Source: a virus
Reading direction: 5' to 3' (one strand)
Virus record (IMG/VR): IMGVR_UViG_3300044957_000558
Span: 1 to 27,142 of that record
DNA length: 27,142 bases
Notes under the pieces: model-generated
Database searches by the model: none
The model's input: the letters and a program-made list of their open reading frames with translations, nothing else
Told to the model about the DNA's origin: nothing
In this document: positions 1 through 27,142 of the stretch, in pieces
How the letters are laid out: every line of letters begins with the position of its first letter
How positions within the stretch are numbered: the stretch's first letter is position 1
Program-made: the position numbers and the translations under genes

Positions 1-1099
1 ACTCTTCGTAACGTCTCCAAGTTGCTTCGAAAGAAGTTCCTGAAAAAATACCTGTAATAGTAGTTCCAGTGTAACCATCTAAAGTATCAGATCCACATGT
101 AGGACATGCTGGACAAGATAAATCAACTTCTAAATAGATACATCCTTCAGCGTCACAGATATCATAGAAAGAACCTCCGTTGCCAGGATTTGTTCCGTTA
201 TAATTTCCGTAAGTTTGTGCATTAAATTGCGTTTGTGTTTGGTTTCCGTATTTTACAATACCTTTTCCGTAGATTTGAGTAACAACTCTAAATAATAGAG
301 GACCATTTCCAACAGGACATGGAGTTGATGGGTCTATTACTAATCCTCCATTTGAAGTAATTGTCAAATCAGATAAGAAAGATTCTGTATCCATTTCTTG
401 ACCATCAGGACCGATAAGTTTGCCGGCTCCAACAGCTGTGAATCCACAAAGCTTCATTAAAACTTTTCTGTGGTTTCCAATGTAAACTGGATCGTCATCA
501 CTTGCGTCAACTAATTGGTCACCAACCCATTTTTGAACTGTTGTGTTAGAAGTACAAGCTGTGTATCTACCTTTTGAGTAATCAAATAATCCTGGAGGAT
601 CTAAAGCCGCTTCGTTTCCTTCGTAGAACAAGTCATAAAGGTTTTTAGTGTAAGCGTTAGGATTGTTAGGATATCCTTGGTTAGGATTGTTTTGGCCTGA
701 ATCTACAGCCTCAGGAGATCCAATTGGTGGATAGTGAGTTGTAGGTGCTTGTTGTTGATATCCTTGGATACGTGGTACAAAGTAAAATAATTTACCGATA
801 GGTAAGTTCATTGCTTGTACAGAAACGATGTCGTTAGCTAACAATTTAGAAAAAACTCTTCTTACGATAGGGAAAACAACAGTTTCAAATGCTCCGTTAG
901 AACCTCCATCACTAGTTGCTTCGTTAATCAAGAAAGAAGCTTGGTTTTCATATAATTGAGCTACGTTTTCTTTTAGATGGCCTCTAAGACCTTCAAGGAA
1001 CCCTAATCTGTCCCATTTGTTAATTGTATCTTCTTTGATAACTTTAAGGTGTTTAAGACCGATGTTACCAACAAGACCTGATTCTAATAATGCTCCCAT
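1..1099 (-). CDS. 23: Major capsid protein, T4 gp23-like (partial, 3' end outside window)
   Basis: The frame is open from the ATG at 1099 to the window edge, giving 366 residues without a stop, so the C-terminus is missing. T4 gp23 is about 520 residues. The N-terminal part reads like gp23: a helical region with LEGLRGHLKENVAQLYENQ, then FLINE followed by ATSDGG at residues 56-66. That is the expected site of prohead-protease maturation, (I/L)-x-E before a small residue, and T4 gp23 is cut at a similar place near residue 65. The segment VRRVFSKLLANDIVSVQAMN and the following LPIGKLFYF match the gp23 stretch around QPMNSPTG. It lies directly downstream of the scaffold gene, in T4 order. It forms the hexameric shell of the head. 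The assignment is from motif recognition and gene order. Confidence 0.9.
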   Translation of the reverse strand, partial: MGALLESGLVGNIGLKHLKVIKEDTINKWDRLGFLEGLRGHLKENVAQLYENQASFLINEATSDGGSNGAFETVVFPIVRRVFSKLLANDIVSVQAMNLPIGKLFYFVPRIQGYQQQAPTTHYPPIGSPEAVDSGQNNPNQGYPNNPNAYTKNLYDLFYEGNEAALDPPGLFDYSKGRYTACTSNTTVQKWVGDQLVDASDDDPVYIGNHRKVLMKLCGFTAVGAGKLIGPDGQEMDTESFLSDLTITSNGGLVIDPSTPCPVGNGPLLFRVVTQIYGKGIVKYGNQTQTQFNAQTYGNYNGTNPGNGGSFYDICDAEGCIYLEVDLSCPACPTCGSDTLDGYTGTTITGIFSGTSFEATWRRYEE

Positions 1100-1129
1100 T
1101 TTTTTTGGTTTTTTATTTTTTTTTTATGT

Positions 1130-2590
1130 TTATTTTATTTTTGTCATCAAATCCTTCATTCTCATGAATTGAGGATTTTCATACGTTTTAGATTCAATTA
1201 AATTCACCGCCGATCCTGTTGAAGGGGTTTTAACAACGTTTCTTTCAATTGATTCTACAATTGTTGATTCACTACCCTTAGTTGTGGATACTAATTCATT
1301 TTTGATTGTTTGATATAGCGCTTTGGATTCTTTCAAACTTTCAACAGAATCAAATCTTCTTAGGATATTGATTTTTTCTTGTTTTGTTGTTGAATGTTCT
1401 GTAAATAAACGAGTTGCGTATGCTAAGTTTGAGTTGAATACTGCAGTTTCATTTAGTTTTGTTCTAAATACGTCAAGTGCTTGTTTGTATTCATTGTTCT
1501 TTTCTCTTAACAACTGTAATTCATTATTATCTACTGATTCAAATGTTAGGTTTCTGTTAGGAGTAATTCCTTTTCTCAAACCTCTTCCTTCTTTGGAACC
1601 GTTTCCATACGTACGAGAAGCTTCTTTAGTTTCCATTTTTTTAGGTTTCATCATTTTTGTTTCCATGTAATCTCTTTTACCTAGATATGTTTTTGACTTA
1701 TCACCTTTGTTTCCACCTAAAGTAAATTTATCGAAACCTTCTTTATGTTCACTTTCTTCGTACTCAAATTTGGCTTTACCTGTACCCATAGCTTTAGTTC
1801 CTTTTCCAAAAGCTTCTTTTCTTTTGGTATTGAAACCTCCATTCATGTTAGGTTTTTTATCGTAACCAAACTTAGGTCCTTTTCCGATTCCAACTCCTTT
1901 TAGATTTATTGATTTTTTAATGGTTTCCATGATTTTATCATCGCTCGACATTTTTTCTTCATATCCCATCATATCATCTTCTTCATCCATGGGAATCATA
2001 TCCATGTCTTCTTCCATAGGAAGTTTGTCATCGATTACTAACTCAAAAATAATTTCATCGTCTTCGAAGTCATCATCAGATTCATCAGAAAACTCTTCAT
2101 CCATCTCAAAGGCGAAATCATCTTCTTCAGATTCTCCTAATTGGATCATGTATTCTTTGTCGCCGTCTTTTAAATTCAACATACCATCTTCTTTTTTAAT
2201 GATTATTCCGTCTTCATCGCCCATAGCTTTGAAAACTTTTAAAACCTCAGCATCACTTGCGTTGGTCATGTCGATGGTGTCATCTTCCATATCATCCATG
2301 TCAGACATTTCGTCGTCCATCATTGACATTTCATCATCCATCATCATTTCGTCTTTGTTATCTTGATTATCCATGTCAGACATTTGGTCGTCCATCATAA
2401 TTTCTTCATCATCGTTAACTTCGACATCATCTTCAGTCTCATCTTGGTCTTTTAAAGACTCTTTTACTAATTGTTTGATTTCTTCTTTCATTGTAGAATG
2501 AAGTATTCCTTTTGCATTTTCTTGTAGAGCCTCTTCCAAATTTTTAATTTGGAAAAGAGCGTCCTCTACTACATTTTGGTTTTTTGACAT
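1130..2590 (-). CDS. 22: Prohead core scaffolding protein, T4 gp22-like
   Basis: This 486-residue protein lies between the prohead protease and the major capsid protein, the place of gp22 in T4. The N-terminal half (about residues 50-215) is extremely acidic and Met/Asp-rich with repeated MMDDEMS-type units. The middle (about 220-340) is basic and Gly/Lys-rich. The C-terminal 130 residues are helical, with LLREKNNEYKQALDVFRTKL and a conserved-looking RLFTEHSTTKQEKINILRRF segment. T4 gp22 is only 269 residues, so the acidic and basic insertions are extra. Possible gp21 cut sites of the (I/L)-x-E type occur, for example LIE-S near the C-terminus. The protein would build the internal core on which the capsid assembles and then be degraded. 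A TATTTAT element sits about 20 bases upstream of its ATG, and a terminator separates it from the preceding gene. Confidence 0.8.
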   Translation of the reverse strand: MSKNQNVVEDALFQIKNLEEALQENAKGILHSTMKEEIKQLVKESLKDQDETEDDVEVNDDEEIMMDDQMSDMDNQDNKDEMMMDDEMSMMDDEMSDMDDMEDDTIDMTNASDAEVLKVFKAMGDEDGIIIKKEDGMLNLKDGDKEYMIQLGESEEDDFAFEMDEEFSDESDDDFEDDEIIFELVIDDKLPMEEDMDMIPMDEEDDMMGYEEKMSSDDKIMETIKKSINLKGVGIGKGPKFGYDKKPNMNGGFNTKRKEAFGKGTKAMGTGKAKFEYEESEHKEGFDKFTLGGNKGDKSKTYLGKRDYMETKMMKPKKMETKEASRTYGNGSKEGRGLRKGITPNRNLTFESVDNNELQLLREKNNEYKQALDVFRTKLNETAVFNSNLAYATRLFTEHSTTKQEKINILRRFDSVESLKESKALYQTIKNELVSTTKGSESTIVESIERNVVKTPSTGSAVNLIESKTYENPQFMRMKDLMTKIK

Positions 2591-2611
2591 ATTATTTTTA
2601 ATAGTTTACCA

Positions 2612-2621
2612 AATAAATATC
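2612..2621 (-). promoter_or_regulatory. Putative late promoter element of the scaffold-capsid unit
   Basis: Read on the minus strand this is GATATTTATT, about 20 bases before the scaffold ATG and just after the terminator of the upstream gene. It matches the element found ahead of many other genes here. Confidence 0.55.
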
Positions 2622-2661
2622 TATCATTTCAAAAAAAGTTTGATTTTTGACACTTCCGAAC

Positions 2662-2697
2662 AAAAAAAATGGGAAAAGAACTTAATCTTTCCCCATT
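2662..2697 (-). terminator. Rho-independent terminator after the 70-residue gene
   Basis: On the minus strand a stem of about 10 pairs (ATGGGGAAAGA with TCTTTTCCCAT) is followed by eight T. It closes the protease unit before the scaffold-capsid unit begins. Confidence 0.8.
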
Positions 2698-2717
2698 TTC
2701 TAATAATTTATTGATTA

Positions 2718-2930
2718 TTATCCCTCGATTACTTCGTCAATTTTAGATTCTGCAATTGCCGTAATTCGCCAATCCATAGAATAATTTTCATAAACTTTTG
2801 TTACTTTTGATTCAACATCAGTAGGTGAATAACTCCTAACCAATTTTTCATCTTTCATTTTTTTAATTTTCCCAGTGTTTTCATCAACCATATCAGTTGT
2901 GATTCTTGCAATAAAATACTTTTCGTCCAT
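2718..2930 (-). CDS. Small hypothetical protein between protease and scaffold
   Basis: This 70-residue protein starts 11 bases after the stop of the prohead protease gene and is followed by a terminator, so it is the last gene of that unit. It has mixed charge, no membrane segment and no signal peptide. The pattern ARITTDMVDENTGKIKKMKDEKLV followed by S-x-T-D-V-E is reminiscent of short Bacteroidota phage proteins of the DUF4494 type, which have a similar LVDALSFTEAE segment, but this is only an impression. T4 has no gene at this place. A role in head assembly is inferred from position alone. Confidence 0.6.
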   Translation of the reverse strand: MDEKYFIARITTDMVDENTGKIKKMKDEKLVRSYSPTDVESKVTKVYENYSMDWRITAIAESKIDEVIEG

Positions 2931-2941
2931 GATTTTTGTTA

Positions 2942-3667
2942 TTAATCCAAATAATCAGATAATCTTTTCATTAAGTCAAGAGAAGCGTTTCCACTATGTC
3001 CAACATTTAATTCAACCTTTCTCTTGTTTTCTTCATCTAAGTTTTCTTCGAATTGAGGTTTATCTTCTTTATTTAAAAATAAATAAGCCCCTGGTGTTGA
3101 TGGAGATGAAACCAAGTCAAAACAAATTAATTCAAAGTCCTCTTGAACTTCATTTTGCTCACCAACTTTTTTAATAGAACCAACTCCACGAGAAGAAATT
3201 CCTAATGTAACACCTTGACGAAGATAGTTAGCGGCTAAATCACCTTTAGTGGAGACAATACCTCTTTCGTGAAAACCAGGACTTGTTAAAAGTTTTAGTT
3301 TTCCTAATAGTACAGGACCCTCCCACCATATATCAGTAATTACATGTGATACACGATCAAGATCTATAAGTGAAGACTCAGGGTGATTTAACTCAGAAAG
3401 AGCCGTTCCCTTTTGAATCATTTTTTTATAGTTCTCAGCTTCTCTTTTTAATATCTTTTCTGGATAGATTCTTCCGTTTCTATTTGGGGTATTATACTTT
3501 TGAAGTACTGCATAAAACTCAAATGGTTTAGAATGATCTGACATATCGCGATTTTCTCTAATCATTGATAAGTTTCTTCTTTCATTTGGGTCTATATATC
3601 CCGAATCATATTCCACAAGAATCCCTTTACCCGTATCTCTTGGGCCTAATATTTTTAAATCGTTCAT
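2942..3667 (-). CDS. 21: Prohead core protease, T4 gp21-like (peptidase S77/U9 type)
   Basis: This 241-residue protein (T4 gp21 is 212) carries the expected serine protease landmarks. These are PNRNGRIYPEKIL at about residues 61-73, ELNHPESS with the probable catalytic His95, and LGISSRGVGSI with the probable catalytic serine at 158/159. The segment VSHVITDIWWEGPVLLGKLKLL between them is typical of the family. The enzyme is encapsidated in the prohead core, cleaves capsid, core and internal proteins after (I/L)-x-E, and finally degrades itself. It sits one gene from the portal-side genes and immediately before the scaffold, as in T4. A TATTTATA element precedes the ATG, so it may be the first gene of a short unit with the 70-residue gene. 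Confidence 0.9.
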   Translation of the reverse strand: MNDLKILGPRDTGKGILVEYDSGYIDPNERRNLSMIRENRDMSDHSKPFEFYAVLQKYNTPNRNGRIYPEKILKREAENYKKMIQKGTALSELNHPESSLIDLDRVSHVITDIWWEGPVLLGKLKLLTSPGFHERGIVSTKGDLAANYLRQGVTLGISSRGVGSIKKVGEQNEVQEDFELICFDLVSSPSTPGAYLFLNKEDKPQFEENLDEENKRKVELNVGHSGNASLDLMKRLSDYLD

Positions 3668-3680
3668 TTAATATTTTATT

Positions 3681-3690
3681 TATAAATACT
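3681..3690 (-). promoter_or_regulatory. Putative late promoter element of the prohead protease
   Basis: The minus strand reads AGTATTTATA about 14 bases upstream of the protease ATG. It is one of the recurrent TATTTAT-core elements. Confidence 0.5.
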
Positions 3691-4156
3691 AAATAGCTTC
3701 AATTTCTTTCTTTACCGGTTTTAGATTTCCGTTTTTAGTTAAGTAAAATTTAAAGTATTTGTTTTTATTCAACACATCTCCGTATATATCTTTTACAAGA
3801 TTTTTTACAACTTTTTTTAATTTTGGTGACTTGAAATCCATGTGTTCTTTTAAATATAAATTTGCTTCTATATTCATAAATGATTTCTTTTTTAATTGAA
3901 GGCCGCTTGTTCTAAGATCTAAATCAACAATAAATTTATCATCAAAAATCTCTTTGTTTATGTTTTCATATACAGAATGTTTAACTGATCTTGTCATGTT
4001 GAAAACAACTCTGTCCCAATTTTCAATCTCATCTTTTGGTTCTACCCATGTTTGAATGTTTATATAAATTGATTTGAGGTTTTGTGAATCAATGGTTCCA
4101 TATTGTGATTTAAATGTCCTAAATCCATTGATTTTGCTTGTTTTACCCTTTTTCAT
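3689..4156 (-). CDS. Hypothetical protein in the gp67/gp68 position
   Basis: This 155-residue basic protein lies between portal and protease genes. In T4 that place holds the small prohead core proteins gp67 and gp68. It has no recognisable catalytic motif, no membrane segment and no low-complexity tract. The first 40 residues are Lys/Ser-rich; the rest looks like a compact alpha/beta domain with alternating hydrophobic strands (KFIVDLDLRTSGLQLKK, FMNIEANLYL). The start at MKKGKTSK is the only ATG near the frame's beginning. I do not recognise the family; core or neck function is inferred from position only. Confidence 0.6.
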   Translation of the reverse strand: MKKGKTSKINGFRTFKSQYGTIDSQNLKSIYINIQTWVEPKDEIENWDRVVFNMTRSVKHSVYENINKEIFDDKFIVDLDLRTSGLQLKKKSFMNIEANLYLKEHMDFKSPKLKKVVKNLVKDIYGDVLNKNKYFKFYLTKNGNLKPVKKEIEAI

Positions 4157-4198
4157 AAATTTTTATCATGTCCTTATCGTTTATTTTGATTAATTATA

Positions 4199-4216
4199 TG
4201 AAATATTTATATTTAT
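4199..4216 (+). promoter_or_regulatory. Putative late promoter element of rpsU
   Basis: On the plus strand two overlapping TATTTATA-like cores (ATATTTATATTTATATAA) end about 20 bases before the bS21 ATG. Unlike the other copies, this one points rightward, matching the orientation of the gene it precedes. Confidence 0.5.
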
Positions 4217-4236
4217 ATAAACAAAGTTAAAAATTT

Positions 4237-4422
4237 ATGTTAATAGTAGAAGTAAAAAAAGGTAATATTGAAAAAGCGTTAAAAGATTTAAAAAGTAAGG
4301 TAATCAAGACTAAACAAAGTAAAATTTTGTTTGAGAACCAAGAGTTTGAAAAAGACTCCGTTAAAAAAAGAAAAGTTATTCAAAAAGCAACTCATATGCA
4401 AAAACTCAGAAATAACGATTAA
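4237..4422 (+). CDS. rpsU: Ribosomal protein bS21, phage-encoded
   Basis: This 61-residue protein reads as a small-subunit ribosomal protein bS21. It begins MLIVEVKKG, followed by N-I-x-K-A-L-K-D-L-K, a lysine-rich helical centre and a C-terminal KKRKVIQKATHMQKLRNND. Bacteroidota bS21 proteins have the same opening (MLI-x-V-K-x-G) and length. bS21 binds the 30S platform near the 3' end of 16S rRNA. In Flavobacterium it helps sequester the anti-Shine-Dalgarno sequence, so a phage copy could change which mRNAs are initiated. The gene is on the strand opposite to the surrounding head genes, with its own upstream TATTTATA element, and its last four bases overlap the end of the converging 238-residue gene. 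No Shine-Dalgarno sequence precedes its ATG; the leader is A-rich. Confidence 0.88.
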   Translation: MLIVEVKKGNIEKALKDLKSKVIKTKQSKILFENQEFEKDSVKKRKVIQKATHMQKLRNND

Positions 4423-5135
4423 ATTCCCTCTGAAAGATTCTTTAATTTAAAATAGTTGATCTCATTGAAAGATTCCGTGGTTATTTTTTTTACCACTTGG
4501 TCTATTGTTTGCTTTGTTTCATCATCACTTTCAGATAATTTATCCTCAAGTTTTACTAAAACTTCTTCTTTAAGTTTATTGTAGGATTCTATCAATGCTG
4601 ACTTTGGTACAGATAAAATCTTCATAACTTCTTTTTTTTCTGATTCATTCAAAGATGATATAAACGATTTTACGATTTTGTTTGCAACACTCAACATAGA
4701 ATTTAATGGTACATTTATAGTTTCTCTATTTTCTACAATAACACTTTTTTGTAAATTTTCAGAAATAAGTTTTTTACTCTTAATTTTTTCTTCTAAAGTT
4801 AATAGTCCTGTTGAAAACAAGTTGTCAATATTTTTGTACTCATTCTCAGACTTAATGTGACCTACCCACATGTTCAGTTCTGAAAAAGTTTTATATGGAA
4901 TTTTATTTATAATATTTTCATAAATGGTGATAGATTGATTTATATATTCGTTAGCAACTTCTTCATTTAAACCTTTTTTTGATGATAATTCATCATATAA
5001 GTAAAATAGTTTTGACACTTTTTTATTTTTTAAAACCATTTCACTAAAAACAAATAAATCTTTTTTAACTGAGTTTTTAGAATAAGATTCTGTTAAACAT
5101 TTTTCTATCTTAGATTTTAATTCACCGAATTTCAT
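4419..5135 (-). CDS. Hypothetical helical protein next to the portal gene
   Basis: This 238-residue, Lys/Glu/Ser-rich and almost wholly helical protein has long stretches that could form coiled coils (KSKIEKCLTESYSKNSVKK, EKKEVMKILSVPKSALIESY). It follows the portal gene by about 36 bases. Its 3' end overlaps the converging bS21 gene by four bases. The position corresponds to T4 gp67/gp68, small helical core proteins of the prohead, and the composition would suit such a role. I see no sequence motif that proves it. A TATTTAT element lies about 18 bases upstream of the ATG. Confidence 0.6.
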   Translation of the reverse strand: MKFGELKSKIEKCLTESYSKNSVKKDLFVFSEMVLKNKKVSKLFYLYDELSSKKGLNEEVANEYINQSITIYENIINKIPYKTFSELNMWVGHIKSENEYKNIDNLFSTGLLTLEEKIKSKKLISENLQKSVIVENRETINVPLNSMLSVANKIVKSFISSLNESEKKEVMKILSVPKSALIESYNKLKEEVLVKLEDKLSESDDETKQTIDQVVKKITTESFNEINYFKLKNLSEGI

Positions 5136-5150
5136 TTTTTCTTTTTTTTA

Positions 5151-5160
5151 ATAAATATCC
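5151..5160 (-). promoter_or_regulatory. Putative late promoter element
   Basis: The minus strand reads GGATATTTAT about 18 bases before the ATG of the 238-residue gene. It shares the GATATTTAT core with the copies at 2612, 6996 and 21985. Confidence 0.5.
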
Positions 5161-5171
5161 CGTTAATGATA

Positions 5172-6977
5172 TTAGTCACAAAGAAGTTCAGATAATCTAT
5201 CATCTAAAGCACCAAAAGACTGAGAACTCTTATTAAAATCCCAATATTCATCATCATCTTTTGATTCTGTGAGTATTTTTAAATTTTTGTTAACAACACT
5301 TTCAGGTATTGTTAGTTCTGAACCACCTGCCGGTTTTGGAGGTGGTGGAGGTCCTCCTCCTGCCATCGGTGGTGCTCCCGCTCCTCCTTCTTCACCTTCA
5401 GCCGGAGAGGTTTCAGTTGATCCTGTTACGATACCATATAATTTATCTACTTGGTCAAATAATCCCGTATGAGTTATAATAGTTGCGGTATTATCTAACT
5501 CAGCAGAAACAGCTCTTTCCATTCTTATTTGTTGCACATCAAGTTTAATTTCTTCATCTGAGAAACCAAAAATATGTTTTTTGGCCCAAGTTGCTGATGT
5601 TGCTGGAATTGATTTTGGAACTTCAGCAACTAAATCTTTATATAATAAAACTTTTTCTTTCCAAACATCAATCATTAATAGATCCGCTTGTTTAGATGGA
5701 TTTGTTAACTGAAGAGTAAAGTTTTCTAACTCATCTTCAAACCCCATCAAAAATAAATGGATAATTGCAATTTTATTTAATTCGGCAATTACTGATTTTT
5801 GTATTTTATTAATAGTCCTCGCAAATCTAATATCAAGTAATGATAGATTTTTTCCGTCACCAACAGGTTCCTCAAAACCTAAATATGCCTTAGGGATTCT
5901 AAGTGCCGTTACAAGTTTCTTTTGAATGTATTCAATATCGGCGATTTCAGATAGATTCGAACCACCAGGAAGTGTTGTGATTGGATCAGGGGCCGCTTGG
6001 TCACGAACAGGAACAAAATAATCTTGGTCAACCGCCATTTGATTAAATCTTAAATCGACATTTCCTGTTTTGTTATCAACAACTTGATCTCTTTTAAATT
6101 TATTGGCAACTCTTTGTACATAAGCCTCAACATCTTTGTCATCCATGTTACCAACATAAACTTTAAATATTCTTCTTTCAGGCGCTCGTGAAGTTCTATA
6201 TATTAACATCGCGTCTTCTGCCAACACTAATTGTTTCCAAATCCTACGTGCTTTTTCTAACATAGAGGTTCCATAAGGAAGTTTTCTATCATCACCTAAC
6301 AATCTAAAGTGGGCGACCTCCCAAGTATTAAATTCTGTGTTTTTCTCCTTCCAAGTAAATTTTAGTGACTTTTGTTTAATGTTAGGAACCGCAGAAAAGG
6401 TTCTTGTTTCCATACCCCTTTCAACTCTTTCAATTTCAATATTTGGTAATTGCAAACATCCAATAACACCTTTTTCATCACTTAATTTTAAGTAAACAAA
6501 ATTATCACCATACTTACACATGTTTCTTATCCACATTGGTAAATTGGTGTTTATATCCAACTTATTGATGAATAAATCAACTAAGATAGATTTAATTCTT
6601 TTTGATTCAGAATAAACTTGTAAAACATAACCATCTTGATTTGGCGTTGTAGATTCTTCGCCGTATATATCCAGTGCTGTTGATATCTCTGGAGTGTATT
6701 CCATCGATTCGTAATCATAAAATGCCGCCAATCGTGTTGGTTCATAATATACCGCCTGAGTATATAAGTTATTTTCAATTTTACCCCACTGATTACTTAA
6801 ATATAATGATTGTTGTTGTTGAAGTTTTTCTTTTTCAAACTGAGATTTGTCTTGAGTTTTTAAAAGTTCCTGCTTATCTAACTTGTAAGTTGGTTGACCC
6901 ATACCCAACGTTGAGTTCGGACCAAAAGTTTGTGTTAACCTCTGCCATACCGTTAGATTTTTATTACTATTTTCCAT
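5172..6977 (-). CDS. 20: Portal protein, T4 gp20-like
   Basis: This 601-residue protein (T4 gp20 is 524) forms the dodecameric portal vertex through which DNA is packaged and to which the neck and tail attach. It has the T4 portal layout: an N-terminal region with LAAFYDYESMEYTPEISTALDIY, the clip and stem segment rich in aromatic and basic residues, VAHFRLLGDDRKLPYGTSML, and the long helical crown region with DIEYIQKKLVTALRIPKAYLGFEE. The C-terminus has an unusual Gly/Pro-rich linker (about residues 530-555, EGGAGAPPMAGGGPPPPPK) followed by a short acidic tail. It lies between the terminase and the protease, as in T4, but without the tail sheath and tube genes that T4 places between gp17 and gp20. 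Confidence 0.92.
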   Translation of the reverse strand: MENSNKNLTVWQRLTQTFGPNSTLGMGQPTYKLDKQELLKTQDKSQFEKEKLQQQQSLYLSNQWGKIENNLYTQAVYYEPTRLAAFYDYESMEYTPEISTALDIYGEESTTPNQDGYVLQVYSESKRIKSILVDLFINKLDINTNLPMWIRNMCKYGDNFVYLKLSDEKGVIGCLQLPNIEIERVERGMETRTFSAVPNIKQKSLKFTWKEKNTEFNTWEVAHFRLLGDDRKLPYGTSMLEKARRIWKQLVLAEDAMLIYRTSRAPERRIFKVYVGNMDDKDVEAYVQRVANKFKRDQVVDNKTGNVDLRFNQMAVDQDYFVPVRDQAAPDPITTLPGGSNLSEIADIEYIQKKLVTALRIPKAYLGFEEPVGDGKNLSLLDIRFARTINKIQKSVIAELNKIAIIHLFLMGFEDELENFTLQLTNPSKQADLLMIDVWKEKVLLYKDLVAEVPKSIPATSATWAKKHIFGFSDEEIKLDVQQIRMERAVSAELDNTATIITHTGLFDQVDKLYGIVTGSTETSPAEGEEGGAGAPPMAGGGPPPPPKPAGGSELTIPESVVNKNLKILTESKDDDEYWDFNKSSQSFGALDDRLSELLCD

Positions 6978-6995
6978 ATTAAAAAATTAGATACA

Positions 6996-7007
6996 GATAT
7001 AAATATC
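6996..7007 (-). promoter_or_regulatory. Putative late promoter element of the portal gene
   Basis: The minus strand reads AGATATTTATATC about 20-30 bases ahead of the portal ATG. Confidence 0.5.
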
Positions 7008-7053
7008 TAAATAGTTACTTATTTTAAAACTCTGTCGGATTGAGTTATGAGTT

Positions 7054-7413
7054 CTAAGGATTTACAAACATTAAATACTCACCATTACCTGCAACAATAT
7101 ATTCGTTATTTTCAGTTAATATTGGATCAATTAAAATTTCTATTGGAGAATAAGGCATTGGTGTGGGTGTATTTGTCGGAGTTGGGGTTGGTGTAGGCGT
7201 GTTTGTTAAGGTGGGTGTTGGTGTAGGCGTGTTTGTTAAGGTGGGTGTTGGGGATGATATTAAAGATTCAGGACCCAAAGTTTTATCATTTTGTGATTTT
7301 TTTTGAGAAAATGTTGTTTGATAAACTTTTATACCATTAGTTGTCTGACCTGGAACTATAAGTAAGGAACCATTAGCAATTCTACCACTACGTTTTCTGA
7401 AATCTAAACCCAT
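7054..7413 (-). CDS. Small Thr/Pro-repeat protein between terminase and portal
   Basis: This 119-residue protein has three parts. The N-terminal domain of about 50 residues (GLDFRKRSGRIANGSLLIVPG) is followed by a Thr/Pro/Asn repeat at about residues 53-85. The C-terminal segment ends in NNEYIVAGNGEYLMFVNP. The repeat is built from 10-residue units of the type TPTPTPTLTN. At the DNA level two units are identical 30-mers. Such Thr-Pro linkers commonly separate domains in phage surface or fibre-associated proteins, which is only a hint here. The gene follows the terminase by 8 bases and is probably co-transcribed with it. I do not recognise a family. Confidence 0.65.
   Translation of the reverse strand: MGLDFRKRSGRIANGSLLIVPGQTTNGIKVYQTTFSQKKSQNDKTLGPESLISSPTPTLTNTPTPTPTLTNTPTPTPTPTNTPTPMPYSPIEILIDPILTENNEYIVAGNGEYLMFVNP
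7161..7250 (-). repeat. 30-bp tandem repeat within the Thr/Pro-repeat gene
   Basis: Positions 7191-7220 and 7221-7250 are identical 30-mers. Positions 7161-7190 are a diverged third unit. The unit is a multiple of three, so gain or loss changes the protein by 10 residues without a frameshift. Confidence 0.85.
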
Positions 7414-7421
7414 ACATATAA

Positions 7422-9194
7422 TTATCTTTTAGTTCCAAATAACCAAGAATATTTCATATAATCATCTCTATTGGGCCCACTATTCGCCCTATATCTGTCA
7501 TTGGCCATATTTGTGTTTGGAATCGTAGGATCAAAATACATTTGTTTTGCAACATTTTCATTAGAAGCCACCGCCCAAGACTCGATCATAACTTTAGTGT
7601 GTTCGGTTGCCTTTTCTAATTTAGAGAAAGATGATTCACCAACGTAAATGGCCATTGATATACCCATTATTAAGTCATCATGTTGTCCTTTTTGGTGATC
7701 AGGTCTTCCGTTAATATAAACAAAAGTATTCATTTCATTATATAAACGAACACTTTTTATTTTAAACTTATGTCTTACTGACTCTTCAAATGACGCAATT
7801 ATTTGAACTCTTTTATTATTAAAGTTTATACCAGGAATTTTATCAACAGCCTTTGGGTTATATGACCATATATTTGTAGTATCGACACCATCAATATACA
7901 TGTTTTTATAACCAAGTTCTTGCATTTTTCGAACCGTTGTAATCCCCATACCACCAGTTATATCGACAACAACAAACGCACTATACATCATACCCCACTT
8001 ATAAGCAACCTCAGCTAAAGTGTCAGGTGGAATTTTACCGACATATTCTAATACTTGTTCTCTTTCATCAAAATCAATAATTTGAATGGACGAAAAGTCT
8101 TCACTATCTCCACGAGATACGTCAACCCCCATGATGTATTTATGACCTTCAATTGGTTCTTTCCATATCCACAAGGCATTTCCCATTAATTTAGATGGGG
8201 GGTCCAAAATAGTATTATTTTTAATATCTTCAAGTTGTTTGTTATCAAAAACATTATCTCCTGACCCAAGAAATTCACAATTTAACTCCTGATTAATTTT
8301 TCTTTTGTCGTATTTGAGTTTTTTAACCATTTTTTCATACCACGATGAACATGGTTTATAACCTTGATTAAAAAACATTTGCAATTCCTGATAATCCCTT
8401 TCATATGGATCAACATGTTCGAAAGAAATATTTTTTGACACGTCAAATTCTTCTTTATTCAAAAGGTAATGTATAAGATCATCGGTGGGAACTAAATAAA
8501 GATCTTTTGCATATCTTGGGTCTCGATACCAATACATTTCGGAGATCTTGAAATTATTCATCCCCTTTAACGATTGATCGTATATTTCATAATAAATTTG
8601 GTCGTGTCCGTTGGGGGTTGATACCACTATTACCTTACCACCCGTGGATAAGGATGCCATACAAGCTGCCCAAAAATCACTATCGGCTTCAATAAACGCC
8701 GCCTCATCGAATACAAGAATAGTTGGGGTAAATCCACGAAGGGCGTCTTTTGATGTAGCAACCGCCTTCACTTCAGATCCATTATTTAATTTATAATGTC
8801 GTTGTGAATTTTTTTCGGCAGCAAATCCCGCACCAACCCAAGAAGGCCATTGATCAATAAAGGATCGAATTTTATTTGCCATTTCTTGTGAGGTATCCAA
8901 TTTGTTGGCAATTATAAGTATTTTTTCGGGTTTATTTTTCTTAGCAAATACCAATCTTTTGGATATCCAAGCTGCGGTTACAGTAGATACACCGGCTTGT
9001 CGATATTTTAATGCAATATTTTCTTCATAATCTTCATAATCTTGAAGTAGTAAAATTTGGTCGGGAAATAGTTCTAATGGAACATATTTTGAAACCGTAT
9101 TGTCGTAAGTTTGTAAATAGGTTCTAAGAGCATAAGGAGTATCTGACATACATCTAGCATACTCAATTAATACTTGTTCTTTGGACAGAGCCAT
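7422..9194 (-). CDS. 17: Terminase large subunit, T4 gp17-like
   Basis: This 590-residue protein (T4 gp17 is 610) is the DNA-packaging motor with ATPase and nuclease domains. ATPase landmarks are YRQAGVST at residues 64-71, a degenerate Walker A lacking the usual GK-T lysine (as in many phage terminases with R-Q-x-G-x-S-T). Walker B is ILVFDEAAF with D163/E164, and the coupling motif is STPNG at 192-196. RNase-H-fold nuclease landmarks are IMGVDVSRGD with D358, VVVDITGG with D411 and the late acidic pair HDDLIMG with D506/D507. All expected acidic residues are present, so it looks functional. It cuts the DNA concatemer and pumps it into the prohead through the portal encoded two genes downstream. 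Confidence 0.95.
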   Translation of the reverse strand: MALSKEQVLIEYARCMSDTPYALRTYLQTYDNTVSKYVPLELFPDQILLLQDYEDYEENIALKYRQAGVSTVTAAWISKRLVFAKKNKPEKILIIANKLDTSQEMANKIRSFIDQWPSWVGAGFAAEKNSQRHYKLNNGSEVKAVATSKDALRGFTPTILVFDEAAFIEADSDFWAACMASLSTGGKVIVVSTPNGHDQIYYEIYDQSLKGMNNFKISEMYWYRDPRYAKDLYLVPTDDLIHYLLNKEEFDVSKNISFEHVDPYERDYQELQMFFNQGYKPCSSWYEKMVKKLKYDKRKINQELNCEFLGSGDNVFDNKQLEDIKNNTILDPPSKLMGNALWIWKEPIEGHKYIMGVDVSRGDSEDFSSIQIIDFDEREQVLEYVGKIPPDTLAEVAYKWGMMYSAFVVVDITGGMGITTVRKMQELGYKNMYIDGVDTTNIWSYNPKAVDKIPGINFNNKRVQIIASFEESVRHKFKIKSVRLYNEMNTFVYINGRPDHQKGQHDDLIMGISMAIYVGESSFSKLEKATEHTKVMIESWAVASNENVAKQMYFDPTIPNTNMANDRYRANSGPNRDDYMKYSWLFGTKR

Positions 9195-9202
9195 ATAGTT
9201 TT

Positions 9203-9979
9203 TTATTTTTTAGATTTTCCTATAGAAAACATTTTTGCAATTGGTAGTTCCATAGGCGCTTCATCAGAAAACATAGTAACTTTTTTTGGTTTACGAAGAA
9301 CAAATGAATCATTACTTTTTTTTGACTTTTTAATCGCTTCTAATAAATCTTTTTTTGTCATTCTTGCATCAACCCTTTTTTCTAACATTTCTACTATAGT
9401 ATTTTCTATAAATTTTTGTAAATTTTCGTTTGTTTTTTCTTTTTTGTATTTTACCGTTTTTTCAGGGTGTTTTTTTTTCGGCATAGTTTCCGATTGTTTT
9501 TTTGAAGTAGAGTCTTCAAATTCTCTAGCCATTTCACACCATTTTTGTTTTTTGACACCTTTACTTGTATTACATTTTGCCCAAAAGAAATTTCTTTGAG
9601 CTAGAGATTCAAATTTTTCTTTAATCTCACCTTCCGTTGGGATATCTTGGTCAGGATCTAAACCAGCATCATATTTCATCATTGATTCTGTATCACCTTC
9701 AGTCATTTCAGTCTCCATTGGAGTTGCTTTTACCGTACCGTCAGGTTTCATTTCAACTTTATACCCCGTTCCTTTTGGGTTATTTGGTAAATTTCCCGGT
9801 CCTTTAATTTCGTAAGAAGTTTTGGGGGGTTCGGTTACTGGTGTCACTTGCTCTTCAGTTTTTTGTTTTTTAAACTTATTGAATTTTTCAAATAATAGAT
9901 TAATTTGTTTATCATTCATATTAGAGATAGTATCTATAGACAATCCATTCTCGATTAAAAATTTTACCTTAGTTTTCAT
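9203..9979 (-). CDS. Hypothetical protein upstream of the terminase
   Basis: This 258-residue, highly charged protein starts MKTKVKFLIENGLSIDTISNM. A disordered Pro/Thr/Glu-rich section follows (about 40-110), then a compact motif, FESLAQRNFFWAKCNTSKG, at about 123-141, of the AQ-R-x-F type found in various phage structural proteins. Next comes a Lys-rich stretch with coiled-coil potential, and the end is basic. It occupies the gp16 (small terminase) position next to gp17, but I see no DNA-binding helix-turn-helix and its length is larger than T4 gp16 (164). I therefore do not call it a terminase subunit. It ends 8 bases before the terminase start and overlaps the preceding gene by 11 bases, so it belongs to the packaging unit. 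Confidence 0.6.
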   Translation of the reverse strand: MKTKVKFLIENGLSIDTISNMNDKQINLLFEKFNKFKKQKTEEQVTPVTEPPKTSYEIKGPGNLPNNPKGTGYKVEMKPDGTVKATPMETEMTEGDTESMMKYDAGLDPDQDIPTEGEIKEKFESLAQRNFFWAKCNTSKGVKKQKWCEMAREFEDSTSKKQSETMPKKKHPEKTVKYKKEKTNENLQKFIENTIVEMLEKRVDARMTKKDLLEAIKKSKKSNDSFVLRKPKKVTMFSDEAPMELPIAKMFSIGKSKK

Positions 9980-10376
9980 ACATTATATTTTTTTCAAATT
10001 GTAATACTACATCTCTTTCGTATAATTTATTTTTAACACTTTCTTCAGTTTCCCCAAATTGAAAAACCAATCTTGTAATTAAAGAAAAATTTTTTTCGTC
10101 ATTTTCTTTTTCCCAACCTAAAGCCAAAACTCCATCCATAGAATCGATCAATGAGAATACATCAGAGTTTTGTATCAAATCAAATACAACATCCTCATTA
10201 ATTAGAGTTCCTACTTTTTTTATATATTCCATATCCGGTGGTAATGGATAACCATTTGCAGGTTTTGACTCCCAATTTTCACCAAAAACTTTTAAAGTAT
10301 CTGAAAATATAAATTCATATATATTATCACCTTTATAGTTAGGACCTAAACCATTTATGTATATTAAATAATTCAT
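9969..10376 (-). CDS. Hypothetical protein of the packaging unit
   Basis: This 135-residue acidic protein looks globular, with alternating strands and helices and an aromatic N-terminus (MNYLIYINGLGPNYKGDNIYEFIFS). No catalytic motif, membrane segment or signal is visible. Its start overlaps the stop of the 527-residue gene (ATGA-type overlap at 10373-10376), and its end overlaps the next gene by 11 bases. It is therefore translationally coupled on both sides. I do not recognise the family. Head completion or neck function is possible from position but unproven. Confidence 0.6.
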   Translation of the reverse strand: MNYLIYINGLGPNYKGDNIYEFIFSDTLKVFGENWESKPANGYPLPPDMEYIKKVGTLINEDVVFDLIQNSDVFSLIDSMDGVLALGWEKENDEKNFSLITRLVFQFGETEESVKNKLYERDVVLQFEKNIMYEN

Positions 10377-11956
10377 ATAATAACACCTGATTTAGTTATT
10401 TTGTTTTCTTTCAGTCCGTTTTTGAAAATTAAGTTACCTTTAGATGATTTACCCATGAAAGTTGATTTTGGATTTTCTTTTAAATATTGAATTGTTGAAT
10501 CAAATTGAAAATCGGTCTCACTTAATTTTTTGTATTTATTTTTAATTTCGTTTTCATTAACGACAAAGTATTTAGATAATAGTTTGTCTATTTTTGACTC
10601 ACCAAATGTACCATGTTTCAAATGATAATGAGAATTACTTGGTCTTCCTTTCAATTTTCTTCTAAGAGGCATATCATCTTCAATATCATCAAAGTCAAAA
10701 GAATCTTCAAAATCAAAATCTTTAAATTTTGTATTAAATGGTATTATAGATTTTTTAAATTCATGTCTACTATCCATATCGTTAGAAAAATCTTTTACCA
10801 TATCTTTTAACGCTAAACTTTTTGGTTTTTCATATTTTCTAAATTCTGTGTCTGTATTATCAATATCGTAATCCTCATCTTCAAAAAGATCGTCACTCAT
10901 AAGTTTAGCATATGTACTACCTAACTTATCTTGAAATGCTTCCCCGTAATTTGAATATATTTCTTTCATTTCGGAATCAGTTCCCATTTCTTCTTCGGTA
11001 TTAATCTCTTCTTCAGAACCCATTTCGTCTTTAGACCCTGATTTCATTTCACCATCTTCATCCTCTTCTTTACCTTCTAATTTTGAAATGATCTGTTCTA
11101 TGTCGTCTTCATCTAAAACATTAACATCAATTGCCGATAATATTGAGTTAATAATATATTTTACGTCTTTAGCAGATAAATCTTCACTCTCCTCATAGGA
11201 TCTAATTTTTTGTGCTAGTTTACCAACTAAGATTTGAATTCTTTTTAAATCTGAAGGTCCTTTTGATTTTTCCCCCTCCATATCTTCATCACCACCCATA
11301 TCTTTATTAGGAGACGGAATATCTGTACCCGTATCTTCATCAGGAGACGGAATATCCGAACCCATTTCAGGAGATTCAATATTACTATTCATTGCAGAAT
11401 CAACTTCAGATGTCATATCACCACCCATTTCTACTTCAGGTGACGGTAATGGTTTAGAGGAATCAGATGGTATTGTTGCGGTATCCATAGCCGGTGGAGT
11501 AACAGGTGCAGGAGTTGGTTCAGGAACCGGTGCAGGTGAAGGAATAGAATCTATAGGTTTTACCTCAGACTTATTTTTTTTAGTCTTTAGTATAAACTTT
11601 TTTTTTTGCTCACCTAAAAGTGCGGTACCTTCTTCGTTTTCATAAAGAACGTTAAACTCTTTAGCCATTAAATTCAACTTTTTTAGTGCCTGTGAATAAG
11701 AAGAAAAGTATTTTCTATTTTGAATAGGTTCAATGTAATCATTAGATTCATTCAAAGATTCTTTAATGATATATCCTTGTCTTTCTTTTACGATTTCATA
11801 AGACTTTCCGTCAGCAAGTTCAATTTTATATACTGATCTTGCGCTTTCGTTTACCGACTGAGGAATGTTTTCATTGTATCTTGCAATTTGCATGATTCTT
11901 CTGATTTTGTTCATACCTTCCAATTTTTCACTACCAATAGGTTTTAATGATGACAT
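10373..11956 (-). CDS. Large low-complexity structural-type protein
   Basis: This 527-residue protein has a basic helical N-terminus (KLEGMNKIRRIMQIARYNEN) and a small domain with KIELADGKSYEIVKERQGYIIKES. A Pro-rich linker (about 135-160) leads into an acidic repeat region with IPSPDEDTG / IPSPNKDMG units at about 200-225. A helical segment follows (DLKRIQILVGKLAQKIRSYEE), then long Asp/Glu-rich stretches and a basic C-terminus. The architecture (short domains joined by acidic disordered linkers) resembles internal head or core proteins and the scaffold encoded at 1130-2590. No enzyme motif is seen. It is the first gene of the packaging unit, with a TATTTAT element about 35 bases upstream. 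Confidence 0.6.
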   Translation of the reverse strand: MSSLKPIGSEKLEGMNKIRRIMQIARYNENIPQSVNESARSVYKIELADGKSYEIVKERQGYIIKESLNESNDYIEPIQNRKYFSSYSQALKKLNLMAKEFNVLYENEEGTALLGEQKKKFILKTKKNKSEVKPIDSIPSPAPVPEPTPAPVTPPAMDTATIPSDSSKPLPSPEVEMGGDMTSEVDSAMNSNIESPEMGSDIPSPDEDTGTDIPSPNKDMGGDEDMEGEKSKGPSDLKRIQILVGKLAQKIRSYEESEDLSAKDVKYIINSILSAIDVNVLDEDDIEQIISKLEGKEEDEDGEMKSGSKDEMGSEEEINTEEEMGTDSEMKEIYSNYGEAFQDKLGSTYAKLMSDDLFEDEDYDIDNTDTEFRKYEKPKSLALKDMVKDFSNDMDSRHEFKKSIIPFNTKFKDFDFEDSFDFDDIEDDMPLRRKLKGRPSNSHYHLKHGTFGESKIDKLLSKYFVVNENEIKNKYKKLSETDFQFDSTIQYLKENPKSTFMGKSSKGNLIFKNGLKENKITKSGVII

Positions 11957-11990
11957 ACTAATTTATATTTTTTTTTAATTATTTTTTCTT

Positions 11991-12000
11991 AATAAATATA
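11991..12000 (-). promoter_or_regulatory. Putative late promoter element of the packaging unit
   Basis: The minus strand reads TATATTTATT about 35 bases ahead of the 527-residue gene. A second, similar copy (GTATTTATT) lies a few bases further upstream at about 12003-12010. Confidence 0.45.
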
Positions 12001-12033
12001 TCAATAAATACATTTATCTCGAACCAATGACTT

Positions 12034-12771
12034 TTATTGTTTCATTGATAGTTTTTTATCAATAATTTCCGTAGGTACGTCATATAGTTTTTCAACATAC
12101 CCATTTCTTCTTAGTAATTTGAATACCAAGTTTTCTAAAGACATTTCACCGTCTTTTTCTAAACCACAGTTTCTAAACTTCTTAAGTTTTTCTTTATATT
12201 TTTTAACTAAAGATTTAATCTCATCAGGATCTTCATCTTGGATGTTTTCAATTACTCCGTCGATTATTCTCATCCATTGAGAAACCCTATCTTTAAGTAA
12301 TTCTTTATCGACGTTCTCTATTCCAAGTTTTTTAGGTTCGTTCATCCACATGTCGTAGAGGATAGAATAAATCCCACTACTAAAAGTTGTTTCATCTTCT
12401 TTTTGCACAAAACATTCAACATCATAACCAAACATTGTGATATTATGTTTTTGATTAAAGATTACTTTTTTCAAATCAAAAAACTCAAGGTATAGATCTT
12501 TTGCGTTTTCAGTAAACTGATTAAAATTTACAACAATATGTAAATCAATATCAGAATATTTTGACCAGTTATAATTTACAAGTGACCCGATCAGAATAAT
12601 ATCAGTAACTATTACATCCACACCTAAAAAATCAATAAAAAGATTTGCAATTTCTAAAAGTTTTTCTCTGACTTTTGGTTTCATAGTATATGACTTACCA
12701 TCTTTCTCCCAAATTTTAGGATTAAGTTCGTCTTGAGATTTGAAACTTTTAATGATATCGGTATTATCCAT
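12034..12771 (-). CDS. Nucleotidyltransferase-fold protein
   Basis: This 245-residue protein carries the minimal nucleotidyltransferase signature: IIGSLVNYNWS with G62/S63, followed by SDIDLHIV with D74 and D76. This is the GS-x(10)-S-D-x-D pattern of the polymerase-beta superfamily. The rest is helical, with an acidic late segment QDEDPDEIKSLVKKYKEKLK. Members of this fold move nucleotides onto proteins, RNA or antibiotics, so the substrate cannot be read from the sequence. It is upstream of the packaging unit and has a GTATTTATT element only a few bases before the ATG. Possible roles include modification of a host protein or tRNA early after infection, or a packaged enzyme. Family confidence is good, function unknown. 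Confidence 0.72.
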   Translation of the reverse strand: MDNTDIIKSFKSQDELNPKIWEKDGKSYTMKPKVREKLLEIANLFIDFLGVDVIVTDIILIGSLVNYNWSKYSDIDLHIVVNFNQFTENAKDLYLEFFDLKKVIFNQKHNITMFGYDVECFVQKEDETTFSSGIYSILYDMWMNEPKKLGIENVDKELLKDRVSQWMRIIDGVIENIQDEDPDEIKSLVKKYKEKLKKFRNCGLEKDGEMSLENLVFKLLRRNGYVEKLYDVPTEIIDKKLSMKQ

Positions 12772-12774
12772 ACT

Positions 12775-12785
12775 AATAAATACCT
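12775..12785 (-). promoter_or_regulatory. Putative late promoter element, very close to the start codon
   Basis: The minus strand reads AGGTATTTATT, only three bases from the annotated ATG of the nucleotidyltransferase gene. If it is a -10 element the transcript would be leaderless or a later start would be used. Confidence 0.4.
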
Positions 12786-12790
12786 ACTAA

Positions 12791-13033
12791 TTATAGTTTT
12801 CTATATTTGTAATTTTTAGAAATGTTTTTGTTAAAGAAATTTCCTTGAGATTCTGCAGATCTAAATGAAGTATATAGTTGATGGGGGACATCATCATATT
12901 CATACTTCATACCATTTTTAAATTCTGCAATCATTTTTTTTGTCATGGTATCATATTCCGTTTTAACCAAATTTGAGGACTCAATTTCATTTATAATTTT
13001 AGTCCCAACGTATTCTTCTTTTGTAATTGCCAT
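12791..13033 (-). CDS. KTSC-domain protein
   Basis: This 80-residue protein matches the KTSC domain pattern: an early strand after SSNL, then MIAEFKNGMKYEYDDVP, then a C-terminal YFN-like GNFFNKNISKNYKYRKL. KTSC domains are small stand-alone proteins in phages and bacteria and also occur at the end of some lysyl-tRNA synthetases. Their biochemical role is not settled. It sits between the nucleotidyltransferase gene and the 96-residue gene with spacing of 5 bases upstream and 19 bases downstream, so the three are probably one transcription unit. Confidence 0.75.
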   Translation of the reverse strand: MAITKEEYVGTKIINEIESSNLVKTEYDTMTKKMIAEFKNGMKYEYDDVPHQLYTSFRSAESQGNFFNKNISKNYKYRKL

Positions 13034-13038
13034 TATTA

Positions 13039-13329
13039 TTATTTTAATGGGGTTATGTCATCTATGTGACTAAGTTTATTCATAATATAATTATGAACCT
13101 CAAGTTGGTCAACATCAAACCCATAATCTTTAATTGTTTGGAAAATCTCACGCATTTTTTGTTGGAATTTAGAATGGAGTACCAATAAATCTTGGGGGTA
13201 GTATCTGGGGCTTGATAACTCTTCTTGCGTCCACCCTTCCCTTTGAAAGATTTTCCTCATTTCAAAGTAGTTTTGTTCTAAGTCTTTTGTTAGTTCTAAA
13301 GTATTGACAAATTTTCTCCAAGCTTTCAT
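13039..13329 (-). CDS. Small hypothetical helical protein
   Basis: This 96-residue, helix-rich protein begins MKAWRKFVNTLELTKDLEQNYFE. It includes an aromatic-proline stretch (SSPRYYPQDLLVLHSKFQQKM) and ends in HIDDITPLK. It is the first gene of the short leftward unit with the KTSC and nucleotidyltransferase genes. It is divergent from the ClpC-like gene, with about 95 bases between the two starts. No family is recognised and no membrane segment is present. A GTATTTATA element lies only four bases before the ATG. Confidence 0.6.
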   Translation of the reverse strand: MKAWRKFVNTLELTKDLEQNYFEMRKIFQREGWTQEELSSPRYYPQDLLVLHSKFQQKMREIFQTIKDYGFDVDQLEVHNYIMNKLSHIDDITPLK

Positions 13330-13332
13330 AAC

Positions 13333-13341
13333 TATAAATAC
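13333..13341 (-). promoter_or_regulatory. Putative late promoter element at the divergent region
   Basis: The minus strand reads GTATTTATA directly upstream of the 96-residue gene. The divergent region also holds the inverted repeat ATGTGT-ctcaa-ACACAT at 13359-13375, a possible operator between the leftward unit and the ClpC-like gene. Confidence 0.4.
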
Positions 13342-13423
13342 ATAACAAAATTCATTTCATGTGTCTCAAACACATAAATAATGGACTTTATGTTACAAGT
13401 TAAATATATTTAAAAAAAAAGTT

Positions 13424-15448
13424 ATGTTAGAATTCGTAGATGGTGATGATAAAGGAAAAAAGAAGTCTGATGGTCAGACTACTGTATTAGACAATTTTAG
13501 TAAAGACCTTAATAAATTAGCCGAAGAAGGTAAGTTAGATCCTGTTATTGGGCGAAAAAAAGAAATTATTAGAATTGCCCAAATTCTCTCAAGAAGGAAG
13601 AAAAATAACCCAATAATCATTGGTGAACCTGGTGCAGGAAAAACTGCAATTGTTGAGGGTTTAGCAATGATGATACATAATGGTGAATGCCCTAAAAACT
13701 TGATGGATAAAAGAATTTTAGATTTAGATATTAATTCTTTAGTTGCTGGTACCAAATATCGAGGTCAATTCGAGGAACGAATGAAAGTTATTATTGAGGA
13801 ATTACAAACTAATCCGAATATAATTATTTTTATCGATGAAATTCATACTATGGTGGGTGCTGGTAATAGTTCAGGTTCTTTAGACGCATCCAACATTTTA
13901 AAACCCGCACTTTCTCGAGGTGAAATTCAGTGTATTGGAGCGACAACATTAGATGAGTATAGAAAAAGTTTTGAAAAAGATGGGGCATTAGAAAGAAGAT
14001 TTCAAAAAATAATTGTAGACCCTTCTTCAAAAGAAGAAACTTTAGAAATATTAAAATTAAGTAAGTCAAAATACGAAGAGCACCACAAAGTAACTTATGA
14101 TGACAATACCTTAAAGTTATTTGTTGAATTAGCAGATCGTTACGTCACGGATAGAGAGTTTCCTGATAAAGCATTTGATATATTAGATGAGGTTGGGTCA
14201 AGAATGCAAATTGATATTAAACTTCCTGATGAAATTGAAGATTTAAAAACTCAGGCTTCTGATATTAGAAAAGAAAAAATGGAAGTCATAAAAAAACAGA
14301 AATACGAATTAGCTGCCGAGTTAAGAGACAAAGAGCGGTTGATTTTAGGTAAACTTGAGGAAGAAAAAAAGAAATTCGAGGAGTTTTTAAAAAGTAGTAA
14401 AAGACCCATACCGGAAGATTTGGTTTATGAAGTGGTATCAAATATGACAAAAATTCCTGTGTCAAAAATCAATGTAGATGAAAAAGCAGCATTGATTAAT
14501 TTGGCCGAAAATTTGAATTCTAAAGTCATCGGTCAAGAAGATGCCGTAATTAAAATAGCAAAATCAATAAGAAGAAATAGAATTGGAATTAAAGACCCCA
14601 ATAAACCAATCGGATCATTTATCTTTTTAGGGTCTACAGGTGTTGGTAAAACTTTTTTGGCAAAACAATTAGCAAAAGTGATTTTTGGTAGTGAAGATAG
14701 TTTAATTAGAGTTGATATGAGTGAATATCAAGAAAAACATACAATTTCAAGACTAATAGGTTCTCCTCCAGGATATGTAGGTCATGAGGAAGGTGGTCAA
14801 TTAACTGAACAAGTGAAAAACAAACCATATTCGGTGATTCTTTTTGATGAAATCGAAAAGGCTCATAAGGATATTTTTTCAACACTTCTTCAAATGTTAG
14901 ATGACGGACATGTAACCGATGCTTTAGCTAGAAAAATTAATTTCAAAAATTGTTTAATCATTATGACTTCTAATATTGGAGTTAAGAAATTTCAAGATTT
15001 TGGAACTGGTGTTGGATTTAAAACAAATTCAAGTTCTGCAGTCGCAGAAGAACAAAAAAGAGATGTTTTGAAAAAAGAATTAAGTAAGTTTTTCGCACCT
15101 GAGTTTTTAAATCGAGTTGATGATGTAGTCATTTTTAATTCTTTATTAAAAGAGCATATTGACAAAATTACTAAGCTTGAAATTGAGATTTTGTTAAAAC
15201 GTGTCAAATCTAAAAACTATCATTTTACATATGGTGATGAAGTAGTTGATCTAATATCTAAAGTTGGTTTTGATGAAACATATGGTGCAAGACCAATTAA
15301 AAGAGCGATCCAAGAAAAAATTGAGGACTATATCTCTGAAAAAATTCTTATGGATGAAATTGTTGAGGGTAATACATATAATTTAATTGTTGAGGGTGAA
15401 AATATTTTAATAGAAAACCCCAAAAGAAGAATAAAAAAGAAAGAATAA
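13424..15448 (+). CDS. ClpC-like AAA+ unfoldase lacking the N-terminal domain
   Basis: This 674-residue protein has two AAA+ modules. D1 has Walker A GEPGAGKT (67-74), pore loop KYRG (111-114), Walker B IIFIDEIH (134-141) and arginine fingers near R191/R192. D2 has Walker A GSTGVGKT (403-410), pore loop GYVG (450-453), Walker B VILFDEIEKAH (471-481) and sensor TSNIG (515-519). Between them a UVR-type stretch, YELAAELRDKERL (about 294-306), marks ClpC rather than ClpA/ClpB, and there is no long ClpB middle domain. A GVGF loop at 529-532 matches the ClpP-docking loop. The roughly 150-residue adaptor-binding N-domain of host ClpC is missing; D1 begins about residue 20. It probably feeds substrates into host ClpP with altered specificity. 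The peptidase gene follows 47 bases later. Confidence 0.9.
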   Translation: MLEFVDGDDKGKKKSDGQTTVLDNFSKDLNKLAEEGKLDPVIGRKKEIIRIAQILSRRKKNNPIIIGEPGAGKTAIVEGLAMMIHNGECPKNLMDKRILDLDINSLVAGTKYRGQFEERMKVIIEELQTNPNIIIFIDEIHTMVGAGNSSGSLDASNILKPALSRGEIQCIGATTLDEYRKSFEKDGALERRFQKIIVDPSSKEETLEILKLSKSKYEEHHKVTYDDNTLKLFVELADRYVTDREFPDKAFDILDEVGSRMQIDIKLPDEIEDLKTQASDIRKEKMEVIKKQKYELAAELRDKERLILGKLEEEKKKFEEFLKSSKRPIPEDLVYEVVSNMTKIPVSKINVDEKAALINLAENLNSKVIGQEDAVIKIAKSIRRNRIGIKDPNKPIGSFIFLGSTGVGKTFLAKQLAKVIFGSEDSLIRVDMSEYQEKHTISRLIGSPPGYVGHEEGGQLTEQVKNKPYSVILFDEIEKAHKDIFSTLLQMLDDGHVTDALARKINFKNCLIIMTSNIGVKKFQDFGTGVGFKTNSSSAVAEEQKRDVLKKELSKFFAPEFLNRVDDVVIFNSLLKEHIDKITKLEIEILLKRVKSKNYHFTYGDEVVDLISKVGFDETYGARPIKRAIQEKIEDYISEKILMDEIVEGNTYNLIVEGENILIENPKRRIKKKE

Positions 15449-15472
15449 ATTTTTTATTAACAATTTTTCATC

Positions 15473-15480
15473 TATCTTTG
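15473..15480 (+). promoter_or_regulatory. Host-type -7 element (TATCTTTG) of the peptidase gene
   Basis: TATCTTTG fits the Bacteroidota TAnnTTTG element and lies 15 bases before the peptidase ATG. The -33 part is weak. The peptidase could therefore be transcribed by host RNA polymerase independently of the ClpC-like gene. Confidence 0.5.
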
Positions 15481-15495
15481 TAGAAACAATTTGAA

Positions 15496-16515
15496 ATGGA
15501 TCTAAATAAATTTAAAGAACTATTATCCATACCTTCGAAAACTTATCAAGAAGATAAGATGGTCGAATTTTTGACTAATTATCTAACCACAGAAGGATAT
15601 GACTGGTATCGTGATTATCACAACAATATATACGTGACTAAAGGAACATTGGATGAAGGTGAATTTTACCCAATGTTTATTTCTCATACCGACACGGTTC
15701 ATAATATTGTAGATAAGATTGTTGTAAAAGAAGAACTTTTGGTTCGTCTATACACATTCGGAAAAGACTTTGGTTCAAATCAAGTTGATTGTTTAAAAGC
15801 ATATACTCCTGATGGAAAACCTACTGGCATTGGTGGAGATGATAAATGTGGTATTTTCATCTGTTTAGAATTACTTAAACAATTAAATAAAGTAAAAGTT
15901 GCATTTTTTGTTTCAGAAGAAACTGGATGTCATGGATCAAGAAACTTGGATAAGGACTTTTTAAAAGATGTTGGATATTGCACCCAATATGATGCCCCTG
16001 GTGATCACTTGATTTCTTATAGTTGTTCAGGAACGGTATTGTTTGATAAGAATGGTGAGTTTTTTCCATTGGCGTTACAAGCTATCTCAGAGGGGTTCAA
16101 AAATGAAATGATGGTTCAATCTCACCCTTACACCGATATTATGATGGTTAAACAATATAGTGATATTTCTTGTATCAATATGTCATGTGGTTATTATAAC
16201 ATGCACACGTCAAATGAGTTTGTTTGTATTTCTGATGTTGAAAGGGCAATTATTGCAGGAAAAAACATGGTTGATAAATTGGGTTTAAAAAAATACGAAT
16301 TCAAAGAGGAAATTAGACCTCAGCCAAGCATTTTTGATTTCCAAGATGATAAACCTTTTTATGATGAAGTTCATCAATTATCTACAGTTGATATAATAGA
16401 AGAAAAAAATGGTATTATAATTTGTGATTTTTATGATGAAAACCAACTTTATATTGACGATGAAGATGGATATAAATTATATGAGATACTAAAATACCGT
16501 TATTCTTTAGATTAG
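15496..16515 (+). CDS. M20-family metallopeptidase, PepT-like aminopeptidase
   Basis: This 339-residue protein has the di-zinc ligand set of M20 peptidases. The residues are H64 and D66 in FISHTDTVH, D115/D116 in GIGGDDKCG, the catalytic E141 and bridging E142 in SEETGCHGS, D166 in QYDAPGD and H237 in NMHTSNE. The pattern resembles PepT (tripeptide aminopeptidase, about 410 residues). The protein is shorter, so the lid or dimerisation domain seems reduced. It would hydrolyse short peptides in the cytoplasm. It lies directly after the ClpC-like gene and on the same strand, suggesting that peptides released by Clp proteolysis are turned into free amino acids for phage protein synthesis. Other M20 substrates (acylated amino acids) cannot be excluded. 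Confidence 0.82.
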   Translation: MDLNKFKELLSIPSKTYQEDKMVEFLTNYLTTEGYDWYRDYHNNIYVTKGTLDEGEFYPMFISHTDTVHNIVDKIVVKEELLVRLYTFGKDFGSNQVDCLKAYTPDGKPTGIGGDDKCGIFICLELLKQLNKVKVAFFVSEETGCHGSRNLDKDFLKDVGYCTQYDAPGDHLISYSCSGTVLFDKNGEFFPLALQAISEGFKNEMMVQSHPYTDIMMVKQYSDISCINMSCGYYNMHTSNEFVCISDVERAIIAGKNMVDKLGLKKYEFKEEIRPQPSIFDFQDDKPFYDEVHQLSTVDIIEEKNGIIICDFYDENQLYIDDEDGYKLYEILKYRYSLD

Positions 16516-16517
16516 TG

Positions 16518-17651
16518 TTAATCAATTCTATACTCGGTCGGGTTAAATAAACCTGGCTGAGTTGCCATTGCAATCACACTATCAACATCAGAAACACCCA
16601 TTTTAGAGTTCCAATTTTGTGGTGATGTTCCAACTCTAAATGTTACTTTCAAAGTCTCAGGATCAACCCTTTCGACTTTAAGATAATGTTTTTTATCAGG
16701 CAATTGTTTATATTCAAATAGTTTTAATTCACTTAATTTTCTTACTACCTCGTTGTAATTCGAGTTAATTCCTTCGTAAGCCTTTTCAATATACCAATCC
16801 ATAAGATCTTCAAATTTCTCGCAAGTTTCAGAATCAAAAATTTCATTATTCCAAACATAATGTTCAATTTCGTAATATTCAGGTGGATGATTTTTAAAAC
16901 CTTTTTCGATTGTATTAAATAATAAATCTAAGACATTCTCATCAAAATCCCCCTTATCAATATACAACTGAACTAAATTACCCCAACTTATAAAGTAGGT
17001 TCGAAAACAATTTGTAAGACTACTCTTACCCCAATTTTCGATACCAAATCGTTTAAGACCATTACAATAAGTTTCTTCTATCAATTCTTGAGCTCCATTA
17101 GAAACCGCATGATCTTTACCTATACAAATAATTTGATCTATCTCATCAAGAAGTTCAGGAAAAAACTTATCTAAAACTGTTGGTAGATAACCCCCACCAT
17201 CATATCTTAAATTACCATTAGGGGTTTCATTAAAATATTCACTCGTTGATGGATTTAGAAGATCAGCAAGTTGTTTTAGTTTTATTGTTGCAGAATCACA
17301 AAAGTAATTTAATTGATATCCATCATCCCAATCATCATATGCTCTATCTTGACACTCAGTATAAAAGTCCCAATTTCCATAATACATTCTATCGTAGTTA
17401 CCAGCATCCCACTCACCATCAGTACCTTCTCCATATGTTTCAGGAAAAAAGAACTTTAAAAATTGTTCTAAATCATCAAAATGAAACAATAGACCATGGG
17501 GAGTTACTTCAATTGTATCTCTAAAATTATTACCTTCAGAATTGTAAAAATCGACATCGTTATAATCTAACTTTTTTTTATTTAAAAGTAGAATTTTTCT
17601 AAAATCTTCTAATTCATCTATGTCGTTTTCTATAAGAAGTCTTTTTTTCAT
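16518..17651 (-). CDS. Hypothetical acidic protein between peptidase and tmRNA
   Basis: This 377-residue protein is rich in Asp, Glu, Tyr and Trp (for example WDAGNYDRMYYGNWDFYTE at about 103-121). It has a helical middle and a C-terminal beta segment, TLKVTFRVGTSPQNWNSKMG. No catalytic motif is recognised. It is on the strand opposite to its neighbours, and its stop is three bases from the stop of the peptidase gene (tail to tail). The N-terminus MKKRLLIENDIDELEDFRKIL resembles the amphipathic starts of other leftward genes here but lacks the terminal (I/L)-x-E. A TATATTTATA element lies four bases from the ATG and overlaps the region of the divergent tmRNA promoter. Confidence 0.6.
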   Translation of the reverse strand: MKKRLLIENDIDELEDFRKILLLNKKKLDYNDVDFYNSEGNNFRDTIEVTPHGLLFHFDDLEQFLKFFFPETYGEGTDGEWDAGNYDRMYYGNWDFYTECQDRAYDDWDDGYQLNYFCDSATIKLKQLADLLNPSTSEYFNETPNGNLRYDGGGYLPTVLDKFFPELLDEIDQIICIGKDHAVSNGAQELIEETYCNGLKRFGIENWGKSSLTNCFRTYFISWGNLVQLYIDKGDFDENVLDLLFNTIEKGFKNHPPEYYEIEHYVWNNEIFDSETCEKFEDLMDWYIEKAYEGINSNYNEVVRKLSELKLFEYKQLPDKKHYLKVERVDPETLKVTFRVGTSPQNWNSKMGVSDVDSVIAMATQPGLFNPTEYRID

Positions 17652-17666
17652 ATATTTATAAATATA

Positions 17667-17697
17667 TTGTCAAAGTGAAATCTTTGTATTATATTTG
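17667..17697 (+). promoter_or_regulatory. Host-type promoter of the tmRNA
   Basis: TTG at 17667-17669 is followed, exactly 20 bases later, by TATATTTG at 17690-17697. This matches the Bacteroidota TTG-N20-TAnnTTTG promoter. The tmRNA 5' end lies 23 bases after the -7 element, leaving a short leader to be processed. Confidence 0.75.
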
Positions 17698-17704
17698 TAT
17701 TATA

Positions 17705-17716
17705 GTTCTTTGAAAA
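17705..17716 (+). promoter_or_regulatory. boxA-like element in the tmRNA leader
   Basis: GTTCTTTGAAAA lies between promoter and tmRNA 5' end. The same GTTCTTTGA core occurs in the leaders of the large ncRNA and the tRNA-like transcript. Confidence 0.4.
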
Positions 17717-17719
17717 TAT

Positions 17720-18124
17720 GGGCCCGACTTGGATTTGACAGGCGTTGGTTGGATAAAAGAAGCATGCCGAGACTGAGATAATCTCGTTAAAAACTGACTC
17801 ACAAAAACAACTGGCAATGTGCTAAACAAAATGGAAACTCTTGGTTTACTAAGAGGTTCTGAAGTTACTGTAGCTTAAGAAGTTTACGGAAACGGGAGCC
17901 GGTTCACATACGCTTAGCAACAGAAGTGATAAAAGTGGATTACCATTAAACTATAAATTGAATGGTCCATTGGTTGTTAGTTTACGATGGTGAAGAACAA
18001 ACTAACCTTGTTTTTGATCAAGTTAAAATCAAATATTTTGGGGTATTAGAAAATACCAACCTAAGCATGTAGGTGTCTTTTAAACAAGACGAGCTGGACG
18101 AGATTTCGATTATCTCCGGGTCCA
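17720..18124 (+). ncRNA. ssrA: Transfer-messenger RNA (tmRNA)
   Basis: The ends form the tRNA-like domain. The 5' GGGCCCG pairs with 3' CGGGTCC plus discriminator A at 18124, with a G3-U70 wobble as required for alanylation. A T-arm of GAGAT-TTCGATT-ATCTC precedes the 3' strand. The D-loop analogue GGATTTGACAGG and the AGCATGCCGAG segment are typical. The likely resume codon is GGC at 17813, giving a 21-residue tag (GNVLNKMETL...EVTVA) that ends at the TAA at 17876. Bacteroidota tags normally also begin with G but are short and end in ALAA, so this tag is long and has TVA instead. No CCA is encoded. The tmRNA rescues stalled ribosomes and marks the product for Clp proteolysis. The 405-base length is normal. 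Confidence 0.93.
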
Positions 18125-18132
18125 CACTAAAC

Positions 18133-18165
18133 AATCCCATCATTTAATTATGGTGGGATTTTTTT
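18133..18165 (+). terminator. Rho-independent terminator of the tmRNA
   Basis: AATCCCATCAT pairs with ATGGTGGGATT (one G-T pair) around a 6-base loop and is followed by seven T. Confidence 0.85.
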
Positions 18166-18210
18166 ATGCGTTAAAATTATTGTGTATTTGGTTGTGATTT
18201 TTTTAAGCAC

Positions 18211-18233
18211 AAAAAAAGGGACTAATTGTCCCT
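18211..18233 (-). terminator. Rho-independent terminator of the large ncRNA
   Basis: On the minus strand AGGGAC-AATTA-GTCCCT is followed by seven T. It faces the tmRNA terminator and closes the leftward RNA described at 18211-19174. Confidence 0.8.
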
Positions 18234-19143
18234 AATATTTTACCGGTGGGTCCATTAAAAAGAAACGCTGAGATTACACGTTTTTGTGAGAACCTTTAGA
18301 GTGATTATTGTTTCTACTCTTATCCACTTTCTTTTGGAAAGTATTTCTCATTGCCGATTGGTTAGACCAATCACTCCTTGACGATATAACTACTCTCCTA
18401 TTACTTAACTCTCTTTGAGGATGCCTCCCCAACTCGTCCTTGCAGGATTAGAGGTTTTTGGTAGAAATACACTCGGTCTTGGGAACCTAATGTGCCACGG
18501 ACAATCCGTGACTAAGTGGGCAACTTCCGTTATACCGTGACAGACACTTTTCCTTATTTTATTAATACAATAGTCATAAGTTTGTGTCGTGGATTATCGA
18601 AGTAGTGGTCTGCCAACCGAGCCAACCCATATTTTGAACGAGTCGATACTCAACTACTCCATGAAATGTCCCCATTTCCATACTTCAAGATTACTTCGAG
18701 ACTAACCCCTTGGTAGAAGTTCGTCAAGGTTAATAACGGCACCACCCGTTTTTTAACATACCTTTCGGTTTTAAATAACCTTTGATATTGGAACACGCAA
18801 TAATGAAATTGGATAATTTCATGTTTCGCAAATATTCCTACGGGTTATTCCTATTGGTGTTCCCACCTCAATTTGACGACCCACATCGCCAAATCATCTA
18901 ATCACGTTCCCTACAGCGTTGCCCTCGGTAGTAAAGATTAAACGGTATCCCGCTTGTATACTCGAGCTCCAAAAAGAAGCCGCAAATCATCTAACACAAA
19001 TGACTCACTTTATCCTACTTTCGTAGTTTATTTTAATGGACTATATACGGCCCAATATCTTAATCAATCAAAGATGGAAATTTCATTCCAATTACTTGTC
19101 AAAGAATCTGACAAAACTTATCTTGAACGGATAATCTATTTTT

Positions 19144-19153
19144 TTCAAAGAAC
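19144..19153 (-). promoter_or_regulatory. boxA-like element at the start of the large ncRNA
   Basis: The minus strand reads GTTCTTTGAA about 20-30 bases downstream of the inferred start of the large ncRNA. Confidence 0.4.
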
Positions 19154-19179
19154 GTTTCGGACTTTTCCGATTTGTTTTA

Positions 19180-19211
19180 CAAAGTTAAGAATAATTTTTT
19201 TATTTCTCAAA
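19180..19211 (-). promoter_or_regulatory. Promoter of the large ncRNA (proximal)
   Basis: On the minus strand TTTG (19208-19211) and TAACTTTG (19180-19187) are separated by exactly 20 bases. Confidence 0.72.
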
Positions 19212-19273
19212 TTTTTCTTTCACTTTTTTTTTCGAGATTTGTATCTTAATCGTTTCCCATCTCAATTGTTTTA

Positions 19274-19304
19274 CAAAGTTAAGACATTTATTTTGATCTG
19301 TCAA
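19274..19304 (-). promoter_or_regulatory. Promoter of the large ncRNA (distal)
   Basis: On the minus strand TTG (19302-19304) and TAACTTTG (19274-19281) are separated by 20 bases. The spacer contains AGATCAAAATAA, nearly the same as in the promoters at 25304 and 25705. The two TAACTTTGTAAAACAA copies 94 bases apart make tandem promoters. Confidence 0.68.
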
Positions 19305-19322
19305 GTACTTTGTGAACTTTTT

Positions 19323-19469
19323 TTAATTTTTTTCTACATAAACTTTATGAGTTTCGTAATATTTTGCTCTAAGTGTTGCATATACTTGACTTGGTGTGTG
19401 GTATTTTTTGCCGTTTGAGTCAAAATAATAAAAAATCTCATAAGATTCGATTGTTTGATCTTCACTCAT
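19323..19469 (-). CDS. Small hypothetical protein, 48 residues
   Basis: The frame starts ATG at 19469 and ends TAA at 19323. The product is MSEDQTIESYEIFYYFDSNG then KKYHTPSQVYATLRAKYYE and a short Lys-rich end. It is aromatic-rich, acidic then basic, with no membrane segment. The composition and alternating pattern look like a real small protein rather than chance. It sits between the M15 peptidase gene and the ncRNA promoters. A TATTTAT-like element is about 75 bases upstream (near 19545). No family is recognised. Confidence 0.5.
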   Translation of the reverse strand: MSEDQTIESYEIFYYFDSNGKKYHTPSQVYATLRAKYYETHKVYVEKN

Positions 19470-19558
19470 AGTTTGATTTTTAGTTATTAATATTTAAAGA
19501 ACGAATATGATGTAAATTTAAGTATTAAAAATGAATGTGTCAAATAAATATTTGATTT

Positions 19559-20185
19559 TTATACAAAATCTTTAAAAATATCATTTAATTTAGAAAAAAA
19601 GTCAGATGAAGAACCTTTTAATGTTTGTAAAATCTTATCAAATGAAAAATCTTTTGGTGTTTCTGTCTTATCAATGGTAGGATCATCAACAATTTTTCCA
19701 CCTTTTTTTCTAACTCCAACATGAATGTGATCATAATGGTCTTTGACTTTCCAACCAAATTGATAACGATAACCATCTTTATTGACGTTTAACCATTTTC
19801 CACCATCATAATTAGAGTTAGATCCGTTGTTCCATTTTTTCATAATACAAGCCAATAACTCATCACCAGATTCACCTCGTGCGGGTATATCAACTGCGTA
19901 AGCGGATAGGTTACCAATATAATGATCTGACACTCTTCCTGATCTTGTTTTTACTCTTGATCTTTTTTGTGAAGACACGACATTACCACCACCTTTACAA
20001 TCACGAGCAATGTCTAATATTTCTAAAGCCCTTTCCATAGACCCATCCCAATTACCACCTTCACCACCTGGTACAACTTTTCCTGAATCTACCTTACCTT
20101 CAGGAAATCCATAAGTGTTGGTTTCGTTAAGTTTTTGACGAACAATTTTTTTAATTTCTCGTTCTATTATTAGATCTAATGACAT
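19559..20185 (-). CDS. M15-type zinc peptidase, putative peptidoglycan hydrolase
   Basis: This 208-residue protein has the zinc site of M15 D,D-/L,D-peptidases: SDHYIGNLSAYAVD with H88 and D99, then HYDHIHVGV with H153/H155. The spacing between the first His and Asp is a little longer than the usual SxHxxGxAxD because of an inserted GNLS. The enzyme would cut peptide stems of peptidoglycan, as an endolysin or as a virion-borne entry enzyme. The N-terminus (MSLDLIIEREIKKIVRQKLN-E-T) is an amphipathic helix ending in L-N-E at residues 19-21, the prohead-protease consensus. The C-terminal 45 residues are a charged extension. It is close to other lysis-type genes (lysozyme-like and holin-like). 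Confidence 0.75.
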   Translation of the reverse strand: MSLDLIIEREIKKIVRQKLNETNTYGFPEGKVDSGKVVPGGEGGNWDGSMERALEILDIARDCKGGGNVVSSQKRSRVKTRSGRVSDHYIGNLSAYAVDIPARGESGDELLACIMKKWNNGSNSNYDGGKWLNVNKDGYRYQFGWKVKDHYDHIHVGVRKKGGKIVDDPTIDKTETPKDFSFDKILQTLKGSSSDFFSKLNDIFKDFV

Positions 20186-20194
20186 ATTTTATTT

Positions 20195-20206
20195 TATAAA
20201 TATGCC
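20195..20206 (-). promoter_or_regulatory. Putative late promoter element of the M15 peptidase
   Basis: The minus strand reads GGCATATTTATA about 10-20 bases upstream of the ATG. Confidence 0.45.
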
Positions 20207-20207
20207 G

Positions 20208-20681
20208 TTAGGCTAAAAACCATTCGGGAATGTCTCTATTTTTCCAATTACAAAAATCTTTTTTTGCCCCTTTATAGTAATTTCGATATGATTGAATTAT
20301 ATCACTTACCTTGAATTCGTCGGGCATTGCCTTTGGTGGTGTGGTGAAGTTTTTATCAACTATGTTTGGTTTATTTATTAAACACCACTCAATTACATCT
20401 TGAGATTTGTGTCGTTTACCATAACGATATGTATATTCTTTACATAACTCTAAACCAAGATCACAAAGATATAAGTAGTTAGATAAGCTTTCACGAGCCC
20501 ATATTGCACAAGGGTGATTCTTGTGTGATAACTTGTAGGGAACTTGGGGGGTGACTTGGGGGGTAGTGTGGTGAACGCCACATAATAATTGCGAATATTC
20601 CACACACATTTTTACCACATGACGATTATTATGGTATTCAGCACATTTGTTGGTGTCGAAATCCAAAAAGAAAATATTCAT
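20208..20681 (-). CDS. Conserved phage protein of unknown function (HVVKM / NHPC / YRNYY family)
   Basis: This 157-residue protein has a set of motifs I associate with a family common in marine phages. They are NIFFLDFDTNKCAEYHNNRH with HVVKM, SHKNHPCAIWARES, YTYRYGKRH, TPPKAMPDEFK, YRNYY and KNRDIPEWF at the end. The many conserved His, Cys, Lys and Trp residues suggest an enzyme or a nucleic-acid-binding protein. The function of the family is not known to me. A small tandem duplication encodes TPQVTPQV at about residues 40-47. It lies between the GAF-like membrane protein and the M15 peptidase gene with short spacing, so it is probably co-transcribed. Confidence 0.68.
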   Translation of the reverse strand: MNIFFLDFDTNKCAEYHNNRHVVKMCVEYSQLLCGVHHTTPQVTPQVPYKLSHKNHPCAIWARESLSNYLYLCDLGLELCKEYTYRYGKRHKSQDVIEWCLINKPNIVDKNFTTPPKAMPDEFKVSDIIQSYRNYYKGAKKDFCNWKNRDIPEWFLA

Positions 20682-20704
20682 ACCGTAAAGATATGAAAAA
20701 ATCT

Positions 20705-21307
20705 TTACTGGTTCAAATAATTCATTAAAACACCACCAATTGATGATGCGTGAACTTGAAGGTGGATTACTTCTTCGACAGACAGACTTTTTTTGTCTTT
20801 TGTGTAATCAACCGATAAAATCCCAATAAATTTATCTTCGATTGTTTTAATTGCAAATAGATAAGATGACTTACATCCAGTTTCTTCTGCAATATACTTT
20901 AGTCCAAAAGTTGGGATCTGTTCATCTTTATAGTCAGATATCTCAATAGAATCATTATTAAATAATTCGTTTATCGATTTTGAAAATAAATTTACTGGGA
21001 TGTTTTTGAAATTAGTTTGAACTGATTGCCCATACTGACCAACCGTTTCATAAATTATTGAAAATTTAGTGATTGATTTTCCTGTTGGGTAAAAGTTACC
21101 TCCATTATGAAATTGAGAAACCCATACTCTATCGGCGCCAAATTCTTCTTTGATGTAATCAATTTTAGAATTTATCAACTCACTAACCCTTAAAGTATCC
21201 ATTACCATGTCGGGTTTTTTCTTATTTTTATCCAAAATATATTTGATATAGATCAATAATATTGGTCCCAAAACTCCTGTGATAAATGCGATTACAATTT
21301 CAGACAT
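20705..21307 (-). CDS. Membrane-anchored GAF-like domain protein
   Basis: This 200-residue protein has one N-terminal membrane segment at about residues 4-24 (IVIAFITGVLGPILLIYIKYI), a short basic linker, and a cytoplasmic domain of about 150 residues. Features such as DRVWVSQFHNGG, GCKSSYLFAI, DKFIGILSVDYT and a final helix HASSIGGVLMNYL resemble GAF sensor domains. No catalytic output domain is present. Position among lysis-type genes (M15 peptidase, lysozyme-like, holin-like) raises the possibility of a membrane sensor involved in lysis timing or superinfection, but that is inference. Confidence 0.65.
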   Translation of the reverse strand: MSEIVIAFITGVLGPILLIYIKYILDKNKKKPDMVMDTLRVSELINSKIDYIKEEFGADRVWVSQFHNGGNFYPTGKSITKFSIIYETVGQYGQSVQTNFKNIPVNLFSKSINELFNNDSIEISDYKDEQIPTFGLKYIAEETGCKSSYLFAIKTIEDKFIGILSVDYTKDKKSLSVEEVIHLQVHASSIGGVLMNYLNQ

Positions 21308-21319
21308 ATTTTTTTATTT

Positions 21320-21973
21320 TTATATTTTTTTAACCAACGTTCTTGATATTGCGGGAGGATTAATCATCTTTGTCTTCAACACCTTTTTTATTAATCCTCC
21401 AGTACCCCACGTTTTTAAATCACCACAATTGGCAATTTCCATAGCACCTTTGTTATCTTTTAAACCATTCACTATACAAGGATAACGACCATTTTTTAAA
21501 GTCATGACCGTGGCTTTAATACCATCTTGTTCTGATTCATAATTTCTAACACCACCAACACATTTTCCGTCTTTTTTCTTTAAACAATTCCATAATGTTG
21601 ACCCTTTTTTATTTTGGGTTGTATTAAATGGATTGTAAGTTGATTTTGCACCTTCAGCCTGTCTCCAAGCATATAAGAATAAAAGATTTTCATTACTTGG
21701 TTTCGCTCCAATACCTTCTAAAACCTCTTCATAGAATTTTTTGTCTGAAGAACTTGGTTCTGTTATTTTAAACTCTTTATATTCACTTGATACCTCTCCT
21801 GATTTTTCTTTTTTAGAAAAATCAACACCAGTTAAGTCCTCAAATGCTTTAGCAATATCTTTTGTAATTTCACCTTTCATTATTTTATCAATAATATCTG
21901 AAAACCAAGACTCATCTAAGTCGTGCATTTTTCTTATATTATTTTTTTCATTTTCGGTGATTAGTTTTTTCAT
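21320..21973 (-). CDS. Lysozyme/transglycosylase-like protein with processed-type N-terminus
   Basis: This 217-residue protein has a C-terminal lysozyme-like domain at about residues 80-195. It begins NLLFLYAWRQAEGAKSTYN with the probable catalytic Glu108, continues with NPFNTTQNKKGSTLWN, and ends with GVRNYESEQDGIKATVMTL and a GRYPCIVNGL segment. This arrangement is known from phage endolysin or tail lysozyme domains. The N-terminus MKKLITENEKNNIRKMHDLDES ends in L-D-E before Ser22, the prohead-protease consensus, followed by a variable linker of about 55 residues. It could be an endolysin or a head-packaged or tail-associated muralytic enzyme used at entry. Confidence 0.72.
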   Translation of the reverse strand: MKKLITENEKNNIRKMHDLDESWFSDIIDKIMKGEITKDIAKAFEDLTGVDFSKKEKSGEVSSEYKEFKITEPSSSDKKFYEEVLEGIGAKPSNENLLFLYAWRQAEGAKSTYNPFNTTQNKKGSTLWNCLKKKDGKCVGGVRNYESEQDGIKATVMTLKNGRYPCIVNGLKDNKGAMEIANCGDLKTWGTGGLIKKVLKTKMINPPAISRTLVKKI

Positions 21974-21984
21974 AACTTTATTAC

Positions 21985-22017
21985 ATAAATATCCCCCACG
22001 TATAAAAATGGGGGATA
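21985..22017 (-). promoter_or_regulatory. Hairpin joined to a putative late promoter element
   Basis: The minus strand has TATCCCCC...GGGGGATA, an 8-pair stem, running directly into GGATATTTAT, the recurrent late-type element, about 12 bases before the lysozyme-like ATG. The hairpin follows the holin-like gene and probably ends its transcript while the element restarts transcription. Confidence 0.5.
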
Positions 22018-22036
22018 AGTTTTCTTTTTTTAGGTT

Positions 22037-22204
22037 TTATTTTTTATCAATTACTGACCAAACAACACCTACTAAGGTCATAACACTTCCGATAATTTCA
22101 GTAACCATAGTCTCATCAACAAGACCTTTCATTACTACGATACCCCCAACAAACGTAAGAGCGTGTCTTACGATACCTAAAATTTGTTCTTTTGTTAACT
22201 TCAT
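22037..22204 (-). CDS. Small holin-like membrane protein, 55 residues
   Basis: The frame runs from ATG at 22204 to TAA at 22037. The product begins MKLTKEQILGIVRHALTFVG and has two hydrophobic segments, about residues 10-25 and 36-52 (VTEIIGSVMTLVGVVWSVI), joined by a short charged turn and ending in DKK. This size and layout match small class II phage holins, including a family frequent next to endolysins. The neighbouring lysozyme-like gene supports a lysis cassette: the holin would permeabilise the inner membrane and release or activate the muralytic enzyme. A GATATTTAT element lies about 30 bases upstream. Confidence 0.68.
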   Translation of the reverse strand: MKLTKEQILGIVRHALTFVGGIVVMKGLVDETMVTEIIGSVMTLVGVVWSVIDKK

Positions 22205-22233
22205 TAATCTAGTTTTTAAAAGTTTATTTATTA

Positions 22234-22243
22234 GATAAATATC
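22234..22243 (-). promoter_or_regulatory. Putative late promoter element of the holin-like gene
   Basis: The minus strand reads GATATTTATC about 30 bases ahead of the holin-like ATG. Confidence 0.45.
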
Positions 22244-22283
22244 TTTAAAAAGTGTAGAAGATTAATTTAATTTTTTTTAAAAC

Positions 22284-22745
22284 TTATCCCGATGAAAGTT
22301 GATCATATTTTAGTCCACTAGAAACATATTCAGAATCATCCTTAAAGTAATAATCGTAAAGTTTATAAAACTCTTCTAGTTTTATAAAAATATCGCCAGC
22401 AAGGTACTTTTCTGGATTTTTTCTTGACTTTTCTATTTTATTATCCAAATAGCTGGTACCATCTTCATTTTTTCTAAATGATGGGGTACCGTCTAATAAC
22501 AATTGCATCTGATTAAAAAGGCTTATCCTCTCAGCATTATTTTTTTCTGAATTATATTTTTTTCTTAATTCATTTACTGAGTTAGTGGTATTGTATAAGT
22601 CTCTATAAATGGCATCAACTTTGTTTATAAGCTCCAAGAGTTGTCTTGTTCTATCTAAAGTTACACTTTTATAATCCTTCTTTTGATTTTTTGAAAGTTT
22701 TTCGATTGCGACATCATCAAGCCTTGATTTTATTTCATCAAACCT
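22284..22745 (-). CDS. C-terminal third of a stop-interrupted reading frame
   Basis: The 153 codons after the in-frame TAA at 22746-22748 stay open to the TAA at 22284. The first 36 codons contain no ATG, GTG or TTG. The first possible initiator is a TTG at 22637, in the middle of a helical segment, so independent initiation is doubtful. The product is helical and highly charged (DEIKSRLDDVAIEKLSKNQ, then VDAIYRDLYNTTNSVNELR), with coiled-coil character, and ends in KYDQLSSG. It either continues the upstream protein by readthrough or is a separate small protein with an unusual start. No family is recognised. Confidence 0.5.
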   Translation of the reverse strand, partial: RFDEIKSRLDDVAIEKLSKNQKKDYKSVTLDRTRQLLELINKVDAIYRDLYNTTNSVNELRKKYNSEKNNAERISLFNQMQLLLDGTPSFRKNEDGTSYLDNKIEKSRKNPEKYLAGDIFIKLEEFYKLYDYYFKDDSEYVSSGLKYDQLSSG

Positions 22746-23978
22746 TTATTTAAACATATTTACTAATGTTTGTTGATATCCTGTTGGTTGTTGAGCTGAT
22801 GAGTCCTTGTCAATAACTTCATTTCCACAACCACTTAATGTTAAAACTAATCCCTTTTCAATCTTTGGTTGACCATTATAAACCTCTTTACCATCTTTTT
22901 TAATTAAAACATAAGGAATATCCAAGTGCATAGATTTTGTAGTCCCAATTAACCAAATGTTAATTTTACCATTCCCTTCGGTGGTAATTGTTTTTGATTG
23001 TACTGAATTTACTTTGAATGTGTCAGATCTTTCATTACCAATATCTCCAGATTCATTTGCCGTATATGGACCATTTTTAGTATAACCAAAAGCGGGGTTT
23101 AGGGCTTGTGCAACTATGTCGGAATCTGTGGAAAATGCTTGAGTTCTAACACCGTCAGCATTAGTTATTAAATATGAATCACTTGTTGGTAGTGGGAAAT
23201 CCATATTGGTCGTACTTAATTTACTTCCAGCATTATTTAAGTTTGCGGTATTACCTCCTACTAAATTTGTTAAAAGTGTGTTGTTTGCGTAAACCAAATA
23301 TTCGGCATTTTGACAATTATGTTTTTTCACATATACGACGATTTCTAAACCACTTACACAATCTTCAGTAACATTGTCATTTGATGTTTTTCCTGTAACC
23401 GGAGGACTTGAAATTTTCGTCTCAGGAGACTCTTCTTTTTTTACCTCAATTATAACACGGAAATATTGCTCTGAATCGTATTGAGACTTATATTGTAACG
23501 CAACAGTATCTCCGGTCGCAACTTTGTTATAATAATCTGTTGAGCATTTTCTTGGATTTGGTGTATCTTCAGGACAAAATGGTGTACCAACCCAAGGAGT
23601 CTTACCAATTTCTTTATATTCGTTTATCTTGAAATAGGTTGGTGTAATACCTTCTGTTTTCCACGAATCAAAAATTGGTTGTATATATGTTTTTAAAGTG
23701 TTTAATCTTGATGTGTTAAGTTCGTTTTGTTCTATTATTTTACCACCTTCCTCATTATCATTATTTGGAATTTGTGATTCCCCGCTATAAAGATTTACCT
23801 CAACAATATAACCTGTTGGGTTATTTATTAAAAATTCTCTTACCTTTTCTAAGTCCGCTTTTAATGTTTGATCAACATTCCAAACGTAAGTCGTTCCTGC
23901 TTTAGTTTTGATAGATCCTTTAGTTCTATAATATCCAGGAGGAAAATTTATCGTTTTATCAAACTTTAAACCTGATGA
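22746..23978 (-). CDS. Main part of a stop-interrupted structural-type protein
   Basis: The 410 codons between the TAA at 23979 and the TAA at 22746 are open. No ATG, GTG or TTG occurs for the first 216 codons or so; the first candidate is a GTG at 23330 within a continuous domain. The first part (YRTKGSIKTKAGTTYVWNV, then YIVEVNLYSGESQIPN and NELNTSRLNTLKTYI) recalls OmpA-like or similar domains. The second part, after a Pro/Ser linker, has KKHNCQNAEYLVYANNTLL and SGCGNEVIDKDSSAQQPTG near the end. It appears to be a continuation of the ATG-initiated frame at 24089. The phage-structural character is inferred from neighbours and composition. Readthrough, recoding or gene decay are the alternatives. 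Confidence 0.55.
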   Translation of the reverse strand, partial: SSGLKFDKTINFPPGYYRTKGSIKTKAGTTYVWNVDQTLKADLEKVREFLINNPTGYIVEVNLYSGESQIPNNDNEEGGKIIEQNELNTSRLNTLKTYIQPIFDSWKTEGITPTYFKINEYKEIGKTPWVGTPFCPEDTPNPRKCSTDYYNKVATGDTVALQYKSQYDSEQYFRVIIEVKKEESPETKISSPPVTGKTSNDNVTEDCVSGLEIVVYVKKHNCQNAEYLVYANNTLLTNLVGGNTANLNNAGSKLSTTNMDFPLPTSDSYLITNADGVRTQAFSTDSDIVAQALNPAFGYTKNGPYTANESGDIGNERSDTFKVNSVQSKTITTEGNGKINIWLIGTTKSMHLDIPYVLIKKDGKEVYNGQPKIEKGLVLTLSGCGNEVIDKDSSAQQPTGYQQTLVNMFK

Positions 23979-24089
23979 TTAAGTTTGTTGTGGTGCGGGT
24001 TCGTCGGATTCCTTAATTAAACCATACAAAGACAAAATGTGTCTTCTTTCTTGTTCCGAGGTTATTAACTTTCTATTAGGGTAACTCAT
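23979..24089 (-). CDS. N-terminal leader ORF of the stop-interrupted frame
   Basis: ATG at 24089 opens 36 codons (MSYPNRKLITSEQERRHILS and LYGLIKESDEPAPQQT) ending in TAA at 23979-23981. The peptide has the same design as the N-termini of the lysozyme-like and M15 proteins, an amphipathic helix ending in I-K-E before Ser28. Here it is followed by a stop, with the rest of the protein in the same frame behind it. A TATTTATA element lies about 15-25 bases upstream, as for other genes with this N-terminus, which supports the ATG as the true start of the whole unit. Confidence 0.55.
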   Translation of the reverse strand: MSYPNRKLITSEQERRHILSLYGLIKESDEPAPQQT

Positions 24090-24102
24090 TTATTTTTTTA
24101 TA

Positions 24103-24112
24103 TATAAATACT
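24103..24112 (-). promoter_or_regulatory. Putative late promoter element of the stop-interrupted unit
   Basis: The minus strand reads AGTATTTATA about 14-23 bases before the ATG at 24089. Confidence 0.5.
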
Positions 24113-24133
24113 ATAAAAATAAATATGATGTCA

Positions 24134-24223
24134 CTATTTTTTTTGTCCTTTGAATGACATAATTACCACAATCATCACCAGAATAACTGGAACCAAAATT
24201 GCTACTAAAATTGATAAGTCCAT
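24134..24223 (-). CDS. Single-span membrane peptide, 29 residues
   Basis: The frame runs from ATG at 24223 to TAG at 24134. The product is MDLSILVAILVPVILVMIVV followed by IMSFKGQKK: one hydrophobic span (about residues 4-22) and a short basic tail, as in small phage membrane proteins with the N-terminus outside. It lies about 58 bases after the 66-residue membrane protein gene on the same strand. The function is unknown; an inner-membrane effector or a spanin/holin-like accessory is possible but unsupported. Confidence 0.45.
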   Translation of the reverse strand: MDLSILVAILVPVILVMIVVIMSFKGQKK

Positions 24224-24280
24224 TTTTTTATTTTTATAACGTTTTGTTTTCACTAAAAGTAATGTTAAATTAACATTTAC

Positions 24281-24481
24281 CTACTCTGATCTATTTTTTC
24301 GAAACTTTAATGTTTCTTTCCATTTATCAATTGCGGGATAAAGAATAAAAAACCCTACAAGACCACAAAAAAGACTAATGATACTAAATGGTTGTTTCAT
24401 ATAGAAGGTCATCAAAAAACAACCAATCATAACAAACACAGTGGATATAACACCTTTTAAAAAATTAATTATTTTATTCAT
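24281..24481 (-). CDS. Small two-span membrane protein
   Basis: This 66-residue protein has two hydrophobic stretches, about residues 9-27 (GVISTVFVMIGCFLMTFY) and 31-50 (FSIISLFCGLVGFFILYPAI), and a basic C-terminus (KWKETLKFRKNRSE). It is 12 bases downstream of the 80-residue gene and is probably in its operon. The family is not recognised. Size and topology fit a small inner-membrane protein such as a holin or superinfection-exclusion factor. Confidence 0.6.
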   Translation of the reverse strand: MNKIINFLKGVISTVFVMIGCFLMTFYMKQPFSIISLFCGLVGFFILYPAIDKWKETLKFRKNRSE

Positions 24482-24493
24482 ACTTTTTTTTAA

Positions 24494-24736
24494 TTATACA
24501 GAAACTTTATGTTTTGACATCAACTCAAAAGCTTTAGCTACAGCCAAATCTTTTGTTTGAAGTCCTTTACCCACAACTTTTTTAGAGTGATACAGAACAT
24601 ATTCTGTTGATTTTACTTCACCTTTAGTCCACTTGTATTTTGAAGTTTTAGCAGGTTTTGAAGTATCTTTTGCGTAAACGTCGAAATATCCCACTTTACA
24701 GATGTAACGTCCTTTGTTTCCTGATTTTGTTGCCAT
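24494..24736 (-). CDS. Small basic hypothetical protein
   Basis: This 80-residue Lys-rich protein contains GRYICKVGYFDVYAKD and, later, YVLYHSKKVVGKGLQTKDLA. The pattern suggests a small beta-rich domain. It is not membrane-bound. A host-type promoter (TTTG-N20-TATAATTG, 24772-24803) sits between this gene and the one before it, so it may begin its own unit with the two membrane genes downstream. Function unknown. Confidence 0.6.
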   Translation of the reverse strand: MATKSGNKGRYICKVGYFDVYAKDTSKPAKTSKYKWTKGEVKSTEYVLYHSKKVVGKGLQTKDLAVAKAFELMSKHKVSV

Positions 24737-24771
24737 AGTTTATTTTTTGATTTTTAAGTTAAACAATAATA

Positions 24772-24803
24772 CAATTATAGATATTTTATGTCAGTTAAAC
24801 AAA
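24772..24803 (-). promoter_or_regulatory. Host-type promoter of the small-gene unit
   Basis: On the minus strand TTTG (24800-24803) and TATAATTG (24772-24779) are 20 bases apart. One base differs from TAnnTTTG. Confidence 0.5.
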
Positions 24804-25073
24804 TTATAATTCCTGCACTTGTTTCATAACATCGGTCACATCTTGTTCAGTAAGATAACCAATAACATCATTTGTTACAGAAGTATTATAAGTAAGATTA
24901 TTCTCTGAGTCAAGAACTGCAATTTCATAAAGACCTTTACTACCCCCATACGAATGAGAGTGTGATACAACAGATACACCATATCCATTATCAAAATGCA
25001 TACGAGATTTTTTACCGACCATAAAAGGTGCGTCATTAACTTGTTCGAATTCTAAATCTTGAAATGTTTTCAT
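24804..25073 (-). CDS. Conserved small phage hypothetical protein
   Basis: This 89-residue acidic protein contains MHFDNGYGVSVVSHSHSYGG, KGLYEIAVLDSENNLTYNTSV and VIGYLTEQDVTDVMKQVQEL. I have the impression of a small family common in phages of Bacteroidota and other bacteria, with the same FDNGYGVSVV and VIGYL positions. Its function is unknown. It is the second gene after the promoter at 25304, 14 bases downstream of the zinc-ribbon-like gene. Confidence 0.65.
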   Translation of the reverse strand: MKTFQDLEFEQVNDAPFMVGKKSRMHFDNGYGVSVVSHSHSYGGSKGLYEIAVLDSENNLTYNTSVTNDVIGYLTEQDVTDVMKQVQEL

Positions 25074-25087
25074 AATGGTAATTTTTT

Positions 25088-25291
25088 TTATTTAATTTGA
25101 AGTTGGTTCTTTGTTTCATTAATCTGTTTAATCTCACAAGTTTTTCCGAAAGGAAATCCTCCTTGTGATTCGTGACCTTGTGGTATTTTCTTGTAATAAT
25201 TTCCGTCAGTATTTGATAGTTCTAACCATTTTACCATTTTAGGGTTAAGTACTTCACCACATCGTTCACATCTTATAGTTTCTTTTTTCAT
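25088..25291 (-). CDS. Small zinc-ribbon-like protein
   Basis: This 67-residue protein starts with a CxxC knuckle (IRCERCGEVLNPK) and has a third Cys at GKTCEIK. It has an acidic-aromatic centre (WLELSNTDGNYYKKIPQGHE). A single CxxC with one further Cys (and His40) could bind zinc, but a complete four-Cys ribbon is not present. It is the first gene after a host-type promoter. Small zinc proteins at such sites often act on host transcription or nucleases; here that is only a guess. Confidence 0.6.
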   Translation of the reverse strand: MKKETIRCERCGEVLNPKMVKWLELSNTDGNYYKKIPQGHESQGGFPFGKTCEIKQINETKNQLQIK

Positions 25292-25303
25292 AAATTGTTT
25301 TTA

Positions 25304-25333
25304 CAAAGATAAGTAATTATTTTAATCTACAAA
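25304..25333 (-). promoter_or_regulatory. Host-type promoter of the zinc-ribbon-like gene
   Basis: On the minus strand TTTG (25330-25333) and TATCTTTG (25304-25311) are 18 bases apart. The spacer begins TAGATTAAAATAA, identical to that of the promoter at 25705. Confidence 0.6.
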
Positions 25334-25354
25334 ATCTTTTTTTAACTTTTTTTG

Positions 25355-25425
25355 CGGTCTATACCAGTTACGCTCCGAGGGCTTGTCCGTGACAGGGACA
25401 AATGTTACTATTACACCAATAGACC
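25355..25425 (-). tRNA. tRNA-Asp(GTC)-like gene with an aberrant T-arm
   Basis: The acceptor stem GGTCTAT/ATAGACC pairs perfectly with discriminator G. The D-stem GTGT/ACAT has a 7-base loop, and the anticodon stem TGTCC/GGACA has loop CTGTCAC, anticodon GTC (Asp). The expected T-arm CTCGG-AGCGTAA-CTGGT has one mismatch and two G-T pairs and lacks the TTCRA loop, so the gene may be decaying or unusual. Total length is 71 bases, without CCA. Confidence 0.6.
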
Positions 25426-25432
25426 AATTTTG

Positions 25433-25513
25433 TACTGACGGTTGGATTCGAACCAACGTTTTCAACTTACCGCTACAGGTATGGACGATATAAGCGTCCA
25501 CTGGTACGTCAGC
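25433..25513 (-). tRNA. tRNA-like element without a D-arm, possible anticodon TAT
   Basis: The acceptor stem GCTGACG/CGTCAGT has seven pairs (one G-T), with discriminator A. The T-arm GTTGG-TTCGAAT-CCAAC is canonical. A 5-pair stem GGACG/CGTCC with the 7-base loop CTTATAT looks like the anticodon arm, giving TAT (Ile, AUA). Only seven bases separate the acceptor from this stem, so no D-arm fits. The variable region is long, with TACC-TGTAGC-GGTA. Length is 81 bases. Function is uncertain. Confidence 0.5.
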
Positions 25514-25514
25514 A

Positions 25515-25698
25515 TTTTAGTTTCGACCTTTTTTGTGATTTAGTAGTTGACTCACACTGTCGTTTCACCATCTTGAACCAACTGGTTGATGTACTTTACG
25601 AGTTTCCCCTTGCTTACAACCACAATATCTTAAATCAAAGAACTTTCTTTCATTTTGTGTGGGGGTGAGTCCACCATCACATTTTCTCACCCCCGTTT
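25515..25698 (-). other. Unassigned non-coding leader between promoter and tRNA-like genes
   Basis: This is transcribed leftward from the promoter at 25705. It starts with a 9-pair hairpin, GGGGGTGAG/CTCACCCCC (25661-25694). A boxA-like GTTCTTTGAT follows at 25634-25643. About 80 bases bounded by a 7-pair GTGGTTG/CAACTAC stem then come before the tRNA-like genes. The last part has tRNA-like length but I cannot fold D-, anticodon- and T-arms in it. Confidence 0.4.
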
Positions 25699-25704
25699 CT
25701 TTTA

Positions 25705-25736
25705 CAAATGTAAGAACTTTATTTTAATCTACCAAA
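25705..25736 (-). promoter_or_regulatory. Host-type promoter of the tRNA-like transcript
   Basis: On the minus strand TTTG (25733-25736) and TACATTTG (25705-25712) are exactly 20 bases apart. The spacer GTAGATTAAAATAA is shared with the promoter at 25304. Confidence 0.65.
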
Positions 25737-25770
25737 CACTTTGTAAAATATTTTTTATTTTTTTTTTCTG

Positions 25771-25819
25771 TACTCGGGGCGGGAATAGAACCCGCACGGG
25801 CAAATGCCCACAGGATTTT
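25771..25819 (-). tRNA. 3' half of tRNA-Leu(UAA) (3' exon behind a group I intron)
   Basis: Starting AAAATCCTG, this reads as positions 35 onward of tRNA-Leu(UAA). It holds the 3' anticodon strand, a variable arm GGGC-ATTT-GCCC, a canonical T-arm GCGGG-TTCTATT-CCCGC, the acceptor strand CCCGAGT and discriminator A. It joins the group I intron at the same site as in cyanobacterial tRNA-Leu introns. A matching 5' half (acceptor ACTCGGG, anticodon strand CAGGA) is not found in the 150 bases upstream. Confidence 0.7.
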
Positions 25820-26027
25820 CTTACCACTATAGTTTTCACTACCAACCAATTTGTTGTTTGTGGTCTGGACTATACCTTAACCATATCTTTTTAGACTTAG
25901 GTTCTCCGTGTTTAGTCTCTACACCTTCCTCATTTCTGAAGCTTGGCTCGGTATTCCCATCTCAAAGGGTTCACCGAATTTACGGAGTTCTACTCAGAGA
26001 GTTTCCCCTCTGGCACTCATATTTTTA
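25820..26027 (-). ncRNA. Group I intron (catalytic core complete)
   Basis: All four conserved core elements are present in order on the minus strand. P is AAATTCGGTGAACCC (25967-25981), Q is AATACCGAGCCAAGC (25941-25955), R is AGAGACTAAACACGG (25906-25920) and S is AAGGTATAGTCC (25867-25878). Pairings P3 (CTCCGT/ACGGAG), P4 (TTCGGT/ACCGAG) and P7 (GACTA/TAGTC) all form. P9 is TAGT-GAAA-ACTA. The last intron base is G at 25820, before AAAATCC. The sequence GGAAGGTG just before R and the insertion site recall the Anabaena tRNA-Leu intron. No homing endonuclease frame is inside. The 5' boundary near 26027 is approximate, as P1 pairing is only partly convincing. Confidence 0.82.
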
Positions 26028-26112
26028 CCTCGGTAGTTATCTGTGTATGAATGATAATTAGGACAAAGGATTTGGAGATTCTCAATCCTATTATCATATT
26101 TATATAACTCCA
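26028..26112. other. Non-coding stretch upstream of the group I intron
   Basis: No gene is seen. It holds an imperfect hairpin AGGATTTGGAG/CTCAATCCT near 26068-26090. A tRNA 5' half would be expected here, but no acceptor strand complementary to CCCGAGT is present. Confidence 0.5.
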
Positions 26113-26143
26113 CCGAAAAACCCACAAATCTTTAGTTTGTGGG
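26113..26143 (-). terminator. Rho-independent terminator after the 128-residue gene
   Basis: The minus strand has CCCACAAA-CTAAAGA-TTTGTGGG followed by TTTTT, 20 bases after the stop at 26164. Confidence 0.82.
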
Positions 26144-26163
26144 ATGTAAGGTGGTTTTTAATT

Positions 26164-26550
26164 TTAGATTTTTTTACCACAAGTTTTACTTTTTAAGTAA
26201 TTTTCTAATTCTCTATTATATAATATTTTACCATTACCTTTACTTAATAATCCTTGTGTCCCACATTTAAATAAAAGCACTTTATAACCACTTTTACTTC
26301 CTAATGTTGAACTAAATTTTATCTGACCAGGATATAAATTAATTGAACCATCCTCATTTTTAAAAACCTCGTCAAAAAAAGTCACACCCACCAAATTTTT
26401 TTCGGTTTTGTCAGAAAAAAGTTTAATGGGTTGATAATTTCCACCAATATTTTGGAGTTCTTTTTTCAAAGCTTCATCATATTGTTCACTTATAACTCTA
26501 TTAACCAATCTTACTAAATCCGATTCTGTTAATCTTACAATTTTTTTCAT
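26164..26550 (-). CDS. Hypothetical protein with prohead-processing-type N-terminus
   Basis: This 128-residue protein has a basic amphipathic N-terminal helix, MKKIVRLTESDLVRLVNRVI then S-E-Q. I-S-E at residues 20-22 fits the prohead-protease consensus. The same LTESDL-x-R-x-V motif is frequent at the N-termini of T4-like phages of marine and Bacteroidota hosts. The remaining 100 residues form a small basic domain (GVTFFDEVFKNEDGSINLYP, SGYKVLLFKCGTQG, YLKSKTCGKK) with two Cys and no recognised motif. It may be an internal head protein delivered with the DNA. It has a GGATATTTATA element about 15-25 bases upstream and its own terminator, so it is monocistronic. Confidence 0.62.
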   Translation of the reverse strand: MKKIVRLTESDLVRLVNRVISEQYDEALKKELQNIGGNYQPIKLFSDKTEKNLVGVTFFDEVFKNEDGSINLYPGQIKFSSTLGSKSGYKVLLFKCGTQGLLSKGNGKILYNRELENYLKSKTCGKKI

Positions 26551-26564
26551 AGTATATTTTTAAT

Positions 26565-26575
26565 TATAAATATCC
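26565..26575 (-). promoter_or_regulatory. Putative late promoter element of the 128-residue gene
   Basis: The minus strand reads GGATATTTATA about 15-25 bases before the ATG at 26550. Confidence 0.5.
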
Positions 26576-26612
26576 ATCAAAAAAAAAAAACGATTTTTTT
26601 TAAAAAATATTT

Positions 26613-27023
26613 TTAACCTTGATTTAAAATATATTCTCTGATTGTATCTGGTGATGCTTCACCAATTGAACAAGCAAAATAACCATCAGACCAAAAAGTT
26701 TTTTCTAACCAAAATTCTTGACTTAAAACATCAGAATACAAAGACCAAATTTGTTTTGTTGATTCTTGTTTTAATTTACGAACAATTGATGAAACCGACA
26801 AACGAGGAATATATCTAATTAAAAAATGAATGTGATTAATATCTGATTCCATAACCTCAATATTAAAATCTGAATTGTTCGTAATATTTTCCAATATGGT
26901 TTTCATATCTTCATTTAAATTACCCATAAGTAAAGGTTTACGATATTTACAAACAAATATTAAATGAATTTTTAAATAATGTTTTGAACGATTTGTTGTA
27001 ATGTAATTTGATTTTTTTGACAT
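26613..27023 (-). CDS. tnpA: IS200/IS605-type Y1 transposase TnpA (REP-associated or IS200-like)
   Basis: This 136-residue protein has the HUH motif as HIH (H64-I-H66 in DINHIHFLIRYIP) and the catalytic tyrosine Y131 in TIREYILNQG. The N-terminal strand SKHYLKIHLIFVCKYRKPLL is typical. TnpA nicks and joins single-stranded DNA at hairpin ends, forming a transient 5'-phosphotyrosine. Length fits the family (130-155). I chose ATG 27023 because the longer frame to 27062 would need a TTG start and a leader unlike the family. No TnpB follows, so it is an IS200-type lone transposase. Imperfect ACAGAAT/ATTCTGT repeats lie upstream near 27056-27086 and may belong to the element's end. Confidence 0.88.
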   Translation of the reverse strand: MSKKSNYITTNRSKHYLKIHLIFVCKYRKPLLMGNLNEDMKTILENITNNSDFNIEVMESDINHIHFLIRYIPRLSVSSIVRKLKQESTKQIWSLYSDVLSQEFWLEKTFWSDGYFACSIGEASPDTIREYILNQG

Positions 27024-27055
27024 AGTAAAGAATTTTTGTAAATATGTTTTCACAG

Positions 27056-27086
27056 AATACAAACATTTTACAAAAATTCTGTCTTT
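27056..27086. repeat. Inverted repeat upstream of tnpA, possible IS end hairpin
   Basis: ACAGAAT and ATTCTGT flank a 17-base AT-rich loop about 35 bases upstream of the TnpA start. Subterminal hairpins of this kind are recognised by Y1 transposases. The true element ends are not defined here. Confidence 0.4.
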
Positions 27087-27113
27087 TGTAGGAAATCAAG
27101 ATATTTATAATAT

Positions 27114-27142
27114 ATGAGGATTATTCACAAATCATATAAGTT
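27114..27142 (+). CDS. Possible start of a rightward gene (partial)
   Basis: ATG at 27114 opens MRIIHKSYK to the window edge. It is preceded, 4 bases after the end of the motif, by GATATTTATA on the plus strand (27100-27109), the same element that precedes many other genes here. Only nine codons are visible, so this is tentative. Confidence 0.3.

Follow-up and report, generated by a model that had tools for sequence, protein, structure and literature searches.

The small protein bS21 is described as the ribosomal protein that phages carry most often (PMC9976891). A bS21 gene lying among phage head genes, on the strand opposite to them, raises the question of what a phage could gain from its own copy. 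We addressed this question in the IMG/VR virus record IMGVR_UViG_3300044957_000558, analysing positions 1-27,142, the whole 27,142-base stretch (hereafter the window).

A bS21 gene is reversed within the head-gene cluster

The window has a GC content of 31%, and we infer that it belongs to a lake-type phage of Bacteroidota. The clues to its host are the presence of Flavobacterium johnsoniae among the closest solved bS21 proteins, a DUF4494 gene, and a terminase large subunit (TerL) that, among named phages, is nearest to that of Flavobacterium phage immuto. The region around bS21 contains the following features.

2942-3667, - strand: prohead protease of the T4 gp21 type (Peptidase_S77)
3689-4156, - strand: conserved 155-aa gene at the T4 gp67/gp68 position, divergent from bS21
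4204-4211 and 4210-4217, + strand: two overlapping copies of TATTTATA, predicted late-type promoter motif
4218-4236, + strand: A-rich bS21 leader without a Shine-Dalgarno (SD) site
4237-4422, + strand: phage bS21, 61 aa, matching Ribosomal_S21 (PF01165)
4419-5135, - strand: conserved 238-aa gene, convergent with bS21, with a 4-nt stop codon overlap
5172-6977, - strand: portal protein of the T4 gp20 type
7422-9194, - strand: terminase large subunit

An earlier note on this DNA had described a 61-residue bS21 reversed between portal-side and protease-side genes, and the open reading frame, the PF01165 match and the strands of the neighbours all agree with this description. The gene runs opposite to the portal, the protease, the scaffold and its immediate neighbours, and sits between the genes at the gp67/68 position. 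On its divergent side lie the 155-aa gene and then the Peptidase_S77 protease; on its convergent side lie the 238-aa gene and then the T4-type portal and the terminase. The intergenic region shared with the 155-aa gene is 80 nt in the window and 73-104 nt in relatives, and that gene adjoins bS21 in all loci extending that far. The tail-to-tail overlap with the 238-aa gene, 4-18 nt long, was present in 34/34 distinct loci.

A search of IMG/VR with the bS21 protein yielded 80 loci, and in 80/80 the gene order was the same and bS21 ran opposite to every detected neighbour. Because these loci had been chosen for bS21, we drew a second set with the terminase (72-93% identity) and counted the contigs holding both portal and protease. 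bS21 occupied the same reversed site in 50/50 of them, and we found no empty site, that is, no relative without bS21, among terminase relatives down to 72% identity. The immuto clade consists of T4-like Flavobacterium phages with terminases 26-32% identical; bS21 was present in 0/34 of its loci with portal and protease, and a search of the complete immuto record for the bS21 family gave no match.

Elsewhere in the window we observed the following.

13424-15448, + strand: ClpA/ClpB-type ATPase (phrog_4871), among the few rightward genes besides bS21; a Clp protease is also listed in bS21 phages by Chen et al. 2022 (PMC9723584)
17720-18127, + strand: divergent tmRNA beside GOLLD (RF00023, 97.8 bits), which ARAGORN does not report
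18265-18661, - strand: full-length match to GOLLD (RF02032, 298 bits), one of the large, ornate non-coding RNAs, here in a bS21 phage
26613-27062, - strand: IS200-type Y1 transposase (PF01797, 115.7 bits), close to the right end of the contig

The phage protein retains the aromatic residue of host bS21

The bS21 product matched PF01165 over residues 4-51 with a score of 33.8 bits (curated cut-off 27). It has two solved relatives, one of which is F. johnsoniae bS21 (PDB 7jil). dN/dS was 0.03-0.18 in eight pairs, indicating purifying selection. We then compared bS21 residues and leaders in 34 distinct close relatives and in 45 distinct members of the wider, overlapping terminase-sampled set. The residue comparison with host bS21 that the earlier note had suggested revealed that the aromatic residue hiding the anti-SD sequence is retained: His53 of the window is the counterpart of F. 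johnsoniae Tyr54, and position 54 was aromatic in all phage copies (32 Tyr and 2 His in the 34 distinct; 41 Tyr, 3 His and 1 Phe in the 45 distinct). Stacking by His at this position may be weaker than by Tyr. The N-terminal helix differs from that of the host, with I24 and Q28 in 34/34 and V23 and E5 in 33/34, and one residue is missing in phage bS21 just before this helix. Because of this divergence and the absent residue, ribosome binding could be altered. Overall, the analysis supports the window gene as a genuine bS21 of the Bacteroidota type.

A putative phage-type promoter precedes bS21

The TATTTATA pair ends 19 bases upstream of the bS21 ATG in the sense orientation. Across the window, sense TATTTAT preceded 13 of 28 genes (shuffled mean 1.8, maximum 6 in 500 shuffles), mostly as GATATTTAT or ATATTTAT located 11-42 bases upstream of the start, whereas reverse ATAAATA was at chance level (5 vs 3.4). 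Sense TATTTAT was also found in 59/103 leaders of relatives (5.6 shuffled) and in 9/30 leaders of immuto (0.8 shuffled). As a control, T4 gave its known TATAAATA instead (9/29 vs 0.28). TATTTAT was present in 4% of Flavobacterium host leaders, and the Bacteroidota-type TAnnTTTG was present in 20% of these compared with 2-7% in phages. Because the sense motif is enriched in phages, its reverse is at chance and few host leaders carry it, we take the rightward element pointed out in the earlier note to be real and phage-type, and probably a late promoter. The leader counts identify TATTTATA before bS21 as a late-type promoter motif of the phage group, and not a chance match.

In the close relatives, TATTTATA lay 24-33 nt before bS21 in 25/34 distinct loci. 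In the wider set the exact TATTTATA preceded bS21 in only 10/45, the remaining leaders having related ATATATC-type or different AT-rich sequences. As the main reading, we rejected TATTTATA as a leftward promoter of the T4 TATAAATA type for the divergent gene, since sense TATTTAT, not ATAAATA, was enriched in the window, the relatives and immuto. The element is almost a palindrome and might therefore also serve the 155-aa gene leftward; bidirectional use is possible as well. No paper on TATTTATA as a late phage promoter was found in the paper library that we searched.

The sense TATTTATA late-type promoter motif appears to be common to T4-like Bacteroidota phages with and without bS21, and T4 has TATAAATA. 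Unlike the late genes, an M20/M42-type peptidase gene (15496-16515, + strand) and a small gene (25088-25291, - strand) carry a host-type TATCTTTG box.

Phage and host genes alike are poor in Shine-Dalgarno sites

SD strength was computed as the pairing energy of each leader with the 16S tail, and leaders at or below -6 kcal/mol were counted as SD-bearing. Mean pairing was -1.7 kcal/mol for window genes (shuffled -1.1) and -1.42 kcal/mol for immuto late genes (shuffled -1.27), whereas the T4 control gave -5.9 kcal/mol (shuffled -3.2). With pairing near the shuffled level, unlike that of T4, the phage late genes are without SD sites, as had been claimed. The earlier note had further suggested that this property steers ribosomes to phage late mRNAs. 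In larger sets, leaders at or below -6 kcal/mol accounted for 12% of the total in the immuto clade, for 6-7% in bS21 phages and for 4.4% in a Flavobacterium genome. Because host genes and the bS21-free immuto clade are likewise SD-poor, the lack of SD sites cannot ground a switch to phage mRNA. The ribosome-remodelling mechanism put forward earlier therefore keeps its bS21, its predicted late-type promoter, its SD-less genes and its aromatic residue, and loses preference through SD-lessness.

We also sought a phage-specific leader signature in base profiles and found none that was clear, phage and host leaders both being A-rich. A lower frequency of A at -3 and -12 had been a candidate signature; it largely vanished in larger, filtered sets and was therefore probably a start-calling or sampling effect.

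The phage bS21 gene looks blind to host feedback

In Bacteroidota, a known SD-based feedback sets the level of bS21. The host bS21 gene, rpsU, is autoregulated through an extended SD that allows its translation by ribosomes free of bS21 (McNutt et al. 2023, PMC9976891). When bS21 or its C-terminus is missing, ribosomes prefer rpsU and translate SD-less mRNA poorly (PMC9976891). We found an extended SD before rpsU in 80/80 Flavobacterium-type loci (mean -19.7 kcal/mol, for example GAGAGGAGGTGTC) and Tyr54 in 80/80 of the products; most of these loci come from closely related Flavobacterium and are not independent of one another, and the host of the window phage is itself inferred. The best pairing of the window bS21 leader with the 16S tail was -0.9 kcal/mol, compared with pairing stronger than about -13 kcal/mol for an extended SD. 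No phage bS21 leader reached -6 kcal/mol, either in the close relatives (0/34 distinct, mean +0.6) or in the wider set (0/45 distinct, mean -0.3, strongest -5.1). Because the rpsU loop uses the extended SD and the phage gene is without one, the phage gene would stand outside the autoregulatory loop and looks blind to host feedback.

We propose that a late, feedback-blind bS21 occupies the 30S subunits of the host and shields their anti-SD, a model drawn from sequence comparison for which we judge the case to be evenly balanced. The phage paralogue would be made late from its own phage-type late promoter and would most likely enter host 30S subunits, replacing host bS21 or in addition to it, with aromatic residue 54 keeping the anti-SD hidden. 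Because its gene has no SD, synthesis should not drop as ribosomes fill with bS21, and this escape from feedback could allow the protein to accumulate unchecked and saturate the 30S pool. Removal of bS21-free ribosomes would turn off translation of host rpsU. The predicted outcome is a 30S pool that is dominated by phage bS21 and fully competent for SD-less late mRNAs, which might benefit phage mRNA. The bS21 family match, purifying selection, retention in 80/80 and 50/50 loci, the sense promoter motif, the SD contrast with host rpsU and the aromatic residue 54 favour this model, as do the published late co-expression of bS21 (PMC9723584), the published behaviour of ribosomes lacking bS21 (PMC9976891) and the entry of a Pelagibacter phage bS21 into E. 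coli ribosomes cited by Chen et al. (PMC9723584); the diverged N-terminal helix, His54 and the restriction of TATTTATA before bS21 to closer relatives weaken it. More tentatively, the phage might turn the host autoregulatory loop on host bS21, such that host synthesis stops and takeover needs no protease; we consider this possible, if doubtful. McNutt et al. proposed the opposite use, in which the loop lets the host strike back at a phage that removes host bS21 (PMC9976891).

The phage could instead simply replenish a loosely bound, late-assembling protein after host transcription stops, with no selectivity and with SD loss meaning only a lack of need. bS21 is the last protein to assemble and can dissociate, and ribosomes missing its C-terminus perform poorly on SD-less mRNA (PMC9976891); retention of the aromatic residue at 54 is also in line with replenishment. 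It does not predict, however, that the phage N-terminus should diverge so consistently from that of the host protein, and we regard replenishment as unlikely. That divergence, a phage helix consistently unlike the host's as Chen et al. reported, speaks for the hypothesis of those authors (Chen et al. 2022, PMC9723584), in which altered contacts of the N-terminal helix make ribosomes prefer phage late over host mRNAs; the version in the earlier note was SD-based. A further point in its favour is that bS21 is expressed late, together with the structural genes (Chen et al. 2022, PMC9723584). Phage and host leaders are nevertheless alike in SD-lessness and A-richness, and T4-like Flavobacterium phages manage without bS21, so that such selectivity seems to us less probable again than replenishment. 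An extraribosomal or virion role, for instance as a head-packaged protein or an RNA-binding regulator, would suit the fixed place at the gp67/gp68 site among prohead genes, and packaging was raised by Chen et al. 2022 (PMC9723584), but the phage protein preserves residues conserved in bS21, aromatic 54 among them, and we consider this role highly improbable.

For the model that we prefer, a late bS21 blind to host feedback, the contrast between an SD-controlled host gene and an SD-free phage gene offers a simple, testable account of how host bS21 could be displaced by the phage version. The same contrast weighs against the idea that phage mRNAs are selected through their lack of SD sites.

Comparison with known systems

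Neither the arrangement of bS21 nor the idea of ribosome substitution is new, both having been published in 2022. In that year, Chen et al. (ISME Commun 2:31, PMC9723584) described the same gene order, strand reversal and late transcription with structural genes, noted Tyr54 or His54 and a diverged N-terminus, and hypothesized that phage bS21 redirects ribosomes to phage late mRNA. As in their Bacteroidetes phages, bS21 in the window lies in a TerL-portal-protease cluster, running against the two conserved hypothetical genes that flank it, is of the Bacteroidetes type with one of the two residues Tyr and His at 54 (His in the window), and is accompanied by a GC content of about 31% and a Clp-type ATPase. 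The window is another contig, and late expression is here predicted from the promoter motif. Their article also cites the entry of a Pelagibacter phage bS21 into E. coli ribosomes (PMC9723584). Its main text does not mention the promoter motif or SD loss, and our additions are modest: a phage bS21 that appears to be without the host feedback signal, and a probable phage-type late promoter motif.

Relative to Flavobacterium host rpsU, the phage gene encodes the same protein family with the same aromatic residue sequestering the 16S tail; an extended SD precedes rpsU in the host (80/80), whereas the phage gene is SD-free and has a putative phage-type promoter. The cluster resembles the T4 (NC_000866) late genes 20-67-68-21 in its order of portal, two small head genes and protease. 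In contrast, T4 has no bS21 there and uses TATAAATA together with SD sites, whereas this phage group appears to use TATTTATA with no SD.

Follow-up and report, generated by a model that had tools for sequence, protein, structure and literature searches.

The window analysed here, a 27,142-nt stretch of the virus record IMGVR_UViG_3300044957_000558 (positions 1 to 27,142), very probably encodes a non-coding, phage-borne GOLLD RNA on its minus strand between positions 18,210 and 19,173. This RNA is part of a gene neighbourhood conserved in a group of phages, which comprises genes for a Clp unfoldase and a peptidase, a tmRNA with a long tag and, convergent to the tmRNA, GOLLD. The tail-to-tail arrangement of GOLLD and a long-tag tmRNA behind unfolding and peptide-cutting genes looks new, since no description of a GOLLD and tmRNA pairing was found in the literature searched, most subscription papers lying outside that search. 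The setting is that of a GOLLD phage, namely a virus record with terminase and portal genes, and this 27-kb fragment probably derives from a large tailed phage of Bacteroidota. The host is suggested by the type of promoter found in the window and by the closest full-length relatives of the terminase, which belong to Flavobacterium phages (27% identity).

Identity, extent and transcription signals of the GOLLD RNA

An Rfam search matched RF02032 (GOLLD) at 18661-18265 of the minus strand with 298.3 bits (E 1.1e-84) over the complete model, the gathering threshold being 150 bits. The Rfam model spans the 3' domain alone, and the remainder of the gene was delimited by other means, as given below with the basis of each feature.

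18210..19173, minus strand: full-length GOLLD gene of about 960 nt, beginning at the predicted transcription start and closing with the T run of the terminator
18662..19172, minus strand: GOLLD 5' domain, outside the Rfam model (nhmmer, covariation, blastn)
18265..18661, minus strand: GOLLD 3' domain (RF02032 model positions 1-416, 298.3 bits)
18548..18584, minus strand: A/U-rich variable linker of about 37 nt in the 3' domain (Rfam variable region, unpaired in the consensus)
18351..18523, minus strand: candidate pseudoknot-like contact of UUGC (18523-18520) with GCAA (18354-18351) (covariation)
19274..19304, minus strand: distal promoter, TTGACAG...TAACTTTG (TTG spacing, match to relatives)
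19180..19210, minus strand: proximal promoter, TTG-N20-TAACTTTG (TTG spacing, position in relatives)
18210..18233, minus strand: intrinsic terminator of GOLLD, AGGGACAATTAGTCCCT followed by TTTTTT

The initial annotation, made from the letters alone, had described 18,211-19,305 as a structured non-coding RNA with tandem promoters and its own terminator, and this description was borne out. No credible ORF runs across the region, as had been claimed, and a coding function was accordingly rejected; the sole listed ORF that enters it (18954-19418, plus strand, TTG start) is of low complexity. The transcript length of about 960 nt proposed there likewise agrees with the extent found by sequence.

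The suggestion that the RNA might be neither GOLLD nor ROOL, and thus represent a new giant RNA class, did not hold. The Rfam search that had been put forward as the check on this idea returned a strong match to the full GOLLD model, by which the new class was rejected. A new class, or membership in ROOL, OLE, HEARO or raiA instead of GOLLD, is extremely improbable in view of the complete analysis. It could draw on the 5' half of about 510 nt, which has no above-threshold Rfam match and therefore leaves about half of the RNA outside any curated model. However, the 3' half matches GOLLD at twice the gathering score, and equivalents of this very 5' half were found joined to GOLLD 3' domains in most of the relatives described in the next section. 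Moreover, neither ROOL, which is likewise a phage-associated giant RNA forming cages (PMC12286853), nor OLE, HEARO or raiA matched the window at the gathering threshold, and no other large-RNA family was listed near the gene even at E-values up to 1. Weak matches to SNOR75, ncr1575 and rimP near the gene were far under threshold and were dismissed as chance.

The two TAACTTTG boxes read as promoters in the initial annotation lie at 19281-19274 and 19187-19180, both on the minus strand and each with a TTG about 20 nt upstream, which is the right distance. As a bare word TAACTTTG is not rarer than expected by chance in the AT-rich window (3 found versus 2.4 expected), so that its count was rejected as promoter evidence, and position and TTG spacing were used instead. 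The TTG/TAnnTTTG arrangement is a known form of Bacteroidota promoter. Of 61 relatives, 58 have such a box no more than 200 nt ahead of the conserved RNA start, and in most of them it ends a few bases before that start; correspondingly, the 5' end of full-length GOLLD is conserved in most relatives a few nucleotides past the proximal TAACTTTG. In sequence, the distal copy comes very close to the promoter that is proximal in relatives such as L007. Within the window, the distal and proximal copies lie in a direct repeat of 59 nt with 75% identity, and on both counts the tandem promoters look like the product of a local duplication. The terminator noticed earlier was found as well, consisting of a 6-bp stem (18233-18217) and a T run on the minus strand (18233-18210 in all). 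Two further TTG/TAnnTTTG promoter-like sites resembling those of GOLLD occur at 25332 and 25735 on the same strand, around a tRNA stretch.

Conserved structure and predicted assembly

GOLLD loci were gathered from virus contigs by means of two patterns taken from the 3' domain, which was present in 146 loci (the window counted once). Among 100 distinct GOLLD sequences with enough upstream DNA, picked without reference to the 5' region, 77 carried a match to the 5' region of the window (nhmmer), and part of the 5' domain also matched two huge-phage records in blastn. In an alignment of 40 sequences with a mean identity of 72%, the consensus structure comprises 239 pairs, 96.7% of them standard, a percentage favoured by construction because the consensus was derived from the same alignment. 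The stronger argument for the structure is the number of pairs with double-sided changes, which amounts to 147 as against 37-65 when the partners are slid by 1-3 columns; the covariation among homologues envisaged in the initial annotation is thus present. The helices of the 5' domain covary across 19048-18663 in the same way as those of the 3' domain, and most of them close inside the 5' domain.

Hairpins with GNRA loops, also pointed out earlier, are present on the minus strand (CUAC-GAAA-GUAG, GUG-GGAA-CAC and ACC-GAAA-GGU). The internal 12-mer repeat, which is separate from the promoter repeat, fared differently: CAAATCATCTAA does occur at 18890 and 18983, but it is found in duplicate in only 3 of the 40 aligned sequences, the window among them, so that it was rejected as a conserved feature and is probably incidental.

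The contact between 18523-18520 and 18354-18351 is non-nested and was the top candidate of its kind among the unpaired columns, with 99% standard pairs over the 40 sequences and double-sided changes in three of its four pairs. Possibly it corresponds to a pseudoknot already known from GOLLD. A scan of adjacent unpaired columns for symmetric kissing-loop covariation, as in GOLLD L21a, gave no candidate within the cut-offs, a result that neither supports nor excludes the kissing-loop bridges of GOLLD. In one locus of 14,520 bases (L081), two GOLLD copies of equal score lie on opposite strands of a single contig, a doubling that may be an assembly artefact.

The identity, extent, conserved structure and promoter/terminator anatomy of the RNA are established by sequence analysis; as to its transcription, assembly and cargo, we infer the following course. 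A host-type RNA polymerase would transcribe the gene from the tandem TTG/TAnnTTTG promoters to the intrinsic terminator. The product, a non-coding transcript about 960 nt long and divided into a 5' and a 3' domain, would self-assemble in the infected cell into a hollow, multimeric RNA cage enclosing the variable linker. The solved GOLLD RNA env-38, of 833 nt, assembles as a 14-mer cage: its 5' domains form caps, its 3' domains form rings and the linker is placed inside (PMC12286853). Kissing loops and A-minor contacts hold this homo-14-mer together. The RNA of the window resembles env-38 in its full 3' domain, its separate 5' domain (in GOLLD the less conserved of the two) and its variable linker, in being phage-encoded and in exceeding 800 nt (PMC12286853). 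By homology, it is likely to form a cage too, this being the natural expectation from the two-domain plan and from a linker of similar size that is devoid of tRNA (none was found inside 18548-18584). It differs from env-38 in its 5' domain of about 510 nt versus 420, the two being compared by length alone, and from env-38 and other known GOLLD RNAs in its tandem promoters of Bacteroidota type and in the convergent tmRNA that takes the place of a tRNA array.

GOLLD expression goes up during phage lysis and GOLLD pull-downs contained ribosomes (PMC12286853). The leading guess as to cargo, which we offer tentatively and as something rather less probable than its opposite, is that the cage might help the phage to control translation, for instance as a container for molecules related to ribosomes or tRNAs. 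At the least, the window provides one clear additional GOLLD member, together with an alignment of the 5' domain omitted by Rfam.

The genes around GOLLD and the meaning of their association

The tmRNA that the initial annotation had placed beside the RNA is indeed there, 140 bp from GOLLD and tail-to-tail with it, and two protein genes precede it on the same strand.

13424..15448, plus strand: gene for a ClpC-like AAA+ unfoldase with the ClpP-binding loop GVGF (phrog_4871, E 2e-235)
15496..16515, plus strand: gene for an M42/M20-like peptidase (phrog_4191, E 5e-39)
17667..17697, plus strand: tmRNA promoter of Bacteroidota type, TTG-N20-TATATTTG (TTG spacing)
17720..18127, plus strand: phage tmRNA gene (RF00023, 97.8 bits over the complete model, threshold 47)
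17813..17878, plus strand: tmRNA tag frame, GNVLNKMETLGLLRGSEVTVA and stop (conserved frame, pN/pS)
18133..18165, plus strand: terminator of the tmRNA gene

The tmRNA is of the one-piece type with tRNA-like ends, and its tag, GNVLNKMETLGLLRGSEVTVA, has 21 residues. A phage ssrA gene has been described for the methylophage Melnitz as well, and tmRNA occurs in about 2% of phage genomes (PMC9004378). The tmRNA of the window differs from others of phages in being one-piece with a long conserved tag, of 21-22 residues in its relatives, whereas the most frequent tmRNA tag length in a recent survey was 10 (PMC11915505). A related tag frame was found in all 45 full-length tmRNAs that had been collected without using the tag (that of the window included), and pN/pS is 0.40 in the frame, whereas shifting the frame gives 0.72 and 2.6. 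Purifying selection acts on the tag. The tag family, a set partly selected by the pattern itself, approximates to G[ND]V[LI].K[ML]...GL[ILV]R, with 21-22 residues and mostly VA at the end. This pattern had no match in 84,980 host genomes, in a type of scan that can miss diverged forms, and the tmRNA region had no blastn match among named phages. At another locus (L097, 8044-8414) a different phage tmRNA lies on the GOLLD strand, upstream of GOLLD, and carries a 23-residue tag, DEKSTMTYDDLMAFVGMDYAVAA; long tags may therefore have arisen more than once. Its length, conservation and phage specificity give the tmRNA tag an interest of its own, whether or not GOLLD is related to it.

The unfoldase matched the Pfam families AAA_2, AAA_lid_9 and ClpB_D2-small, with no Pfam match to a Clp N-domain, and the peptidase exceeded the cut-offs of Peptidase_M42 and M20. 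The [VIML]GF loop, which serves for docking on ClpP, is kept in all 85 readable Clp homologues. A Clp homologue was found in 87 of 141 tmRNA loci, always about 2-6 kb upstream of the tmRNA and sharing its strand, and the peptidase in 101 of the 141; both were absent from all 110 loci with GOLLD only. As ClpP is encoded in 7 and SmpB in 2 of 26 large records, the records without their own ClpP or SmpB would need the host proteins.

In 82 of the 83 loci that hold both RNAs, the tmRNA is downstream of GOLLD and convergent with it. This figure combines two approaches. Among the loci found through GOLLD, 50 (the window counted once) had a recognisable tmRNA, downstream and convergent in 49; taking the 40 non-redundant GOLLD sequences, a tmRNA was within the fetched stretch for 20. 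The second scan picked loci by the tmRNA tag, blind to GOLLD, and its 91 hits among the newly fetched loci all fell within a tmRNA. GOLLD was convergent in 33 of these and in no other arrangement (33/33 downstream and convergent); 15 lacked it although 4.5 kb or more was visible, and for 43 its position was out of view. Of the tag loci that did not show GOLLD, 50 were inspected over their whole records; GOLLD was found in 15 and not in the other 35, which may be fragments. The tag-locus records are interrelated, so that none of these counts represents independent events. GOLLD and tmRNA are about 0.1 kb apart at the closest and 3.4 kb at the widest, and the neighbouring genes p208 and p217 occur in only 11 of the 83 loci, meaning that the set of Clp, peptidase, tmRNA and GOLLD is kept while its flanks change.

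Other phages show GOLLD in different company. The Acinetobacter phages Herod and vB_AciJM_313 also possess the GOLLD 3' domain (225 and 207 bits), within tRNA clusters and with no above-threshold tmRNA in the whole record, and their 5' domain has no blastn match to that of the window. The huge metagenomic phages LR756502.1 and LR745206.1, in which both GOLLD domains match those of the window, encode a Clp protein of the same family (57% identity) about 2-6 kb from GOLLD; they have tRNAs and no above-threshold tmRNA, and their Clp gene is on the GOLLD strand, not on the opposite one as in the group of the window.

The association may be read in two ways. GOLLD could be a working part of a phage cassette for tagging and recycling, in which the phage tmRNA would put its own tag on nascent chains that have stalled, the Clp unfoldase of the phage would pass the tagged chains to ClpP, the peptidase would trim the products, and the GOLLD cage would store or protect an RNA or a ribosome component of the tagging route. 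We consider such a cassette unlikely, even though several observations argue for it: the orientation of the tmRNA (82/83) and of the upstream Clp gene (87/87), the ClpP loop retained throughout (85/85), the selection acting on a tag whose pattern is absent from the host genomes scanned, the persistence of the set beside varying flanks (p208 and p217 in 11/83) and the ClpP or SmpB genes of some records (7/26 and 2/26). Co-location is not function, however, and there are the 15 tag loci without GOLLD in at least 4.5 kb of visible sequence, the 35 of 50 whole records (possibly fragments) that show none, and the GOLLD RNAs found elsewhere without any cassette genes. On the other reading, to which we give slightly better than even chances, GOLLD and tmRNA adjoin only because a single phage lineage has both in its RNA-gene region, and they act independently of each other. 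This would agree with the GOLLD of Acinetobacter phages, located in tRNA clusters without tmRNA, and with the fact that GOLLD and tmRNA each have their own promoter and terminator. It accounts less well for the orientation and for the company of Clp and peptidase genes, which are unusually constant despite a divergence of up to 40% among the GOLLD sequences, the variable spacing and the changing other neighbours.

Shared ancestry could nonetheless be the source of the shared gene order. Given that GOLLD is maintained elsewhere in the absence of tmRNA and Clp partners, plain inheritance within a single phage lineage is ranked as more likely than a common function. Since many GOLLD RNAs, in Acinetobacter phages and in the 110 other loci, lack these partners nearby, tmRNA and Clp are not needed for GOLLD in general. 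In its widest form, the functional proposal would have a widespread group of Bacteroidota-type phages carry a dedicated set for taking over trans-translation, made up of a tmRNA with a phage-specific 21-22-residue degradation tag, a matching ClpC-like unfoldase docking on ClpP, a peptidase and a cooperating GOLLD cage that would hold, for example, ribosomes, tRNAs or tmRNA. We hold this to be doubtful; if true, it would provide the first functional context for GOLLD, an RNA whose cage structure is solved. A conserved link of GOLLD to tmRNA, Clp and peptidase would suggest a role in controlling translation and recycling protein during infection.

tRNA genes, intron and transposase in the window

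tRNA genes, near which GOLLD is often found, are located about 6-7 kb from the GOLLD gene of the window. They include two adjoining genes at 25355-25513 on the minus strand, scoring 31 and 33 bits in Rfam, for which ARAGORN reported tRNA-Ile(tat) only. A group I intron (25770-26040, minus strand, 53.3 bits) lies beside a sequence that reads as the 3' half of a tRNA whose variable arm is long, and a phage tRNA gene has probably been split here. The spurious ORFs at 25655-26061 of the plus strand are accounted for in this way. Near the end of the record, a gene for an IS200-type Y1 transposase occupies 26613-27062 of the minus strand.
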